Position numbers and translations under genes: made by a program. Of a stretch of 64,000 nt of DNA, positions 1 to 64,000 are shown piece by piece. The DNA is taken from the NCBI GenBank assembly GCA_027493445.1, contig JAOSKU010000001.1, forward strand, positions 2,686,822 through 2,750,821. Reading direction: 5' to 3'. Under the pieces are notes generated by a model, which was not told the origin of the DNA, searched no databases, and worked only from the letters and a program-made list of their open reading frames with translations. The DNA comes from Thermoleophilia bacterium (GTDB lineage Bacteria; Actinomycetota; Thermoleophilia; RBG-16-64-13). Each line of letters begins with the position of its first letter. Position 1 is the stretch's first letter.

Positions 1-66
1 CACCAGCTTCTCGTCTCGGACTCCCATGCCGATGCCGCCGGCACGTACGGTCGCTGTCTGCTGCAT
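1..66 (-). CDS. norB: Start of probable nitric oxide reductase large subunit (partial)
   Basis: Only the first 22 codons are present; the gene runs off the left edge. It begins with ATG and reads MQQTATVRAG, then GIGMGVRDEKLV. A purine-rich GAGGGGGTGAGAG lies just upstream of the ATG. The assignment rests almost wholly on context: it starts 13 nt after the stop of norC on the same strand, and norC-norB is the standard order of the membrane-bound nitric oxide reductase operon. The visible residues are too few to prove homology. Another c-type cytochrome partner is possible. Confidence 0.45.
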   Translation of the reverse strand, partial: MQQTATVRAGGIGMGVRDEKLV

Positions 67-79
67 GCCTCTCACCCCC

Positions 80-775
80 TCAGTTCTGCTTGGCGAGGAA
101 CTCGCCGATGGCTTGCCGGTCCTGCTCGGTCAAATCGGTGCGCGGGGGGCATCTTCGAGTTCGGATCGATTGAGGTGGGAGCTGTGATGTACGCCGCGAT
201 GGTGGCCGCGTCGTACTTGGCGCCCACCTGGTCGAGGGCCGGCCCGATGCTGCCCCCTCACCGCCGATGGAATGACAGGACATGCAGTACTCCTTGAAGG
301 CCGCCGCTCCGGGCGACAAGCCGGCGCCCTCCAGACGGCGCTGGTCGGCTGATTTGGTGAACTTCTTGTCTTGGGGCGGCCAGTCGTGGTTATCGATGTT
401 GCTGGTCCACTCCAGGAAGGCCACCAGATCGTCGGCCTCCTGCTCGGTCACATCCAGATTGGGCATCTTTCGAAACGAATCCTTGAACACCACCTCCGGC
501 TGCAGCACGACGGTCTTGATGCCTTCGGCCCCAATACGCGCATAGGCGCGGGTAAGATCGGGGGCGTAGTACACGCCGAAACCGAGGATGGTATGGCACT
601 CATTGCAGTTTTTCTTCTCGAAGACGTGCTTGCCGGCGACCACCTGGTCGCTCAGCTTGTCGGCGTTGGTGAGGGCGTCGACCTGCTGATGCGTGTCCCA
701 GGTGAGGGCTAAGAAAAGGACCAGGGAGGCAAGCGTGCCCACGAGGAAGAAGAGAAAAGCGTTGCGATTGCTCAC
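80..775 (-). CDS. norC: NorC-like membrane-anchored cytochrome c, with a second C-terminal heme site
   Basis: Cytochrome c subunit that would pass electrons to the NO reductase catalytic subunit on the outer face of the membrane. The GTG start is set by a strong AAAGGAGGTG seven bases upstream; an almost identical AAAGGAGGTG occurs again about 38 nt further up. Residues about 5-22 form an uncleaved membrane anchor (FLFFLVGTLASLVLFLALTW). A first heme motif, CNECH, lies near residue 60 and is followed by a NorC-type region (YYAPDLTRAYARIG). A second heme motif, CMSCH, lies near residue 165. Between the second heme and the C-terminus the frame shifts twice: at a C-run (253-257) and back at a G-run (144-149). 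Correcting both restores sequence such as SIGPALDQVG and KMPPRTDLTEQD. I treat these as sequence errors in an intact gene. The extra heme domain is longer than classical NorC. Confidence 0.8.
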   Translation of the reverse strand: MSNRNAFLFFLVGTLASLVLFLALTWDTHQQVDALTNADKLSDQVVAGKHVFEKKNCNECHTILGFGVYYAPDLTRAYARIGAEGIKTVVLQPEVVFKDSFRKMPNLDVTEQEADDLVAFLEWTSNIDNHDWPPQDKKFTKSADQRRLEGAGLSPGAAAFKEYCMSCHSIGGEGAASGRPSTRWAPSTTRPPSRRTSQLPPQSIRTRRCPPRTDLTEQDRQAIGEFLAKQN

Positions 776-862
776 GTTCTGCACCTCCTTTCGAGTACGG
801 GCGGGGTTGCGACCGGGCACCTCCTTTCAGACGCGGGCGGGATCCGAAGTCGGCCTGATTCC

Positions 863-879
863 ATCATATTCACGGTGAA
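863..879 (-). promoter_or_regulatory. Possible nor promoter -10 and overlapping palindrome
   Basis: Reading leftward toward norC, TATGAT (868-863) could be a -10 element. Immediately upstream lies the 11-bp palindrome TTCACGGTGAA (869-879), which could be an operator. No convincing -35 is seen at 17 bp. This sits in an A/T-richer patch of the roughly 260-bp spacer between norC and the prepilin operon. Confidence 0.25.
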
Positions 880-1037
880 AACACAACCCTATGCTTCTTC
901 GGCCGAGATCACCCCGGCAGACGCACGGAAAACCTAACACCTCGTCCGCAGTAGCTACCCGGGCGTCCCGACGCTAAAGCGATGTGAGAGACGTGCCGAT
1001 AACTCGGGCACCAACGGATTGTCATGAGGGTGGGGAC

Positions 1038-2405
1038 GTGACACGGCACGAATCGGGGAACACACCCTCGACCACGAGACTGTGCGACACCGGGCGGACA
1101 CTCAAGCCGGAGGGCCGGCTCCGAGAGCAGGGCTTCACCTTGCCCGAGGTCCTGGTCTCGGCCTTCGTCCTGGTCATCGGTCTGATCTTCATTGCCCAGT
1201 TCTTCTCGTCCGCCGTCGGCCGGGTGCTCGACTCCGACACGCGCTCCCTGCTGCACCAGGTCGCCAGTGAAGAGATCGAGAGCATCCGGGCTCTTCCCTA
1301 CGAGGACGTGGGCACCGTCGGGGGGCAGCCCGCGGGGGTGCTTCTTCCCTCCGAGCAGCGCACCGTTAATTCGATCGATCTGGACATCACCCGCGAGGTG
1401 ATCTACATCCAGGACGACAGCTACTCCGGACCTTACCCGGCGAACTACAGACGCGTTACAGTCCGAGTCGGGGTGCACGGAGACAGCCGCCTTGCCCCCG
1501 TCGAGCTCACGTCGAACATCGCCGGGGGAGCAGACGGCGGCACCCTCGACATCACCGTCACCGACATACAAGGAAACCCGGTCGCCGACGCCCGCATCGT
1601 GGTGACGAACACCCACCTGGTGCCGAACGTGAACATCGACTCGAGCGCCATCCGCACCGACTCGCAAGGACATCTTCTGATACCCGGCCTGACCCCTGAT
1701 GCCACGCCCGCCTACGTCGTTACCGCGAGCAAGTCGGGTTACAACAGCGACTGGACCGAGCCCGCCGTGGTCGTGCAAGACGGCTTGCCGTACACGGTGG
1801 TCCAGCTCATCATCGACCGGCTGTCGACCCTGCTCATTCACGTGGTGGACGGGGACGGGGCGGCCGTAGCCGGCGTCTCCCTCTCGGTGACCGGTCCGCG
1901 CTCGTACAACGAGACGGTGCAGACCGACGGCACGGGGACGGTCACTCTGGCCGACATCGGCTACTCGACCAGCCTCGACCCCTATGTGATCTACCTGGAG
2001 GAGGGGCAGGGCTACGAACCGTCCTCCGCCGAGGTCGTGCTGGACCCCGGACAGAACCAGGAGGTCACGCTGACCGCGGTGACTCTAAGCACCACCACGA
2101 CCACGGTAGGGGGGAGCACCACCACCACGACCCTGGCAGGGAGCACCACCACGACCACCACCGCACCCGTTCTGGGATCGCTCACCGTGCGCGTCTTGAA
2201 ACCCAACGGTGATCCCCTCCGCAACGCCGAGGTCAACCTCAACGGCGTGAAGAAGAACAGCAACTCCGAGGGCTACGTCACCTTCACCGACCTGTCCTTC
2301 GGCGATTACCCCATGGAGATCAAGCGGAGAAACTACAGGGACTACCAAACGACGGTCACCATCGACGGCTCCGTGCTCCTCACGGTGACCATGGAGCGGG
2401 ACTGA
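1038..2405 (+). CDS. PilV-like type IV prepilin with extracellular Ig-like/regulatory-domain repeats
   Basis: Minor pilin-like surface protein. From GTG 1038 (GAGGG seven bases upstream) the leader is about 32 residues and ends at the prepilin peptidase site, QG-FTLPEV, with the conserved Glu at +5. A hydrophobic helix follows (LVSAFVLVIGLIFIAQFF). The PilV-like head has a heptad-rich stretch and QVASEEIESIRALPY. Downstream are three carboxypeptidase-regulatory-like beta-sandwich repeats (for example GNPVADARIVV, GAAVAGVSLSV and GDPLRNAEVNLNG). The last two are separated by a threonine-rich linker, about STTTTTVGGSTTTTT, typical of a flexible and possibly O-glycosylated spacer. A GTG at 984 is an alternative start but lacks a ribosome binding site. 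The stop overlaps the next prepilin gene, indicating an operon. Confidence 0.8.
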   Translation: MTRHESGNTPSTTRLCDTGRTLKPEGRLREQGFTLPEVLVSAFVLVIGLIFIAQFFSSAVGRVLDSDTRSLLHQVASEEIESIRALPYEDVGTVGGQPAGVLLPSEQRTVNSIDLDITREVIYIQDDSYSGPYPANYRRVTVRVGVHGDSRLAPVELTSNIAGGADGGTLDITVTDIQGNPVADARIVVTNTHLVPNVNIDSSAIRTDSQGHLLIPGLTPDATPAYVVTASKSGYNSDWTEPAVVVQDGLPYTVVQLIIDRLSTLLIHVVDGDGAAVAGVSLSVTGPRSYNETVQTDGTGTVTLADIGYSTSLDPYVIYLEEGQGYEPSSAEVVLDPGQNQEVTLTAVTLSTTTTTVGGSTTTTTLAGSTTTTTTAPVLGSLTVRVLKPNGDPLRNAEVNLNGVKKNSNSEGYVTFTDLSFGDYPMEIKRRNYRDYQTTVTIDGSVLLTVTMERD

Positions 2406-2781
2406 TGCGGAGGCTCCCTCCACACGTCGGCTGGACCCCGGGCCAGGCCCAGTTCGCCGGGACCCAGCCGCCCGCGGGGGGCGGCGGCGGCTTCACCCTC
2501 ATCGAGCTCCTGGTCACCATGATGGTGGCGGCCATCATGGCGGCCGCCATCCTGGGAATCTACTCGAGCGCCCTGCACACCTTCGCCGCCCAGCAGGTGC
2601 GCATCCAGAACCAGGACGACGCCCGGCTGGCGATCAACCAGATGAGCCGGTACCTCCGCATGGCCGCTTCCTCTGCCTCGAACCAGACCACGCGCTCCGA
2701 CGCCATTGCCTACGCCCAGGCTCAAGACGTCGTCTTCTACGCCGACCTGGACGGCGACGGCGACACCGACAAGGCGCGTTA

Positions 2782-4058
2782 GGAACCGTCAACAAACAAG
2801 TAGGATATCGGCTGAGGGTGGCGAAGTAGTGTCCTGTGATCGACGAACATGCCATCGGAGAACGTTATCGGGCGCTGGCGGGGAACTCGATGAGCGACGC
2901 CGGCGCCTCTGGGCGGCGGCGGAGGCCCGCGCGTGCGGGTATGGCGGGACCGCCGCCGTAGCCCGGGCCACGGGGATCTCGGTGGGTACCATCAGGCGCG
3001 GCCTCGCCGACCTGGACTCTCCCGTGCGCTTCTCCGCCAGCCGGGTGCGCCGCGCGGGAGGCGGCCGCAAGCCCTCGCCGAGACCGATCCGACGCTGCTC
3101 GCCGACCTCAAGGCCCTCGTCGACGACGATGCCCGCGGCGACCCCGAGTCGCCGCTACGCTGGACGGCCAAGAGCGTGCGCACACTCGCCGGCGCGCTTC
3201 GCGAGCGCGGCCATCGGGTCAGCCACGAGACGGTCGCCAAGCAGCTGCGCCGACTGGGGTACAGCCTGCAGGGGAACCGCAAGACCAAGGAGGGCGCCTC
3301 GCACCCCGACCGCGACGCGCAGTTCCACCATATCAACACCAGGGTCTCGGCGGCGCTTGAGGCCGGCGAGCCCGTGATCTCCGTCGACACCAAGAAGAAG
3401 GAGCTCGTCGGAGACTTCAAGAACGCCGGACGCGAGTGGCGCCCGAAGGGCTCCCCGGTGCCGGTCCGCGTACACGACTTCAAAGACGAGGGGCTCGGCA
3501 AGGTGAACCCCTACGGGGTCTTCGACATCGGCGGCAACGCGGGCTGGGTGAGCGTCGGCATCGACGCCGATACCGCTGAGTTTGCGGTCGAGGCGATCCG
3601 CAGCTGGTGGGAGCACCTCGGCGGGCAGCGCTACCCTACCGCCACGACCTTGACGATCACCGCCGACTGCGGTGGCTCCAACGGCAATCGTCTGCGCCTG
3701 TGGAAGACCGAACTCCAGCGGCTCGCCGACGAGACCAATCTCGCCATTAGAGTCTGCCACTTCCCGCCCGGCACCTCGAAGTGGAACAAGATCGAACACC
3801 GCCTGTTCAGCTTCATCACCCGCAATTGGCGCGGGCAGCCGCTCGTCTCGCGCCAGGCGATCGTGTCGCTGATCGGCGCCACCACCTCGAGCGCCGGGCT
3901 TGAGGTCTATGCCCGCCTCGACGAGCGCTCCTACCAGCGCGGCATCAAGGTCTCAGACGCTCAGCTGGCGGCGGTCAACCTCACCCGGGATGAGTTCCAC
4001 CCCGAATGGAACTACGTGATCCGTCCGCATGACCGCTTAGTTGTTGCTTGACGGTGCC
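2782..4058 (+). mobile_element. ISAzo13-like insertion sequence with terminal inverted repeats and TTA target duplication
   Basis: The element is 1,277 bp. Left end 2782-2804 (GGAACCGTCAACAAACAAG...) and right end 4036-4058, read in reverse (GGCACCGTCAAGCAACAAC...), match at 18 of 23 positions. TTA flanks both ends (2779-2781 and 4059-4061) as a direct repeat. Excising the element with one TTA reconstructs the interrupted prepilin gene exactly. It carries one transposase gene on the plus strand and no passenger genes. Confidence 0.88.
2836..4051 (+). CDS. ISAzo13-family (Rhodopirellula-type) DDE transposase, frameshifted as read
   Basis: Catalyses cut-and-paste movement of the surrounding element. 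It starts at GTG 2836 (VIDEHAIGERYRALAG). A helix-turn-helix follows (GGTAAVARATGISVGTIRRGL), then a central region (LRWTAKSVRTLAGALRERG, RVSHETVAKQLRRLGY). The DDE catalytic core has acidic residues visible in VISVDTKKKE, ITADCGGSNG and WNKIEHRLFSF. As given, it needs two frame changes: one at a G-run (2880-2883) and one at a C-run (3072-3074). Restoring one base at each gives about 405 codons, full length for the family. I consider both shifts sequence errors, but real decay cannot be excluded. The stop lies inside the right inverted repeat. Confidence 0.82.
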
Positions 4059-4385
4059 TTACTACCTGAGTGGCCTCGCCCTGCGGATGCAGACCGCGGC
4101 CCCGGACATGAGCCAGGCGCCCCCCGTCTACCCCGCGTACCAGACCGATGCGGTCATCATCGAAGGCGTACGCAACGGAGCCGCCCCCCTTTTCCGCTAT
4201 TCCACGTACGACGAAGGCGCCGGAAGCCTCGTGCCTCTTGCCTCCACCTCGACCTTCGACGATCGCGAGAAGATCCTGGCGGTGGACATCTCCCTGGTGG
4301 TCAATGAGATCCCGGAGCTCACCGCCAGCAGCATCGAGCTCGACACCCGGGTCCAGATCAGGCAAAGGTACGATGGGGGCCTGGA

Positions 4386-5930
4386 ATGAGGGTCCGCATC
4401 GATCCCACTGGCGCCGGGAGCACGTACGAACCGGGGGCCGAACCGGGAAGAGCGGGCGCCGAGGAGGGCTACGTCCTCGGGCTCGTGTTGCTGGTGCTGC
4501 TGGTCGTGGCCATGATGTCGGCCACGTTGGCGATGGCCATCGCGGTAAACCAGCAGCACGTGCGGCGCGACCGGGCGTACACGCAGAGCCTCGCCGTCGC
4601 CGAGGCCGGGCTCAACCAGTACCTGTGGATGGTGGCGAGCGGGGCCTCGGGCGAGGCGAACAACTTCGCCATCCCCGGCAACGCCGGTCCCGACCCAAAC
4701 ACGCAGACGATTACTTTGAGCGACCCGTACGACGGGAGCGCCAAGGGCACCTACACCCTCGAGGTGACCCCGCCGTCGCAGTCCGACTCTCGGGTGGCCG
4801 TGACAGTTACCGGTCAGGCGGCTTCCACCGAGGACGCCCCCCGCACCGTGCGGGCCCACGTGGGACGCCCGGCGTTCAGCGAGTACGTCCTGCTGGTGGA
4901 CGACGACGTGTACATCGGCGGCCCCGCCGACAGGGTCTGGCATGGCAAGACCCACTCCAATACGGGAATCCGGATCGAGACTGCGAACATCACTGACGGC
5001 GTCTCCAGCGCGCAGGCTCAGTACGACACAGGGTACGCGGGCACCAAGCCGGGAGTGTGGTCCCAGTATCTTCCCAGCAACGACCCATCCAAGGCTCTCT
5101 GGCACTTCCCGGTGCCACCGATCGACTTCAACACGGTGACCTCCGACTTCGCTCGACTCTCGGGCCTGGCCACCGGCGGCGCGAACCTGCCCTACGTGGA
5201 CCCCACCGCCCCGGCTCGGGCCCACGGCTGGTACATCAAGCTCCTGCCCAATGCCTTCTATCAGGTCGCCCGTGTCACCGACGAGCTCGAGAGCAAGACG
5301 TACTCCAACGGCAGCAGACAGGGCGGATACCTGACCTACGACCCGCTCGGGGCGGCAATCCGCTACCCGGACAAAGGCGTGATCTACGCGAACGACAATG
5401 TGTGGGTCGAGGGCACCAACCTGAATGGCCGCCTCACCATCGCCTCCTCTGGGCAGCTCAACCCGCCCGGGCAGCGCGACGCCACCTCGATCCACGTCGT
5501 AGGCGACCTGACCTACTCTGCCGCGAACGGTACGGTTGCGGTGGGCCTCATCGCCCAGAACAACGTGGAGATCCCCATGTACGCCCCCTACATGAAAGGC
5601 GGGCCTCTCTCGACCATGGATATGGACATCGACGCGGCCATGATCGCTCAGCAGGGCCGCGAGTACGTCAACTACGACACCTTTGGCTCATCCAGCCAGT
5701 GGGGACCTCGCCGGGACATGCTGACGATCTTCGGCTCGGTATCGACGAAAGGCACACCGGTCCGCATGGCGCAGTCCAGCAACGGTTCGGACTACGCCGG
5801 TTTCCTCCGCGGGACCAACACCTACGACTCCTACTTGCTGCACAACCCGCCGCCCTACTTCCCCACCGTCGGCTCGTACCAGATCCTGGACTGGGTGGAG
5901 CTCCCCAACACCCAGAGCGTGGCGCCGTAG
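4386..5930 (+). CDS. PilX-like pilus assembly/surface protein
   Basis: 514 residues. The N-terminus lacks a FTLIE prepilin cleavage motif but has a GYVLGLVLLVLLVVAMMSAT helix at about residues 28-50. This is followed by the alpha-helical VNQQHVRRDRAYTQSLAVAEAGLNQY signature (here QSLAVAEAGLNQYLW) of PilX-type proteins. The long C-terminal part is rich in Gly, Asn, Ser and Tyr and looks like a secreted beta-rich adhesin (YIKLLPNAFYQV, GVIYANDNVWVEG, VGLIAQNNVEIP). It overlaps the upstream split prepilin gene by four bases and closes the operon. Expression probably suffers from the upstream insertion. Proteins of this length usually help initiate pilus assembly or sit at the tip; the precise role is inference. 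Confidence 0.72.
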   Translation: MRVRIDPTGAGSTYEPGAEPGRAGAEEGYVLGLVLLVLLVVAMMSATLAMAIAVNQQHVRRDRAYTQSLAVAEAGLNQYLWMVASGASGEANNFAIPGNAGPDPNTQTITLSDPYDGSAKGTYTLEVTPPSQSDSRVAVTVTGQAASTEDAPRTVRAHVGRPAFSEYVLLVDDDVYIGGPADRVWHGKTHSNTGIRIETANITDGVSSAQAQYDTGYAGTKPGVWSQYLPSNDPSKALWHFPVPPIDFNTVTSDFARLSGLATGGANLPYVDPTAPARAHGWYIKLLPNAFYQVARVTDELESKTYSNGSRQGGYLTYDPLGAAIRYPDKGVIYANDNVWVEGTNLNGRLTIASSGQLNPPGQRDATSIHVVGDLTYSAANGTVAVGLIAQNNVEIPMYAPYMKGGPLSTMDMDIDAAMIAQQGREYVNYDTFGSSSQWGPRRDMLTIFGSVSTKGTPVRMAQSSNGSDYAGFLRGTNTYDSYLLHNPPPYFPTVGSYQILDWVELPNTQSVAP

Positions 5931-6010
5931 AGCGCTTCGCCGCCGGGGTTGGACGCGGGGAGTCAAAGACACCCGGAGCGGTCGCAGCCTGAGGCTACGG
6001 GCGCGGGCAA
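5931..6010 (+). repeat. Degenerate copy of the window's MITE-like repeat (family member H)
   Basis: Directly after the TAG of the PilX-like gene comes GCGCTTCGCCGCCGGGGT. Further on is GCAGC-ctgag-GCTACGGGCGCG. These match, in the same order, the ends and centre of the repeat family seen best at 58.6-59.1 kb and 35.1 kb. Similarity is patchy, so this is a remnant at most. Confidence 0.35.
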
Positions 6011-6012
6011 GG

Positions 6013-6043
6013 CGAGGGCGGCGTCGGGGAGACGCCGCCCTCG
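6013..6043. terminator. Bidirectional terminator-like hairpin
   Basis: Perfect 13-bp stem, CGAGGGCGGCGTC paired with GACGCCGCCCTCG around a GGGGA loop. It lies between the convergent PilX-like gene and the aminotransferase gene. No T-run follows on either strand, so intrinsic termination would be weak. Confidence 0.55.
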
Positions 6044-6126
6044 ATAGGGCCCCTCACTGGGGAGGTGGGGGCCCCGGGTTTGGGGGAATCGCTTCAGCGT
6101 GCAGCTGCGGCGCCGGCTCCCTCCGC

Positions 6127-7476
6127 TCAGCCGGCCGCGGCCTCGTCGGTGATGCTCAGGCCCTCGTCGAAGATCTCGAACGCCTCACGCAGCTCCTCCT
6201 CGGAAACACAAAGCGGCGGGTTCGTGAAGAAGGTGTTCCAGTTCACGAACACGAAAAGGCCGCTCTCCTTGAAGAAAGCGGCCAGCTTGGCCATCTCGGG
6301 GCTCGTGCCGTTGAAAGGAGCCATCGGCTCCTTGGTCGCCTGGTTCCTCACCAGCTCGAACGCTCCGAACAGTCCAATCGAGCGGACGTCGCCCACAGAG
6401 GGATGCTTGACCTTGAGATCGTCCATGAGCCGGGTCATGACGGCGCCCATCCGCTGGGCATTACCCACCAGGTCGTCCTCGTGCATGACCTTCAGGTTGG
6501 CCACCGCGGCCGCCAGCGACATGGGGTGGGCGTTGTAAGTGAGGCCGCCGTAGAACTTGCGGTCCTGGTAGAACTCGGCGATCTCCCGGCTGATGGCCAC
6601 AGCGCCCAAGGGCATGTAGGCTGAGGTCAGGCCTTTGGCCATTGTGATCAGATCGGGCACCACACCCCAGTGATCGCAGGCAAACCAGGCGCCGGTACGG
6701 CCCAAACCTGCCATGACCTCGTCGCACACGAGTAGGATGCCGCGGCGGTCGCACAGCTCGCGCAGGCCCTGCAGGTACCCATCGGGGGGAACGATCAGTC
6801 CGTTCGTGCCGGTCACTGTCTCGATGAAGACGGCCGCGACGGTCTCCGGACCCTCGTACATGATGGTTTCCTCGATCTGGTCGAGGCACTTCTGAGCGAA
6901 GGCCTGGTCGCTGTCGCCTTCCTCGTAGAGCTGACTGCGGTACTTGTACGGGTCGAACACCCGAACCACGCCGGGGATGCCCGGCTCATTCGCCCAGCGC
7001 CGCGGGTCGCCGGTGAGAGCCATGGCTCCGGCCGTGGCGCCGTGGTACGAGCGGTACCGAGTGATGATCTTGTGCCGCCCCGTGTAGCCCCGAGCGAGCT
7101 TGATGGCGTTCTCGTTGGCCTCGGCCCCGCCCAGGGTGAAGAAGAAGGTGTCAAGATCGCCCGGGGTCACCGCGGCCAGCATGGGCCCGATCTCGGCCCG
7201 CACCCGGGTGGCCATCCCCGGGCCGGCGTACACCAGCTCTTCGGCCTGCGCTTTGATGGCGTCGATGACCCGCTGGTCGCCATGGCCAATGTTGACGCAC
7301 ATGAGCTGCGAGTTCATGTCCATGTAGCGCTTGCCGTCGGCGTCCCAGAAGTAGACACCCCGAGCCCTGGCCATCGGGATGGGGTTCACGGCGCCCTGAG
7401 CCGACCAGGAGAAAAACGAGTGCTTCTTGGTGAGGGCCACGATCTCCTCGGCCGACATGACATTCGTCGTGGTCAT
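6127..7476 (-). CDS. Class III (omega) aminotransferase, probable beta-alanine/taurine:pyruvate type
   Basis: PLP-dependent transaminase, 449 residues, full length for the class. The start is supported by CTGGAGGCG seven bases upstream of ATG. Visible motifs are the cofactor-binding region TLGGAEANENAIKLAR, YRSYHGATAGAMAL and the DEVMAGLGRTG aspartate region. The Schiff-base lysine is in MAKGLTSAYMPLGA. It is followed on the same strand by alanine dehydrogenase and preceded by a methylmalonate-semialdehyde-type dehydrogenase. That set suits transfer of the amino group of beta-alanine, taurine or GABA to pyruvate, recycling of alanine, and oxidation of the resulting semialdehyde. Sequence alone does not fix the amino donor. 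Confidence 0.82.
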   Translation of the reverse strand: MTTTNVMSAEEIVALTKKHSFFSWSAQGAVNPIPMARARGVYFWDADGKRYMDMNSQLMCVNIGHGDQRVIDAIKAQAEELVYAGPGMATRVRAEIGPMLAAVTPGDLDTFFFTLGGAEANENAIKLARGYTGRHKIITRYRSYHGATAGAMALTGDPRRWANEPGIPGVVRVFDPYKYRSQLYEEGDSDQAFAQKCLDQIEETIMYEGPETVAAVFIETVTGTNGLIVPPDGYLQGLRELCDRRGILLVCDEVMAGLGRTGAWFACDHWGVVPDLITMAKGLTSAYMPLGAVAISREIAEFYQDRKFYGGLTYNAHPMSLAAAVANLKVMHEDDLVGNAQRMGAVMTRLMDDLKVKHPSVGDVRSIGLFGAFELVRNQATKEPMAPFNGTSPEMAKLAAFFKESGLFVFVNWNTFFTNPPLCVSEEELREAFEIFDEGLSITDEAAAG

Positions 7477-7544
7477 CGATGCACGCCTCCAGTTTTCATT
7501 GATGAAGATATGCGGTCCGGGCGCCCAGCCCGGACCGCCCGATG

Positions 7545-8660
7545 TCAGTGCAGGACCTCCTCGGGCATGATGCAGGCGTACCCCAGATCGCGGGCCACCG
7601 GCACACAGGCCACCTTACCGTCGATGACATTCAGGCCCTTGAGCAGGGCCGGGTCGCGCAAAAGGGCGTCCGTCGGGCCCGATAGGGCCAGCTGAGTCAC
7701 GTACGGCAATGTGGCATTGGTCAAGGCGAAGGTGGACGTGCGGGCCACCGCGCCGGGCATGTTGGCGACGCAGTAGTGTACAACGCCGTCGACCACGTAG
7801 GTGGGTTCGTCGTGCGTGGTGGGATGCGTGGTCTCCACGCATCCCCCCTGGTCCACGGCCACGTCGACGATGACCGAGCCCTCGGGCATGGTGGGAAGCA
7901 TGTCCCTGGTGATGAGTCGCGGAGCCCGCGCCCCCGGGACGAGCACCCCCCCTACCACCAGGTCGGCGTCTGTGATCTCCTCGCGGATAGAATATTCCGA
8001 GCTGGCCAGCAGGGTGGCCCTCCCGCCGAATACGTCATCGAGGTAGCGGAGCCGGTCCAGGTCGATGTCGAGGATGGTGACCGACGCTCCCAGACCCAAG
8101 GCCATCTTGGCCGCGTTCAGGCCGACCACACCGCCGCCCAGGATGACGACCTTGCCCTGTCGGGCCCCAGGTACCCCTCCCAGGAGTTGACCCCGTCCGC
8201 CGTGCGCCTTCTCCAAGCAATGCGCGCCCACCTGCACCGCCAGCCGCCCGGCCACCTCGCTCATGGGGGTGAGCAAGGGTAGGCTGCCGTCGGCCAGCTG
8301 GATGGTCTCGTAGGCGATGCCTACCACCCGGCGGTCGAGCAACGCCTGGGTGAGCTCGGGAGCCGAGGCCAGATGAAGGAAGGTGAAGAGCACCTGCCCT
8401 TCGCGCAGCAGGGCGTACTCTGCCGGAAGCGGCTCCTTGACCTTCACGATCATGTCGGCCGCCGTGTACACCGACTCCATGTCGGGTGCCAACCGGGCAC
8501 CGGCCGCCTGATACTCGGCGTCCATGATTCCGCTTCCCAGACCGGCGCCCTCCTGGACGAACACGGCGTGGCCGGCCGTTGTCAGAGCCCGCACGCCGGC
8601 CGGAACCATGCCCACGCGATACTCGTGATTCTTGATCTCCTTGGGCACACCGAGCTTCAC
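7545..8660 (-). CDS. ald: Alanine dehydrogenase
   Basis: Oxidises L-alanine to pyruvate, ammonia and NADH in the cytoplasm. 371 residues, the usual length. The N-terminal [17 protein letters not shown] is diagnostic. Substrate and catalytic residues are visible as the Lys of IVKVKEPLP and the His of [10 protein letters not shown]. The NAD site is [18 protein letters not shown] and the catalytic Asp is in [10 protein letters not shown]. In this operon it would regenerate the pyruvate used by the adjacent aminotransferase and release ammonium, a useful link to the ammonium transporter at the right end of the window. A 68-bp gap separates it from the aminotransferase gene. Confidence 0.93.
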
Positions 8661-8697
8661 CTCGGACTCCTTTCCAGACGACGCTGAGTCTCATAGC

Positions 8698-10238
8698 CTA
8701 GCTCCACGTGCTCGCGCTCTTGCCGTCCCAGATCCAGCGGTTCACCACCACTTTCTTGTCGGTGAAGAAGTCGATGGCATCCCGCCCCTGACCATGTAGA
8801 TCGCCGAAGAACGAATCCTTGCGGCCGGCGAAGGGGAAGTACGCCATGGCCGCCGGGACGCCCACGTTGATGCCGATGTTGCCGGCGTTGGCCTCGTACT
8901 TGAATTTGCGGGCGGTCCAGCCATCCTGTGTGTAAATGGAGGCGGCGTTGCCGTAGGGGCTCGCGTCGATGATCTGGAGGGCCTCGTCCAGGGAGCCGAC
9001 CTTCATGATGCAGGCCACCGGCCCGAAGATCTCCTCCTGGGCGATGGTCATCTGGGGGGTGACGTCGTCGAAGATGGTCGGGCCGACGAAGTGCCCCTCC
9101 TCGCAGCCGGGGGTGATGACGTCGGGGTCGCGACCATCGAGCAGCAGGGTGGCCCCTTCTTCTATGCCTTTCTCGATCAGGCCCAAGATGCGTTCCTTGG
9201 CGACCTTCGAGATGACCGGCCCCATGGCTACCCGCTCGTCCAGGCCGTAGCCGACAGTGACGGCCTTCGCTTCAGCCACGAAGGCTTCGGCCACCTTCTT
9301 GTGAGCCTCGTCGCCTACGCACACCAGCACGGAACCGGCCAGGCAGCGCTCGCCGGCACAGCCGAAGAAGGAGTTGATCCAGTTCTTGGCGGCCTTTTCC
9401 AGCACGGCGTCGGGCATGACCACCAGGTGGTTCTTGGCCCCGGCCTGGGCCTGCACACGCTTCTTGTGCTTCGCCCCTCGTGGTGGACGTAGTGGCCCAC
9501 CCGGGTGGAGCCCACGAAGGAGATACCTCGGATGAGGGGGTGGTGCAGCAGGGCGTCGACCACCTCCTTGTCGCCGTTCACCATGTTCATCACGCCGGCG
9601 GGCAGACCTACCTGGTCCAGTAGCTCGAAGAGCAGGAGCTGGCTGATGGGGTCTTGCTCCGAGGGCTTCACGATGTACGTGTTGCCGGCGGCGACCGCGT
9701 ACGGCCAGAACCAGAAAGGCACCATGGAGGGAAAGTTGAAGGGAGCGATGCAGGCGAAGACGCCCAGAGGCTGGCGAATCATCTCCTCGTCGATGCCAGG
9801 GCCGGCCCCGTCCTCCAGGTTGTAGCCCATCATGAGCGAGGGCATGCCGGCGGCTACTTCCAGATGCTCCACGCCCCGCATGACCGAGCCCCGAGCCTCC
9901 TCCAGACTCTTGCCGTGCTCCTGGGTCACCACTCGGGCCAGATCCTCGAAGTTCTCCTCCATGAGAGCCTTCATCTTGTAGAGGTACTGGACCCGGGTCT
10001 GCGGAGGCACACGACGCCACTCCCCGAAGGCCTGGTGGGCCGCCCGAGCCGCCCTGTCCACCTCGGCCGCCGTGGAGAGAGCCACGGTACCGATCTCCCT
10101 ACCGGTGGCCGGGTTCTCGATCGCCAGGGAACGAGTGCTCTCCGAGTGCTCGAAGGATCCGGCGATGTAGTTCGGGATGGCGCCGTAATGGGCCTTATAC
10201 TCGGGGATGAGCACGATCGGGGTACTGGCGGTAGCCAT
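8698..10238 (-). CDS. mmsA: CoA-acylating methylmalonate/malonate-semialdehyde dehydrogenase, frameshifted as read
   Basis: Converts malonate or methylmalonate semialdehyde to acetyl- or propionyl-CoA with NAD. The ATG at 10238 has AAGGAGG upstream. The N-terminal half includes NYIAGSF, PLGVFACIAPFNFPSMVPFW and the ISFVGSTRVG nucleotide-site strand. The C-terminal half includes the catalytic Cys in FGCAGERCLA and QEEIFGPVACI. The halves are in different frames, joined at a G-run (plus-strand C9475-9478). One extra G restores HHEGAKHKKRVQAQ, exactly where MmsA proteins read STRVG...AAKHGKRVQ. I therefore treat it as one intact gene of about 513 residues. Propionyl-CoA from this step could feed the methylmalonyl-CoA enzymes at 16.8-21 kb. 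Confidence 0.85.
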
Positions 10239-10369
10239 GGGTCGGTAGCCTCCTTGTAGGAAAAACGCGGTGAGAGTCCCCCATCGGAAATCGTCGCGGT
10301 CCCAGCCTACCGGTCGCTTCGCGGTTGCGTCGAGTGGTATGCTGCACATGATTTTGCGGAAAGGTCAGC

Positions 10370-12037
10370 GTGATGCACAGCACAACCAGACCCGCGCTCA
10401 CCGTCGCCGATCTTCTGGCCGAGAGCGACTTCGGCCTGCAGTTACTCGCCGGGGTCCGCTCCACCCACCGGCCCATCGAGGGCATCCATCTCTCGGAACT
10501 CGAGGATCCCACGCCCTGGATGCTCCCGAACAGCATCCTGCTCTCCGCCGGGGTCAACATCGAGCCTCATCCGAAGGCCGGAGCCCGCTTGGTGGAGGTC
10601 CTCTCCAGCGCCGACATGTCTGCCCTGGGCATCGCTCTCGACCACTATCTGCCCGTGCTGCCCACCATCATGGTTCGCCGTGCCAAGGAGCTGGACTTCC
10701 CCCTGTTCACCGTCCCCATGACGGTGCCCTTCCGCCGCATCACCGCCTTCGTCTACAACACCCTAGCCTCGAAGGACATGTACCGACTGCGGCGAAGCCT
10801 GAGCGTGCAGAGCCACCTGCTCGAGCTCCTCATAGAGGAGCGGGGGATCTCCGACCTGGTGGCCGACCTGAGCCGCCTGCTGGAGACCACGGTTCTGCTC
10901 TTCGACGGCCGGGGAACCATCCTGGCTGAGACCCAGGGGCAACCACGCCTGTCGAGCCGCATCCGGGCGGGCCTGTTCGATGCCTACCAGTGGCACCGCG
11001 GCCGGCGCGAGCCCGTCGCCGCCTTTCAGTCGGGAGGCTTCCGAGTGTCGTACCGGGAGGCCATCCTCCAGGGCCGGCCCGAACGGGTCCTGATGGCGGT
11101 GTATGCCAACCGGCCCATTCCCGAGCTGGCCGAGACGACCCTCTCCTTCGCGCAGAAGCTCCTCACACTGGACAGGCTGAGAGAGCGCGACATCGCCTCG
11201 CTCCAGCGGCGTATGCGCACCGGTCTCATGGATGATCTGGTCTCTGGCATTGGCACGGAACGGGAGCTCGCGGAACGCATGCGCCAGTACGGCCTCGACC
11301 CCCATCGGCCCTGGCGCATCGCCGTCTACGACGTCGACGGCTTCACCGGCCATTTCGAGCACCACGACCGGCGCGGTCACCGCGAGGAGCAGATCCAAGC
11401 CTTCAAAGGTGTCTTCCTCGACAGCGCCGACGCCTTCCTGGAAGGACAGGGCCTCCCCTACCTGACGGTGCTCAAGGGTGACTCCGTAGCCGCCCTCATC
11501 CAGTTCGCCGACCCCGGCCAGGCGGGCTCGGAGAGAACCTTGGTCGCGCTGCGGGAGCGCCTCGAGGCCGACCTGCATCCGGCGACCATGAGCGTGGGCG
11601 TGTCGGCCCCGGCCACGGGAGCCTCGGCGGCCGGGCCGGCTTTCAAACAGGCCCGCGAGGCCCTGACTCTGGCCCAGCAAGGAGCCTCGGTTCGCATACG
11701 CTTCTTCGACCAGATCCACCCGCAGAACCGCCTGCTCGAAGCCCAAAGCGAGGAAGCCCTGTCCGCCATCTTCGCCGAGACCCTTGGGCGCTTGGCGGAG
11801 TATGATGCCTCCCACCGGGCGCAGCTGATCCCCACGCTGCGGGTGTACGTGGAGGAAGACCGCTCCATCGCCCGGGCGGCGCGCGTGCTGCACATGCACC
11901 GCAACACGTTGACCAAACGGCTGGCACGCATCGAGCAGCTCGTCGGCCGCAGCCTCACGGCCACCGACGACTTGGTGGCCATCGACTTGAGCCTGAAAGC
12001 GGCTGAGCTGCTCTCGGGAAAGGAAGGGAGACCGTGA
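10370..12037 (+). CDS. PucR-family transcriptional regulator
   Basis: 555-residue DNA-binding regulator divergent from the amino-acid catabolic operon. The N-terminal PucR sensor domain covers about residues 10-130 (ALTVADLLAESDFGLQLLAG to LPTIMVRRAKELDFPLFTVP). A central GGDEF-like degenerate domain follows (WRIAVYDVDGFTGHFE, LSVGV-like TMSVGVSAPATGA). The C-terminal PucR helix-turn-helix is at about residues 490-545 (LRVYVEEDRSIARAARVLHMHRNTLTKRLARIE). GTG 10370 and ATG 10373 are both possible starts, with GGAAAGG a few bases upstream. Family members control purine, pyrimidine, GABA or proline catabolism. The location argues for control of the divergent beta-alanine/taurine-like operon. Its stop overlaps the next gene, so it is co-transcribed with the small genes downstream. 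Confidence 0.88.
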   Translation: MMHSTTRPALTVADLLAESDFGLQLLAGVRSTHRPIEGIHLSELEDPTPWMLPNSILLSAGVNIEPHPKAGARLVEVLSSADMSALGIALDHYLPVLPTIMVRRAKELDFPLFTVPMTVPFRRITAFVYNTLASKDMYRLRRSLSVQSHLLELLIEERGISDLVADLSRLLETTVLLFDGRGTILAETQGQPRLSSRIRAGLFDAYQWHRGRREPVAAFQSGGFRVSYREAILQGRPERVLMAVYANRPIPELAETTLSFAQKLLTLDRLRERDIASLQRRMRTGLMDDLVSGIGTERELAERMRQYGLDPHRPWRIAVYDVDGFTGHFEHHDRRGHREEQIQAFKGVFLDSADAFLEGQGLPYLTVLKGDSVAALIQFADPGQAGSERTLVALRERLEADLHPATMSVGVSAPATGASAAGPAFKQAREALTLAQQGASVRIRFFDQIHPQNRLLEAQSEEALSAIFAETLGRLAEYDASHRAQLIPTLRVYVEEDRSIARAARVLHMHRNTLTKRLARIEQLVGRSLTATDDLVAIDLSLKAAELLSGKEGRP

Positions 12038-12642
12038 CAGCATCGGCAGCCGATACACCGCCGGATCGATCCGTTCAGGACGACCTGCTCCCCCACCTCC
12101 GCCGTCTCCTCGCCCATGTGGCGGAGGTGGTCGACATCCGACCGCTCAGCGACGAGGAGCGCGCCCACGTCCGGGAGCTGGAGGACCAGGCGCAGGAGAG
12201 CGGGGCGGTGGGCGGCCTCATGGCCTTCGTGAACGAGGGTATCGACCAAGCCCTGGCCAGCGACGCGGTCTACGCCGTGCTCACCGGACCCATGGTCGAC
12301 GACCCACCGGCCCCTTGGACGATCATGCTCGACGACGAGGACAAGGTCATCGGGGAGTGGCTGCCGGCCAGCCGCATCGAAGAGGCGCGTCAGAGTGGCC
12401 ACTGCATCTTCCTCTCCGACGACTTCGTCATGTACAAGAACCGGCGGCCAAAGGGCAAGTCCCGCTTCGTCATGCCCTACATCTGCCTGCCGCTGGAGGA
12501 AGACGACGCCCGGTTCACGGTGTGCGGTGTCGGCTCTCCGTCCACGCCGGGCGACGAGTACATCCGTTCGCTGATGGGTAATCCCGGCAAGGACGTGGCT
12601 ACGCTCGTCCTGGGCGTATGTTTCAAGAAGGAGGACGGATGA
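12034..12642 (+). CDS. Conserved-looking hypothetical protein behind PucR
   Basis: 202 residues, acidic, soluble, no signal peptide or membrane helix. It overlaps the PucR stop by four bases (GTGA) and is itself overlapped by the cupin gene (ATGA), so the three are translationally coupled. The N-terminal half is helical (LLPHLRRLLAHVAEVV, LSDEERAHVRELEDQAQ). The C-terminal half has beta-rich segments such as PWTIMLDDEDKVIGEWLP, SRFVMPYICLPLEEDD and ARFTVCGVGSPSTPGDEY. I do not recognise the family. The coupling suggests it acts with the regulator or as an accessory to the pathway it controls. Confidence 0.7.
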   Translation: MTASAADTPPDRSVQDDLLPHLRRLLAHVAEVVDIRPLSDEERAHVRELEDQAQESGAVGGLMAFVNEGIDQALASDAVYAVLTGPMVDDPPAPWTIMLDDEDKVIGEWLPASRIEEARQSGHCIFLSDDFVMYKNRRPKGKSRFVMPYICLPLEEDDARFTVCGVGSPSTPGDEYIRSLMGNPGKDVATLVLGVCFKKEDG

Positions 12643-12974
12643 CCGACGCACCGCGCACCACTCCCTGGGTGGGAGACCTGACCGCGCTCGTGGAGTTCGC
12701 GAGCGACGGCATTGTCAGCAAGACCCTGGTCGACGAGCCCCGAGTGAAGGTCGTCCTCTTCGCCTTCTCAGCCGGCCAGACGCTCTCCGAGCACACGGCC
12801 AGCATGCCGGCCGGCATCCACGTGCTACAGGGAAAGGCTTCGATACTCCTGGGCGAGGAGCGGCACGAAGCCGGGCCGGGCACCTATGTGTACATGCCGG
12901 CCCACCTCAACCACGCGGTCGAGGCCCTGGAAGACATGGTCTTCCTCCTCCACCTTTACCGGGGCGCGGACTGA
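12639..12974 (+). CDS. Small cupin-domain protein
   Basis: 111-residue single-domain cupin. The start at 12639 uses AAGGAGG seven bases upstream, better than the in-frame ATG 21 bases earlier. The two cupin motifs are recognisable: GQTLSEHTASMPAGIHVLQG, then GTYVYMPAHLNHAVEALEDM with the His pair around H-N-H. The order and spacing fit the metal-binding beta-barrel of small cupins. It follows the PucR-linked hypothetical gene with a 4-nt overlap. Such cupins range from sensors to isomerases, and no substrate can be assigned. Confidence 0.8.
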   Translation: MTDAPRTTPWVGDLTALVEFASDGIVSKTLVDEPRVKVVLFAFSAGQTLSEHTASMPAGIHVLQGKASILLGEERHEAGPGTYVYMPAHLNHAVEALEDMVFLLHLYRGAD

Positions 12975-12992
12975 CCCCGAGGTGGCGCCGTC

Positions 12993-13008
12993 ATACCCAA
13001 TGGGGTAT
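12993..13008. promoter_or_regulatory. Perfect palindrome resembling a CsoR/CstR-type operator
   Basis: ATACCC-AATG-GGGTAT has 6-bp perfect arms and lies in an A/T-richer stretch (…GGGTATCATAATC) about 76 bp before the following cysteine-containing gene. Operators of the copper- or persulfide-sensing CsoR/CstR family typically read TACCC-n-GGGTA. No csoR-like gene is visible in the window, so the link is by motif only. Confidence 0.35.
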
Positions 13009-13083
13009 CATAATCAGTCGATAACGCAGCCAACCACCGGAGAGGCCGCAGCCGTCCCTCCGGCTCGAGGGGGAACAGCACAG

Positions 13084-13485
13084 ATGAGCACGAGCCCGAC
13101 CGGGACCGCCGCCAGTGGCGGGACGACCGCCAAGAAGACGCCCCGCACCAGCGGCACCAGCACGGCACGGATCAAAGCTGAGATCGACGCAGGCATTTGC
13201 GGGTTCAGGACGGTGGTCCTGGCGGAAGCCGAGTCGATGCGCCGGGTAACGCTCGACATCGAAAGCGAGTGCGCGCAGATCACAAAGGCGGCCGCTCAGT
13301 TGCCGGAGATGGACATGCTCGAAGAGCTGCGCGCCGGTCTCGGGCAGGGGCACGTCTACGGAGTCCTCACCGGGTGCGTCAAGCACGCCACCTGCCCCGT
13401 GGGGTCTGGGATTCTCAAGGCGGCCGAGGCCTCCGCCGGCCTGGCTCTCCCGAAAGACGTGACTATCCGACTCACCAAGGAGTGA
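13084..13485 (+). CDS. Small cysteine-containing hypothetical protein
   Basis: 133 residues from ATG 13084, with GAGGGGGAA about ten bases upstream. The first 40 residues are Ser/Thr/Gly/Ala-rich and look disordered. The conserved-looking core begins at RIKAEIDAGICGFRTVV and contains four cysteines: GICGF, SECAQI, TGCVKHA and TCPVGS. It ends LPKDVTIRLTKE. The pattern of an alpha-beta core with a C-terminal CPV motif recalls short uncharacterised proteins found beside corrinoid methyltransferase genes, but I cannot name the family with certainty. It lies downstream of a possible metal/persulfide-type operator and upstream of a terminator hairpin, so it is probably a single-gene unit. Confidence 0.65.
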   Translation: MSTSPTGTAASGGTTAKKTPRTSGTSTARIKAEIDAGICGFRTVVLAEAESMRRVTLDIESECAQITKAAAQLPEMDMLEELRAGLGQGHVYGVLTGCVKHATCPVGSGILKAAEASAGLALPKDVTIRLTKE

Positions 13486-13524
13486 CGGCGCCCGGCCGCA
13501 GGCAAACTCCCGAGCGCACCGATC

Positions 13525-13552
13525 CGAGGCCGGCCCCCCGGGGCCGGCCTCG
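13525..13552 (+). terminator. Terminator-like hairpin
   Basis: 13-bp perfect stem, CGAGGCCGGCCCC paired with GGGGCCGGCCTCG around a CC loop, 40 bp after the stop of the preceding gene. It is followed by TCGTTCCT rather than a full T-run. Confidence 0.6.
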
Positions 13553-13577
13553 TCGTTCCTGCAAACCGCGGGACGAC

Positions 13578-13616
13578 GGTCACTCGGTCGCGCCCGTGGC
13601 CCTGCAAGGAGCGTTC
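13578..13616 (-). repeat. Degenerate MITE-like repeat remnant (family member C)
   Basis: GGTCACTCGGTCGCGCCCGT and GCAAGGAGCG match the centre of the repeat family (consensus CTCGGTCGCGCCCGTAGCGC, then CGAGCGCTCC) in reverse orientation. The remnant ends at the stop codon of the DUF2284 gene, as other copies do at other genes. Confidence 0.4.
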
Positions 13617-14301
13617 AGTCCACCAAGATCAGCCCCGTCCAGCGTACGGGCTCATCGGAGCTCAGTGAGATCGGCAGGCGGGCGTTGGCAGCGGTCTTGA
13701 ACACATCGATGCCCACGCCTTCCATCGAGGGCCGCGCTTCGAAAGGCCGGCGGCACGGCTGCCCGCTGGCCACACCCACGCAACTCGGGCAGAGCAGGCA
13801 GATGCCCCCTGAGAAGCCGGCGGCGTAGTAGTATCCTCCCTTGAAGGCTTCGGCCTCGAGCTTGTTGACAATCTCGCCGAGCAGACGGTTCGGTTCCCCG
13901 TGCAGCGACTCTTCGAGCGCCACGGCATCCTTACCCGCCAGCCCGGCGTCATCCAGGTCGCGAGAATCCCGGGCCGACTCCACCTGCACGAGCAGCGCGA
14001 CCGAGTAGCGCTCCAACGTCTGGCGGAACTCCTTGACCGACATGGTGTTCGGGGGGCAGTGCAGGTAGTTTCCGTACCCCGGGCAGACGGGCACGGCGCA
14101 CTTCAGCCGCACCCTCTCGTCAACAACCACCTGATCGGCCGGCATCAGGGCGGCGTGGTCAGCCCCAAAGTCCTTCGCCCTCTCCGGCAGAAAGGCATAC
14201 TCGGGCGGGGCCTCCGCCCAGTGTTCGTGACCGTGGCTCGAACCACGACCTGACGAGTGCTTGCGCCCCCGCCCCCGGCCGGCGCGTTTGTCGTCGGACA
14301 T
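13615..14301 (-). CDS. DUF2284-type cysteine-rich metal-binding protein
   Basis: 228 residues from ATG 14301, chosen because GAGGGGG lies six bases upstream; longer in-frame starts have no ribosome site. After a basic, low-complexity N-terminus (RAGRGRGRKHSSGRG) the core shows the DUF2284 pattern: KCAVPVCPGYGNYLHCPPNT near the middle, then FSGGICLLCPSCVG and GQPCRRPFEARPSMEG. The cysteines probably hold Fe-S clusters or zinc. Such proteins often accompany methyltransferase or corrinoid systems, which this genome has at 40-55 kb, but here it stands alone. Function unknown. Confidence 0.75.
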   Translation of the reverse strand: MSDDKRAGRGRGRKHSSGRGSSHGHEHWAEAPPEYAFLPERAKDFGADHAALMPADQVVVDERVRLKCAVPVCPGYGNYLHCPPNTMSVKEFRQTLERYSVALLVQVESARDSRDLDDAGLAGKDAVALEESLHGEPNRLLGEIVNKLEAEAFKGGYYYAAGFSGGICLLCPSCVGVASGQPCRRPFEARPSMEGVGIDVFKTAANARLPISLSSDEPVRWTGLILVD

Positions 14302-14679
14302 GCTTTCCCCCTCATTGCTCTCTAGCGTGCCGAAGATGTTGGCCATGAGACGGCCTCGCGGCTCCATACTCGAGCATCGTACCAAACGGAGGACTACTGA
14401 CGACCAGCCATTCGCTTGCACCGCACTCGGATCCGTTCGCGGCGCTCGGAGCGTCGGGCCCGCTGGGCTATGCTCGGATCGCGTCTTGCCCACTCCGACC
14501 GCGAATGGTGGTGGCGTATTGAGTCCCACTTCCGAGAAGGGTGACGTCGTGGCCCTGAATTCGCTCCGTGCGGCCGTCGCGGAGATGGGAGTTCTTGAGG
14601 CCGGAGATTTCGCGGTGCTCTGGCTCGGATGGACGTCCACTACGGGGATGAACTGGACCCCAGAGCGCCACCATCCGCA
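14302..14679. other. Intergenic spacer without a recognisable gene
   Basis: 378 bp between the DUF2284 gene and the anti-sigma gene. I see no credible coding sequence, RNA or hairpin. It probably holds the leftward promoter of the DUF2284 gene. Confidence 0.5.
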
Positions 14680-16061
14680 TCAGTCGGCACCTGGGCGTCC
14701 TAGAGATTGGAGCACCCCGATCAGCTCTTCTCGGTCGAGGTCGCCGGACACTGTGACCACCAACCGCTCGCCTCGGGCCCACACGTGCGGCACCGTCCGA
14801 GGATCGATAAGCAGCTCGGCAGACAAACCGGCAAACGCGCCGCTCTGCACCGCTATGGTCTCTGGATCGTCCACGTAGCCCTCACCACTGGCCAGAGGGT
14901 CGGTCCAGGTGTAGCGGTCATCGTCGCCGGTGAGCCTGGTGGAGATCACGAATCGATCAAAGCCCCGGCGATACCCGAGCGAGACCACCCCCCGTGAGTC
15001 TGGATTCATGCCCTCCGTGCCGGTGGGCCCCCCTTGGCGGCCACCGCCACCTCGGTCAGCTCGTAGCCCTCGGGCACCCAGGCCGGCACGAGAGGAGCGT
15101 AGCCCACCGCACCCTCGACCTGGTCGAGATCCACCCGGCGGAAGCCCTGATCCAGGTGGCCCACCTCGACACCTTCGGGGAATCTGAGAGTAAAGGTGTC
15201 GGCCGGCAGGGCTGGATCGATCTCGAGGTCTTCGAGCCGGATTTCGTAGACGACCTGACCACCCCTGCTCTCGACAATGCGCACGGCAAAGCCGGTCGCC
15301 TGGTCCACCGTTACCTCAAGATGATCTCCCGACCCAGTCGAGAGCCTGTTGGGCTGCACCGCCGCATCGAGGACCCAGACGGGACGCCCGTCCAGCGTTG
15401 TCTCACGGACCCCCGGATCCTCGGCGTTCCGCAGAGCGCGCACCACCGACCCGAGTTCCCGCTCCAACATGAAGTCCGACGGCCAAGGATCGGGTCGTCC
15501 GGCGGCGAGACCGATGCGCTCCGAGGCCACCACCCAGTCTCCGTCGCGGGCGAGCACCCGTTCCACCCCGGTGGCCGCGTCATAGGCCAGGTCCTCCTGC
15601 CGGCTGACTCCGCTCAACCGGAAATCACCCCGGGCTGTCGACGCGAATGTCCAGCGCATCTCGTCCATAGCGCCCGTGGTCTCCTCCAGATGCGAGACGA
15701 CCAGCACACCCCGGAGGGAACGGATGGTCCGAAGCGCAGTGTCCAACTTGGCCTGAACCTCGGCCGCGGTCGCGGGCTTCACCTTGATGACGTCGGGAAC
15801 CGGACGGCCGCTCCAGGCCCAGATCACCAGCATCGCGGCCGCGACCAAGGGCACCGCCACCAGCCGGGCGACCGGGCGGCGCCACCAGGGGTGCCGTGAA
15901 GCCGTCGACCGCCGCGACCCACTCCTCTCCGCCGAATCCTCTGCTTCGACACGTTCCCGCAGCTCGCTGAAGAAATCGGGGCCGTGCTCCGGTACGTCGA
16001 GGCGCCTCAGGGCGGCGCCGAGCAGCTCGTCTTTGTCCTGTGTGTCGCGCCGCGAGTTCAT
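14680..16061 (-). CDS. Membrane anti-sigma factor with LolA/RseB-like sensor domain, frameshifted as read
   Basis: Partner of the ECF sigma factor immediately upstream (4-nt overlap). The cytoplasmic N-terminus (DKDELLGAALRRLDVPEHG) would bind sigma. One membrane helix lies at about residues 65-85 (VARLVAVPLVAAAMLVIWAW). The large outside domain resembles lipoprotein-carrier/RseB-like folds (VQAKLDTALRTIRSLRGVLVV, DFRLSGVSRQEDLAYDA, LEVTVDQATGFAVRI, PADTFTLRFPEGVEV). The reading frame breaks at a C-run (15028-15033). One added base continues it into the C-terminal segment, GTEGMNPDSRGVVSLGYR, ending SLGRPGAD. Full length is about 460 residues. The stimulus sensed is unknown. Confidence 0.78.
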
Positions 16062-16591
16062 CGTCCCTCCTCCGCGTCGTATGTGTCCCCAAGAGCTTGG
16101 CGGAGCGCGGCCCGGGCGCGGTGTAGACGGGAGCCCACGGTGCCCACCGGCACGCCCATGACGTCGGCGGCGAGCGCATGATCGAAGCCCTGTGCATCCA
16201 CGAGGAGCACGGCTGCACGTTGCTCGGGGGGCAGGGCGGCCAGCGCCGCCGCCAGGTCTTGGCGCCCGGCTACGATGACAGCGGGGTCGTCGTGCCGCCG
16301 CGAGGCCAGATTGGTGAGATCGGTAAGAGGGACCGCCTGGCGGGTGGCGTCGCGACGGATGCAGTCGACGCTCGCGTTGTAGACGATGCGGTAGAGCCAG
16401 GTACCTACTTCGGCATCACCGCGGAAGCCGGGCAAGGCCCGGTAGGCCTTCAGGTAGGCCTCCTGCAGGACGTCGTCCATGCAGTCCCGATCACCCAGCA
16501 GGCGGTAAGCTAGGCTCCGCAGGCCGCGATCGTGCGTCTTCAGGAGCTCCACGAACCGCTCGCGGTCTCCCGTCAACGCTCGGGTGGCCAT
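16058..16591 (-). CDS. ECF-family RNA polymerase sigma factor
   Basis: 177 residues. ATG 16591 has GAAGGAGA upstream. Region 2 is clear (LLKTHDRGLRSLAYRLLGDR, DVLQEAYLKAYRALPGF, GTWLYRIVYNASVDCIRR), as is region 4 (ALPPEQRAAVLLVDAQGFDH, then VMGVPVGTVGSRLHRARAAL). It would direct polymerase to promoters of an extracytoplasmic stress or surface regulon when released by the membrane anti-sigma encoded just downstream. The 252-bp upstream spacer has repeated GAAAG motifs but no promoter I can call. Confidence 0.92.
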   Translation of the reverse strand: MATRALTGDRERFVELLKTHDRGLRSLAYRLLGDRDCMDDVLQEAYLKAYRALPGFRGDAEVGTWLYRIVYNASVDCIRRDATRQAVPLTDLTNLASRRHDDPAVIVAGRQDLAAALAALPPEQRAAVLLVDAQGFDHALAADVMGVPVGTVGSRLHRARAALRQALGDTYDAEEGR

Positions 16592-16843
16592 ACCGCCTGT
16601 CTCCTTCCTGACCGGTCTCCGTACCGTCACCGCCCCATCCATGCTCGCCGTCCCTCGCTGCACGCATGCTTTCACCGTAAAGCGCATGGCTTTCCTGAAA
16701 GAGCGGGACGCCTCTTTCACGCCGCGCTCGTCCAGTTAGACGGTGAGACGCCTCGTTTCTTTCACTGGCAGGTGAATCATGGGATGGTGATCGATAATCG
16801 AGAACGGCGAGCACCGCCGGGCATCCGCCGCGGCGGCGGAGCC

Positions 16844-17713
16844 TCAGCCCACAATCCCCGCCGCGATCTCCGCCACCTCCGTGGGGTTCACCCCCACCCT
16901 GATGCCGCGGGTCTCGAGGGCCTCCTTCTTGGCCTGGGCCGTGCCCGCCGAGCCCGAGATGATGGCTCCGGCGTGCCCCATCTGCTTGCCCGGGGGCGCA
17001 GTGAAACCGGCGATGTAGGCCACCACCGGCTTGGTCATGTGCTCGGCGATGAAGGCGGCGGCCATCTCCTCCTCGCTCCCGCCGATCTCGCCCACCATGA
17101 CCACGAGCTCGGTCTGGGGGTCGTCCTGGAAGCGGGAGAGGATGTCGATGAAGCTCGAGCCCACGATGGGATCGCCGCCAATACCCACGGCCGTGGACTG
17201 GCCGATTCCCCGGGCAGTGAGCTCGTTGGCGATCTGGTAGGTGAGAGTCCCCGAGCGGCTGACCAGGCCGACGGTTCCCTCCCGGAAGATCTGGGGCGGC
17301 ATGATGCCCACGTTGGCCTTGCCCGGAGAGATGATACCCGGGCAGTTGGGCCCGACGAGCCCCACGCCCTTCGCGCGCAGGTAGTTATAGGCCTTCAGCA
17401 TCTCGTGGACGGGGATGCCCTCGGTGATGCACACGATCAGACGGACGCCGGCGTCGGCGGCCTCGTAGATGGCGTCTTGGGCGAAACGGGGCGGCACGAA
17501 GATCAGGGAGACATCGGCCCCGGTCCCGGCCACCGCCGCAGCCACCGTGTCGAACACAGGGATGCCCTCGACGTCCTGCCCGCCTTTGCCCGGAGTCATA
17601 CCGGCCACCACCTGGGTGCCGTAAGCCCGGTTACGCAGAGCGTGAAACGAGCCTTCCCGGCCGGTGATCCCCTGGACCACGACTCTGCTCGTTTCGTCGA
17701 GCAAGATAGCCAC
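16844..17713 (-). CDS. sucD: Succinyl-CoA ligase (ADP/GDP-forming) alpha subunit
   Basis: 289 residues, the standard length. The GTG start at 17713 has GGGAGG seven bases upstream. The CoA-binding N-terminus reads [34 protein letters not shown] and [15 protein letters not shown] are family signatures. The phospho-histidine is in [13 protein letters not shown]. With the beta subunit upstream it interconverts succinyl-CoA and succinate, the last step of the methylmalonyl-CoA route encoded by the same operon. A copy of the dispersed repeat lies between the two subunit genes. Confidence 0.94.
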
Positions 17714-17733
17714 CGCGCGCCCTCCCTTCCTGA

Positions 17734-17838
17734 GAACTCGTTTCAAACGAAGCCTTGGCCACCGCGGCCGCACTGCGCGGCGCGATGCGGCGTCCTCGGT
17801 CGCGCCCGTAGCGCTGCTACGAGCGCTCCCTGCGTCCT
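17734..17838 (-). repeat. MITE-like repeat copy A, between sucC and sucD
   Basis: CTCGTTTCAAACGAAGCC at one end and CGTAGCGCTGCTACGAGCGC, then CCCTGCGTCC, at the other match the family in reverse orientation. The sucC stop codon (TAG, 17817-17819) lies within the repeat core, so the repeat has supplied the end of that gene. Confidence 0.75.
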
Positions 17839-18986
17839 GCCTTGGCCGCCAGCTGGACCACCCGGCGGGCGGCCTCGAGCATAGTGGCTTCCACATGGAG
17901 ATTGCTCCGGCCGCCGGCGACAGCCTGGACCAGAAGCGCCCGGCCCTCGGTCTCGTTGGTGCCGTCGAGGCGGACCACGATGGGCAAGGTGAGGCTCATC
18001 TTCTCGATGGCGGTCAGCACCCCCCGGGCCACCTCGTCGCAGCGGGTGATCCCCCGAAGATGTTGAAGAAAATGGTCTTGACCTCGGTATCGCTGGCGAT
18101 GACCTCGAGAGCCGAGACGATCTCCTCGGCTTTGGCCCCTCCGCCCACATCGAGGAAGTTGGCCGGCCGCCCCCGGCGCCGGCCACCACATCCAGGGTGC
18201 TCATGACCAACCCGGCCCCGTTGCCGAGCACGCCGATGTCGCCGCCCAGCTTCACGTAGGTGACCCCCGCTCGCGGGCCATCTTCTCCTGGGGGTCGTCG
18301 GCGCGCACGTCGGTCATCCCCACGATATCGTGGTGGCGAAAGAGGGCGTTGTTGTCGACAGTCACCTTCGCATCGAGAACGATCAGGCGGCCGTCCTCAG
18401 TGAGCACCAGGGGATTGATCTCGACGAGGGTGGCGTCGTAGCAGCCGAAAGCCTGCCACAGACGCGTGAACACGTCGCCGACCGGTCGCACGAACTCTGG
18501 GGTGAGACCCGCCTCGAAGCACAGTCGGCGTCCGTGGTAGTCGCTCCAGCCGGCCAGGGGATCGATCCAGATCCGGGAGAGGGCCTCGGGGTGAGAGCGC
18601 GCCACCTCCTCGATGTCCATACCCCCCATGCCGGAGAGCATGGCCAGCACCTTCTTCTCCCCCCGATCCAGGATGAGGGCGGCGTACAGCTCCTGGGCGA
18701 TAGGCGAGGCCTCCTCCACCAGCACTCTGTAGACTGTGTGGCCCTTGATGTCCATGCCCAGAATGGCCTCGGCCGCCGACCGCGCCCCCGCGGGGTCCGC
18801 GGCCGGCCTGACGCCCCCGGCCTTCCCCCGGCCGCCCGCCAGCACTTGGGCTTTCACCACCACCGGACCGCCCAGGTCGGCGGCCACGCGGGCCGCCTCC
18901 TCGGGGGTCTCGGCCGTCCCACCCCGGGGGATCGGCAGACCTACGCTCGAGAAGAGCTTCTTACCCTGATACTCGTAGAGGTCCAT
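17817..18986 (-). CDS. sucC: Succinyl-CoA ligase beta subunit, frameshifted as read
   Basis: ATP-grasp subunit that binds nucleotide and couples to SucD. Start [18 protein letters not shown] at 18986 (GGAGAGGGGGG upstream). The grasp domain is clear ([51 protein letters not shown]). The C-terminal ligase domain is spread over three frames: [34 protein letters not shown] and [14 protein letters not shown]. The joins lie at C-runs 18264-18268, 18170-18174 and 18051-18055, each lacking one base. Restoring the three bases gives about 390 residues, normal for SucC. The last residues (AGRRERS) are encoded by the inserted repeat. Confidence 0.85.
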
Positions 18987-19033
18987 CTCGCCCCCCTCTC
19001 CTGGTTCCATCATCCGAAGCCGTCGCGCGCCCC

Positions 19034-20641
19034 CTACGGGATCGCGGCGGCCCGGGCCGTGTGCTCACCCAGCTCCTGCCGGAGCACCCCAATGATCTCT
19101 CCCAGCGTGGCGTAGGTCCGCAACGCCTCCTTCATGGGGTAGAGCAGGTTGCCGGCGCCCCGGGCGGCGGCGCGGAGCGCGGCCAGGGCCGAGTCCACTG
19201 CTTGGGTGTCCCTCTGCGCGCGGAGCGCCGCCAGCTTCTCCTCCTGACGCTTCTGCACCGTCGGGTCGACCTTCATCAGGTTCATCTGGGGGACGACCTC
19301 GGTGGAAAAGCGGTTCAACCCCACGATAACCTTGTCGCCCCGCTCGATGGCCTTCTGGTACTCGTAAGCGGCGTCCTCGATGCCCCGCTGCATAACGCCC
19401 ACCTCGATGGCCCGCACCGCCCCGCCTAGCTCGTCGATCTGCCCCATGAGCTCCTGGGCCTTCGCCTGCAGTTCGTCGGTCAGCGTTTCGACCAGGAAGG
19501 AGCCTGCCAGCGGGTCGGGTGTGCCTGGCGCCCCGCTCTCGTAGCCGATGATCTGCTGAGTACGCAAGGCGACGGTGACCGACTCATCCGAGGGTAGGGC
19601 CAACGCCTCGTCGAAGGAGTTGGTGTGCAGGGACTGAGTGCCACCCATCACGGCAGCCAGGGCCTGCAAAGCCACCCGCGTGATGTTGTTATGGGGCTGC
19701 TGGGCCGTCAGGGTGGAGCCTGCGGTCTGGGTGTGGAAACGCAGCATCTGGCTGCGGGGGTCGGTCGCCCCGAAACGGTCGCGCATGATACGCGCCCACA
19801 TGCGCCGGGCCGCTCGGTACTTGGCCACCTCCTCGAAGAAATCGTTGTGGGCATTGAAAAAGAAGGAGAGCCGGCCGGCGAAGTCGTCTATGTTCAAGCC
19901 GGCGTCTACGGCCGCCTGCACGTAGGCGATCCCGTTGGCGAGGGTGTAGGCCAGTTCCTGGGCCGCAGTGGCTCCCGCTTCCCGGATGTGGTACCCCGAG
20001 ATGGAGATGGTATTCCAGCAGGGCAGGTTCTCCCGGCAGTACTCGAAGATGTCGGTGACGATGCGCATAGAGGGAGCCGGCGGGAAGATGTAGGTGCCCC
20101 GGGCTACGTACTCCTTCAGAATGTCGTTCTGGATGGTGCCCCGCAGCTCGCGCGTGTCGGCCCCTTGCTCCTCGGCCACCAGCTCGTACATGAGCAGCAG
20201 GACCGCTGCCGGAGCGTTGATGGTCATGGAGGTGGAGACTCTCTCCAGCGGGATGCCGGCGAAGAGGGTTTCCATGTCCTTCAGGGAATCGATAGCCACT
20301 CCGACCCTACCCACCTCCCCCTCGGAGAGGGGATGGTCGGAGTCGTAGCCCATCTGGGTGGGCAGGTCGAAGGCCACCGAGAGCCCGGTCTGTCCGTGCT
20401 CGAGCAGATAGTGGTAGCGCGCGTTGGATTCCTCGGCGGAGGCGAAGCCGGCGTACTGGCGCATGGTCCACAGCCGGCCGCGGTACATGTCGGGATACAC
20501 GCCCCTGGCAAAAGGAAATCTCCCGGGCGCCCCCAGATCGGCCTCCCAGTCCTTGCCCTCCGTGTCATGCCAGTCGTAGAGCGCCCGGATCTCGATGCCT
20601 GAATCAGTCGCCCGCGCGTCGAAAGTACGCTCCTGCTTCAT
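19034..20641 (-). CDS. Methylmalonyl-CoA mutase large-subunit catalytic domain (B12 domain not included)
   Basis: 535-residue TIM-barrel catalytic chain of an acyl-CoA mutase. ATG 20641 with GGAAGG seven bases upstream is preferred over an ATG 33 bases earlier. Motifs include [72 protein letters not shown] and [18 protein letters not shown]. It ends before any cobalamin-binding domain, so it must work with a separately encoded small B12 subunit that is not in the window. Operon neighbours (epimerase, SucCD) favour methylmalonyl-CoA over isobutyryl- or hydroxyisobutyryl-CoA as substrate. Confidence 0.88.
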
Positions 20642-20679
20642 GCCGGTTCCTTCCACTGTGCCTGCCCCCTCCATCCCCT

Positions 20680-21081
20680 TCAGACCCGCTGGATCAGCTC
20701 GGAGAGGACGCCGAAGGTTCCGTTGGGGTGAATGAACGCGATCTTCGTGCCCCCTAGCCCCACGCGTGGGGTCTCGTCGACCAGCCGCACACCGTCCGCC
20801 TTCAGGCGGCTCAGAGCGGCCTCGATATCCTCCACGGCGTAGGCCAGGTGGTGAATGCCCGGGCCCTTCTCCGCCAGGAACCGGCCCACTGGAGAGTCGT
20901 CCCGGATGGGCCGCAGCAACTCGATGGCGCTCGCCCCGATCTGCAGAGCTACCGCCTCGACGCCCTGGTCGTACAGCACCTCGCGATGGTACACACGCAG
21001 GCCGAAGCTCCCTTCATACAACCTCAGGGCCTCCCCGACGTCCGCGACGGCGACCCCGACGTGATCGATACGTGACAACAT
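20680..21081 (-). CDS. mce: Methylmalonyl-CoA epimerase
   Basis: 133-residue vicinal-oxygen-chelate protein that interconverts (R)- and (S)-methylmalonyl-Co[21 protein letters not shown] supplies the first metal His. [19 protein letters not shown] and the ELIQRV-preceding FGVLSELI region supply the others. [18 protein letters not shown] is typical of the family. It lies 38 bp upstream of the mutase gene on the same strand. The spacer upstream (21082-21334 to the next gene) contains a TATGAT that could be its -10 element. Confidence 0.92.
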
Positions 21082-21334
21082 GACGACCGCACTCCCGTGT
21101 CGGAGGGCCGGCAGGCGGCCGCTCCCCTTGGATCGGCACCGCGGGTCTGTGCCAACCCGCGGGCGACTATCATAGACGCTGGCACTGCTCCGCACTAGCC
21201 TTGCCTGCCGGGCGGCCTCGCTGATCGCCCGGAGGTCCAATCCGGCAGATCATCAGCCGGCGAGGTCGAGGCCCCCAGGCCTTTTCATGCCTCCAACGGA
21301 GGGGCGACCGCCCGAAACCCCTCGCCCCAGCTCA

Positions 21335-21781
21335 TCACGAGCCGCTGGTCAAACCGTCGCCCCGAGCTTTAAGATCGTCCAGAAGGGCAGCCAAGCCGGG
21401 GGAGTCCAGGGCCGCCAGGTAGCCCCGGTCGCCCTCGGCCAACCCAACCACCCGCGGGCCGTTCTGTATCAGGTGGTATTGCAGACCATCGTCCCGGTAC
21501 AGGATGAGTAGCAGCTGGCCCTCTCGCGGCCTCACGGGCTCCCGGGAGAGCGGGGCCTCGTTGACGAGGGCGAGGATCCGCCCCAGCAACGCAGCTTCGG
21601 CGGAGCCGGAGGCGCTTTCGTGGCGCACGTACTCCAGCGGATTGACCCCTTCGGGTCCGTAGGCGAAGGCGTCGATCCGCGACGGGTCGAGCAGAGGAGC
21701 CGGCCAGGCGAAGTAGAAGAGATAACCTGCGATGCCGGCCACCAAGGCGGCGGCGACTATCAGCGCCAGACTCCGCCTCAC
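21335..21781 (-). CDS. Hypothetical protein with N-terminal membrane anchor
   Basis: 148 residues. The GTG start overlaps the stop of the upstream gene (GTGA). One hydrophobic helix at about residues 4-27 (LALIVAAALVAGIAGYLFYF) is followed by a soluble extracytoplasmic domain with no cysteines. Segments such as GQLLLILYRDDGLQYHLIQ, then AALLDDLKARGDG, suggest a small alpha-beta fold. Family not recognised. Co-translation with the similarly anchored upstream protein suggests they form a pair at the membrane. Confidence 0.6.
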   Translation of the reverse strand: MRRSLALIVAAALVAGIAGYLFYFAWPAPLLDPSRIDAFAYGPEGVNPLEYVRHESASGSAEAALLGRILALVNEAPLSREPVRPREGQLLLILYRDDGLQYHLIQNGPRVVGLAEGDRGYLAALDSPGLAALLDDLKARGDGLTSGS

Positions 21782-22389
21782 GTGGCCGCCTCGACTCGGA
21801 GAGCCGCGGCGCTGCCCGCGCTTGACACGGCCATGCCCACCGGCCGGCGCTCACCCTTGACGACAACCCGGACGCTTGACCACGGAGGCCGATACTCCAG
21901 CTGCGGCTCCAGACCGGGGGGCCGATGAAGGTCAGCACCAGGTCCGCCGACGCCCCCGGAAGCAGGGTCAGGGATGGCGGGCCGCTGCGAGTCTGGTCGA
22001 TCCGCAGCCGCGCGTTTCCCGCCAGGAGCACGAAGTCTCGCGGATCCAGGCGCGCAGCTTTCGTCGCCCCATTGCGCATGACCGCCAGCGCCTGGTAGAA
22101 GGCCTGCCCCGCCCCGAGCGCCACGGGTGGGGAGCTCACCGAGGTCACGGGTCGGGCGGGCTTGTCCACGGGTGCCAGAGCGGTGACCACGAGGACGACG
22201 TCGACGACGACGGCTTCCTCACCCAGGGCCACCTCCAAACGGCCCGCGGCGTCGGGAGCCGCGGGCCCACCGTCACCCGCCAAGGTCGACCCGTCCCCCC
22301 CAGAAGGTGAAGCGCAGGAGCAGGGCCAGCACGACGAGGACCGCGAAGGGCACGAGAAGCCTGAGCATACGTCTGTTGAACCTGAGCAT
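21778..22389 (-). CDS. Membrane-anchored beta-sandwich hypothetical protein, frameshifted as read
   Basis: ATG 22389 has GGAGG seven bases upstream. The N-terminus MLRFNRRMLRLLVPFAVLVV is a membrane anchor. After a shift at a seven-C run (22295-22301) the frame gives RLEVALGEEAVVVDVVLVV, FYQALAVMRNGATKAARLDP and LLPGASADLVLTFIGPP. A second shift at a G-run (21916-21921) leads to GLEPQLEYRPPWSSVRVVV and the stop that overlaps the next gene. The strand pattern resembles the Ig-like DUF4352 fold, but this is a weak assignment. About 203 residues once corrected. Confidence 0.5.
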
Positions 22390-22541
22390 CGACGGTCCTC
22401 CACCGGGAAGCGCGCGGGCGCGGGGAGCCGCGAAGGCAATGGTACCCCAACCGGGAGGCCAGACCCAGCCCGAGGACGAGCAGGCGCGCCGGCAGGCGGG
22501 CCGACTCCGCTGCCCGCGCTTGTCCCCCTACCCCTCGCCGG

Positions 22542-23570
22542 TCACCGCCGCAGTACCTCAGGGTTTACCGGGTGAGGAACCGGCCGGCCGAGCACAGCCG
22601 CGATGGCATTCCGGGCGGCCAGCTCGGCCATGCGCCCGCGAGTCTCGATCGAAGCGCTGCCCAGGTGAGGCAGCAGCACCACGTTGGGCAGCCGGGCCAG
22701 GCCTGGGGTGAGCTGGGGCTCGTTCTCGTACACATCCAGGCCGGCCGCACTCAGGGGACCGTCGCGGAGAGCTCCGACCAGAGCCGGCTCATCCACCACC
22801 GGCCCCCGAGACGTGTTGACAAGCACGGCCCCGGACCTCATGGCCGCGAACTCGCGGGGCCCGAGCAGATGCCGGGTCGCCTCCGACAGCGGAACGTGCA
22901 GGCTGACGAAATCGCTCTCCCTAATCAGCTCCCTCAGCTCGTCCCGGTATTCCCAGAGCGCTCCGGAGGGGACCTCGCCCGGTCCGAGGGGGCCGGAGCG
23001 GCGCGTGTAGAGCACCCGCATGTCGAAACCTCCAGCGCGGCGGGCCACGGCCCGCCCGATGGAGCCCATGCCGACGATCCCCAGCGTCTTTCCATGGACG
23101 TCACGGCCGAGCAGCATGGTGGGCGTCCAGCCGTGGAACTCGCCCGCCCGCACCATCCGGTCTCCTTCGACAACGCGGCGCGAGGCCGCCAGGATGAGGG
23201 CCCAGGTCAGGTCGGCGGTGGTCTCGGTTAGAACCCCCGGGGTGTTCGTGACGAGGATCCCTCGCGCCGTGGCCGCCGCTACGTCGATGTTGTCGTATCC
23301 GACCGCCATGTTGGAGAGCACGCGCAGACGGGGGCCCGCCTCCGCGATCAGGGCCTGGTCGAAGCGCTCGCGCAGCGTGCACACCACGGCGTCGGCGGCG
23401 CGCAGTCCCTGGGCCAGCTCCTCGCGAGTGGGATTCCTGTTCTCGAGGTCGCCCGCCAGATCGAAGATCTCCGCCAGCAAGACCGGCCCCGGCTCGGGGA
23501 TGAGTCTGGTCACGTGGACGACTGGCTTCCAGCCCCCACCTCCCGCCTCCATGCGTCGGACTTCTCTCAC
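22542..23570 (-). CDS. D-2-hydroxyacid dehydrogenase (glyoxylate/hydroxypyruvate reductase type)
   Basis: 342 residues, NAD(P)-dependent. GTG 23570 has AAGGAGGTG upstream. The nucleotide site is KTLGIVGMGSIGRAVARRA. The catalytic triad is visible as Arg in VNTSRGPVVDE, Glu in LDVYENEPQL and His in VLLPHLGSAS. The N-terminal lid has LSNMAVGYDNIDVAAA. GyaR-type enzymes reduce glyoxylate or hydroxypyruvate, but substrate choice cannot be read from sequence. The gene stands alone, divergent from the MFS gene, with a repeat copy in the shared upstream region. Confidence 0.9.
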   Translation of the reverse strand: MREVRRMEAGGGGWKPVVHVTRLIPEPGPVLLAEIFDLAGDLENRNPTREELAQGLRAADAVVCTLRERFDQALIAEAGPRLRVLSNMAVGYDNIDVAAATARGILVTNTPGVLTETTADLTWALILAASRRVVEGDRMVRAGEFHGWTPTMLLGRDVHGKTLGIVGMGSIGRAVARRAGGFDMRVLYTRRSGPLGPGEVPSGALWEYRDELRELIRESDFVSLHVPLSEATRHLLGPREFAAMRSGAVLVNTSRGPVVDEPALVGALRDGPLSAAGLDVYENEPQLTPGLARLPNVVLLPHLGSASIETRGRMAELAARNAIAAVLGRPVPHPVNPEVLRR

Positions 23571-23631
23571 GCTGCACCTCCTTCGCGATGCCTCCGATCG
23601 CCGGCTCGACGACCGGGTCTCACCGGGGCAG

Positions 23632-23710
23632 GGCTCGTCTCGAAACGAAGCCCCGGCCGCCGCGACCGCACTGGCCGGTCCGATGCGGTGTCGGTCGCGT
23701 CAGTAGCTCT
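23632..23710 (-). repeat. MITE-like repeat copy B
   Basis: GGCTCGTCTCGAAACGAAG, then CCCCGGCCGCC and CGATGCGGTGTCGGTCGCG match the family in reverse orientation, truncated at the centre. Unlike most copies it lies in a divergent promoter region rather than after a stop codon. Confidence 0.7.
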
Positions 23711-23819
23711 GAGTCTACAAGGTTCGCGCGCGCGGCGTTTGCCCTACAATGTCTCTGGTGGCAGGTCCGGAGCGTGTCCCTGCAGCCGCCTTGAGCAAGC
23801 CAGACTTTCGGGGGAATCG

Positions 23820-25160
23820 ATGTCCTCGAACGCCTTCGCCGAGCAGTCCATGGAGCCGGCCTGGTACCGGGATCGGCGGGTGGTTTCCTGGGCGCTGTTC
23901 GATTTCGCCACCACCCCTTTCGCCGTCCTGATCACAACCGTGGGGTACTCGACCTACTTCAAGACGGTGGTGACCGAGGGATCGCGCGCGGGCGACCTCT
24001 ATTGGGGGCTGGCGGGGGCTATCTCGATGCTCATCGTGGCCGTTAGCGCGCCAACGGCGGGAGTCTACGCCGACGCTCGGGGAGCCAAGCGGCAGATGCT
24101 CCTCCTCACGACCGCTCTGGCGGTTCTCTTCACCGCCCTCCTGGCCACCGTCCAGCAGGGGATGATCCTCATCGGCATGCTCCTCTATATCGCGGCCAAC
24201 GTGGGCTTCCAGGGCGGGCAGGTCTTCTACAACGCTTTCCTGCTCGATGTCAGCTCTCCCCGCACCCTGGGAGCCGTCTCCGGATTCGGCTTCGCCGTCG
24301 GCTATGTGGGGGCCCTGGTCTCGCTGCTCGCGGCCCTGCCCTTCTTCTGGGGGGGCTACGCGGAGGGCAACCTGGGCAACGTACGCGTGCTCTTCGTGCT
24401 GGTGGCCGCCTTCTACGCCCTGTTCAGCGTCCCCATCCTCACGGCTCTGAAGGACATCCATCCGCCCAAGCCGACCTGGGAGTATGGAACCCGGACCGGC
24501 TCCCCCACCCGCCGGCGCCGGCCGCGAGCGTGGACCCGCGTGACCCGCCACCTCGCCGGTCTTCGGCAGGAGAAGTCGGCCTTCCGGTTCCTCTTGGCCT
24601 ACCTCATCTACATGGACGCCATCATGACCTTGCTCGCGTTCACGGCAATCTACGCGCAGGACACCATCGGTCTCAGCCTCCCCCAGATCCTCAGCCTTTT
24701 CATGCTCTCGCAGCTGACAGCCATCCCCGGGTCGTACTTCGTGGGTCGCGCCGCCGACCGGGTGGGCGGCAAGCCGGCCGTGACCGGGTGCTTGCTCCTC
24801 TGGGTGGTCATCTTGATGATGGGCATCTGGGCCCGCAGCTACGCTGTCTTCGTCGTTATCGGTCTGCTGGCCGGCATCGGCACAGGAGCGCTGCAATCGG
24901 TGAGCCGCAGCCTGATGGCCCAGCTCACCCCGCACTCGAGGGAAGCCGAATTCTTCGGGTACTACGCCCTGGCCGGCCGGGTCTCAGCGATCGTCGGCCC
25001 CCTGCTCTTCGGGACGGTGTCTTCAGTTTCGGGGAACCAGCGGCTGGCGGTGGCCTCTCTGCTCCTCCTCGTGGTGGCCGGGCTCATCGTGCTGCAAGGC
25101 GTGCGTGTGCCGGGTCGCGGCCTCCCCCGGACACCTCCTCCCCGAGAGGAGGCCTCTTGA
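23820..25160 (+). CDS. MFS transporter, UMF1/Atg22-like
   Basis: 446-residue polytopic membrane protein with about twelve hydrophobic segments. It starts at ATG 23820 (GGGGGA upstream). The N-terminal YRDRRVVSWALFDFATTPFA is the signature of the UMF1 family, whose bacterial members include exporters of amino acids or unknown solutes. A basic cytoplasmic loop (TRRRRPRAWTRVTRHLAG) separates the two six-helix halves. FVGRAADRVGGKPAV is the MFS motif A equivalent of the second half. Its stop overlaps the DUF72 gene. Confidence 0.85.
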   Translation: MSSNAFAEQSMEPAWYRDRRVVSWALFDFATTPFAVLITTVGYSTYFKTVVTEGSRAGDLYWGLAGAISMLIVAVSAPTAGVYADARGAKRQMLLLTTALAVLFTALLATVQQGMILIGMLLYIAANVGFQGGQVFYNAFLLDVSSPRTLGAVSGFGFAVGYVGALVSLLAALPFFWGGYAEGNLGNVRVLFVLVAAFYALFSVPILTALKDIHPPKPTWEYGTRTGSPTRRRRPRAWTRVTRHLAGLRQEKSAFRFLLAYLIYMDAIMTLLAFTAIYAQDTIGLSLPQILSLFMLSQLTAIPGSYFVGRAADRVGGKPAVTGCLLLWVVILMMGIWARSYAVFVVIGLLAGIGTGALQSVSRSLMAQLTPHSREAEFFGYYALAGRVSAIVGPLLFGTVSSVSGNQRLAVASLLLLVVAGLIVLQGVRVPGRGLPRTPPPREEAS

Positions 25161-26065
25161 CCACACCGGGCCGGATCCGGGCCGGCACATGCTCCTGGAC
25201 CGACAGAACCATGGTCGAGGCCTGGTACCCGCCGAGGGTGAAGTCGGCCGCCGATCGGCTGCGGTACTATGCTCAGCGTTTCGACACAGTCGAGGTTGAC
25301 TCCACATTTTACGGCCTGCCTTCCGAGCGCAACGCGGCCCTCTGGGCGGAGAGGACTCCGCCTGGGTTCGTGTTTCACATCAAGGCCTTCGCCATGCTCA
25401 CCCGCCACGGGGGTGCGGCCGGACCGCCTGCCTCCAGCCCTGCGGTCGACGTACGATCTGCAAGTCGACCGCTACGGGCGCATCGTCCACCCCCGGCCGA
25501 GCTCCGCGACACCGTTTTCGCGTGGTTCTCGTCAGCGCTGGCGCCTCTCAGAGACCAGGGCAAGCTCGGCCTGATCCTGCTGCAGTTTCCCCCTTACTTC
25601 GTCGCTAGCGAGCCGAACCGCGCGTACATCGCACAGGCGGTGCGCCTGCTGGCTCCCGACCCGACGGCCGTGGAGTTCCGCCACGCCAGCTGGGTGAAAC
25701 CACAGGAGCTCCCTCGCACGCTCGACCTGCTGACCGAGCTGGGAACCGCCTACGTGGGCGTCGACGAGCCCCGTTTGCAGTCCGCCGGTGTGCTCCCCCC
25801 TATTACGGCGGCCACCTCGACCACGGGCTACGTACGCTTCCATGGGCGCAACGCCGCCACCTGGAAGGCCCGCGTAGACTCGGCTGCGGAGCGGTTCAAG
25901 TACTTGTACACCGACGAGGAGCTGGCCGAGTGGCTGGAACCTCTCCACCGGCTGAGTGAGGAGACGCACGTCACGTACGCCATGTTCAACAACTGCTACG
26001 CTGACTACGCCCCGCGTAACGCCCAGCAGCTGAGCGCACTCCTGGGCCTCGACGCCCCAGTCTGA
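25157..26065 (+). CDS. DUF72 (YecE-like) protein
   Basis: 302 residues starting at TTG, coupled to the MFS gene and preceded by GAGGAGG. The TIM-barrel DUF72 signatures are IRAGTCSWTDRTMVEAWYP, RLRYYAQRFDTVEVDSTFY and FHIKAFAMLT. Later ones are KLGLILLQFPPYF and VEFRHASW. Residues about 85-112 read out of frame: a G-run (25409-25413) with one base too many and a C-run (25490-25494) with one too few. The alternative frame gives RPDRLPPALRSTYDLQVDR, as expected of the family. The protein is therefore probably intact. Function unknown; a nuclease or metabolic-repair role has been proposed for the fold. Confidence 0.82.
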   Translation: MTTPGRIRAGTCSWTDRTMVEAWYPPRVKSAADRLRYYAQRFDTVEVDSTFYGLPSERNAALWAERTPPGFVFHIKAFAMLTRHGGAAGPPASSPAVDVRSASRPLRAHRPPPAELRDTVFAWFSSALAPLRDQGKLGLILLQFPPYFVASEPNRAYIAQAVRLLAPDPTAVEFRHASWVKPQELPRTLDLLTELGTAYVGVDEPRLQSAGVLPPITAATSTTGYVRFHGRNAATWKARVDSAAERFKYLYTDEELAEWLEPLHRLSEETHVTYAMFNNCYADYAPRNAQQLSALLGLDAPV

Positions 26066-26079
26066 GGCTCACGAAGACT

Positions 26080-26112
26080 GGGGGCGGGGTCCGCGTACGC
26101 GGACCCGCCCCC
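26080..26112. terminator. Hairpin between convergent genes
   Basis: GGGGGCGGGGTCCGCG pairs with GCGGACCCGCCCCC (one bulged G) around a short TAC centre. It lies between the convergent DUF72 and trpB genes, where a bidirectional terminator is expected. Confidence 0.6.
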
Positions 26113-26152
26113 AAGCAAGCGCCCCGGCTCCCGCTCTCGCAGGTAGGCCGGC

Positions 26153-27504
26153 TCAGACCTTGGGCAGATTGGCCATAGAGGCCTTGATCTTCTCCTCGGG
26201 ATAGGCGTAGTCCTCGAGGTTGCCGGCCAGATAGTTGTCATAGGCCGCCATGTCGAAATGGCCGTGGCCGCTCAGATTGAAGATGATGGTTTTCGCGTCG
26301 CCCGTCTGCTTGCACTGCTCGGCCTCGTACACCACCGAGGCCAGCGCGTGTGAGCTCTCTGGCGCCGGGATGATGCCCTCGGTGCGTGTGAAATCGATGG
26401 CCGCCGCAAAGCACGGGTTCTGCGGATACGACTGAGCCTCGATCAGACCGAGCTCGTAGGCGTGCGACACGAGCGGGCCCATGCCGTGGTAACGCAGGCC
26501 GCCGGCGTGGATGCCCGCTGGTATGAAGTCGTGGCCCAGCGTATGCATCTTGAGCAGAGGCGTGAGCTTGGCCGTGTCGCCGAAGTCGTAAGCGTAGACG
26601 CCCTTGGTCAGCGTGGGACAGGCGGCCGGCTCGACGGCGATGATGCGGGTCGTCCTGCCCTTCTTCAGGTTCTCGCCGATGAAGGGGAAGGCCAGACCGG
26701 CGAAGTTGGAGCCGCCTCCGGCACAACCGATGACGATGTCGGGGTAGTCGCCCGCGTCTTCCATCTGGATCAGGGCTTCCTGACCGATGACCGTCTGGTG
26801 AAGCATCACATGGTTCAGCACGCTGCCCAGGGAGTAGTGGGTGTCGTCGGCCTTGGCCGCAACCTCCACTGCTTCGCTGATGGCCATGCCCAAGCTGCCC
26901 GTGGTATCGGGGTCGGCCGCCAGCATAGCCTTACCCGACTCGGTGGTCTCCGACGGGCTGGGGATGCACGTCGCCCCCAGGTGGCCATCATGCTACGCCG
27001 GTAGGGCTTCTGGTAGTACGAGACCTTGACCATGTACACCAAGCACTCGAGGCCGAAGAGGGCGGTGGCCAGGGCCAATGACGAACCCCACTGCCCGGCG
27101 CCCGTCTCGGTGCTCAGGCGCTTGGTGCCGTCCTTCTTGTTGTAGTAGGCCTGCGGGACGGAAGTGTTCGGCTTGTGCGACCCGGCCGGGCTGACCCCTT
27201 CGTACTTGTAGTAGATCTTGGCCGGAGTGTCCAGAAGCTTCTCCCAGCGGCGGGCCCGCAGCAGAGGGGTCGGTCGCCAGAGCTTGTAGATCTCCTGCAC
27301 CTCTTCCGGGATATCGATGCTGGGAGCCGCGGAGACCTCCTGCATGATGAGCTCCATCGGGAAAAGCGGAGCCAGGTCGTCCGGCCCGAGCGGCTGCAGC
27401 GTGCCGGGGTGGAGTGGAGGCGGTGGAGGCGCGGGAAGATCCGGAACCAGGTTGTACCAGGACGTCGGCATCCGGTCTTCCGGCAACAGGTACTTTGTCG
27501 CCAT
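26153..27504 (-). CDS. trpB: Tryptophan synthase beta subunit, TrpB2 type, frameshifted as read
   Basis: PLP enzyme that joins indole and serine. The TrpB2 N-terminal extension is present ([20 protein letters not shown], proline-rich [11 protein letters not shown]). The PLP lysine is in [33 protein letters not shown] and the phosphate-binding glycine loop [13 protein letters not shown] follow. The N- and C-terminal parts are in different frames, joined at C26974-26978. One added base gives [17 protein letters not shown]. Corrected length is about 450 residues. No trpA lies nearby, in keeping with TrpB2 enzymes, which often act alone to salvage indole. ATG 27504 has GGGGG upstream. Confidence 0.88.
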
Positions 27505-27820
27505 GGATTCCCCCTTTAATGAGCCTGGATTGGCGAACGGATTATCAACGTAACCCAGCATAACCTCTTCCGTCAAGGAGTTGCCGGTCTAAAACTCCCG
27601 TACAATGTCCAGTATTAAATTGTGAATGCGAGAACTAATAATCAAATCAATGGCTTTTCTTACATGGAAACTCCATTTCTAGCTTGATGCAGACACGAGA
27701 CCCGGCTTCCCCCGCTGCCGCCGGCGCGCCCAGCTCAGCACGGGACAACAAGGGGGTTCGCCCCGTATACTCGGGAGTAGCGCAGACAGCCGAGACGGCA
27801 CGACCGGCGTTGGAGATCCT
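27505..27820. promoter_or_regulatory. A/T-rich divergent promoter region of trpB and the glucan operon
   Basis: 316 bp without a gene. The interval about 27540-27690 is far richer in A/T than the rest of the window (for example AGTATTAAATTGTGAATGC and ACTAATAATCAAATCAATGG). Several TTGACG/TAATAC-like hexamers occur, but no single pair has both good match and spacing. It serves two divergent transcripts. Confidence 0.4.
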
Positions 27821-29215
27821 ATGCTACCGCTACCCGAAGTAACGCCCGCGACCCTACAGTACGTGCTCCTCTCATTCGAGGGGCCCGATCAGTACTCGAC
27901 CGCGGGCGGATTGGGCGTCCGCGTGAGGGAGCTAGGTCTGGAGCTTGCCCGGCAAGGCTTCACGACTCACCTGATCTTCATCGGCGACCCCAATCTTCCC
28001 GAGCGCTCTCAGCTCCACGACAACTTCACCGTGCACCGCTGGTGTCAATGGCTGTCGGCTCACTACCGCGAGGGCGTTTACCACGGAGAGGAAGCGAAGC
28101 TGGTCGATTGGAACGCCAGTCTTCCCGGATTCGTGGCCAACGAGCTCGTGCGTCCGGCGGCCGAGAAAGGACGGCTGACCGCCGTCTTGGCAGAGGAATG
28201 GCACACCGCCGCCTCCACCTGCCTCCTGTCCGATCATCTTTGGGCGGCCGGGATACGTGACCGGGCCATCATCTTGTGGAACGCCAACAACATTATGGGC
28301 TTCGATCGCGTCGACTGGCCCCCGCCTGGACTTCTGCAGCCAGATCACAACCGTGTCCCGCTACATGAAGCACATCATGTGGGGCCGAGGCGTCAATCCC
28401 ATGGTCATACCCAACGGCATCCCGGCCGGGCGAATCTGCAAAGCCCCGGCGTCGGCCGTCAGACGGCTCAGGCAGGCGGTGGGAGCCGAGCAGCTGCTCT
28501 TCAAGATCGGCCGCTGGAGCCCCGACAAACGCTGGAACATGGCCATGGAATCACTGGCTCAAGAGAAGCACCGCGGAAAGGACACCACCATGGTGATCCG
28601 GGGGGCATCGAACCACACGCGGTCGAGGTCCTGCACAACGCCCACATGCGCGGCCTGAAGATCCAAGACGTGCGCCTGCCCAGCGACCCGCAAAAGGCGG
28701 TGCCCGCCCTGGCGGAGCTGCCGCGGGCCGATATCTACAATGTGCAGACCTTCATGAGCGACGAGCTGATCTCCCAGTTCTACTCGGCGGCCGACGCCGT
28801 GCTCGCCAATTCGGGCCACGAGCCCTTCGGTCTCGTGGGGCTCGAGGTCATGGCGGCCGGCGGTGTAGCCTTCGTGGGCTCAACAGGCGAGGACTACGCC
28901 GTCCCCTACCTGAACGCGGTGGTGCTGGACACCGACGACCCCGCAGAGATCTCCATCGCGCTCCAGTACCTGCGCGAGCATCCTGGAGTGGCCACCCGAA
29001 TCCGCAAGGAGGCCCAGGAGACCGCTCGGAGCTTCGCGTGGTCTACGGTCATCGAGGACGCTTTGATCACACGGCTCAAGTACGTGGCTCTGCGTCAGGA
29101 CATCCAGGAGCCGTCCGCAGCCGCGGGCCGGCTCGACCCGGGTGTCTCCGCTCCTTACGAAGGCGAGGCGGCAGGACCGCAGTCAGTGGAGCCCGGGGGG
29201 CCCCGGCAGCCGTGA
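27821..29215 (+). CDS. Starch/glycogen-synthase-like glycosyltransferase, frameshifted as read
   Basis: GT-B fold glucosyltransferase. The N-terminal donor-site motif is degenerate: DQYSTAGGLGVRVRELGLEL in place of KTGGL. Then come LAEEWHTAASTCLL and IPNGIPAGR. The C-terminal donor-binding region is NSGHEPFGLVGLEVMAAGG. The middle third is read in another frame between C28319-28323 (one C too many) and G28600-28605 (one G too few). That stretch restores FDRVDWPRLDFCSQITTVSRY and LFKIGRWSPDKRWNMAME. About 464 residues. The stop overlaps the GH57 gene by GTGA, so the three genes form one alpha-glucan unit. Confidence 0.83.
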   Translation: MLPLPEVTPATLQYVLLSFEGPDQYSTAGGLGVRVRELGLELARQGFTTHLIFIGDPNLPERSQLHDNFTVHRWCQWLSAHYREGVYHGEEAKLVDWNASLPGFVANELVRPAAEKGRLTAVLAEEWHTAASTCLLSDHLWAAGIRDRAIILWNANNIMGFDRVDWPPPGLLQPDHNRVPLHEAHHVGPRRQSHGHTQRHPGRANLQSPGVGRQTAQAGGGSRAAALQDRPLEPRQTLEHGHGITGSREAPRKGHHHGDPGGIEPHAVEVLHNAHMRGLKIQDVRLPSDPQKAVPALAELPRADIYNVQTFMSDELISQFYSAADAVLANSGHEPFGLVGLEVMAAGGVAFVGSTGEDYAVPYLNAVVLDTDDPAEISIALQYLREHPGVATRIRKEAQETARSFAWSTVIEDALITRLKYVALRQDIQEPSAAAGRLDPGVSAPYEGEAAGPQSVEPGGPRQP

Positions 29216-31377
29216 CCGAGGCCGTCTATCTGGCTCTGGGCGTGCACGATCACCAGCCGGCCGGCAACTTCGACTGGGTCTTCGCGGAGCACTATGAGAG
29301 GGCCTACCGGCCGTTCCTCGGGCTGGTCGAAGCCCACCCCGCCATTCCCTGGTCACTCCATCTGTCCGGACCCCTGCTGCTGTGGTTGGCCGAGCACCGT
29401 CCGGACTTCATCGAAAGGGTACGCCAGCTGGCCGGCCGGGGGAGGCTGGAGATCAAAGGTGGAGGCTTCTACGAACCGATTCTGGCCTCCATCCCCGACC
29501 ACGACAAACACGAGCAGCTCCGCCGGATGACGTGTCACCTGACCGAGCTCTTCGACGTGACCCCGGCCGGCGCTTGGCTGGCGGAACGCGTGTGGGAACC
29601 CCATCTGGCCCGGCACCTGGCCGCCGCCGGTCTGGAGTACGCCGTCCTGGACGACTCCCACTTCTATGCCGCGGGCGTCTCACCCCAGGATACGTACGGC
29701 TACCACGTGACCGAGGAGGAGGGGAAACGCTTCGACCTCTTCCCCATCAGCAAGGACCTGCGCTACCTCATACCCTTCCGCGACCCCAGGGAGACGGTGG
29801 CCTTCCTGCGCCGGGTCCGTGACCAGCACGAGCGGCGCCGTCAAGCCGGCCGGGTGCTCCCCGGGTCGCCGCCTCCCATCGTGGTCTACGACGACGACGG
29901 CGAGAAGTTCGGGGGCTGGCCCGAGACCCACGAGCTCGTCTACGACCGGCGCTGGCTCGAGCGCTTCCTGCGGGCCCTGGAGCGGGAGGTGGGCGAGGGT
30001 TGGCTGCGAGTGGTCACGTTGGCCGAGTTCCGTCGCCGTTTCCCGCCCGTGGGCCGGATCTACCTCCCCACGGCCTCCTACGCCGAGATGCTCGAGTGGT
30101 CGAGCGGGCTTTACCGCAACTTCCTGGTCCGCTACGACGAGGCCAACCTGCTGCACAAACGGATGCTCGACGTCAGCAGCCGCGTTCAGCGGCGGTTGGT
30201 CGCGCTCCGCGACGCCCGCCCCCAGGGCTCCGAGGCCTCCGGAGCGCTGCGCGCGGCCCTCACCGCCCAGGACCGCGTGCTGCGCGCCCAATGCAACGAC
30301 CCCTACTGGCACGGCATATTCGGCGGGCTCTACCTGCCCCACCTGCGTCACGCGGCCTACGCCGACCTGATCGAGGCCGAGCGACTCCTGGGTGACGAAG
30401 CCCGCCCCTCCCTGGAGGTCCGCGACGTGGATATCGACGGCCACGAAGAGGTCGCCCTGCGCTCGCGAGACCTTTCCGTCCTCGTGGCTCCCGCGCAGGG
30501 GGGAGCCCTGCTCGCCCTCGACTACCTGCCCGGCGCCTTCGCCCTTCTGGATACGCTCAGGCGCCGGCGGGAGCCTGAGCACGCCGCCCTGGAAGCCCTC
30601 GCCGCCGAGGGGGACGTCGCCCCGGCGGGACGACGGCGCACCACGGGCTACGGCTTGAGCCTGGAGGGGGAAGGCATCAGCATCCACGAACGCGTGCGCA
30701 TGAAGGAGCCCGGCCTCGAACGCCTCCTCTTCGAGGACGCGTATCCCCGCCATGGCTTCCTCGACCATTTCTACGCCCTCGAGACCGGGCTGCACGAGCT
30801 CGAGCGCGGTCTCGCCGTCGACTTGGGAGACTTCGCCGCCGCCCCCTATGAGGCCGCCGCCGGCCCGGGAACCCGGGTCGAGCTGCAGCGCCGGGGTCGG
30901 GTGCTCGGCCGTCCGGTCGAGCTCCGCAAGCGGTTCGAGCTGCCGGCAGACTCGCCCGGGGCGCTCGTAGCGCGCTACCGGCTGGTGGTGGGAGCCTCCG
31001 GCCGCGACAAACGAGCTGTGACCGTCCTCTTCGCCCCCGAGATCACGTTGAACCTCCTGGCCGGTTGGTCCCCCCACCATGTGGTCCGCGTCGACTGCCG
31101 GCCGGTCGCCCCTTCCCAGCTGGCCGCCGCGGCCACTCACGCCGGAGCCCGTTCCGTGACGCTGGCCGACTGCAGCCTCCCCTTGCGGATACACATGGAG
31201 TGGCGGACCCCAGCCGGCCCGGCCGCTCTACACCGCTTCGGCGTGGTCACCATCAGCCAGAGCGAGGACGGGTTCGAGCGGATCTACCAAGGAACGGCGC
31301 TCCAACCTTGCTGGCCCCTCAGCCTCCGCGCCGGGACGGCCTTCGAGGTGGATTTTCGTCTGGAGGTGAGCGCGTGA
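29212..31377 (+). CDS. GH57 4-alpha-glucanotransferase/amylase with C-terminal beta-sandwich
   Basis: 721 residues. The N-terminal (beta/alpha)7 barrel starts LALGVHDHQPAGNFDWVF, GH57 motif 1. The nucleophile Glu is in AWLAERVWEPHLAR and the acid/base Asp in VYDDDGEKFGGWPETH, as in Thermococcus-type 4-alpha-glucanotransferases. After about residue 400 comes the beta-sandwich typical of that subgroup (DVDIDGHEEVALRSRDLSVL, HGFLDHFYALETGL, AVTVLFAPEITLNLL). It would rearrange maltodextrins or glycogen in the cytoplasm; there is no signal peptide. The GTG start is coupled to the glycosyltransferase stop, and the next GH57 gene begins at its own stop. Confidence 0.9.
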   Translation: MTEAVYLALGVHDHQPAGNFDWVFAEHYERAYRPFLGLVEAHPAIPWSLHLSGPLLLWLAEHRPDFIERVRQLAGRGRLEIKGGGFYEPILASIPDHDKHEQLRRMTCHLTELFDVTPAGAWLAERVWEPHLARHLAAAGLEYAVLDDSHFYAAGVSPQDTYGYHVTEEEGKRFDLFPISKDLRYLIPFRDPRETVAFLRRVRDQHERRRQAGRVLPGSPPPIVVYDDDGEKFGGWPETHELVYDRRWLERFLRALEREVGEGWLRVVTLAEFRRRFPPVGRIYLPTASYAEMLEWSSGLYRNFLVRYDEANLLHKRMLDVSSRVQRRLVALRDARPQGSEASGALRAALTAQDRVLRAQCNDPYWHGIFGGLYLPHLRHAAYADLIEAERLLGDEARPSLEVRDVDIDGHEEVALRSRDLSVLVAPAQGGALLALDYLPGAFALLDTLRRRREPEHAALEALAAEGDVAPAGRRRTTGYGLSLEGEGISIHERVRMKEPGLERLLFEDAYPRHGFLDHFYALETGLHELERGLAVDLGDFAAAPYEAAAGPGTRVELQRRGRVLGRPVELRKRFELPADSPGALVARYRLVVGASGRDKRAVTVLFAPEITLNLLAGWSPHHVVRVDCRPVAPSQLAAAATHAGARSVTLADCSLPLRIHMEWRTPAGPAALHRFGVVTISQSEDGFERIYQGTALQPCWPLSLRAGTAFEVDFRLEVSA

Positions 31378-33668
31378 TGACAGCCCCCTTGACCGTGGCC
31401 TTCGTCTGGCACATGCACCAGCCCTACTACAGAACGAGTGCCGCAGGTGCGTTCGAGATGCCTTGGGTGCGGTTGCATGCCTTGAAGGACTACCTGGACA
31501 TGGTCCAGCTCTTGGAGGACTTTCCCGCTCTGCACCACACGTTCAACTTGGTCCCCTCCCTGGTCGAACAGCTGGAGGATTACGCGCGCGGCGAGTTCCG
31601 CGATGTTTATTGGGAACACACTCTGAAGCCGGCCGCCGACCTCCTGGCCGACGAAAGGGCCTTCATCGTCGACTTCATGTGCGAGCGCTCCGGGCACCCG
31701 CGGGCGCAGAGATATCCGCGCTATCTGGAGTTAGCCCGCAAGAAGGAGTCCGGGGCAGACCGCCCCATCGAGACCCTGGCCGGCGAGTTCACGGACCAGG
31801 AGATCCGCGATCTGCAGGTTTGGTTCAACTTGGCTTGGTTCGACCCGGTCGATCTCGCCCAACCTCCTTTGTCCGAGCTGGTGGCCCGGGGAAGAGACTT
31901 CACCGAAGATGACAAGCAGGTCCTGGCCCAGGTGCAGCAACACCTGCTCGGCCTCGTGTTGCCCGCCTACCGCAAGGCCCAGGCTGAAGGGCGCATCGAG
32001 ATCACCACCTCGCCATACTTCCACGCCATCCTGCCCTTGCTGGCCGACTCCGACTTGGCCCGGGTGGCCAAGGGCGACATCGCCCTGCCGCCGCAACGCT
32101 TCGCCCACCCCGAGGACGCCGCCGAGCAGATCGACCGAGCCCTCGCCCTCCACGAACGGATCTTCGGGGAGCGGCCCCGGGGATGTGGTGCTCGGAGCAG
32201 GCGGTGGGGGAGTCGGTCATCCCGTTGCTGGCCGACGCCGGCTTCTGCTGGACCATCTCCGACGAAGGCGTGCTGGCCCGCTCCCTGGGGACCGGCATCC
32301 TGCGCAGCGACGCCGGACACGTGCAGAACCCGCACCTGCTCTACAGGCCGTACCGACTGGCGCGCGAAGGGCGGGAGCTTGCCATTGTCTTCCGCGACCG
32401 GGTGCTCTCGGACTTGATCGGGTTCACCTACCAATCCTGGGCGCCCCAGGATGCGGCCGCCAACCTGATCTGGCGCCTGCGGGAGGCCCGCAAGAACCTG
32501 GCCCACAGCCCGGACCCGCAGCTGGTGACCATTGCCCTCGATGGGGAGAACGCCTGGGAGTACTACCAGGACGACGGGCGGGTCTTCCTACAGCACCTGT
32601 ACGAGGGTCTGCTCAACGACCCCGGATTCGAATGCGTCACGCTGAGCGGCTACCTGGACGCCGAGCCTCCTAGGCACGACCTGTCCTGGCTGCACACTGG
32701 GTCCTGGATCGGTGCCGATCTCACCACCTGGATAGGCGACCCGGCGCACAGCACCGCGTGGGACCTGCTGCATACGGCCCGCGATTTCGTGGCCGGCCGC
32801 CGCGTGGCGGCGGCCGGCCACACCCCCCGACCCTGTCTCCGAAGCGGCCCTCGAACAAGCCTGGCACCACATCCTGGTAGCCGAAGGCAGCGATTGGTTC
32901 TGGTGGTTTGGAGAGCAGCAGGAGAGCGGCATCGATCACGTCTGGGATCTCGAGTTCCGCCGCCATCTCCAAGAGGCGTACCGGGCCTTGGGAGAAGCGC
33001 CGCCCCCCGAGCTCTTCGCTCCCATCCTGGCTCGAGCACCCACCGGCGAGGCGGCGGAGCCGAGTGGGCGCCTCACGCCGGTGCTCGACGGCCTGCTCTC
33101 GCATCCCGAGGAGTGGGCTTTCGGCGGGATGCGTCGCGTACCTCGCGGCGGGGCCATGTACCGGGCGGATGGACCCGTGCTGGACGAGATCCGGTACGGT
33201 TGCGACGAGCACAATCTGTATCTCCTGCTGCGCCCCTCACGGGCGGGCTTCCCCCCAGGCACCGATGTTGCCGTCTACATGAACGCAACCGGCCCCGAAG
33301 GCAGCCCGTTGCCGTCCCTCGGAAGCACCCGCTTCCACGGGCGCAGCCGCCTGGACGCCCAGCTTGGGTTCGATCTCACCCATGAAGTCAACGTGCACAT
33401 CGAAGGTCCGCGGCAGGCGCGGGGCACTCTCTCCGTGGTGGTGGAAGAGGCCTGGGGCTCCGGAGCCCCCCTGCCCGAGACGGTCTTCGACCAAGTGGTG
33501 GAGCTAGCCTTGCCCTTGGCCCGCTTGGGTCTGGAGAGACCGGGGGTCGTGCGCTTCGTCGTCGCCGTCGCTCGGGATGGCCTGCTGACCGAGCTTCTCC
33601 CAGTACGGGGGGCGGTCGTGTTCGACCTGGCGACCGTCGCCAACCGGAGGCGCGCTCCGGACCGATGA
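31377..33668 (+). CDS. Second GH57 glycoside hydrolase (COG1449 type), frameshifted as read
   Basis: ATG 31377 follows GGAGGTGA. Motif 1 is VAFVWHMHQPYY. The nucleophile Glu is in RGMWCSEQAVGES and the acid/base Asp in VTIALDGENAWEYY. Two shifts occur: near 32174-32182 (a C4-G4 run) and at C32823-32828. Correcting them gives a continuous protein of about 763 residues. Its last 230 (from PPPELFAPILARAP) look like a CBM9/glucodextranase-C-like sandwich (DEIRYGCDEHNLYLLLRP, FDQVVELALPLARLG). This suggests binding to alpha-glucan. The linkage specificity (amylase, pullulanase or branching) cannot be told from motifs alone. Confidence 0.85.
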
Positions 33669-33728
33669 GGCTCTCGGCGGCGGGTCGACCTCCTTCCCGG
33701 CGCCCGCCAGCTTTGCTAGGGTTGGCGT

Positions 33729-35066
33729 ATGTACATCGTCATCGTAGGGGCCGGCGAGGTCGGCTTCCACATAGCCACCGTTCTTATTCAGGAAGGGCAC
33801 GACGTCGCCGTCATCGACCGCGACCCCGAGCGCTACCGCACAGCTTCCGAGGAGCTCGACGCGCTCGTGCTCCTCGGCAACGGCGCCAGCAAGAGCACCC
33901 TGCGTGAGGCCAATATCGCCCGAGCCAACATCCTCATCGCGGTGACCGACGCCGACGAGGTGAACATGGTGGCCTGCATGGCCGCGAAGCATGTGGGTGT
34001 ACCTCTTACCATCGCCCGTATCCGCAGCGTCGACTACCTGGACGATGTGCGCTCCGTCTCCCGCGAGTTCACCGGCATCGACTATGTCATTCAGCCGGAG
34101 GGGGCGGTAGCCGAGGAGGTGGCCAAGCTGGCTGAGTTTCCCGGGGCCGTGGACGTGGGGGCCTTCGCCGACGAGCAGGTGACCATGGCCGAGATCCAGG
34201 TCGATCCCCAGAGCGAGGCGGTCGGAAAACCTCTCATGGCACTGGGCCTACCACGAAACGTCCTGCTTACTGCGGTGCTACGGGGCGATTCCATGAGCAT
34301 CCCTACCGGGGACACCACTCTGAGGGAAGCGGACCGCGTGTTCTTGGTCGGAAAGAGGCAGGGGGTCCTCAAGGCGGCGGCCATGCTCTCCTTGCACATG
34401 CGCCCCACCCGCCGGGCGATCCTGCTGGGATGCGGAGAGATGGGCATGCGCATCGCCCGGTTGCTCGAGGAGCGGGACATCCGGCTTACAATCTTCGAGA
34501 AGGACGAGCGGCGGGCCCTGGAGGCGGCCAGCCAGCTGCGCAAAGCACTGGTGCTCCATGACGAAGGGATCGGGGAGTCGGTGCTTCTGCAGGAAGGGGT
34601 GGAGGGTGTGGACCTCTTCATCGCCGCCACCGGTGACGACCGGCTCAACATCCTGGCGTCCCTGCAAGCCAAGCGGCTGGGCGCCGCCCGCACCATCGCC
34701 ATCGTGGAGCGCGCGGAGTTCTCGGCCATCCTGCAGTCCGTGGGCGTAGACGCGGCCATCAGCCCCCGGCGAATCACTGCCTCGACCATCCTGGGGTTCA
34801 TCCGCAGCGGCGACGTCCTGAGCGTGGCCCTCTTGGAGCGATCGGCCGGTGAAGTTCTGGAGGTAGTCGTTGCCGAGGGGAGTGCCGTGGCCGGCAAGCG
34901 TCTACGTGACATCCGCTTCCCCGCCGACGCTATCGTGGGCGTGCTCGTGCAGGCCGATGGTGTGCACGTGGCGCATGGCAGCTCGGTGCCACAGCCGGGC
35001 GACCGGGCCATAGTCTTCGCCCTGCCCGAGGTGGTGCCCGAGGTCGAGAAGTTGTTTGCCCATTAG
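33729..35066 (+). CDS. trkA: TrkA potassium-uptake regulatory subunit (tandem RCK)
   Basis: 445 residues, peripheral membrane protein that gates TrkH. There are two Rossmann TrkA-N domains: MYIVIVGAGEVGFHIATVL, with EGHDVAVIDRDPER as the acidic NAD strand, and AILLGCGEMGMRIARLLEER. Each is followed by a TrkA-C domain (VDVGAFADEQVTMAEIQV, then VLEVVVAEGSAVAGKRL). Length and duplication match classical TrkA. The partner trkH follows on the same strand, separated by repeat copy D that starts right after this gene's TAG. Confidence 0.93.
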   Translation: MYIVIVGAGEVGFHIATVLIQEGHDVAVIDRDPERYRTASEELDALVLLGNGASKSTLREANIARANILIAVTDADEVNMVACMAAKHVGVPLTIARIRSVDYLDDVRSVSREFTGIDYVIQPEGAVAEEVAKLAEFPGAVDVGAFADEQVTMAEIQVDPQSEAVGKPLMALGLPRNVLLTAVLRGDSMSIPTGDTTLREADRVFLVGKRQGVLKAAAMLSLHMRPTRRAILLGCGEMGMRIARLLEERDIRLTIFEKDERRALEAASQLRKALVLHDEGIGESVLLQEGVEGVDLFIAATGDDRLNILASLQAKRLGAARTIAIVERAEFSAILQSVGVDAAISPRRITASTILGFIRSGDVLSVALLERSAGEVLEVVVAEGSAVAGKRLRDIRFPADAIVGVLVQADGVHVAHGSSVPQPGDRAIVFALPEVVPEVEKLFAH

Positions 35067-35067
35067 G

Positions 35068-35283
35068 AGGCCGTTGAAAAACGAAGCCCCGGCCACCAGG
35101 CAGCGCTGGGCGGCGGCATGCGGCGTCCTCAGTCGCGCCCGTAGCGCTGCTACGAGCGCTCCCTGCGTCCTTGTCTCGCGCGTGCCCAGCGCACCCCGGC
35201 GGCGAAGCGTCAGTCCGAAACGAGCTCTGGCCTCGCGCGTGCCCAGCGCACCCCGGCGGCGAAGCGTCATTCTTCGACGGCCT
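35068..35283 (-). repeat. MITE-like repeat copy D, compound
   Basis: Starts AGGCCGTTGAAAAACGAAG and ends TCTTCGACGGCCT, near-perfect outer inverted repeats of 13 bp. Inside is a full family core in reverse orientation (CGTAGCGCTGCTACGAGCGC). The segment GCGCGTGCCCAGCGCACCCC is present twice. It fills the trkA-trkH spacer and begins one base after the trkA stop. Confidence 0.8.
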
Positions 35284-35297
35284 GCAAGGACGCGCGG

Positions 35298-36743
35298 ATG
35301 AACGTCCGTTTCGTCGTCCACATGCTGTCCCTCGTCGTCGTTGCCATCGGCGCCGGCATCCTGGCATCGGCCGGGGTTACGGCCATCTACGGCGACCCTG
35401 ACCTGCTGGCCTTGCTGGTCAGCGGAGGAGGCGCGCTGGCGGTGGGAGTTCCGGCCTTTGCCCTCACCCGGCCTCGGGGACGCACCCTGATCGGTTACAA
35501 AGAGGGGTTCATCGTCGTCGGAGCGAGCTGGATTGTGGCCGCCGTCGTCGGCGCAGTGCCCTATGTGATCTACGGGCTCTTCCCGCCGGTTGACGCCCTG
35601 TTCGAGACCATGTCGGGCTTCACCACCACCGGCGCCTCGGTTCTGGTCGACTACGACCAGCCGCGCGGCATCCTTTTCTGGCGCAGCCTCACCCACTGGT
35701 ACGGGGGGATGGGCATCATCGTGCTCTTCCTCGCCATCCTCCCGCCCTTGGGCGGGGGAGCCATCCGCCTCTTCTCCGCCGAGTCGCCCGGCCCCGTATC
35801 GGAGCGGCTGACACCCAAGATCAAAGACACGGCAAAGGGCCTCTGGTACGTGTATGTGGGCATCAGCGCTGCCGAGGCGTTCGCCCTGCTGCTGGCAGGC
35901 ATGCCTTTGTACGAAGCAGTCACTCACACCTTCGGCACCATGGCTACCGGGGGGTTCTCCCCGCTCTCCGCCTCCATCGCCGCCTACGATGATCCCCTCA
36001 TAGAGGGCATCATCACCTTCTTCATGCTGATGGCGGGCGCCAACTTCGCCCTGTACTTCGCCTTCCTCAATGGCCAGCGCCGCCGGCTCTACAGGGACCC
36101 CGAGCTGCGGCTCTACCTGATCATCGTCGGCTCGAGCATCGCCCTCGTGACGATCAGTCTCATGCTGGCGAAGTCGCACTCGGGCGTGCTGAACGCCTTT
36201 CGGGAGGCCGCGTTCCAGGTGGTCTCCATCCAGACGACCACCGGCTACGTCTCGGCCGACTTCGATCGGTGGAACACCTTCGCCAAGACCGTATTGGTGG
36301 TGCTCATGTTCGTGGGAGGGTGCGCTGGGTCCACCGCAGGCGGCATAAAGGTGGTGCGCATCATGGTTCTCTCGAAGAACGCCCGGCGCGACCTGACCCG
36401 CCAGGTGCACCCCCAGGCCGTGCTGCCCCTCAAGGCGGCCGGCCGAATCATACCCGAGCACATCCGCACCACCGTGCTGGGGTTCTTCTTCATCTACATG
36501 ATCACCTTCGCCGCGGGCACGCTGCTCCTGGCCACGTCGAACGTGAGCATTGTGACCGCGGCCACCGCGGTGGCCGCCACACTCAACAACATCGGTCCCG
36601 GTCTGGAGCTGGTGGGAGCCACCCAGAACTACGCGTTCATCCACCCCGGGGGCAAGCTCGTGCTGGTGGCCCTCATGGTGTTGGGACGGCTCGAGCTCTT
36701 CGCCATCATGGTGCCCTTCACCCGGGGGTTCTGGCGGCATTGA
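35298..36743 (+). CDS. trkH: TrkH-type potassium channel subunit
   Basis: 481-residue membrane protein with four pore-loop repeats. Selectivity-like segments are visible in FETMSGFTTTGASVL, HTFGTMATGGFSPLS, VSIQTTTGYVSADFDRW and ATLNNIGPGLELVG. About ten hydrophobic helices surround them. FVGGCAGSTAGGIKVVR is the conserved gating-loop region of TrkH/KtrB proteins. It forms the K+ translocation pore regulated by the two TrkA-type proteins encoded on either side. Confidence 0.94.
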   Translation: MNVRFVVHMLSLVVVAIGAGILASAGVTAIYGDPDLLALLVSGGGALAVGVPAFALTRPRGRTLIGYKEGFIVVGASWIVAAVVGAVPYVIYGLFPPVDALFETMSGFTTTGASVLVDYDQPRGILFWRSLTHWYGGMGIIVLFLAILPPLGGGAIRLFSAESPGPVSERLTPKIKDTAKGLWYVYVGISAAEAFALLLAGMPLYEAVTHTFGTMATGGFSPLSASIAAYDDPLIEGIITFFMLMAGANFALYFAFLNGQRRRLYRDPELRLYLIIVGSSIALVTISLMLAKSHSGVLNAFREAAFQVVSIQTTTGYVSADFDRWNTFAKTVLVVLMFVGGCAGSTAGGIKVVRIMVLSKNARRDLTRQVHPQAVLPLKAAGRIIPEHIRTTVLGFFFIYMITFAAGTLLLATSNVSIVTAATAVAATLNNIGPGLELVGATQNYAFIHPGGKLVLVALMVLGRLELFAIMVPFTRGFWRH

Positions 36744-36754
36744 TCAGGGGTCTC

Positions 36755-36830
36755 CGAGCCGGCGACGAGGACACCGCATCGCACCGGCCAGGGCGGCTTG
36801 GGGGCCGGGGCTTCGTTTCGAATCGAGCTC
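36755..36830 (+). repeat. MITE-like repeat copy F, truncated
   Basis: GACGAGGACACCGCATCG, GGGGGCCGGGGCTTCGTTTC and the terminal GAATCGAGCTC match the right half of the family in forward orientation. It lies between the convergent stops of trkH and the small TrkA gene, about a dozen bases from each. Confidence 0.75.
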
Positions 36831-36841
36831 CAACCAACCAC

Positions 36842-37489
36842 CTACTGGGTGAACTTCCGCAGGTCGTTGTTGTGGCCCATGACCACCAGCACCGACCCGG
36901 GTTCGACAAGATCCTCCGCCCGCGGAGCCGTCTGAAGACTGGTGCCTTTCTTGATGGCCAGCACCGTGATTCCGTATTGAGCCCGCAGCGCCAGGTTGGC
37001 CAGCGACTTACCGTAGAAGCGCTCAGGCGCGTTGATCTCCATGATGGAGTAGTCGGCTCCGAACTCGATGTAATCGATGATGTTCGAGCCCACCAGACTG
37101 TGGGCCGCGCGCACGCCCATGTCACGCTCGGGGTAGAAAACACGGTCGGCTCCCACCTTGATCAGTACCCGCCCGTGGATATCGTTGACGGCCTTGGCCA
37201 CCACCCGAGGGATGCCGGCCTCCTTCAGAGCCAGTGTGATGAGAATCGAGTCCTGCAGCCGCTCCCCGATGCTGACGACGGCCACATCGAAGTTGCGCAC
37301 GCCCACGCTTTCGAGCACAGCCGGGTCGGTGGCGTCGGCCGCCACCACATGCAGCAGCTTCTCGCTGAGGGCTTGCACTCGGTCCTCGTCGAGGTCCATA
37401 CCCAGCACCTCCTCTCCCAGCTGGGAGAGGGTCAGGGCCACACTCGAGCCGAACCTCCCCAGCCCGATGACCACGAATTGCTTGCTCAT
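36842..37489 (-). CDS. Single-domain TrkA/KtrA-type K+ channel regulator
   Basis: 215 residues, half the length of TrkA: one RCK-N domain (FVVIGLGRFGSSVALTLSQL, LGMDLDEDRVQAL) plus one TrkA-C domain (YIEFGADYSIMEINAPERFY to VVMGHNNDL). It is encoded convergently to trkH and overlaps the pyrophosphatase gene upstream by four bases. KtrA-like rings bind ATP/ADP or NAD and gate TrkH/KtrB pores. Having both a TrkA and a KtrA-like protein beside one trkH suggests alternative gating or an unseen second channel. Confidence 0.9.
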   Translation of the reverse strand: MSKQFVVIGLGRFGSSVALTLSQLGEEVLGMDLDEDRVQALSEKLLHVVAADATDPAVLESVGVRNFDVAVVSIGERLQDSILITLALKEAGIPRVVAKAVNDIHGRVLIKVGADRVFYPERDMGVRAAHSLVGSNIIDYIEFGADYSIMEINAPERFYGKSLANLALRAQYGITVLAIKKGTSLQTAPRAEDLVEPGSVLVVMGHNNDLRKFTQ

Positions 37490-37998
37490 GCGCCCTCCGT
37501 CGCGGCCCTCGCCGCGTCCGCGTACGCGCGCCTCGCATCCTCGATCACCCGCCAGGCCCTCTCCGCGCTCGCCCACCCGCCGATCCGGGTCTTCTTCATC
37601 TCCAGATCCTTGTAGATGGAGTAGAAGTGCTCCATCTCGAGAAGCAGGTGCTCGGGAACGTCACCGATGTCTTCCAGCCGGTTCCACTGAGGATCGCTCA
37701 CGGGGACACACAGGATCTTGTGGTCCAGGCCCTTCTCGTCCCACATCTTGAAGAGGCCGATCGGCTTGGCCTCGATGATGCACCCCGTGAAGGTCGCTTC
37801 GCCGACGATGACCATAGCATCGAGGGGGTCGCCGTCCTCGGCCAGGGTGTGCTGGACGAACCCATAGTCCGAGGGGTAGTGCACCGACGAAAAGAGCATG
37901 CGGTCCAGCTTGAAGCCGCCCAGCTCGGCGTCGTACTCGTACTTGTTGCGACTTCCTTTGGGGATCTCCACCGTCACCAGGACGCTCGCTGGTTCCAT
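37486..37998 (-). CDS. ppa: Inorganic pyrophosphatase (family I)
   Basis: 170 residues, cytoplasmic hydrolysis of PPi. The signature VEIPKGSRNKYEYDAELGG, YPSDYGFVQHTLAEDGDPLD (metal-binding aspartates) and VPVSDPQWNRLEDIGDVP are all present. ATG 37998 has AAAGGAG nine bases upstream. The stop overlaps the start of the K+ regulator gene, so the two are co-translated. The functional link is not obvious. Confidence 0.95.
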   Translation of the reverse strand: MEPASVLVTVEIPKGSRNKYEYDAELGGFKLDRMLFSSVHYPSDYGFVQHTLAEDGDPLDAMVIVGEATFTGCIIEAKPIGLFKMWDEKGLDHKILCVPVSDPQWNRLEDIGDVPEHLLLEMEHFYSIYKDLEMKKTRIGGWASAERAWRVIEDARRAYADAARAATEGA

Positions 37999-38095
37999 GT
38001 GTTCTTGCTCCTTTGCGGCGAGGGCCGCTGTCGATCCTCAGGCATGGTATCGCCGCGCCACGGAGAACACCACCTCGGTGCTAGAATCAGATGAC

Positions 38096-38923
38096 ATGGA
38101 ACGGTACCCGCTCATCACCTTTCTGAGCGACTACGGTCGCGACGACGGCTACGATTCCGCCTGCGAAGCGGTCCTGGCTTCGCTCAGCCCCGCCACCAGG
38201 GTGCTCCACGTGTCTCACGGAGTAGATGTGGGCGACATCCGCGACGGCGCCACCATCCTTTCCCGGGTGGCTCCTCTGGGGCCGCCGGCGGTGCATCTGG
38301 CCGTAATCGACCCCGGCGTCGGCACCTCCCGCCGGCCGGTCGCCGTCTGCGCCGAGCGGGGCGATGTGCTGGTAGGCCCCGACAACGGATTGCTCATGCC
38401 GGCGCTCGCAACGCTTGGAGGCGCGACCACAGCCTGGGACCTCGATCCGGTCAGGGTGCGCTCTCAAGCCGGACTCCCGCCCGGTCAGCTCTCCCACACC
38501 TTTCACGGCCGCGACCTCTTCGCGCCGGCAGCGGCCCTCCTGGCCAACGGCCGGCCCCCCGCCCTGCTGGGCAGCGCCATCGATCCCTCTTCGCTGGTAC
38601 GCCTACCCGAGCCCCGGTTGGAGAGAGACGACGGCCACATCCGCGCGGAGGTCATCGAGATCGACCGCTTCGGCAACGTAGCCCTCTGCCTGAGTCTCGA
38701 CCAGCTGCCCGAAGGTCTCAGGCATCTGGAGGTCCAGGTGGTCGACGAACCCGACGTATTCTGGAACCTGCACGTGGTCACCACCTTCAGCGATCTCCAG
38801 CCAGGCGAGCTGGGAATGCTGCAGGACAGTTGGGGACACGCCAGCCTGGCCCTGAACGGAGCAAGCGCCGCCGAGGTACTGGGCGCCCGGCTGGGGGGCA
38901 TGGTCCACCTGAGCCTTCTGTGA
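38096..38923 (+). CDS. SAM hydroxide adenosyltransferase (DUF62/SAM hydrolase family)
   Basis: 275 residues. Cleaves S-adenosylmethionine with water/hydroxide to adenosine and methionine; related to fluorinase and chlorinase. Visible motifs are ITFLSDYGRDDGYDSACEAV, AVIDPGVGTSRRPVA, VGPDNGLLMPA and HTFHGRDLFAPAAALLANG. The C-terminal domain has IEIDRFGNVALCL. The start at ATG 38096 has little ribosome site. The stop overlaps rlmN by GTGA, an interesting pairing of a SAM-consuming hydrolase with a radical-SAM methyltransferase. Confidence 0.9.
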   Translation: MERYPLITFLSDYGRDDGYDSACEAVLASLSPATRVLHVSHGVDVGDIRDGATILSRVAPLGPPAVHLAVIDPGVGTSRRPVAVCAERGDVLVGPDNGLLMPALATLGGATTAWDLDPVRVRSQAGLPPGQLSHTFHGRDLFAPAAALLANGRPPALLGSAIDPSSLVRLPEPRLERDDGHIRAEVIEIDRFGNVALCLSLDQLPEGLRHLEVQVVDEPDVFWNLHVVTTFSDLQPGELGMLQDSWGHASLALNGASAAEVLGARLGGMVHLSLL

Positions 38924-40086
38924 GCGGCCGTCCATCCCGCCCGTCCCCCGAGCTTCCAGCCACGCTGAACGCCCGCGACCTGCTGGCCATCTACCGGCCG
39001 GACATCTCCGAGGAGCTGGTGCGCCTCAACGCCCCCCCGTACCGCCACACCCAGCTCTACGAGCACCTGGTCCGGCGGCCCGGAGCGACTTTCATCGAGG
39101 CCTCGAGTCTGCCCCTGAATCTACGCGAGGCGCTGGCCGCCCGGGGTCACACCACCCTGGAGGTCCGCGCCCGGCAGGATTCAGCCGACGGCACCACCAA
39201 GCTGCTCTTCGCCGCCCGGGACGGCGTACTTCTGGAAAGCGTGATCATGCGCTACGCGCGCCGCTCGACGGTGTGCGTGTCGACCCAGGTGGGATGCTCG
39301 CTCGCCTGCACGTTCTGCTCGACGGGAGCGATGGGCTTCATCCGCGATCTGACCGCCGCCGAGATCGTCGACCAAGTCAGGGCGGCCATGGCTCTATTGG
39401 AGACCGAAGAGAAGCGGGTCGGCAACATCGTCTTCATGGGGATGGGCGAGCCGCTCCTCAACCTGGACGCGGTACTCGTCGCGATCCGGGTGCTCAAGGA
39501 CCCGGCGGGGATGGACTTCGCCCAACGAGCGCTCTCTGTCTCCACGGTAGGCATCCCCGCCGGCATCCGCCGTCTGGCCCGGGTGGAGCCGCAGGTGAAC
39601 TTGGCGCTCTCGCTCCATGCCGCCGACGACACGCTGCGCACGCGCCTGATGCCCGTCAACCGGCGGTTCCCCATCGCCCAGGTCATGCGCGCGGTCGATG
39701 ACCATTTCGTCTTGACCCATCGCAAGCTCTTCGTGGAGTACTTGATGCTCGCCGGGGTGAACGACCAGCTACGGCACGCCCACACCCTGGCCACCTTGCT
39801 GCAAGGACGGGTGCTCACGGTGAACCTCATCCCCTGGAACCCCGGGTGCGGCGACTACCGACCCTCGTCACCTGCCGCCATCGCGGCCTTCCAGCAGCAG
39901 CTGGCCGAAAGGGGCGTCGAGGCGACCATCCGGGCCGGCCGGGGCCTTGACATCGCGGCCGCCTGCGGCCAGTTGGCCACCCGCACCGCGCCCGGCCGCA
40001 ATCCGAAGCCGGCGTCGCGCGACCGGGCGCGACCCGGAGAGCGCAGGCAACCGCAGCGTCCCAAGCCCACTCGCCGCCGGGGCTGA
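38920..40086 (+). CDS. rlmN: Dual-specificity rRNA/tRNA adenine-C2 methyltransferase RlmN
   Basis: 388 residues from GTG 38920. The radical-SAM cluster motif is CSLACTFCSTGAMGF (CxxxCxxC). The GEP motif lies in FMGMGEPLLNLDAV. VNLALSLHAADDTLRTRLMP and FVEYLMLAGVND are conserved substrate-pocket segments. The methyl-carrying C-terminal Cys is probably that of IPWNPGCGDYRP. The N-terminal helical accessory domain (PPYRHTQLYEHLVRRPG) guides RNA binding. The C-terminal 40 residues are Arg/Pro-rich and may add RNA affinity. RlmN proteins methylate A2503 of 23S rRNA and A37 of some tRNAs. Confidence 0.93.
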   Translation: MSGRPSRPSPELPATLNARDLLAIYRPDISEELVRLNAPPYRHTQLYEHLVRRPGATFIEASSLPLNLREALAARGHTTLEVRARQDSADGTTKLLFAARDGVLLESVIMRYARRSTVCVSTQVGCSLACTFCSTGAMGFIRDLTAAEIVDQVRAAMALLETEEKRVGNIVFMGMGEPLLNLDAVLVAIRVLKDPAGMDFAQRALSVSTVGIPAGIRRLARVEPQVNLALSLHAADDTLRTRLMPVNRRFPIAQVMRAVDDHFVLTHRKLFVEYLMLAGVNDQLRHAHTLATLLQGRVLTVNLIPWNPGCGDYRPSSPAAIAAFQQQLAERGVEATIRAGRGLDIAAACGQLATRTAPGRNPKPASRDRARPGERRQPQRPKPTRRRG

Positions 40087-40129
40087 CCGCCATGGCCGAC
40101 TGGGGACGGCGGCCTGGCCATCGCGCCGT

Positions 40130-40237
40130 TCAGCTGCAGCTGGGCTGCACCTTCAAGCTCACGATCTCCTCAGCAAAGACCCGGTCCTTCTCGGGTGACA
40201 GGTTGACGACACCGTTGGAGATGATCACCCTCGTCAC
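40130..40237 (-). CDS. Possible 35-residue peptide gene at the end of the Sec-rich cluster
   Basis: GTG directly follows the TGA of the GcvH-like gene. The frame reads VTRVIISNGVVNLSPEKDR, then VFAEEIVSLKVQPSCS, and stops at 40130. Strand-like periodicity (VIISNGVVNL, EEIVSLKV) is plausible for a small beta protein. It has no clear ribosome site and no recognised family. It could equally be untranslated 3' sequence. Confidence 0.25.
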   Translation of the reverse strand: MTRVIISNGVVNLSPEKDRVFAEEIVSLKVQPSCS

Positions 40238-40840
40238 TCAGGGCCCCTTGTCCGGGCCGCCGGTCGCCTTGTCCGCATCCTCGAGGCTTTCCTTCCAGCT
40301 CAGGCTGCCCTCGCCCGGCTCGTTGCCTCTAATGCCGCCGTACACAGCCCGGCAAGTGGGGGAGCCCTTCTTGGCTTCGAGCAACACCTCGGAGCCTTCG
40401 GCGCAGTGCTCGGACCGGGCAAGAGCCTCCAGATAGGGAGCCGGTGCCAGGTACAAGGCCGCCAGATCCTGCCCCGCGTCGGGACGTATCTCGAGGAGCC
40501 AGGCCTCTCCGTACGGATCGTCGTCGAAGAGCTCGGGCTCGTCGACCACCATCTGGTTGACCGCTACCACCTCACCCGCAAGAGGCGAGATCACGTAGCG
40601 CACGGCCTTGAAGGTCTCGAAGAACACCAGATCGTCGCCCCGCACGAGCCGATCGCCCTCCTCCACGAAGAACTCCGTGGACTCGATGCCGCCCATGAGC
40701 AGCACGCCCACCTTGGTCACGCCGAGTCGCACCAGACCGTCGGCCTCTTGGAGCCAGAGCTCCTCCTCACCGTCGTAGAAACGGTCCTCCATGATCTCGA
40801 CCGTCTGGCCGTAGAAGCCCTCAAGATACAGCACGATCAC
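40238..40840 (-). CDS. GcvH-like lipoyl-carrier protein
   Basis: 200 residues. The core is a glycine-cleavage-H-like lipoyl domain: LVRLGVTKVGVLLMGGIEST, GDRLVRGDDLVFFETFKAVR and ISPLAGEVVAVNQ. The lysine in ETFKAV (about K78) sits at the lipoylation position (VESVKA in GcvH). The C-terminal 60 residues are unlike GcvH and include HCAEGSEVLLE and SPTCRAVYGG with two cysteines. No gcvT or gcvP is nearby. It overlaps the thioredoxin-like selenoprotein gene upstream by 20 bases. GcvH-like proteins outside glycine cleavage can serve as lipoamide redox carriers, for example beside Hdr-like sulfur systems. Here it may be reduced by the neighbouring thioredoxin-like proteins (inference). Confidence 0.78.
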   Translation of the reverse strand: MIVLYLEGFYGQTVEIMEDRFYDGEEELWLQEADGLVRLGVTKVGVLLMGGIESTEFFVEEGDRLVRGDDLVFFETFKAVRYVISPLAGEVVAVNQMVVDEPELFDDDPYGEAWLLEIRPDAGQDLAALYLAPAPYLEALARSEHCAEGSEVLLEAKKGSPTCRAVYGGIRGNEPGEGSLSWKESLEDADKATGGPDKGP

Positions 40841-41128
40841 CCCCGCGACCCGCCAGGCGCTCCGCCAGCACCCGGCGTAGCTCCTCTTGCTCGGGTATGC
40901 CCGGAAAGGCCAGCGTGCCCTCCACCAGGACGCAGGGCACGGGCAAGTGCTCGCCCGCCTCCCGGCGCAGATCACGGTACCGGGCGGCGCCCGCAGCCTC
41001 CTTCAAGATCACCACTTCGACCTCCACCCGCCCGTCGAACTCCCCGGCCACCTCCCTGGTGGCCTCGATGGCATAGAGTCAGGGTACGCAGTGCCCCCCT
41101 CGGAAACCACCTGTACAGGCAGCGTCAT
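40821..41128 (-). CDS. Thioredoxin-like protein with CVPU motif (candidate selenoprotein)
   Basis: ATG 41128 overlaps the stop of the upstream gene (ATGA). The frame begins MTLPVQVVSEGG. One base restored at the C-run 41094-41099 leads to HCVP-UGA-LYAIEATREVAGEF. UGA (41081-41079) therefore falls on the second Cys of a thioredoxin CxxC motif. The helix after it (YAIEATREVA), the strand VEVEVVILKE and cis-Pro region LPVPCVLVEGTLAFPG are thioredoxin-like. It ends LAGRGGDRAVS at 40821. About 102 residues. A 7-bp hairpin with an AGGGA loop lies 15-33 nt after the UGA. The weak points are the needed frame correction and the lack of a Cys homologue in this window. Confidence 0.68.
41046..41064 (-). 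promoter_or_regulatory. bSECIS-like hairpin of the CVPU protein
   Basis: GGCCACC-AGGGA-GGTGGCC, a perfect 7-bp stem located 15-33 nt after the UGA. The apical loop is about 22 nt from the UGA and contains GG, within the spacing known for bacterial SECIS elements. Confidence 0.55.
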
Positions 41129-41342
41129 GCCTGCACCCCTCCGGCCAGGGTGCGCACCAGGCGCCGGCGGCCATCAACCGCGCCCGCAGTGCATCAATCG
41201 TGAACCCCTGGTCGAGCACGCGGATCTCGGCCCAGTGCTTCTCCCACTCCATGTCCACCAACGCCACCTCCGAAGACTCCTCCAGCACCCGACGCACCGC
41301 CGGGCCGCACGTGACTCACCCGCGCAGCAAGAGCCGCTGCGT
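41125..41342 (-). CDS. HMA-like small metal-binding domain with UVTC motif (candidate selenoprotein)
   Basis: Reading through UGA (41318-41316) gives QRLLLRG-U-VTCGPAVRRVL, then EESSEVALVDMEWEKHW, AEIRVLDQGFTIDALRARL and MAAG. This matches the heavy-metal-associated fold: beta strand, CxxC, xxxV-xx-aL helix, two strands, and a closing helix ending in AG. UGA replaces the first Cys of CxxC. The upstream strand QRLLLRG is in the same frame, which argues for readthrough. The start is unresolved: GGAGAG is ideally placed for codon 41342, but that codon is ACG as given; TTG 41330 is an alternative. One base missing near 41136-41139 would end the gene at the TGA overlapping the next ATG. Repeat copy E lies just upstream. 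Confidence 0.55.
41287..41305 (-). promoter_or_regulatory. bSECIS-like hairpin of the HMA-like protein
   Basis: GCCCG pairs with CGGGT (one G-T pair) and can be extended inward by GCG/CGT around GTG. It is located 11-29 nt after the UGA. Confidence 0.45.
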
Positions 41343-41356
41343 CCCGAGCTCTCCAG

Positions 41357-41470
41357 GAGCTCGTTTCAAAACGAATCCTTGAGCGCCGGGCCGCACTGGG
41401 CGGCACGATGCGGTGTCCTCGCCCGCGCCCATCGCGACCTGACCGCGAAGCGTCATTCTGAAACGAGCTC
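41357..41470 (-). repeat. MITE-like repeat copy E with perfect terminal inverted repeats
   Basis: 114 bp bounded by GAGCTCGTTTCA and TGAAACGAGCTC, perfect 12-bp inverted repeats. The interior (CGCACTGGGCGGCACGATG, GCGAAGCGTCATTC) matches the family in reverse orientation, with the central hairpin deleted. One end shares a base with the stop codon of the adjacent DGC-domain gene; the other end lies 15 bp from the putative start of the HMA-like gene. Confidence 0.82.
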
Positions 41471-42090
41471 TAGCACTCGAACCCCTCCAGCTCCTCGAAC
41501 TCGCGCACCTCATCCTCCAGCTTGCGCCTGAGCTCGGGGTCCTTCTCCAACTTGAACGGGCACATGCCCGCGCAGTGGAAACAGCCCACATCGACCTCTT
41601 CGTACCCCATGGTCTCCTCGATGTTCAGCGACTCGTCGTGCAGACCCTGAGGGTTGGCCCGGGCTCCCTGGCGCTCGAAGAGGTAGTCGGGGTCCTCCAG
41701 CATGTTCTTCGCGATCAGGGCCGCCTTTTCGGCCAGGGCTTTGGCCAGCTTCTGGCCGGAGACCTCGGGGAAGGGCCGCCGCCGCCCGATGGCGTGCTTG
41801 GTCTCAGAGCGCACCCGGGGCGTGAACAGGCGGGCCGCCGGTCTGATGCCCACCAGGTTCAGCGCGTTCGAGCCGCAGCGGTGACCGCAGCCGTCGAGCA
41901 CGATCACCGGGTTGGCCTGCACCGCCTCGAGCTCCTCGGGGACCCCGGTTATGACCGGAGGGATCGAGACCAAGACCACCCGGCCGGCCAGCAGGTCCTC
42001 GTCGAGGATGTAACCCGCCAGCCGGGTCACCGACGAGACCGGGTCACCGATACCCCCGCAAGGGAAGATGGTGACTTTGTCGACCGCCAC
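41470..42090 (-). CDS. DGC-domain putative zinc-binding protein (copy 1)
   Basis: 206 residues; GTG start with GAGGAGGTGGG upstream. The N-terminus KVTIFPCGGIGDPVSSVTRL and the signature VIVLDGCGHRCGSNALN (DGC) define the family. The C-terminus adds VGCFHCAGMCPF and a final FEC, giving eight or more cysteines. It lies three bases from the stop of a paralogue. DGC proteins are predicted zinc or metal-cofactor binders of unknown role. Here they sit inside a selenoprotein and corrinoid-methyltransferase array, suggesting metal handling for it. Confidence 0.8.
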   Translation of the reverse strand: MAVDKVTIFPCGGIGDPVSSVTRLAGYILDEDLLAGRVVLVSIPPVITGVPEELEAVQANPVIVLDGCGHRCGSNALNLVGIRPAARLFTPRVRSETKHAIGRRRPFPEVSGQKLAKALAEKAALIAKNMLEDPDYLFERQGARANPQGLHDESLNIEETMGYEEVDVGCFHCAGMCPFKLEKDPELRRKLEDEVREFEELEGFEC

Positions 42091-42091
42091 G

Positions 42092-42652
42092 TCAGCCCAC
42101 CTCCTCGGGCAGCTCCGGCATCGTGACCGGCCGGTAGATGCCCGGCTCCAGCCTCACGAACTCCATAATGCCTTCCATGTTGGGAGCCGTGCGGAACCAC
42201 TTCTCGGGCTGCATCTTGAGCTCCGGGCGATGGAACTGGTAGGGGCTGCCTCGTTGCATCATCCCCCGGGCGATGCCGTGCACCCGCTCGGCCACCACCC
42301 GGGCGAAATCTTGAGTGACCCCCGAGGGAAAACGCCGGCTGCCTCGGCCAAGATCGAAGCCCTGGGCCTCCGCGTACTCGGGAAGCAGAAAACGGACGGC
42401 CGGGGTGATGCCCGCCAAATAGAGCAGGTTGGTGCCGCAGCTCCACTCGCAGCCGTCCAGGGCCAGGGAGGGGCTCTTCAAAACCATGAGCACGTCCTCC
42501 TCAACGCCCCGCAGAAAGGCGGGAGCGCAGGAGATCAGGGTCTTCTCGGGAAGGAGCTCCTCGGCCACGGCATAGGTGGCCAGCCGGGCAACGGTGGCCC
42601 CCACTCTGGTGATGCCGCCACAGGCGTGCATGCAGATCCGTCGGACAGCCAT
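42092..42652 (-). CDS. DGC-domain putative zinc-binding protein (copy 2)
   Basis: 186 residues. It starts MAVRRICMHACGGITRVGAT with the same N-terminal CGGI motif as its paralogue. The DGC signature is LALDGCEWSCGTNLLYLAG. The C-terminal half differs: PYQFHRPELKMQPEKWFRT, no FHCAGMC motif. The paralogues probably bind similar metal sites with different partners. A strong hairpin (42722-42749) lies upstream, so this gene may start a new transcript or be read through from the thioredoxin-like gene. Confidence 0.78.
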   Translation of the reverse strand: MAVRRICMHACGGITRVGATVARLATYAVAEELLPEKTLISCAPAFLRGVEEDVLMVLKSPSLALDGCEWSCGTNLLYLAGITPAVRFLLPEYAEAQGFDLGRGSRRFPSGVTQDFARVVAERVHGIARGMMQRGSPYQFHRPELKMQPEKWFRTAPNMEGIMEFVRLEPGIYRPVTMPELPEEVG

Positions 42653-42721
42653 CGGCGTCGTCTACTCCTACGTGTCCGTCGAGAGACGCGCGGTGTCCCG
42701 CGCGTTCGGTCTCATGTCCGT

Positions 42722-42749
42722 GGGGGCGGCCGCCAAAGCGGCCGCCCCC
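42722..42749 (-). terminator. Strong hairpin between the UxxC protein and DGC genes
   Basis: Perfect 12-bp stem, GGGGGCGGCCGC paired with GCGGCCGCCCCC around CAAA. It lies 25 bp after the stop of the upstream gene on the minus strand. There is no long T-run; a terminator or mRNA-stability element. Confidence 0.65.
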
Positions 42750-42773
42750 GAACGGTTCCGAGAAGGGTACGCT

Positions 42774-43115
42774 CTACTCGTACTCCTCCATGGCTTTCTT
42801 TAGAGCATGCGAAAGGATGTCCTTCTGATTGCTGGTCCTGGCTGCCGCAATGAGGCTGTCGTACAGCTCGTCCAGCGTGGGGATGATGCTTTCGTAGAGG
42901 CATGCTTCGTTGATACAGAGAGTGGGCAGCACCCGTCCCTTGCGGGCCATGAACATCTGAATGCCCTCCGGGTTCTTGATCGACCACTCTTTGTACTCGA
43001 TGAAGTCCTTTACGTCGTCCGGCAAGCTATTGAGTACATCGACCATGTACCCGCATGCCGGTCACTGAAGGGAGTCGAGCGTCAGCACCTCGACGAGGAT
43101 CCTGTCGTCCGCCAT
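42774..43115 (-). CDS. Thioredoxin-like protein with UPAC motif (candidate selenoprotein)
   Basis: Intact frame with no shift needed. ATG 43115 (GGGGG nine bases upstream) gives MADDRILVEVLTLDSLQ, then UGA (43064-43062), then PACGYMVDVLNSL. UGA thus replaces the first Cys of a thioredoxin CxxC at residue 18, after a typical beta strand and before a typical helix. Then come FIEYKEWSIKNPEGIQMFM, the cis-Pro strand VLPTLCINEACLYESIIP and a helical end. 113 residues with Sec. Downstream of the UGA is an 8-bp hairpin (GTACAT-GGTCG-ATGTAC core) enclosed by CCGGCA/TGCCGG. The gene follows the Sec-containing UroD-like gene directly. It would be a thiol or selenol reductant for that system (inference). 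Confidence 0.82.
43032..43052 (-). promoter_or_regulatory. bSECIS-like hairpin of the UPAC protein
   Basis: Stem GGGTACAT / ATGTACTC (one G-T pair) with loop GGTCG. The loop is 18-22 nt after the UGA. It is enclosed by a second 6-bp stem, CCGGCA with TGCCGG. The GGT in the loop resembles the SelB-recognition loop of fdhF. Confidence 0.65.
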
Positions 43116-43121
43116 GTTCGA

Positions 43122-44197
43122 TCACCCCCGACCTTGGTCGGGCTGCGCTTGGGCTGCAGCGGCGGGAAAGCGACCTCGGGATAGTGCGCGTAGTACGTCT
43201 CGTACCAGGTCTTGGCTTCGAGTACCTTGTCCACGTTCTCAACCGGAACGTCGTAGGGCATGTCTCAGCCAGGCGAGAATGTGTAGCCGATCTTGCCGCC
43301 GGCGGCCAGGCTGACGATCGCGTCTTCACGCGGATCGACGATGCCCAGCGACAGCGCCAGGGTCAGCTTCAGGTTCCCGCCGAAACCGCGGCCGTACTTC
43401 AGCGCGCCGTCACGGACGTAGTTCATGTTGAGCTGCTCGTCCACACAGACGCAGCTCGCGCCGGTGTACATCATGTTCTCGACGATCTTGGTGGCGTCGC
43501 CGCAGATGTACAGAGCGCTCACCTTGCCGGCCTTGTGGATAGCATCCAGGCCGGGCTGGCACGCCGGGATCACGAACTTGTCGTACGTCTCCGGGCGGAC
43601 CTGGCTGCCCACCGGCTCGACAAGCGCGACGATGTCGCAACCGATCTCCTCGGCATAGATGCGGGCCGCCTCGGCCGAGGCCTTGGCTGCGAACGCCAGG
43701 ATCTCCTGAGCCAGCTCAGGCTTCTTCACCATATCGGTGAAGATCTTGGCCCCCCTCAGGTGCGAGGCCAGTGTCAACGGACCGCACGCCAGACCGATCA
43801 GAGCCACGTCACCCAGCTCGGCCTTGGCCTTCTTGCCCGCCTCGATGATCACCGGCCAGCGCCCGTCGTTCGGGCCCGGGATCTTGAGGCCGGCCTCGGT
43901 CAGCGGCTTGTCGGCCAGCGGGTGCGCGATGACCGTAGGCGGGTTGTCGTCGAACCACTTGGCCTCGATCCCCATCGACATCGCCTCGATGGCGAGGTCG
44001 AACACCAGAGGAATGCCGTCGGCCTTGTAGCGCTCGGCCGCGTTCACGACCGCCTTCGCCAATAGGTTGGGGTCCTGCAAGACCTTCGTGGCGGTCTCGC
44101 CGATCAAGTATGCGCCATGTACGCCTACGTACGGTACCCAGGGCACCACCGGAGTGTATTTCCCCTGGTAGGCGTCGAGCACTGCCTGCTTACCCAT
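43122..44197 (-). CDS. UroD/MtaA-like corrinoid methyltransferase with Sec at the zinc-ligand position (candidate selenoprotein)
   Basis: TIM-barrel protein of the uroporphyrinogen-decarboxylase/MtaA family, transferring methyl groups to or from corrinoids via a thiol-zinc site. ATG 44197 has AAAGGAGG. Motifs: LGDVALIGLACGPLTLASHL, GCDIVALVEPVGSQ, SALYICGDATKIV. The frame meets UGA at 43267-43265 within FSPG-U-DMPYDVPVENVDKV. It then continues coherently (LEAKTWYETYYAHYP, FPPLQPKRSP) to a stop at 43122 if one base is restored at C43125-43129, or at 43082 as given. The paralogue at 51.2 kb reads PGCDLWPDTNVENL at the same place, so UGA aligns with its Cys. The usual His of HxC is Tyr here (YIC). 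About 358 residues, Sec at 311. Confidence 0.85.
43233..43251 (-). promoter_or_regulatory. bSECIS-like hairpin of the UroD-like protein
   Basis: ACGTTC-CGGTTGA-GAACGT, a perfect 6-bp stem with a 7-nt loop containing GGTT, 14-32 nt after the UGA. Confidence 0.6.
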
Positions 44198-44355
44198 CGT
44201 CCTCCTTTCGCGTGACAGTCCTAGGAGACCAGGAAGCAACCCTCTTCATACTTCAGCGGCAACACCCCCTTTCAGCAAGGACGCAGGCCGGCGGTTGCAG
44301 GCCTCGACTCGTCCCGTCCGTGCGGTCCCGACAGCGTACCCCGGGTCCGCGTGTT

Positions 44356-45123
44356 TCACCCCTCACGTACGGCCAACCTGGCCGTCGCGCATGCGACCGC
44401 GCAGCGTCCGCAGACGCGGCGGCCGGTGGCGCGCTCGTTCTCATCGAGGAATTTGCGGCAGCGTTCGATGTCCACGATCCTTGCCATCCCGTCCTCGCGA
44501 CACCAGACCCGCCCGGAGATGGCTCCCGCGGGGCAGGCAGCCACGCAGCGACCGCACTCGCCGCACTCGCTGACCACAGCCGGAGTCGAGGTCCTGAGGG
44601 GCGCGTTGGTCAACATGGTGGCCCAGCTCACGTGGGGGCCGTACACAGGATGGTTCAGCAGGCCGTGCCTCCCCACCCAGCCCAGGCCCGCGCAGGTGGC
44701 AGCAGCCTTGTGCGAGAAGCGTCTGGCCACGAGCGAAGTGAACGGGGAGTCCATGGGGTCGCATTCCGGGGGGCAGCCGAAGTATCGATACCCCTGGGCG
44801 CGGAACAAGCTGCTCAGCCGGCGCAAGCCGGTCTCCAGCTTTGCCTGCCCTACCGCGTCGCGATGGTCGCAGAGCTCGCGCTCGAGGCCCTGCGCGGACA
44901 GCGCGCCGTCTTCCAGGAGCGCTCTCATGGCCGGGTGGGCGACCCCCAGCGAGATAGCCACCGGGAGATGTCCGAAGCCCGGAGGAAGAGCGGCCCGCAC
45001 GTCGCCGAACCCAACGATGTCCACGCCCGCCTCGCGCGCGATGCGGCGCACGAGGTGCTCTATAACGTCGAGCGCCTCGTTCTTCGGTGTGTGCGCTGTG
45101 ACGTGACTGGCGCCGCCAAGCAT
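44356..45123 (-). CDS. QueG-like protein with two 4Fe-4S cluster motifs
   Basis: 255 residues. The N-terminal domain resembles the cobalamin-binding part of epoxyqueuosine reductase and reductive-dehalogenase-like proteins (LVRRIAREAGVDIVGFGDV, AAATCAGLGWVGRHGLL). The C-terminal ferredoxin domain has CGECGRCVAACPAGAIS and CGRCAVACA. It ends LAVREG. True QueG is longer and has HEAT repeats; this short form is of unknown substrate. It lies between the Sec-containing GTPase and the Sec-containing methyltransferase. It could be a low-potential reductase that keeps the corrinoid or selenol site reduced (inference). Confidence 0.8.
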   Translation of the reverse strand: MLGGASHVTAHTPKNEALDVIEHLVRRIAREAGVDIVGFGDVRAALPPGFGHLPVAISLGVAHPAMRALLEDGALSAQGLERELCDHRDAVGQAKLETGLRRLSSLFRAQGYRYFGCPPECDPMDSPFTSLVARRFSHKAAATCAGLGWVGRHGLLNHPVYGPHVSWATMLTNAPLRTSTPAVVSECGECGRCVAACPAGAISGRVWCREDGMARIVDIERCRKFLDENERATGRRVCGRCAVACATARLAVREG

Positions 45124-45125
45124 GA

Positions 45126-45788
45126 TCAGGACTCTCTTTGCCGTGATGGGACCCTGACAGGGTCTCTGATCAAGCCGCCGATATTCGTGCCTTCTCCGAG
45201 GAGAAGATCCACGAGGGAGGCGACCCCTTCTTCTGAACGGAGGTCAACCCGGCGAAGCGCCACATGGGGAGCCGCCTCTGCGACGCGAGACCCTAGAGCG
45301 TCCACCTTGTCGGGATCGGCGTCGGCGGTCTTCGTGATGACCACCAGGTCGGACTGCTCCAGCTGCTGCGCGGTGATGTGCTCGACATGAGCAGCGAAGG
45401 GCGCCTCTGGATTGGAGCCGTCCAGCAGCAGCACGATCGGACCCGCCTCCACGTCTGCGTCCCTACCGGCCACTGTGATGGTGTTGTGCAGCTCGAAAGG
45501 AATCACGATGCCCGAGGGCTCGGCGAAGAGCACATCGAGCTGCTCCTGGCGGGCCATGTACTTGAGCGCTTTCGTGAAGCTCCCGGCTTCCGAGCACCCG
45601 ATTCAACCGCCCCCGATCACGCGCACCGGATGGCTCCGCAGGATCTCGTCAGTCTCCAGGGAAACGGCACCCGAGTCGTTCACCACCACGCCGCTGCGAA
45701 GCCCCCGACCAGCAGCCTCTCTCAGCAGCGTAGCGATCAACGTGCTCTTGCCCGCACCCAGCAGGCCGATCACCGAGACGACCTTCAT
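45126..45788 (-). CDS. COG0523-like metallochaperone GTPase with UIGC motif (candidate selenoprotein)
   Basis: Intact frame. ATG 45788 overlaps the upstream stop (ATGA). Walker A is VIGLLGAGKSTLIATLL and switch region GVVVNDSGAVSLETDE. Then RVIGGG-UGA-IGCSEAGSFTKAL: UGA (45605-45603) is codon 62. The paralogue at 46.3 kb reads DIGGGCICCEVASTFARTV, so UGA falls exactly on the first Cys of the metal-binding CxCC motif. Later motifs are VLFAEPSGIVIPFEL and the NKxD-like ITKTADADPDKV. 220 residues with Sec. The G3E/COG0523 family delivers metals (Ni, Zn, Co) to client proteins; a selenolate ligand would soften the site. It ends just before the QueG-like gene. Confidence 0.85.
45579..45595 (-). 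promoter_or_regulatory. bSECIS-like hairpin of the UIGC GTPase
   Basis: GCTCGG-AAG-CC with outer GCTC/GAGC pairing and a two-G bulge, 8-24 nt after the UGA. It is the least regular of the five hairpins; an alternative register pairs CTCGG with CCGGG. Confidence 0.4.
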
Positions 45789-46270
45789 GCCCCGGGCTCC
45801 TTCTCCAGCTGCTGCTCGAGTTGCTTCATGTACTCCTCGTCCGAGGCGAAATCGTAGCGGTCGAAGTAGAGATGCTCTTTTTCCTTCACCACCTGGAAGC
45901 CATGTCTCTCGGCGAGCCCGTGAGCCGCCTTCAGGGTCGAATCCTTGACCTCCTCCTCGGTTATGCCCTGCACGATGGAGTTGATGGCCACGAAGAGGTC
46001 CTTGGCCGGACCCCGCAGCGAGCCGTGCAAGGCGGCCGGGTGGTTGATGCCGATGGTGTCGGCCTTGAGCGTACCCTCCGAGCAAACCAGATGCGACTTG
46101 ATATGGCCAATGAAGCGGGCCCCGCGGGCCACGCACTCGACGGCGATGGCGTCCATCATCTCCCGCAGGAGAGCCCCGATCTCGGCGGCTTCGACCACCC
46201 GGTCGCGGTGCAGTTTCACAGCCACGCCGTAGCCGCTCACCCCGTGATCGAGATAGCAGGCCTCATCCAT
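45785..46270 (-). CDS. Hypothetical protein between two COG0523 GTPases
   Basis: 161 residues, soluble, acidic C-terminus. Segments include GVSGYGVAVKLHRDRVVEA, FIGHIKSHLVCSEGTLKAD, DLFVAINSIVQGITEEEV and HGFQVVKEKEHLYFDRYDF. Only two cysteines. Six bases separate it from the CxCC GTPase upstream, and it overlaps the UIGC GTPase by four. Family not recognised. Its fixed place between the two GTPases suggests a partner or client of metal delivery. Confidence 0.65.
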   Translation of the reverse strand: MDEACYLDHGVSGYGVAVKLHRDRVVEAAEIGALLREMMDAIAVECVARGARFIGHIKSHLVCSEGTLKADTIGINHPAALHGSLRGPAKDLFVAINSIVQGITEEEVKDSTLKAAHGLAERHGFQVVKEKEHLYFDRYDFASDEEYMKQLEQQLEKEPGA

Positions 46271-46276
46271 TGATGC

Positions 46277-46888
46277 TCACAGCCCTTCCACCACGGCAGC
46301 CAGAAGTTGATCGAAACCCTCGCCCGTCACCGAAGACACAGGGATGAAGGTGGCCCCAGGGATGACCTCCCCGGCGGCCGCAGCGGCCCGTCGCACTTCT
46401 TCGGCCGAAACGGCGTCAACCTTGGACACGGCCACGATGTCGGCGTCCGCCAGCTGGTTGGTCACCAGGCGGCCCATGAGCTCCATGTCCAGGAGCTCGT
46501 CGGGGCGGGTGGCGTCGAAGAGCACGATGACCGGACCGATCTCCACGGCCACGTCGCGACCGCCCATCTCCGCCGCCGCCTTCACCTGACGGGGGATGGC
46601 CACACCGGTCGGCTCCACAAGCACCAGATCGGGGGCGAAGTCGCGCGCCAGCTGCTTGACGGTCCTGGCGAATGTGGAGGCCACCTCGCAACAGATGCAT
46701 CCGCCGCCGATGTCCTTGACCTTCATGCCCGACTCCTCCATGACCCTGCCGTCTACCGGAATCTCACCGATCTCGTTGACGACCAGGGCCACCCTCAAGC
46801 CTTTGCGCTCCGAAAGCAGGGTGGAGAGCCGCAGAAGGAGCGTAGTCTTACCGCTCCCCAAGAATCCGGCGATCTGGACGATCCTCAT
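46277..46888 (-). CDS. COG0523/CobW-like metallochaperone GTPase, CxCC type
   Basis: 203 residues. P-loop VQIAGFLGSGKTTLLLRLS, LVVNEIGEIPVDGRVME, metal motif IGGGCICCEV, VLVEPTGVAIPRQVK and guanine-specificity loop VAVSKVDAVS. AGGGGG lies upstream of ATG 46888. It is shorter than full CobW/YjiA because the C-terminal CobW_C domain is absent. That makes it closer to HypB/UreG-like or minimal G3E proteins. It provides the Cys-type reference for the Sec-containing paralogue 0.5 kb downstream and probably loads a metal into a protein of the methyl-transfer system. Confidence 0.88.
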   Translation of the reverse strand: MRIVQIAGFLGSGKTTLLLRLSTLLSERKGLRVALVVNEIGEIPVDGRVMEESGMKVKDIGGGCICCEVASTFARTVKQLARDFAPDLVLVEPTGVAIPRQVKAAAEMGGRDVAVEIGPVIVLFDATRPDELLDMELMGRLVTNQLADADIVAVSKVDAVSAEEVRRAAAAAGEVIPGATFIPVSSVTGEGFDQLLAAVVEGL

Positions 46889-46896
46889 GGTCCCCC

Positions 46897-49505
46897 TCAG
46901 ACTGTCAGATTGCGATAGATGCGTGGCAGCTTGGTGGGCAGGTGACCCACGTTCTGGATCACGGTGTACCGATTGGTGCCGAAGAGGTCTTCAAGATAGT
47001 CCTGGCCCTTCGGATCCACGGTGATGCAAAACGCGCTCACACCTTGCCGGCGGGCCTCCGCCAGGGCCATCTTCGTGTCTTCGAGTGCGTAGCGCATGTC
47101 GCCGTATGCCATGTCGTACGGCCTTCCGTCGCTCAGCAGCACGAGCAACTTGGCGCCCGAGGTTTCGCGCCTCAGATGATCGGTCGCGTGCCGCAGAGCG
47201 GCCCCCAGACGGGTGTACTCCAGAGGCTGGATCCCCCGATCCGGCCGGCCACCGCCTCGCCGAACGCCTCGTCGAAGTCCTTGATCGTGTACAGATCGAC
47301 CATCCTCCGGCCGTGACTGGAGAACCCCATGATGGCGAACCGGTCGTCCAGCTGCCCGATCGCTTCGGAGAGAAGAACGAGACCCTCCTTCTCGACGTCG
47401 ATCACACGGCGGGAGCCTTCCACCGGCTGGTCGGTCGAGTCGCTCATGTCCAACAGGAAGAGGACGGCGACGTCCCGCTGCTTCTTGTCGCGCCGGATGA
47501 AGATCTTGTCGCTCATGGGCGCCCCGGCCTGGCGGTCCACGATGGCCTCAGTCAGCGCGTCGAGGTCCAGCTCGTCCCCGTCCTGCTGACGGAAGAAACG
47601 ACGCATCCGGTCGGGTCGCAGGCGCTCGAACTGACGCCTGATCAGCAGTACCTCCCCCCGGAACCGCTCGACGGTCTCGCCGACGAAGGCCGGATCACCG
47701 GGAGGGAGTTGCCGGCAGCGCACCGTACACCAGCGCGTGCGATAATCCGCCAGCTCATAGTTCCACTCATCATACGTGAAAGTATCCCAGGCCGCATCCC
47801 CTTCTTCGCCATCCTCCTCATCATCCTCCAGCACAAGCAGCTCCGCTTCCTGGCGATGGTCGCGCAGACTGATCTCCAGGCCTTCGATGATCTCGCTGGG
47901 ATGCAGGCTGTCGGGTACGTCGACCGGCGTGCCGGGGGCAGGACCGGCACCGGCGTCGGTGCCCGAAGAGGTCATCGACGCCAGCTTCAGGCCCAAGTAC
48001 AGGTGATCGTGGTACGGAGGGTAGGGCACTTCCACCACTTCGGCCCCCGCGACGTTCTCCCGGGCCCAGTCGCCCGCGCCTTCAGCTTGTAGGAGCCTGC
48101 CCAGGGCGGCGGCCACCCGGGTCGCGTCCGCCGGACCAGCCTCGGGAAAGGCAAGGGGGGCCACCGCCGACTCGACCGCCGCCGCCAGATCGGGATCGGC
48201 CAGAACGCAGACTCCGAACGGGAAGGCGACCAGATGCGCGCGGAGAGAGGCCGTCGTGAGAGGCACGCCCGAGCGACCGGAGTTCACGTCGAGACCACCA
48301 TAGGTTTCACGCACGATCAGCTCGGCGTCGCGGCGCAGCCCCGGCAAGGTCCGGAGGAGGACCGCGTCGATGCGGAAGTCCTCCGCCACCCCGGCAACGA
48401 ACCGGTCAAGGGCGGTAGGGGCGGCCTCCTCGGCTGCGATCGTCCGACCCCTGACGAGAAAACGCCCCAAGCCGTCACTGGTGTAACTCCCGAAGCGTTG
48501 GTGCGACATGGCGTGCAGCGCAACCAACTTGTACAGGGAAAGGGGCGAAGCGCCCGCACAGCCCAGGGAGGGACGTATGTACAGCTTCTGACCATCGCTG
48601 AACGCGGGCACGTCGGGAGGAACGCTCGCCGGGTCCAGCAGGTCGAACATCGAGTGCAACGAGGCCGGGCGGCCGAGGAAGGCCTCGAGCAGCAGGCCCA
48701 CACGGGGTCTAAAAGCGGCGAACGAGGTTTCCCTGCAGAGCACCTCCACCGCCTCCTGGCTCCGCTTCGACCCATAGGACATGTAGAGGACCAGGTCCTC
48801 CTCATTCCTGGCTACCCGCAGGCCCAGATCGACCCACTCCACGAGCTGGGGCACGCGCATGCTGGCTAGGAGCGAAGGCAAAGCCCTGTAGAGGCCCTTG
48901 GCCGCATGGCGCGAGCGTTCCGCGACCTGGGCCCCCAGAGAGGCCAGCACCGGGAGGTCGTCCGCATTCAGCCAGTGAGCCGCTTTGGCCGTCGACTCCA
49001 GGAAACCGCGGGAAGCCCACCACTCCTTGTGAGCCAGCTCCATGGCCCCTTCGTGCCACACACGCAAGTAGCCCATGTCGCGCCGGCTGAGGACGGCCGG
49101 TGTATAGTCCATGAAGGTCGCGGCCAGGTCCACATCGCGCAGCAGGTCCAGGGCGCGATCGGTGACCTCGCGGAAGTCACCCACGTCGATATCCGCCCCC
49201 ACTGCGCGGCACAGAGCGGCGTATGCTCCCGTCAGGCGGGCCGAGCGGCTGGTGAGGTGTAGAAGCGCGGAGTTAGCCGTCTCCTCCAGCTCGGGGCGCC
49301 GGCCCACGATGGCGAAGGCTTCCACCAAGACCATCAACAGGCTGCGCTTGTCGCGCAGCCGCTGACCGGAGAGGTGTGCAGCGATCTCTGTCCAGAGCAG
49401 CCGCTCCCGAGCGGGCAGTTCGGCCAGCTCCCTTGCGTGGGCGCGGGCAAACGACGCGGCCTCGCCTTCCAGTGCCTGCATCGCGTCTTTCAGGTCGGCG
49501 CTCAC
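46897..49505 (-). CDS. norD: NorD-like VWA-domain activator protein, frameshifted as read
   Basis: About 870 residues. The large helical N-terminal half ([38 protein letters not shown]) is followed by the catalytic-metal-activation VWA domain. Its MIDAS is in [19 protein letters not shown], with [14 protein letters not shown] and [13 protein letters not shown] matching NorD. The frame breaks at C47233-47237. One base restores [20 protein letters not shown]. The GTG start overlaps norQ. NorD/NorQ pairs mature the iron site of NO reductase, but VWA/MoxR pairs also activate other metalloenzymes. Here the pair sits between corrinoid-methyltransferase and metallochaperone genes, so its client may be in this cluster rather than NorBC. 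Confidence 0.86.
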
Positions 49506-50335
49506 GCCTCGAAGACCGCCTCCACCAGCTCGCGCAGGGTCGCCAGCATGTCGCCGTCGTCGGTAAGGGGCTTGGCCATGGCCACCTCGGCTGCCCGGCG
49601 AGGGGGGACACCCTGGCCGATCAGCCGCGCGGCATAGACGAGGAGTCGGGTCGAGACTCCTTCCTCCAGTCCGTGGTCGCGCAGGTTGCGGATCATGGTT
49701 CCCAATTCGACGAGCCTCACGGCGATCGAGTCGTCCACTGCGGTCTCGCGCATGACGATCTCGGCTTCGGCGGACTTGTCCAGGTAGTTGAAGTCCAGGG
49801 CGAGGAAGCGCTGGCGGGTCGACTGCTTGAGGTCTTTCAGAATGCTCTGGTAGCCCGGATTGAAGCTCACCACGAGCATGAAATCATCGTGGGCCTCGAC
49901 GATGTGGCCCTTCTTCTCGATAGGCAGGATGCGCCGGTCGTCTCCAAGGGGATGAATGACCACGGTGGTGTCCTTGCGGGCTTCCACGAGCTCGTCCAGG
50001 TAGCAGATGGCCCCGTGCTTCACGGCTACCGTGAGGGGGCCGTCCACCCAGCGGGTCTCGTTGCCCACGAAGAGATAGCGCCCCACAAGGTCACTCGCGG
50101 TGAGGTCCTCGTGACAGGCTACCGTCACCAGAGGCAGACCCAGACGATAGGCCATGTACTGGAGGAAACGCGTCTTGCCACTGCCGGTGGGGCCCTTCAG
50201 CATGACCGGAAGCTTGAGCTGGTGAGCTCGGATGAAGAGCTCGACCTCATCCCCCGCCGGTCGATAGTACGGCTCCTCCAGGACCCGGTAGTCCTCGATG
50301 GAGAACTCCTCGCCCCCGTGTCCCGCGGGTGTCAT
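49502..50335 (-). CDS. norQ: NorQ/CbbQ-type MoxR AAA+ ATPase
   Basis: 277 residues from ATG 50335 (GGGGG nine bases upstream). Walker A is [20 protein letters not shown] and Walker [16 protein letters not shown]. Sensor 1 is in [13 protein letters not shown], and [14 protein letters not shown] is the arginine-finger region typical of NorQ/CbbQ. It forms a hexameric ring that works with the VWA partner encoded immediately downstream to remodel a target metalloenzyme. It follows a strong terminator hairpin, so it may start a separate transcript from the corrinoid-protein gene. Confidence 0.9.
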
Positions 50336-50401
50336 CAAGTCATTCCCCCTTGCGTGAATCAGCAAAGATACGGCGAGGTCGCGGTAAGACCGCACCAAGC
50401 G

Positions 50402-50435
50402 CTGGGGGGCCGCGCCCATGGGCGCGGCCCCCCAG
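50402..50435 (-). terminator. Strong hairpin after the corrinoid-protein gene
   Basis: Perfect 16-bp stem, CTGGGGGGCCGCGCCC paired with GGGCGCGGCCCCCCAG around AT. It starts 13 bp after the stop of the corrinoid protein. This is likely termination or partial attenuation between methyltransferase and norQD genes. Confidence 0.72.
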
Positions 50436-50448
50436 ATGCGTCCGACTC

Positions 50449-51114
50449 CTACATGCGCCTGAGGGCGCCCACCATCTTGATGGCTTCCGAGACGGCGTTA
50501 GAAGCGTTCTCGGAGTAGCCGTCGGCCCCGAACATGTCGGCGATCTCACCGGTCACCGGGGCGCCGCCCAGCATGATCATGACGTTGGGGTTCTTCTCCT
50601 TCAGCTTCACGATGGCCTTCTTCATGCCCATCATGGTGGTGGTCATCATGGCCGAGAGGGCCACGATGTCGGAGTTGGTGGAGATCTGCTTCTCCACGAA
50701 CTCGTCGATGGGCACGTCGGCCCCTAGGTCGTGCACGGTGAAGCCGGCCACCTCGAACATCATCTTGACCAGGTTCTTGCCGATGTCGTGCACGTCGCCT
50801 TCCACCACGCCGATCACCACTTCGCCCTTGACCGCTTCCCGGCCCTCCATGTTCACGTGGGGGCGCAGGATGTCAAGGCCGGCGTAAAGAGCGTCGGCGC
50901 ACATGAGGACTTCGGGGACGAAGTACTCCTGGGAGTCGAAGAGCTCGCCCACCACCTCCATGCCGGCGGCCAGGCCGTCCATGATGCCCTCGTAGGCGTC
51001 GAAGCCTTCGGCCAGGACGGCCTGGGCGGCGGTGGTGACCCGGTCCTCTTCGTACTCGATGACGCCTTCTTTGAGCTCCTTGAAGAGCTCCTGCTTGCGC
51101 TCGTCAGATCCCAT
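50449..51114 (-). CDS. Methyltransferase corrinoid protein (MtaC/MtbC-like)
   Basis: 221 residues; AAGGAGG before ATG 51114. The N-terminal helical cap ([35 protein letters not shown]) is followed by the Rossmann B12 domain. Its cobalt-ligating signature is [16 protein letters not shown], and loops [13 protein letters not shown] and [18 protein letters not shown] complete the site. It carries the methyl group as methyl-Co(III) between the UroD/MtrH-type methyltransferases encoded upstream. The size is standard for MtaC-type proteins. Confidence 0.93.
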
Positions 51115-51248
51115 TGTTCCTCCTTGTTGCTCTCGGCCCGGAGCCCGCCCGGGCGACTCTCCTCCCGACCACCCGTCGGTTGGGGTGGGGCGCTCCCTAC
51201 GACGCCCCGTCCTTTCGTCTACGTCCTCGCGGACGGTAGCTCCACCGG

Positions 51249-52277
51249 CTAAGCCTTCCGGCGCGGCTCGGTGCCCTCCACGGCCTTGACCCATGCCCGC
51301 AGGTTCTCGACGTTCGTATCAGGCCACAAGTCGCACCCGGGCCACACAGCATCGACTCCCGCCTCGGCGGCATCGCACACAGCCGCTGCGATCATGTCGG
51401 GCTCGCCCTGGGTCAGCACGTCCCAAGGGTGCAGGTTGCCGAGGAGCACCACGTCGTCGCCGATCTTCTCCCGGCTGGCCTTGATGTCGTTTTTCTGGTC
51501 CACCGAGACCACCGGGTTCATCTCGGCCATGTCCTGAACGATCATGTTGGTATCACCGCAGATGTGGTAGACCTTGGGGACGTCGATGGAGGCGAGGATC
51601 TCTTCCGAGAACTTCCGGATCATCTTCTTGAAGCTGCGCGGCGAGAGCACGTCGGAGGTGGCGCCCATCTCCCGCAGGCTGATGAAATCGGCGCCGGCGT
51701 CGACGTACGCCCTGGCCTCGCCGATCAGGAATTGGGTGAGCTTCTCGAGGATCCCTTCAGCCTTGGCCGGCTCCTTGAAGGTCATCTTGAGGATCTCGTT
51801 CAGGTCCATGCTCTGCCCGGCCAGGGTGAAGGGTCCCAATACCCAGGACCCGACGGCCACATCGGGACCCACCAGCTCCTTCGTTTTCCTGATGGCCTCG
51901 CAGACCAGGGGCACCCGTCCGGCGGTCGCGATGTTCTCCGGCATCTTGATGTCGTCGGCCACGTGAACGTACTTGTCCTTCAAGGTTGGGTAGAGGATGT
52001 CTTCGCTGTGGGGGTACGTGTTCAGCCTGGCCCCCAGAGCCTCGGCGGCCACACCCATGTCGAAGGGCACGATCGCGGCGGCCGTGCCCACCAGCTCGAC
52101 GGTGGCGGCGGCCGCCGCGGCCATCTCACCGGCGTCCAGGTGCACGTGGGCAAAGCGCAGGCCGTGTTTCTTCAGACCTTCAACGATGACGCTTCCGAAG
52201 CCGGAGAAGGCCGGTACGACGTCGACCGGTTTCCCGGCGAGGATGTTGAGCGCGCGCTCTTTGGGAGTCATTGCCAT
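51249..52277 (-). CDS. UroD/MtaA-like corrinoid methyltransferase, Cys type
   Basis: 342 residues. KERALNILAGKPVDVVPAF starts the barrel. The zinc ligands expected of MtaA-type enzymes are present: HxC in KVYHICGDTNMIV and a third Cys in VWPGCDLWPDTNVENL. GSWVLGPFTLAGQSMDLNEI is a family segment. GGAG lies before ATG 52277. It probably demethylates or methylates a thiol or other small acceptor via the adjacent corrinoid protein. With the MtrH-like and activator genes it resembles the core of halomethane (cmu/mec) and methyl-compound cassettes. It gives the internal Cys reference for the Sec-containing paralogue at 43-44 kb. Confidence 0.88.
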   Translation of the reverse strand: MAMTPKERALNILAGKPVDVVPAFSGFGSVIVEGLKKHGLRFAHVHLDAGEMAAAAAATVELVGTAAAIVPFDMGVAAEALGARLNTYPHSEDILYPTLKDKYVHVADDIKMPENIATAGRVPLVCEAIRKTKELVGPDVAVGSWVLGPFTLAGQSMDLNEILKMTFKEPAKAEGILEKLTQFLIGEARAYVDAGADFISLREMGATSDVLSPRSFKKMIRKFSEEILASIDVPKVYHICGDTNMIVQDMAEMNPVVSVDQKNDIKASREKIGDDVVLLGNLHPWDVLTQGEPDMIAAAVCDAAEAGVDAVWPGCDLWPDTNVENLRAWVKAVEGTEPRRKA

Positions 52278-52350
52278 CTTGTGGATCTCCTTTTGGTCGT
52301 CTTGACGAGCGGCGAACCAGCCGAGAGTAGGGGCCGCGAGGCCCTGCCGT

Positions 52351-53310
52351 CTAGGCCTCTCCTTTAAGGGTCTTGACGAAGTCGGGGAACAGCTTGTACA
52401 CGGGTGTGGATTCGTTCCCGGTCAGCTGGCCCGTCTCCGCGTAGCGCATGGTGGACACCATCGCGTGGGCCGCGGCCACCGCCGGGAACACGTGATCGTT
52501 GCCCCACATCGGCCCGCTGAAGATGAAGTCACCCCACAGGGCTACGGTGGCGGCGTGGGTGCCGGCGTCCAGACCGATAAAGGCTTTCTCACCCCAGGTG
52601 TCGAGGTTGTTCTTCCATACAGCCTTCTGCCACATGTAGGTACCGTTCGCCGAAGCCGCGCCCGCGGGAAGGCCATACTTCTCCTTCACCAGCCGGTTGG
52701 ACAGCGCGCAGATGCCGGTGGAGGGCAGATTCATGACCGAAGTGTCGACGATGATGGTCTGGAAATCACCCTTCTCGAGGCTCTGCATCATGGTGTCCAG
52801 CGAGCTCAACCGGCCGCTGGGGAGCTGGTCGGCCATGTCCATGACCACAGTCACCACGTGCTTCACACCGAGCGCCTTGATCTGCTCGACCTCGGCCGGC
52901 ACATCGGGGCTCCAGACGGTCACGGAGTTGTAGAGCAGTCGATCCTGCAGGCCCTGGCTCGCCACGTACTTCGTAGCCTCGATGCGGGGCTCGAGGTTCC
53001 ACATGTCGATGGCGAAAGGCAGATCGGTGGTCCCGACGTAGAAGTCGATGTAATTCTTCATCTCATCGCCGGAGTTGGCCACCATGGCCACGATGGCGGG
53101 CATGCCGGTGAGCTGGCTGAGCTCTTCCAGGCGCTTGATCTGGTCGCCGGCCATTTGCCTGTTGAACGTGCGCTCCCGGCGGCTCTCCACGCAGGGATCG
53201 CCCTTCTGGAAAAGCGAGGGGATGATCAGGGGCGGGTTCTCACCCGGCTGCCCGCCTACGCGGACGTTCCCGATGGTGAAAACCTTCTGCTCAGTGTCGA
53301 AGACGAACAT
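52351..53310 (-). CDS. MtrH-like methyl-tetrahydrofolate/pterin:corrinoid methyltransferase
   Basis: 319 residues; AGGAGGGAG before ATG 53310. N-terminal FDTEQKVFTIGNVRVGGQPG and IIPSLFQKGDPCVESRRE are close to MtrH/CmuB-type proteins. VAMVANSGDEMKNYIDFYV, DTSVMNLPSTGICALS and GLDAGTHAATVALWGDFI follow. It would move the methyl group from the corrinoid protein to tetrahydrofolate (or the reverse), linking the cassette to the Wood-Ljungdahl or other C1 pathway. It is flanked by the UroD-like and activator genes with short spacers. Confidence 0.87.
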   Translation of the reverse strand: MFVFDTEQKVFTIGNVRVGGQPGENPPLIIPSLFQKGDPCVESRRERTFNRQMAGDQIKRLEELSQLTGMPAIVAMVANSGDEMKNYIDFYVGTTDLPFAIDMWNLEPRIEATKYVASQGLQDRLLYNSVTVWSPDVPAEVEQIKALGVKHVVTVVMDMADQLPSGRLSSLDTMMQSLEKGDFQTIIVDTSVMNLPSTGICALSNRLVKEKYGLPAGAASANGTYMWQKAVWKNNLDTWGEKAFIGLDAGTHAATVALWGDFIFSGPMWGNDHVFPAVAAAHAMVSTMRYAETGQLTGNESTPVYKLFPDFVKTLKGEA

Positions 53311-53321
53311 GTGTCTCCCTC

Positions 53322-55304
53322 CTAATCCTTGACGAGATCGCCGAGGGCCTCTTCCGCCAGCACCGCATGCAGGTTCGGGAACTTGTCCTTCATATGCGGC
53401 AGGTGCATGGCATACATGAACTCCTTCTCAAAGGCGGGCTCCACCGAAAGCTCGACGTACTCCACCTTGCGGGCCCACTCGTCCGCTTCCAGTCGCTTGT
53501 TGGCGTCGAGCAAGGCCATGCGCGCCCCGTCGCCGGCCGCGTTCCCCACGGCGTAGGCTTTGGTCACGGGGACATCGGGGAACATCCCGATGACCAGGGA
53601 CTCCTCCCGGTCGATGAACGAGCCGAAAGCGCCGGCCAGCACCACGCGATCCAGGCTTTCGTAGCCCAGCTTCTGCATCATGATCTTGGCGCCCGCGTAC
53701 ATGGCGCCCTTGGCCAGCTGCACCGCGCGTACGTCTTTGATGGTCATGGTGACGTCGCGGCCGATGGAGGTCTCGTTGGCCCAGGCCAGAACGTACTCAT
53801 CGCCGTCCTCACCCTTGCGCACGCGATCGATCTCGGTCCCCTTCACGAACTTGCCGGTCTTGTCGATGATGCCGGCCTTGAAAAGCTCGGCCACGCCGTC
53901 GATGATGCCCGAGCCGCAGATGCCTTTGGTGCCGATGGTCTCCGGGTCCATTTCGTCGGACCATTGCTCCTTGCCGATCACCCGGTAGCGGGGCTCCTTG
54001 GTCTCGGGATTGATGTAGATCTTCTCAATGGCGCCCGGAGCCGCCCGCATCCCGTACTTGATGTGGGCCCCTTCCAGGGCCGGGCCAGTAGCGCACGAGG
54101 AGCTGATCAGCTTCTCGCGGTTACCCATGATGAGCTCGCCGTTGGTGCCGATGTCGATGATCAGCTGCCGGTCATCCTTGTTGTAGGGCTCCTCGGCAAT
54201 CAGCACGCCCACGTTGTCGGCGCCCACAAAGCCGGCTTCGTTCGGCAGCACGAAGACGTTTGCCCCCCGGCAGAACTTCAGCCCCAGGTCGCGCGCCTTG
54301 ATATTGATGGAGTGGTGCAGCGCAGGAGCGTACGGGGCCAACCCTAGGTGCTCAGGATAGATACCCAGGAAGCAGTGGTGCATGGCCGTGTTGAACACGA
54401 TGGCCAGCTCGAGGATGTCCTCGTGGGTAAAGCCCACCGCCTCGCAGATACGGGCGGCAATGGTGTTCAGGCCCTCGATGATGGCGTCTTGTAGCTTGTG
54501 AATGCCGTCCTCGTGAGACATGGCGTAGGTGATACGGCTCATGACGTCCTCACCGTACGGCACCTGCGGGTTCATCATCGAGTCATAGTTGAGGACCTCA
54601 CCGGTGGCAAGATCGCAGAGATACGCGGCCACAGAGGTGGTGCCCACGTCGACGGCCAGTCCGATGCTCCGCTCGACCTTGCCTGGGGCGATGCGGACGA
54701 TCTCGGGAGCGGGGCCCCCCGTCCAGATCGAAACCGAAACCTTCCAACCCGCGGCCCGCAGGGTGTCGGGCATGCCCAGCAGCACCTTGTAGTCCAGGAT
54801 GGGAGCGTCCAGACCGTGCTGCTCCTTCAGGGCGTTGCAGACGCGCTCGTAGTCGCCCAGCGGATCGTGCAGGGTGGGTGGCAGCATCTCGATGTAGTAG
54901 GTGCGGACCGAGGGGTTGACATTGATCTTGCGGTCGGTGACGGCCTTGCGAACGACCTGACCGCCGGCGCGGGCCTCCTCGGGGACGAAGACCACGAGAT
55001 CGCCGTGGATCTTGGCCACGCACGCCAGCCGATACCCCTGGTCCTTGCGTTCATCGGTGAAGAACTTGGCCTCCACCGGACGCCATTGGGTGACATGCTC
55101 GCGGGAGGATTCCACCCCGTAGCGCTCGAAAAACCCGTCCTCGATGCGGATCTTGCACTTACCGCAGGTGCGCTTCTCGCCGCAGATGGCCTCGATCTCG
55201 ACCCCGAGCTCCCGGCTGGCGTCAAGGATGGACTTGCCCTCCTCGACCTGCCCCCGCCGGCCTGAGGGCTGGAAGATCACGGTGTGCATCTTCTGTTCGC
55301 TCAA
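53322..55304 (-). CDS. ASKHA-domain reductive activator of corrinoid proteins (RACo/RamA-like, 2Fe-2S)
   Basis: 660 residues. The N-terminal ferredoxin domain has AICGEKRTCGKCKI and RLACVAKI, the four Cys ligands of a 2Fe-2S cluster. A linker is followed by the actin-like ATPase domain: IGLAVDVGTTSVAAYLCDL (phosphate 1), QLIIDIGTNGELIMGN (phosphate 2) and VVLAGAFGSFIDREESLVIG (adenosine). It uses ATP to reduce inactive Co(II) corrinoid to Co(I). TTG 55304, with GGAGAG seven bases upstream, is preferred; ATG 55289 is the alternative. It is the first gene of the array downstream of a regulated promoter. Confidence 0.92.
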   Translation of the reverse strand: MSEQKMHTVIFQPSGRRGQVEEGKSILDASRELGVEIEAICGEKRTCGKCKIRIEDGFFERYGVESSREHVTQWRPVEAKFFTDERKDQGYRLACVAKIHGDLVVFVPEEARAGGQVVRKAVTDRKINVNPSVRTYYIEMLPPTLHDPLGDYERVCNALKEQHGLDAPILDYKVLLGMPDTLRAAGWKVSVSIWTGGPAPEIVRIAPGKVERSIGLAVDVGTTSVAAYLCDLATGEVLNYDSMMNPQVPYGEDVMSRITYAMSHEDGIHKLQDAIIEGLNTIAARICEAVGFTHEDILELAIVFNTAMHHCFLGIYPEHLGLAPYAPALHHSINIKARDLGLKFCRGANVFVLPNEAGFVGADNVGVLIAEEPYNKDDRQLIIDIGTNGELIMGNREKLISSSCATGPALEGAHIKYGMRAAPGAIEKIYINPETKEPRYRVIGKEQWSDEMDPETIGTKGICGSGIIDGVAELFKAGIIDKTGKFVKGTEIDRVRKGEDGDEYVLAWANETSIGRDVTMTIKDVRAVQLAKGAMYAGAKIMMQKLGYESLDRVVLAGAFGSFIDREESLVIGMFPDVPVTKAYAVGNAAGDGARMALLDANKRLEADEWARKVEYVELSVEPAFEKEFMYAMHLPHMKDKFPNLHAVLAEEALGDLVKD

Positions 55305-55687
55305 CAGTCTCCTCTCCTTTGTTCGCGTCCGTGCCGGCCCAGATGCCGTCCCTACAGCCGTCGATGATCCTCGGCGCATCCTGGTGCTTGGGCCCCTTCG
55401 AGCTTGACGATGACCTTCCGGCCATCCCGACACAACGGGTCGACTTCAACGACAAAAGCTCCCCGAGAACAAGTTGCCTGCCCCTTGCCTCGAAGAGCTA
55501 CGGTACTTCCAGCCTCTCCCGAGTTTTCTGGCTCGCGCCCTACGTCGGGCGCCTACAGTGGCGGGACCGCGCCGGATTCCGACCGGCTTACCTCGTGACG
55601 CTTCACGTCGCGGAGAGGCGAAATCGTTGTTCCAGGGCCCCAGGCCCCTGGTCTTTCCGTCGTAGAAGCTCCCCCTTCGGTCATGTA

Positions 55688-55710
55688 GTCTAGTGGTCTG
55701 ACCACTAGAC
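55688..55710. promoter_or_regulatory. FadR/GntR-type operator palindrome O1
   Basis: Perfect inverted repeat with 11-bp arms, GTCTAGTGGTC and GACCACTAGAC, around one T. The centre TGGTCTGACCA matches the TGGTnnnACCA pattern of FadR-subfamily operators. It lies just downstream of the candidate promoter, where binding would repress. A FadR-like gene is 0.5 kb away. Confidence 0.7.
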
Positions 55711-55717
55711 GAGCACA

Positions 55718-55746
55718 GTGTGACAGAAGGCACAGGCTTCTGTCAA
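55718..55746 (-). promoter_or_regulatory. Candidate promoter of the methyl-transfer array
   Basis: Consensus -35 TTGACA (55746-55741) read leftward, with a weak -10-like TCACAC after 17 bp (55723-55718). A poor -10 beside operators is compatible with a regulated promoter. It is the only good -35 in the 529-bp spacer 55305-55833; the rest of that spacer (about 55320-55680) shows no gene. Confidence 0.45.
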
Positions 55747-55751
55747 GTCCG

Positions 55752-55774
55752 GATTAGTCAGACCGCTAAACCAG
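55752..55774. promoter_or_regulatory. Partial FadR/GntR-type operator O2
   Basis: Read on the minus strand, GTTTAGCGGTCTGACTAATC shares the core GGTCTGAC and flanking TAG with O1, about 45 bp away, on the other side of the -35 element. Confidence 0.5.
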
Positions 55775-55833
55775 GGAGGATAAGGCATCGCGGCTCCCCG
55801 CCGCGGACTCAGCCGAAGCCGGCGCGCTCCGGC

Positions 55834-56163
55834 CTAGCGGGGAGCGTACATGATGACGGCGACCCCTACGACGCAGATCCCGGCTCCGACCACATCGAAC
55901 ACGTCGGGCCTGTTGCCGTCGATCCACCAGCCCCAAAGGGTGGCCATGACGATGAAGACCCCACCGTACGCGGCGTAGATGCGGCCGAACGTGCCTTGGG
56001 GCTGCAGGGTGGGAATGACCCCGTAGAAGATCAGCACCAGGGCTCCCAGCAGGCCCAGGAGGGCCGGCCGGCTGTCACGCAGCCACAGCCACACGAGGTA
56101 GCCCCCGCCAATCTCGGCCAAGCCGGCCAGCGCGAACAGGACTACCGACCAGGCGATCTGCAC
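55834..56163 (-). CDS. YnfA/UPF0060 family membrane protein
   Basis: 109 residues, four predicted helices: WSVVLFALAGLAEIGGGYLV, LLGLLGALVLIFYGVI, YAAYGGVFIVMATLWGWWI and VVGAGICVVGVAVIMYAPR. EIGGGYLVW, GRIYAAYGG and the length are diagnostic of UPF0060, a small relative of SMR/DMT transporters. It is encoded two bases after the FadR-like regulator. Substrate unknown. Confidence 0.9.
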   Translation of the reverse strand: MQIAWSVVLFALAGLAEIGGGYLVWLWLRDSRPALLGLLGALVLIFYGVIPTLQPQGTFGRIYAAYGGVFIVMATLWGWWIDGNRPDVFDVVGAGICVVGVAVIMYAPR

Positions 56164-56165
56164 CG

Positions 56166-57008
56166 TCAGGAACCGGCCGCCGGATAGCCGTGCCGCGGGC
56201 GATGGGCCTCCATGCCCAGCTCTCGCAGGTGCGCCGAGACCAGCTCTCCCGCAAGTTTGGCGTCCTTGTTCTTGATGGCCCTGTAGATGCCCACGTGCTG
56301 GTGCAGAACCAGGATGCCCCCATGGCCCTCCTGGAACACCTCCCGCCGTCTCTGCGCCATCAGCCCCAGGACCGTGTTCAGCATCTGGCTCAGAACCTCG
56401 TTGCGGGAAGCCGTCCCAAGGGCCCGGTGGAACTCGGTGTCGGAGTCCAGTGCCGGCCGGCCCTCGAGGACCTCCTCCTGCATGGCCACCACCGCGGCCT
56501 TGAGGGCCTCCAGGTCTTTCTGCGTGGCCAGCAACGCGGCGCGCTCCGCGGCTTTCCGCTCCAGCGCCTCCCGCAGGTCGAGCACCTCGAGGAAGCTCTC
56601 GCGCTCCCTCACCAGGTACGCCGCCAGGATGCCCACGATCTCCTCAGTCCGGCGGCCCCGCACGAAGAGACCCTGTCCGGGGCGGGCCTCGAGCATTCCC
56701 CGCGCCTCCAGGATGCGCAGGCCCTCACGAACGCTCGTGCGGCTTACGGCGAGCTGATCGGCCAGCGCCCGCTCGGAGGGTAGCTGGTCACCGGGTTCGA
56801 GCCTGCCCGAGGAGATAAGGGCCTGCAGCTGGTTGACCACGCCTTCGTAGAGGCGCCGGCGGCGTACCGGAGTGAGGGCCAGCCCAATCTCACCGTCGTC
56901 CTCGCTCTCGAGCATTCCCCCAGGCTCCAGACCGCTGCCCACGCGGTTGAGCTCCACGAGCCTCTGCAGGATCGTGCGTGCTCTCTCGGTCGGGATCCTT
57001 CGCGCCAT
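56166..57008 (-). CDS. FadR-subfamily GntR transcriptional regulator
   Basis: 280 residues; GAGGGGAGG before ATG 57008. An unusual 45-residue N-terminal extension (RTILQRLVELNRVGSGLEP) precedes the winged helix: VVNQLQALISSGRLEPGDQL, PSERALADQLAVSRTSVREG. The FCD effector domain has DLREALERKAAERAAL, and metal-type histidines lie in DTEFHRALGTAS and LHQHVGIYRAI. It probably binds the TGGTCTGACCA palindromes at 55.69-55.77 kb and controls the methyl-transfer array, and possibly its own operon with HD and cobO genes. The effector may be a carboxylate, as in related FCD proteins. Confidence 0.9.
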   Translation of the reverse strand: MARRIPTERARTILQRLVELNRVGSGLEPGGMLESEDDGEIGLALTPVRRRRLYEGVVNQLQALISSGRLEPGDQLPSERALADQLAVSRTSVREGLRILEARGMLEARPGQGLFVRGRRTEEIVGILAAYLVRERESFLEVLDLREALERKAAERAALLATQKDLEALKAAVVAMQEEVLEGRPALDSDTEFHRALGTASRNEVLSQMLNTVLGLMAQRRREVFQEGHGGILVLHQHVGIYRAIKNKDAKLAGELVSAHLRELGMEAHRPRHGYPAAGS

Positions 57009-57022
57009 GAGCCTCCCCTCGT

Positions 57023-57709
57023 CTAGAAGATCTTGACCCTGTTGATCTCCATCTGGAACGTGCACCCCAGGAAGTCCGCTGCCCGCCGGCACATGATCAT
57101 GCGCGACAGGAAGATCTCGAAGTACTCCATGACCCCGGAGATGGTGGTGTCGATTGTCAGCTCGAGCGTCATCCTGTGCTGAGCGCCGTCGACATTCAGA
57201 AACGACCGCTCGGCGGCGTAGTTCACCCGGTCGTGGATGTCCTCGGCCGTCGTCCGGGGGTCACGCACCCGGCTGCGGTGTACGTCGGACTTGTCCGCCA
57301 GGATCAGAGCGGCCGACACCGGGTCGAGCGCGTTGCCGAGCTGCTCGTCGTGGTTGCCGATCGCGCCCATGATCACGGCATACTCAGCCGGACCGAATCC
57401 CAGATCCCGCAGCACGTGGTAGCAGATGATGGCCGCGGACTGGGCGTGGGCCTCTCGGCCCAGGAAATTGCCCACGTCATGGAGGTAGCCGGCGACGGCG
57501 GCCAGCTCCGCGGTGTCGGACCCGTATCCCAGTCGCTCGAGGATGTTGTGAGCGATGTGGGCCACGAGCGAGGCATGCCGAGCTCCGTGCTCGGTGTAGC
57601 CCAGGGTGCCCAGATACTCGTCGGCCTTCGACAGAAACTCGACCACGTCAGGGTGGTTCTTCACCTGAGCCAGTCGCGTCAGGTCTGCGCCTCGAGTGTT
57701 GCCATGCAT
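57023..57709 (-). CDS. HD-domain phosphohydrolase
   Basis: 228 residues. Metal ligands H...HD...D are visible: YTEHGARHASLVAHIAHNIL, VAGYLHDVGNFLGREAHAQ (HD), GAIGNHDEQLG and LILADKSDVHRSR. The C-terminal beta-rich part (HRMTLELTIDTTISGVMEYF) has a Cys pair, MIMCRR and FLGCTF. It lies 14 bp upstream of the FadR-like gene on the same strand and 64 bp after cobO. Nucleotide substrate unknown. Similar HD proteins are found near corrinoid-methyltransferase clusters, so a cofactor or signalling role is possible. Confidence 0.82.
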   Translation of the reverse strand: MHGNTRGADLTRLAQVKNHPDVVEFLSKADEYLGTLGYTEHGARHASLVAHIAHNILERLGYGSDTAELAAVAGYLHDVGNFLGREAHAQSAAIICYHVLRDLGFGPAEYAVIMGAIGNHDEQLGNALDPVSAALILADKSDVHRSRVRDPRTTAEDIHDRVNYAAERSFLNVDGAQHRMTLELTIDTTISGVMEYFEIFLSRMIMCRRAADFLGCTFQMEINRVKIF

Positions 57710-57773
57710 GGATATCTCTTCCGCCCCTTTCGTCCCCGGCCCGGCCTCGTTGGAGGCGGCGCCGAGCTGCGTC

Positions 57774-58295
57774 TCAGTACTCGATGCCCTTCTGCGCGCG
57801 AGTGCCACTGCGGAACGCGTGCTTGACCGCGCGCATCTCGGTGACCGTGTCGGCCGCGTCGATGATCTCCTGCTTCGCCCGCCGGCCGGTGATGATCACC
57901 GACAAGGCCGCCGGCTTCTCCCGGAGGAAGCGGACGACCTCTTCCACGTCGAGGAAGCCGTAGTCGACGGCGTAGTTCAGCTCGTCCATGACCAGAAGGT
58001 CATACTCTCCACTCGCGGCCAGCTCCTTGCACGTGGCCCAGGCGCGGGCCGCCAGCTCCCGGTCCTCGTCCAGACCTTCCTTCTCCCACGTGAACCCACT
58101 GCCCATGCGAGACAGGGTGATATTGGAGAAGCGCCCGACCGCCAGGATCTCCCCGTAGGTCCATTTGCCCTTCATGAACTGCACGATCCCCACCTTCTGC
58201 CCGTGCCCAGCGGCCCGGAACGCGGTGCCCAGTGCGGCGGTGGTCTTACCTTTGCCGTCCCCAGTGTGGACGAGGATCCTACCGGTCTTCGACAT
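57774..58295 (-). CDS. cobO: Cob(I)alamin adenosyltransferase, CobA/CobO type
   Basis: 173 residues. P-loop RILVHTGDGKGKTTAALGTA, VGIVQFMKGKWTYGE, YDLLVMDELNYAVDYGFLD and VIITGRRAKQEIIDAADTVTEM are all conserved in CobO/BtuR. It adenosylates reduced corrinoids for B12 coenzyme synthesis or salvage. Its location upstream of the HD, regulator and methyl-transfer genes fits a corrinoid-centred locus, and it would also serve the mutase at 19-20 kb. Confidence 0.93.
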   Translation of the reverse strand: MSKTGRILVHTGDGKGKTTAALGTAFRAAGHGQKVGIVQFMKGKWTYGEILAVGRFSNITLSRMGSGFTWEKEGLDEDRELAARAWATCKELAASGEYDLLVMDELNYAVDYGFLDVEEVVRFLREKPAALSVIITGRRAKQEIIDAADTVTEMRAVKHAFRSGTRAQKGIEY

Positions 58296-58460
58296 GATAT
58301 GGCACTCGATCCTTGGTTCCGGATTGCCGAGCCCCCGCTTGGTGAATCCACCGGACCCGGACGGCCCGGCCATGGCGGGGACCGCCACGCCTGATGCAGA
58401 CAGACCGCAGTGGGGCCTGTGTGTGATATTACAGCACTGGGCGAATCCCAGGAGGCATCG

Positions 58461-58631
58461 ATGACGATCGACACCCTTGTGCGCCGGGCACGCGTCGTGG
58501 TTGCGGTCACCCTGATAGCCGTGCTCGCGGGCGCGGTAGTTCTCGCCGTGCACCCGAAGACCGGTCCCGAAGTGCGCGGCTACCTTCGCGACCGTTACCT
58601 ACGGCCCTGCGCCCGCCTGCCTGAACTCTGA
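58461..58631 (+). CDS. Small single-pass membrane protein
   Basis: 56 residues from ATG 58461, with AGGAGG at ideal spacing. A basic start (TLVRRARVVVAV) runs into one helix (VVVAVTLIAVLAGAVVLAV) and a short charged tail (VRGYLRDRYLRPCARLPEL). No family recognised. The clear ribosome site supports expression. The tandem repeat array begins immediately after its TGA. Confidence 0.62.
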   Translation: MTIDTLVRRARVVVAVTLIAVLAGAVVLAVHPKTGPEVRGYLRDRYLRPCARLPEL

Positions 58632-59109
58632 GGAATGACGCTTCGCCCTCAGGATGCGCTGGGTGCGGGCGAGGCACGGACGCAGGGAGCGGGCGTAGCA
58701 GCGCTACGGACGTGACCGAGGACACCGCATCGCCCCGCCCAGGGCGGCCTGGGGGCCGGGGCTTCGTTTCGAGCCGAGCGCCCCAAGCTCGGTTCGGAAT
58801 GACGCTTCGCCCTCAGGATGCGCTGGGTGCGGGCGAGGCACGGACGCAGGGAGCGGGCGTAGCAGCGCTACGGACGTGACCGAGGACACCGCATCGCCCC
58901 GCCCAGGGCGGCCTGGGGGCCGGGGCTTCGTTTCGAGCCGAGCGCCCCAAGCTCGGTTCGGAATGACGCTTCGCCCTCAGGATGCGCTGGGTGCGGGCGA
59001 GGCACGGACGCAGGGAGCGGGCGTAGCAGCGCTACGGACGTGACCGAGGACACCGCATCGCCCCGCCCAGGGCGGCCTGGGGGCCGGGGCTTCGTTTCGA
59101 GCCGAGCTC
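58632..59109 (+). repeat. Three tandem 164-bp units of the MITE-like repeat (copies G1-G3)
   Basis: Units start at 58632, 58796 and 58960 with GGAATGACGCTTCGCC and are essentially identical. Each has GGACGCAGGGAGCGGGCG, the perfect mini-hairpin GTAGC-AGC-GCTAC, GAGGACACCGCATCGCCC, and ends GGGGCTTCGTTTCGAGCCG. Junctions read GAGCCGAGCGCCCCAAGCTCGG, an inverted repeat of the terminal sequence. The array starts right after one stop codon and ends at the stop (59110) of the converging PucR gene. Chance open frames inside it are not genes. Confidence 0.92.
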
Positions 59110-60763
59110 CTAATTGCCCAGGAGGCTCCGGGCTTTCAGCCCCAAACTCAGTCGCTCCTTGTCCTCACTGCGGAAAACGCTCAGGCCGGTGATGTCGGCG
59201 ATCTTCTGCAGGCGGTAGCGCACCGTGTGTCGGTGAGCGTAGAGATCCTGAGCTGTCTTCGAGAGATTCTCGTCGTTGCCCAGGTAGGTCACCAGGGTGT
59301 GGACCAGCTGGCTGTCGCTCTGCTTGTCGTAGCGGTCGACGGCATCGATGGTCTCCTGGTATAAGGTACGCAGCTCCTCGGGGTCGTGCTCCCAGATGCT
59401 GAGAAGGAGCTTGTAGGAGCCCACGCCTTCGAAGTGCATCACGCTTCCGCGCCCCTGAAGCTTGCGGCCGACCTTGAGGGCGGCCAGGGCCTCCTCGAAA
59501 GCCTTGCGCAGACCCGAGAGCTCTGAAGTGAAGCGGCTCACGCCCACGGATACCGAGAGGTCCGCGACCTCCCTGCCCAGTGCTTGCAGCCGGGTGGTCA
59601 GCCTCTCCAGGGCCCGGGGGTCTTGAGCCGAGGGGCCCGAGAGGAAGATGATCACCCGATCGGACTTTAGGCTCACGAGGGATGAAACCTCGGTCTCGGC
59701 CACCAATCGCGTGCACCGATTGAAGAAGCGGGCCTTCAGTCGCTGGACCTCGTTCTCGTTCAGTTTGCGCGCCGCCATGGTGCGCTCGAACTCGTCGACA
59801 TCGGCCACCACCACCGTGGCTCCCCGGCTGAGATCGCAGCCCAGGAAGCTCGCCCGGCGCAGCAGCGAGTCCTCACTGCTGAAGCGACCTCCGATCAGGT
59901 CGTCGACGAAATCGCCCTTCAGACGCACCTCGGTCTCGAACCGCACTTGCTCGCGAGCCATCTCTACGGCGGCCACAGTGGCGGCGTGTTCCAGAGCCAC
60001 CCGCTCGATCTCCTCCAGCTCGTTCCGTTCAGTGATGGTGCACACGTATCCCAGGCAGGCGTGGCTCACCACGATGGGCACCGCGAAAAGGGGCGGTACT
60101 CCTTCCTCGACCAGGTGCAGGAGCTTGTTGGGAAAGCGGGCCAAGCCCTCGAACTGAGCCCGCACGGCCGGACGATCCAGGAGCCGGTGGATCTCCCCAC
60201 CCGGCCAGGGAAGATCCGAAGACACCCCCAGCGGCTCGAGGGAAACGTCGAGCACCAGCACCGGCGTGTCAATCAGCCGGGCCGCCGAGCTGGCCACCTC
60301 GTCCCAGCCCCCCGTTGATGACCACCTCTAGCAGGTCGCGGTGGATCTCCTGCGATTTCTCGAGCAAGGAAGCCTGACGGTTGATGAGAACCTCCATGGC
60401 CTCCTGCATGATGCGGGTCCAGCGGATCTCTTGGGGGACCTCGACGATGGGGAAGTTGCGCTTGTCGGCGATCTCGAGGATGTCCAGCGGGAAGGAGCCC
60501 ACGAAGCGTTTGGGCTTGACGAAGAGAGCGGAGGCGCCGGCGGCCATGATCCGGCGGCAGAAATCGCGCTGCCTGTCGGTGTCGTTCGTGAGCGCGAACA
60601 TCGTGGAGAGCACGATCTCGCCTCCGGAGAGCCACTCCGCTATGTCAGGCACCTCACCGACGGTCACCGAGGATACGGCCCGGTCCAGGCCGCGCGACCC
60701 GGAAAGTACCCGGGCCTGCGACAGCGCACCCAGCTTCAGGATCTGCTCGACTGTGACCGCCAC
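59110..60763 (-). CDS. Second PucR-family transcriptional regulator, frameshifted as read
   Basis: About 550 residues, the same architecture as the regulator at 10.4 kb. GTG 60763 (GAGGAGGG upstream) opens the PucR domain: VTVEQILKLGALSQARVLSG, VTVGEVPDIAEWLSGGEIVL, ADKRNFPIVEVPQEIRW. The middle has a GGDEF-like relic (GATVVVADVDEFERTM, ADLSVSVGVSRF). The C-terminal helix-turn-helix is LGNDENLSKTAQDLYAHRHT, VRYRLQKIADITGL. The frame changes at C60308-60313, where removing one base gives INGGWDEVASSAARL. It lies beside the ammonium transporter and may sense nitrogen or purine/pyrimidine catabolites. Confidence 0.87.
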
Positions 60764-60809
60764 GTTTTCCCTCCTCGGGAAGGTCCGCCGGGGATCGTAC
60801 TGTGGCCAC

Positions 60810-60815
60810 ATTATA
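60810..60815 (-). promoter_or_regulatory. Consensus -10 of the second PucR gene
   Basis: TATAAT preceded by CCCG, read leftward, 47 bp before the GTG start. The hexamer 17 bp upstream (AAGGAC) is a poor -35, suggesting activator dependence. Confidence 0.5.
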
Positions 60816-60913
60816 CGGGATGCTGTACGAATGTCCTTGTCCATTTGTACTAGTTGATTCGCTCCCTCAGCGGACATCCGTATGCGAGGAAGGAGGCGGC
60901 TGGCCGGGCAAAC

Positions 60914-60944
60914 GGATCCGGCCGGGAGGCTCCCGGCCGGATCC
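60914..60944 (-). terminator. Terminator-like hairpin after the ammonium transporter gene
   Basis: Perfect 14-bp stem, GGATCCGGCCGGGA paired with TCCCGGCCGGATCC around GGC, followed on the minus strand by GTTTGCC. It lies 55 bp after the amt stop. Confidence 0.68.
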
Positions 60945-60999
60945 ATATGAAGCTCCGGCTCCCGATCCCACTCGAAGCGCCGGTAGTGGGGCACGTCCG

Positions 61000-62436
61000 T
61001 CACACAGCTTCGGGCGCCCCGGCAGTCAGAGCCGGGACAGGCTGACCGGCCCGGTGGGCCTGACCCTCTCCTCCGCGGGCACCGAGACCGAGAAAGTCGC
61101 CGTGGTACGCGCCCGTACCGTGCTCGCCCACGTCCAGACCTTCCCACTCCTCCTGCTCGCTCACCCGCAGGCCGATGGTGCGCTTGATGACCGCGAAAAG
61201 CACGTAAGAGGCCGCAAACACCCACACGACGGTCGCGGCCACGCCCAGGGCCTGGATGCCCAGCTGCCTGACTCCGCCACCGACCAGCAGGCCGACCGGG
61301 GTCGGGTCGGCGGAGGTGATACCCTGGACTCCGAACAGGCCCACAGCCAAGGTCCCCCAGGCCCCGCCGACGCCATGCACGGCCAGCGCACCAACCGGAT
61401 CGTCCAGATGCAACCGATCGAACAACAGTGCCGCACCCACCGCGAAAGCTCCACCCAGGGCGCCGATGATGATAGCGGAGGCGAAGCCCACAAAGGCGCA
61501 GGTGGCGGTGATGGCCACCAGGCCGCCGAGGGCCCCGTTCAGCGTCATGGACAGGTCAGGCTTCTTGGCGACTATCCAGATGGTGGCCATTCCAGCGAGG
61601 GTCCCGGCCCCCGCGCCCATCGTGGTGGTAAGGGCCGTCCACCCGATCAGAGCGGTATCCCCGGCGGAGAGCGTGGAACCCACATTGAAGCCGTACCAAC
61701 CGAACCACAGGATCATGGCGCCCAGCGTGGCCAAGGGAAGGTTGTGACCGGGGATGGCGTTGATGCGTTTGCCGGGACCGTACTTGCCGATGCGCGGGCC
61801 CAGGTGGATCAGGCCGGCCAGGGCGGCGACGGCGCCGACCAGGTGCACGACTGTGGAACCGGCGAAGTCCATGAATCCCAGCTTGAAGAGCCAACCGCCG
61901 CTGTTCCACACCCACTTGGACACCACGGGATAAATGAGGGCGGTCATGATGAACGCGTAGGCCAGGTAGGCGCTCCAACGCATCCGCTCGGCCATGGCCC
62001 CGGAGACGATGGTGGCGGCGGTCGCGCAGAACATGAGGGCGAAGACGAAGAAGATGAGGGTCATCGGCTCACGGGGATCGACTCCCGTGAGGAAGAATCC
62101 GGTCGTGCCGAACAACGAGCCGCCGTCCCCGCTCAGCCCGTAGCCGATCGCGTAGAAGGCGATCACGCCCAGAGCCACGTTGATGAAGTTCTTCATGAGC
62201 ACGTTGACGGTGTTCTTCTGCCGGCAGAGACCCGACTCCAGCATGGCGAACCCGGGGTGCATGATGAACACCAGGGCGGCTGCCAGCAGGATCCAGACCG
62301 CGTCCACGCTGGCGGCCACGCTCTCGATGGTGGGCCCGTCGGCCAGGGCGGCCGCGGGGAAGACAAGGAGGGCCAGGAGCATCCCGGCTGCGGCGCGCAG
62401 GGTGCGCCTGGCGAGGAGTGACGCTGTGGGCTTCAT
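61000..62436 (-). CDS. amt: Ammonium transporter (Amt/Mep/Rh family)
   Basis: 478 residues with a cleavable signal sequence (RAAAGMLLALLVFPAAALA) and eleven helices. Pore-lining twin histidines are in GSTVVHLVGAVAALAG and ALAVHGVGGAWGTLAVG. The recruitment-site aromatic region is FFVFALMFCATAATIVSGAM and WFGWYGFNVGST is conserved. The cytoplasmic C-terminus (SEQEEWEGLDVGEHGTGAY) is the PII-interaction segment; no glnK lies in the window. ATG 62436 with AAAGGA about nine bases upstream is preferred over GTG 62463. It retrieves ammonium lost during amino-acid catabolism or supplies nitrogen. Confidence 0.95.
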   Translation of the reverse strand: MKPTASLLARRTLRAAAGMLLALLVFPAAALADGPTIESVAASVDAVWILLAAALVFIMHPGFAMLESGLCRQKNTVNVLMKNFINVALGVIAFYAIGYGLSGDGGSLFGTTGFFLTGVDPREPMTLIFFVFALMFCATAATIVSGAMAERMRWSAYLAYAFIMTALIYPVVSKWVWNSGGWLFKLGFMDFAGSTVVHLVGAVAALAGLIHLGPRIGKYGPGKRINAIPGHNLPLATLGAMILWFGWYGFNVGSTLSAGDTALIGWTALTTTMGAGAGTLAGMATIWIVAKKPDLSMTLNGALGGLVAITATCAFVGFASAIIIGALGGAFAVGAALLFDRLHLDDPVGALAVHGVGGAWGTLAVGLFGVQGITSADPTPVGLLVGGGVRQLGIQALGVAATVVWVFAASYVLFAVIKRTIGLRVSEQEEWEGLDVGEHGTGAYHGDFLGLGARGGEGQAHRAGQPVPALTAGAPEAV

Positions 62437-62629
62437 GCGCGTGGTCCTTTCGTGCGTGTTCACGGTGCTGGTGATCCCTGGGGGTCGACGCTGTGGCGAT
62501 CGCGGTGCTGATCCATAGGGTAGACGGAGGACCGAGAGAGCGCTTTCGCCCGCCGGCCGAAATGCGTCGCATCGACGTTCTCCCCTTGGACATACGCCCT
62601 CTCTGTCGTCACGGCCGGCTCAGATTGTC

Positions 62630-63205
62630 GTGATGTACAGGCCACGAGCGGGCATGGGGTGGGCCTATTCTCTTGCGCTCGTCATCACGGTCCTGGTTCT
62701 GCCGGCCGTCGGGTCGAGCTCATCGTGCGCTCCTGTGAATGGTGGTGACACGGCTACGGTCCGGCCGGAGGTGCAGGTACACGATCTCGACCTCGACGGT
62801 GACGGGGAGAACGAGCGGGTGACCCTCGCCCCCGGACGTGGAGGCATCGTGATCGTCGACGGCGCGACGACATACCGGAGCCGGGAGAAATGGACCGTGA
62901 TCCAAGCGGCCATCGGCGACAGCGATCGCGATGGAAACCCTGAGGTCGTGGCGCTTCTCGAGGAACCTCGAGGTCGCCGGCTGGGTCTCATCGGCTGGCA
63001 CGCAGGTCGATACCACGAACGCCTCGTCTCGTCCCTCTTGATTCCGAAGCCTCTCGCTATCACGATAAGAGATGACCCCGCCCACGGCGGCACCGTGGTG
63101 ATCGTTCTCGAGGATCCCACCGTCTCCGGGGAGGGCGCCACCACCACGTACCGGTGGAACGGGTTCGGTTTCACAGCAGTGGAGGGCCGAGGCGCGGGGA
63201 GTTGA
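62630..63205 (+). CDS. Exported FG-GAP/VCBS-like hypothetical protein
   Basis: 191 residues. Signal peptide WAYSLALVITVLVLPAVGSS, then a Cys (SSSSCAPV) that could be lipidated, although the lipobox is poor. The body has Ca-binding-like repeats of VCBS/FG-GAP type: HDLDLDGDGENERVTL, GDSDRDGNPEVVALLEE. The end is beta-rich (TTTYRWNGFGFTAVEG). GTG 62630, ATG 62633 and ATG 62654 are all possible starts. It is probably a surface protein with calcium-stabilised blades; partner unknown. Confidence 0.65.
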   Translation: MMYRPRAGMGWAYSLALVITVLVLPAVGSSSSCAPVNGGDTATVRPEVQVHDLDLDGDGENERVTLAPGRGGIVIVDGATTYRSREKWTVIQAAIGDSDRDGNPEVVALLEEPRGRRLGLIGWHAGRYHERLVSSLLIPKPLAITIRDDPAHGGTVVIVLEDPTVSGEGATTTYRWNGFGFTAVEGRGAGS

Positions 63206-63235
63206 CCCGCCGAGCACCGACCAGGAGAGGGTGTC

Positions 63236-64000
63236 ATGGGAGCGCTATCAGATAACTGCGAAGTGAGACCGTGCCCGGAGACCCGTACGAGAGCACGGCT
63301 GAGGAAATGGCCCCGCGTGGTCGTCCTGTCGCTCGGTATCGTTGTTGCCGCGCTCGCGGGATGCACCACTGATTCCGGTGACGGCACCACGACGACCACC
63401 ACGGGGGCCGGCTCCCCCAGCACGAGCGCCGTCACCCCGGCGACCGCGCAGGTCCAGCCCTTTTCTACGCCCGCATACCTCGAACCGAAGCCGGTCGATC
63501 TCACAAAGGTCGCGTACATCGACAAGGCGGATCTGAGCGAGGACGCGCGGGCGAAGCTGGGCGAGCAGGGCTTCGTCAGCACCGAGGCAGCCTCCGGCTG
63601 GAAGCCCAACAAGTTCTGGCAGGTCTACGAAGAGGCCCGCTACGCCAGCGTGCCCGTGTTGGTGACCACCGACTCGGTGCTGAACAGCTTCCACGTGATC
63701 TTCGATCTCATGCTGCAGCAGCTCGAGGAGACCGCCTTCTACGAGCGGGCCGAAGGCATGTCGGAGGCGCTGCAGGCGGCCGCCTCCGGCCAGGTGAACG
63801 AGACCGACGAGGGCACGGCTGTGCACGTGGCCGCCCTGGCCAACGAGGCCTACTTCGCCGTGGGCAACTCCCTCCTGAAAGGCGGCGTGACGGCGCCGGA
63901 GCGTGTCCGTGACGAGGTGGGGGCCGAGCTGGCCCTGATCCAAGGAGCGGCGGGGCTTCAGAACTCGCCCATCCTGGGCTACATCGAGGACTACAGTCAA
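63236..64000 (+). CDS. DUF3160-type lipoprotein (partial, runs off right edge)
   Basis: First 255 codons only. ATG 63236 has AGGAGAGGG upstream. A basic leader and helix (RVVVLSLGIVVAALAGC) end in a lipobox, LAGC, so the mature protein is a lipoprotein. A Thr/Ser-rich linker (TTTTTTGAGSPSTSAVTP) follows. The DUF3160 domain then begins: LSEDARAKLGEQGFVSTEA, YASVPVLVTTDSVLNSFHVI and FDLMLQQLEETAFYERAEG. Function unknown; extracellular. It follows the VCBS-like gene by 30 bp and is probably co-transcribed with it. Confidence 0.8.
   Translation, partial: MGALSDNCEVRPCPETRTRARLRKWPRVVVLSLGIVVAALAGCTTDSGDGTTTTTTGAGSPSTSAVTPATAQVQPFSTPAYLEPKPVDLTKVAYIDKADLSEDARAKLGEQGFVSTEAASGWKPNKFWQVYEEARYASVPVLVTTDSVLNSFHVIFDLMLQQLEETAFYERAEGMSEALQAAASGQVNETDEGTAVHVAALANEAYFAVGNSLLKGGVTAPERVRDEVGAELALIQGAAGLQNSPILGYIEDYSQ

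What the first reader, a model, noticed from the sequence alone, without database searches (positions are those of the whole stretch)
40821..45788. Five candidate selenoproteins encoded within 5 kb on one strand
Seen directly: five in-frame UGA codons (41081, 41318, 43064, 43267, 45605, minus strand), each at a position where a metal- or redox-active Cys is expected. In every case the sequence on both sides is coherent for the family, and a hairpin follows at 8-33 nt. Known: Sec commonly replaces such cysteines, and bacterial SECIS elements lie just after the UGA. Inference: this genome decodes UGA as Sec and has gathered Sec proteins into one functional array. Three or four different small families here are not standard selenoproteins, which makes the locus worth describing.
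Basis: partly seen in the sequence, partly recalled or inferred. Interest (0 to 1): 0.96.

Follow-up and report, generated by a model that had tools for sequence, protein, structure and literature searches.

The report
Selenium-rich B12 methyl-transfer operon
Five neighbouring bacterial genes each carry an in-frame UGA codon that is predicted to be read as selenocysteine, and one of them, a relative of vitamin-B12-dependent methyltransferases, keeps that UGA in 75 of 79 related genes checked, so a widespread selenium enzyme family has likely been cut short in sequence databases.

Summary
All five UGA codons are present and in frame, and each is conserved in every related locus read: CobW-like 5 of 5, the other four 6 of 6 each, window included. 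The genome has selA, selB, selC and selD. Consensus folding puts a hairpin loop within nt 18-26 after each UGA. The genes are the distal part of a cluster that follows a cobalamin riboswitch: corrinoid activator, MtrH, MtaA, corrinoid protein, AAA/VWA-type pair, two CobW, Fe-S protein, Sec-MtaA-like, Sec-thioredoxin-like, two DGC, Sec-HMA/MerP-like, Sec-thioredoxin-like, GcvH-like. The main find is the MtaA-like protein: Sec replaces the Cys aligned with the last Cys of the MtaA metal motif, whose His is absent in 80 of 80 members. TGA is kept in 75 of 79 loci from Actinomycetota, Bacillota and Desulfobacterota, and 92 of 120 listed database homologues end at that codon. It is not in the 2026 selenoproteome inventory and has no dedicated NCBIfam hit. 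CobW-Sec and the HUIPC-type thioredoxin are variants of known selenoprotein families. Sec decoding is near certain on sequence grounds; substrate and catalytic role are inferred.

The parts
55500..55632 (-). cobalamin riboswitch RF00174, 5' of the cluster
   Evidence: 36 bits, gathering 31.5; one also precedes RACo in L036, 31.7 bits
53322..55433 (-). RACo-type corrinoid activator (true start probably near 55300)
   Evidence: PF14574/PF17651, NF040756 496.6 bits, cut-off 800
52351..53310 (-). MtrH-like methyl-corrinoid:tetrahydrofolate methyltransferase candidate (MT II)
   Evidence: NF002142 302.5 bits, over cut-off 287
51249..52277 (-). MtaA-like methyltransferase that keeps HxC...C
   Evidence: NF004889 233 bits, cut-off 244; E 7.6e-45 to 4ay7
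50449..51294 (-). corrinoid protein (MtbC/MtaC type)
   Evidence: TIGR02370 203 bits, cut-off 215; PF02310/PF02607
49502..50419 (-). CbbQ/NorQ AAA ATPase
   Evidence: PF08406, PF07728
46897..49505 (-). partner protein of the AAA ATPase (VWA-type, name from memory), with a frame switch near 47.2 kb
   Evidence: ORFs 47172-49505 and 46897-47148; frames; no Pfam match; conserved in L032, L033, L037, L038
46277..46888 (-). CobW GTPase with GGGCICC
   Evidence: PF02492 122 bits
45785..46270 (-). conserved 161-aa protein of unknown family
   Evidence: no Pfam match; 74-75% identical in L032, L033, L037, L038
45126..45788 (-). CobW-related Sec protein, GGGUIGC; UGA 45605-45603
   Evidence: NF041053 127 bits, cut-off 180; TGA in 5 of 5
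44356..45123 (-). QueG/RDH-like Fe-S protein
   Evidence: TIGR00276 52.5 bits, TIGR02486 45.7 bits, both under cut-off
43082..44197 (-). Sec-MtaA/UroD-like methyltransferase, SPGU; UGA 43267-43265
   Evidence: PF01208 160 bits; TGA in 75 of 79 loci; codon bias of the hairpin
42774..43115 (-). UPAC thioredoxin-like Sec protein; UGA 43064-43062
   Evidence: NF047660 weak, 23.9 bits; 192 homologues; CAAC in 94 of 120 listed
42092..42652 (-). DGC-domain protein 1
   Evidence: PF08859 36.5 bits
41470..42090 (-). DGC-domain protein 2
   Evidence: PF08859 40.2 bits
41136..41339 (-). UVTC: HMA/MerP-like Sec protein; UGA 41318-41316; ends of the gene not fixed in this assembly
   Evidence: AF2 fold of the L032 homologue, MerP 1osd best PDB hit; NF041115 weak in L032; TGA 6 of 6
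40821..41128 (-). CVPU: HUIPC-type thioredoxin-like Sec protein; UGA 41081-41079; one base missing near 41095
   Evidence: NF047660 87 bits, cut-off 105; frame in relatives
40238..40840 (-). GcvH-related protein
   Evidence: NF045810 115.8 bits, cut-off 150; PF01597

Best explanation
The five in-frame UGA codons are predicted to be read as selenocysteine, and the genes lie in a corrinoid methyl-transfer cluster (RACo, MtrH, MtaA, corrinoid protein) that follows a cobalamin riboswitch. Shown from sequence: conserved UGA with conserved protein on both sides, Cys in other homologues (not found for UVTC), SECIS-like hairpins, full Sec machinery, and AcsB in the genome. Inferred: the Sec-MtaA-like protein is one of the methyltransferases of the cluster. 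Its Sec311 and Cys232 would form a soft two-ligand site in the place of the His-Cys-Cys zinc site of MtaA, and would bind or demethylate a methylated soft-element substrate (thioether, methyl-selenide or methyl-metalloid). The methyl group would go to the corrinoid protein and then, through MtrH, to tetrahydrofolate and the Wood-Ljungdahl pathway. The UPAC protein encoded next door would keep Sec311/Cys232 reduced; CobW-Sec, the HMA/MerP-like and the DGC proteins would handle the metal or metalloid. Substrate and direction are untested.
For: Sec decoding: machinery; TGA in every family locus read; of 80 loci kept, 75 TGA, 2 TGT, 2 TGC, 1 not covered; of 120 homologues listed, 92 end just before the column, 20 Cys, 4 Trp, 2 Ser, 2 Tyr; selA in 47 of 49 genomes; 50 of the 80 loci were given; Val codon at nt 16-18 is GTT in 74 of 74 Val against 9% background; pairs 17-27, 18-26, 19-25 formed in 76 of 76; rows not independent. 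Site: 49, 63, 78 (SPGU aligns with APGC of MtaA 4ay7; best PDB fold hit is MtaA), 87 (His absent in 80 of 80). Partner: 109 (UPAC within 400 nt downstream in 67 of the 77 loci with room, 69 of 80 in all; a corrinoid-transfer gene in 63 of 80). Metal and redox theme: 77, 85, 86, 107. Operon: 17, 18, 24, 99. AcsB: 66.
Against: No protein or selenium data. The substrate cannot be read from the cluster; the MtaA of the same cluster could be the real methyltransferase, with the Sec protein accessory. The general MFE test after the Sec-MtaA UGA is weak (mean z -0.84 against -0.33 upstream, p 0.015; window hairpin only within the most stable 25% of codons; stricter null p 0.21), and 2 of 29 single folds lack the common hairpin. 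Two of the four Cys versions keep GTT (L051, L053). Cobalamin riboswitches usually repress on AdoCbl (recalled), odd for a B12-using operon; of 7 related loci searched only L036 showed one over cut-off. In 10 of 77 loci no UPAC met the criterion (in L042, L079 and L112 one lies close by). Model residues just after Sec311 (312-314) have pLDDT under 50.
Confidence: 0.66

Rival explanations
1. Sec decoding is real, but the cluster is an ordinary methylotrophic O-/N-/halide demethylase or methanol system, and the Sec proteins only mature, insert metal into, or protect the corrinoid methyltransferases.
For: CobW (COG0523) genes are reported beside mtaA/mtaB/mtaC and ramM (passage of PMC2770081). 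A Desulfofundulus methanol operon holds a CobW-type protein (P47K), an Fe-S protein, a 'uroporphyrinogen decarboxylase', corrinoid protein and an MtrH-type protein (passages of PMC11206085), and proteins of the D. kuznetsovii operon Desku_0050-60 rise on methanol plus cobalt and B12 (passages of PMC5770442). CbbQ/VWA and CobW are chelatase/chaperone types.
Against: Whether that 'uroporphyrinogen decarboxylase' is the Sec family was not tested. No MtaB or MttB family came up among the 30 window ORFs given to NCBIfam; the window's first 27.8 kb were not scanned. An active-site Sec in the methyltransferase-like protein itself suggests catalysis.
Confidence: 0.25
2. The Sec-MtaA-like protein is a redox enzyme of the glycine-reductase kind rather than a methyltransferase: Sec311 and Cys232 cycle as a selenenylsulfide reduced by the neighbouring thioredoxin-like protein.
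For: Thioredoxin-like gene next door in 67 of 77 loci with room; thioredoxin-reductase-like gene in L081; His of the metal motif absent in 80 of 80.
Against: Fold and cluster are those of corrinoid methyl transfer.
Confidence: 0.12
3. The UGAs are stops, pseudogene lesions, assembly errors, or read as another amino acid.
For: The assembly does appear to carry indels (near 41095 and 47.2 kb); 4 of 120 database proteins show Trp at the column, perhaps from translation with another code.
Against: TGA at the same codon in independent assemblies of three phyla, conserved protein after it, Sec machinery, hairpin codon bias.
Confidence: 0.02

Closest known systems
MtaA/MtbA methylcobamide:thiol methyltransferases (UroD superfamily; PDB 4ay7)
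   Same: fold and alignment over most of the length, corrinoid cluster context
   Different: Cys aligned with the last Cys of the metal motif is Sec; His of HxC is Phe/Tyr/Leu; scores under the curated cut-offs
CobW-related selenoprotein NF041053
   Same: P-loop GTPase with UxxC after GGG, near full-length profile match
   Different: 127.4 bits (window), 130.6 and 101.4 (relatives) against a cut-off of 180
HUIPC motif thioredoxin-like selenoprotein NF047660
   Same: profile match over nearly the whole length
   Different: Sec is the second residue of the pair (HCVPU) here, against HUIPC; CxxC in other loci, among them Bacillota; under cut-off
UxxU metal-binding selenoprotein NF041115 / HMA domains (MerP)
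   Same: weak profile match of the L032 homologue (21.4 bits); predicted fold matches MerP 1osd, TM 0.76
   Different: one Sec (UxxC); 21.4 against a cut-off of 95, and no match for the L034 and L035 homologues or the window frame; only 5 database homologues
Type 1 mlp gene clusters and SdmABC methyl-selenide systems
   Same: several MtaA-like proteins, corrinoid protein and reductive activase; selenium link (passages and part 1 of 2 of the results of PMC10418091; passages of PMC11097638)
   Different: the clusters described there lack the tetrahydrofolate methyltransferase, here an MtrH-like one is present; an MtaA-like protein that itself has Sec was not mentioned in what I read

Membership tests
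selenoproteins (five genes) | in-frame UGA with conserved coding on both sides | tested here: met
selenoproteins (five genes) | Cys in homologues at the column | tested here: met
   UroD-like 20 of 120 and UPAC 94 of 120 listed; CVPU-type HCxPC in 9 of the 80 loci; CobW paralogue GGGCICC. For UVTC no Cys homologue was found
selenoproteins (five genes) | SECIS hairpin after UGA | tested here: met
   strong only for the UroD-like family with 76 rows, suggestive for the other four; no dedicated bSECIS program was run
selenoproteins (five genes) | selA, selB, selC, selD in the genome | tested here: met
selenoproteins (five genes) | selenium in the protein | not testable with these tools
   needs 75Se or mass spectrometry
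MtaA/SCMT methyltransferase | UroD/MtaA fold | tested here: met
MtaA/SCMT methyltransferase | HxC...C zinc motif (motif recalled; aligned here) | tested here: not met
   His absent in 80 of 80, last Cys is Sec in 76 of 80, window included
MtaA/SCMT methyltransferase | curated score TIGR01463 235.4 bits | tested here: not met
   117.5 bits
MtaA/SCMT methyltransferase | methyl transfer between corrinoid and thiol | not testable with these tools
   needs enzyme assay
CobW-related selenoprotein NF041053 | score over 180 bits | tested here: not met
   127.4, 130.6, 101.4
HUIPC selenoprotein NF047660 | score over 105 bits and HUxPC | tested here: not met
   87.2, 92, 83.2; motif HCVPU
HMA/MerP domain | beta-alpha-beta-beta-alpha-beta fold | tested here: met
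   predicted model only
HMA/MerP domain | Pfam HMA gathering score | tested here: not met
   14.1 bits for L032, gathering 24.8; 4 of 11 members match at E up to 1, best 0.031
corrinoid methyl-transfer operon | corrinoid protein, activator, MT II together | tested here: met
type 1 mlp gene cluster | Mlp2 and Mlp3 orthologues | not tested
   no reference sequences at hand

The most novel reading that the evidence does not exclude
A widespread class of selenium-dependent corrinoid methyltransferases has been missed because gene callers stop at its Sec codon: the Sec/Cys pair in the old zinc site demethylates methylated soft elements (selenide, sulfide or metalloid), is recharged by its own thioredoxin-like partner, and in this group a whole five-Sec operon serves it.
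Probability: 0.4. Interest if true: 0.93.

Novelty: new variant of a known kind. Interest (0 to 1): 0.82.

Why it matters
It would add Sec to the MtaA/UroD-type corrinoid methyltransferases, in a family with TGA in at least 75 loci from three phyla, including cultured sulfate reducers such as Desulfofundulus australicus, D. thermobenzoicus and Desulfatitalea alkaliphila. Databases hold most listed homologues as proteins cut at about residue 310, so surveys of methylotrophy miss the last 30 or so residues and the site residue. Sec and non-Sec versions exchange at least 7 times on the tree, and the neighbouring thioredoxin motif occurs as UxxC, CxxC and CxxU, so the use of selenium here becomes directly testable by comparison.

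Tried and rejected
Rejected: UGA as stop, sequencing error or other amino acid; a single fused UVTC-CVPU protein (a TAG lies between them in L035 and L036). Tried without result: family assignment of UVTC, UPAC and the 161-aa protein by Pfam; PDB sequence relatives of UPAC; reading the substrate from neighbours in Desulfatitalea (L081) and Desulfofundulus (L056, L057, L061) loci. Weak: MFE z-scores and stability rank of the window hairpins, 0.3% to 25% of 4359 codons. Flaws of mine: in the tree three of the 22 rows labelled Cys are Ser (P0145, P0225) or Tyr (P0239), so the label means 'not Sec'; a stray L032 row entered the UroD-like set; one search found HCxPU in only 3 loci where one search shows it in 5. 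Some of the 80 loci share a genome (L084 and L096). The 80 loci are the best of 158, so the 75 of 79 says nothing on more distant relatives. Not in print: the searches listed no paper that I recognised as describing it (most entries seen as listings only), and the inventory of 119 families in PMC13188914 (parts 1 and 2 of 3 of its section 7 read; term searches) has no UroD/MtaA entry; Haft and Gwadz 2023 (PMC9879109) is not held, and supplements were not open.


Full report
What was checked. The window lies in a 4.70 Mb genome (G000) that has tRNA-Sec at 74 bits, SelB at 322.7 bits for the best stretch, SelA at 562.9 bits and SelD at 395.6 bits with one in-frame TGA of its own, each over its cut-off. 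In the 18 genomes held for the order, the UroD/MtaA-like gene was found in 6, all with TGA; selA was found in 15 of the 18, these 6 included.

Conservation in the family. tblastn of the cluster proteins against stretches of five relatives shows the same gene order: in L032 and L033 from the corrinoid protein and CbbQ down to GcvH; in L035 and L036 from RACo to GcvH without the CbbQ-VWA-CobW block, which sits elsewhere in those two genomes (L038, L037); L034 is a short contig that holds corrinoid protein to GcvH without that block. Reading the frames, TGA is kept in 5 of 5 CobW-like genes, 6 of 6 UroD-like, 6 of 6 UPAC, 6 of 6 UVTC and 6 of 6 CVPU, window included, and L036 has a further UPCC copy. 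A draw of 396 genomes from the phylum gave the CobW-Sec gene at E up to 1e-25 in 3, the window's included; G006 and G007, which have it, were not among the matches, so the draw probably left them out.

Conservation outside the family. The 120 best database homologues of the UroD-like protein were aligned: 92 end exactly at (A/S)PG, the residue before the Sec column, 20 have Cys, 4 Trp, 2 Ser, 2 Tyr. That is the mark left by gene callers that stop at TGA. A scan of GTDB genomes with alignment A1 gave 158 relatives, of which the best 80 were kept. The codon at the column is TGA in 75, TGT in 2, TGC in 2, and not covered in 1. By their record titles the loci come from Actinomycetota, Bacillota and Desulfobacterota (Deltaproteobacteria) and include cultured species. 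For 50 of these 80 loci, lying in 49 genomes, selA was found in 47 genomes. On a tree of 99 rows the Sec label needs 9 changes, at least 7 forced by well-supported branches, shuffled mean 20, so Sec and non-Sec forms exchange repeatedly.

SECIS evidence. After the UGA of the UroD-like gene, 76 Sec rows (75 loci and the window) use GTT for Val at nt 16-18 in 74 of 74 Val codons, against 9% of Val codons in the 50 codons upstream; CCG for Pro in 65 of 76 (background 17%) and GAA for Glu in 60 of 75 (35%). These choices make a hairpin GTTCC...GGAAC with its loop at nt 21-23; the pairs 17-27, 18-26 and 19-25 form in 76 of 76, the pair 20-24 in 89% and 16-28 in 80%. Of the four Cys versions two (L095, L104) lack GTT and two (L051, L053) keep it. 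The rows are related, so the printed p-values overstate the case. For all five genes the consensus fold has a hairpin with its loop within nt 18-26; single folds show it in 27 of 29 rows. Consensus energies beat independent synonymous recoding (p 0.002 to 0.004) and, under a stricter null, reach 0.045, 0.21, 0.041, 0.064 and 0.051. Plain MFE tests are weaker. Likeness of the spacing to E. coli fdhF is recalled, not tested.

What the proteins are. CobW-like: NF041053, 127 bits, under its cut-off of 180. UroD-like: PF01208; the one solved relative by sequence is MtaA of Methanosarcina mazei (4ay7, E 7e-21); LHICGN of MtaA aligns with LYICGD and APGC with SPGU. The predicted model (pLDDT 84.6) has MtaA as best PDB match, TM 0.85 by target. 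The His of the HxC motif is Phe, Tyr or Leu in 80 of 80 members (79 loci and the window), whereas the MtaA encoded 7 kb upstream in the same cluster keeps it. That these residues are zinc ligands in MtaA is recalled. UPAC: thioredoxin-like by a weak match to NF047660 (23.9 bits; 29 bits for L035), 192 homologues, CAAC in 94 of the 120 listed, 25 starting after the column, 1 Phe. UVTC: only 5 homologues, all starting after the Sec column, as expected if UGA is taken for a stop; the predicted fold of the L032 homologue (pLDDT 85) matches MerP and HMA domains; L032 also weakly matches NF041115, L034 and L035 do not. CVPU: NF047660 at 83 to 92 bits, cut-off 105, with the Sec at the second position, HCVPU; among the 80 loci the same motif is HUxPC in 13 and HCxPC in 9.

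Context. The cluster follows a cobalamin riboswitch at 55500-55632 and runs through RACo, MtrH, MtaA, corrinoid protein, CbbQ, its VWA-type partner, CobW and the genes above. The genome has AcsB/CdhC. Elsewhere, UPAC lies within 400 nt downstream of the Sec-MtaA-like gene in 67 of 77 loci with room (69 of all 80), and at least one of RACo, MtrH, corrinoid protein or MtaA is in 63 of 80 loci. In Desulfatitalea (L081) the neighbours include a DUF2284 protein (weak kin of known metal-binding selenoproteins), CobW, a thioredoxin-reductase-like and an ArsE-type thioredoxin-like protein.

How it likely works. Methyl transfer through the corrinoid protein, its reactivation by RACo and passage to tetrahydrofolate by MtrH follow from established knowledge of such operons. 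The new element is a methyltransferase-like protein with Sec and Cys where MtaA has a zinc site. I take it to handle a methylated soft-element substrate, with the UPAC protein as reductant and the CobW, HMA and DGC proteins as metal handlers. This is inference. The main rival is an ordinary methylotrophic system with Sec proteins in maintenance; a methanol operon of Desulfofundulus with a 'uroporphyrinogen decarboxylase' (passages) deserves a check.

Known or new. The 2026 inventory of 119 prokaryotic selenoprotein families (PMC13188914; its Table 1 read) lists the CobW-related, HUIPC and UxxU metal-binding families and no UroD/MtaA family, and NCBIfam release 20 gave no dedicated hit. Type 1 mlp clusters and SdmABC systems (passages and part of the results of PMC10418091; passages of PMC11097638) are the nearest functional kin. 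Two apparent assembly indels (near 41095 and 47.2 kb) affect gene frames, not the UGA codons.

Noticed in passing
window 55500-55632 (-): cobalamin riboswitch ahead of the corrinoid cluster, also ahead of RACo in L036
   Followed up: partly
window 41345-41472: dispersed palindromic repeat, 99 matches in the own genome (the query place included), between DGC2 and UVTC; it may have displaced the UVTC start codon
   Followed up: partly
window near 47235: frame switch in the VWA-type gene, consistent with indel errors in the assembly
   Followed up: partly
window 45785-46270 (-): conserved 161-aa protein between the two CobW genes, no known family; also beside CobW in L097
   Followed up: no
L055, L056, L057, L061, L065: further small thioredoxin-like frames with in-frame UGA (DFRQUAACV and LTDQUASG/TTDQUASG types) downstream of the Sec-MtaA-like gene; similar UxAC frames also lie in several Desulfobacterota loci
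   Followed up: no
L057, L061 (Desulfofundulus): an aquaporin-like frame and a BtuF-like frame lie in the Sec-MtaA-like neighbourhood (names by eye from the sequence)
   Followed up: no
G000:C1:1135976-1136899: SelD gene with an in-frame TGA
   Followed up: no
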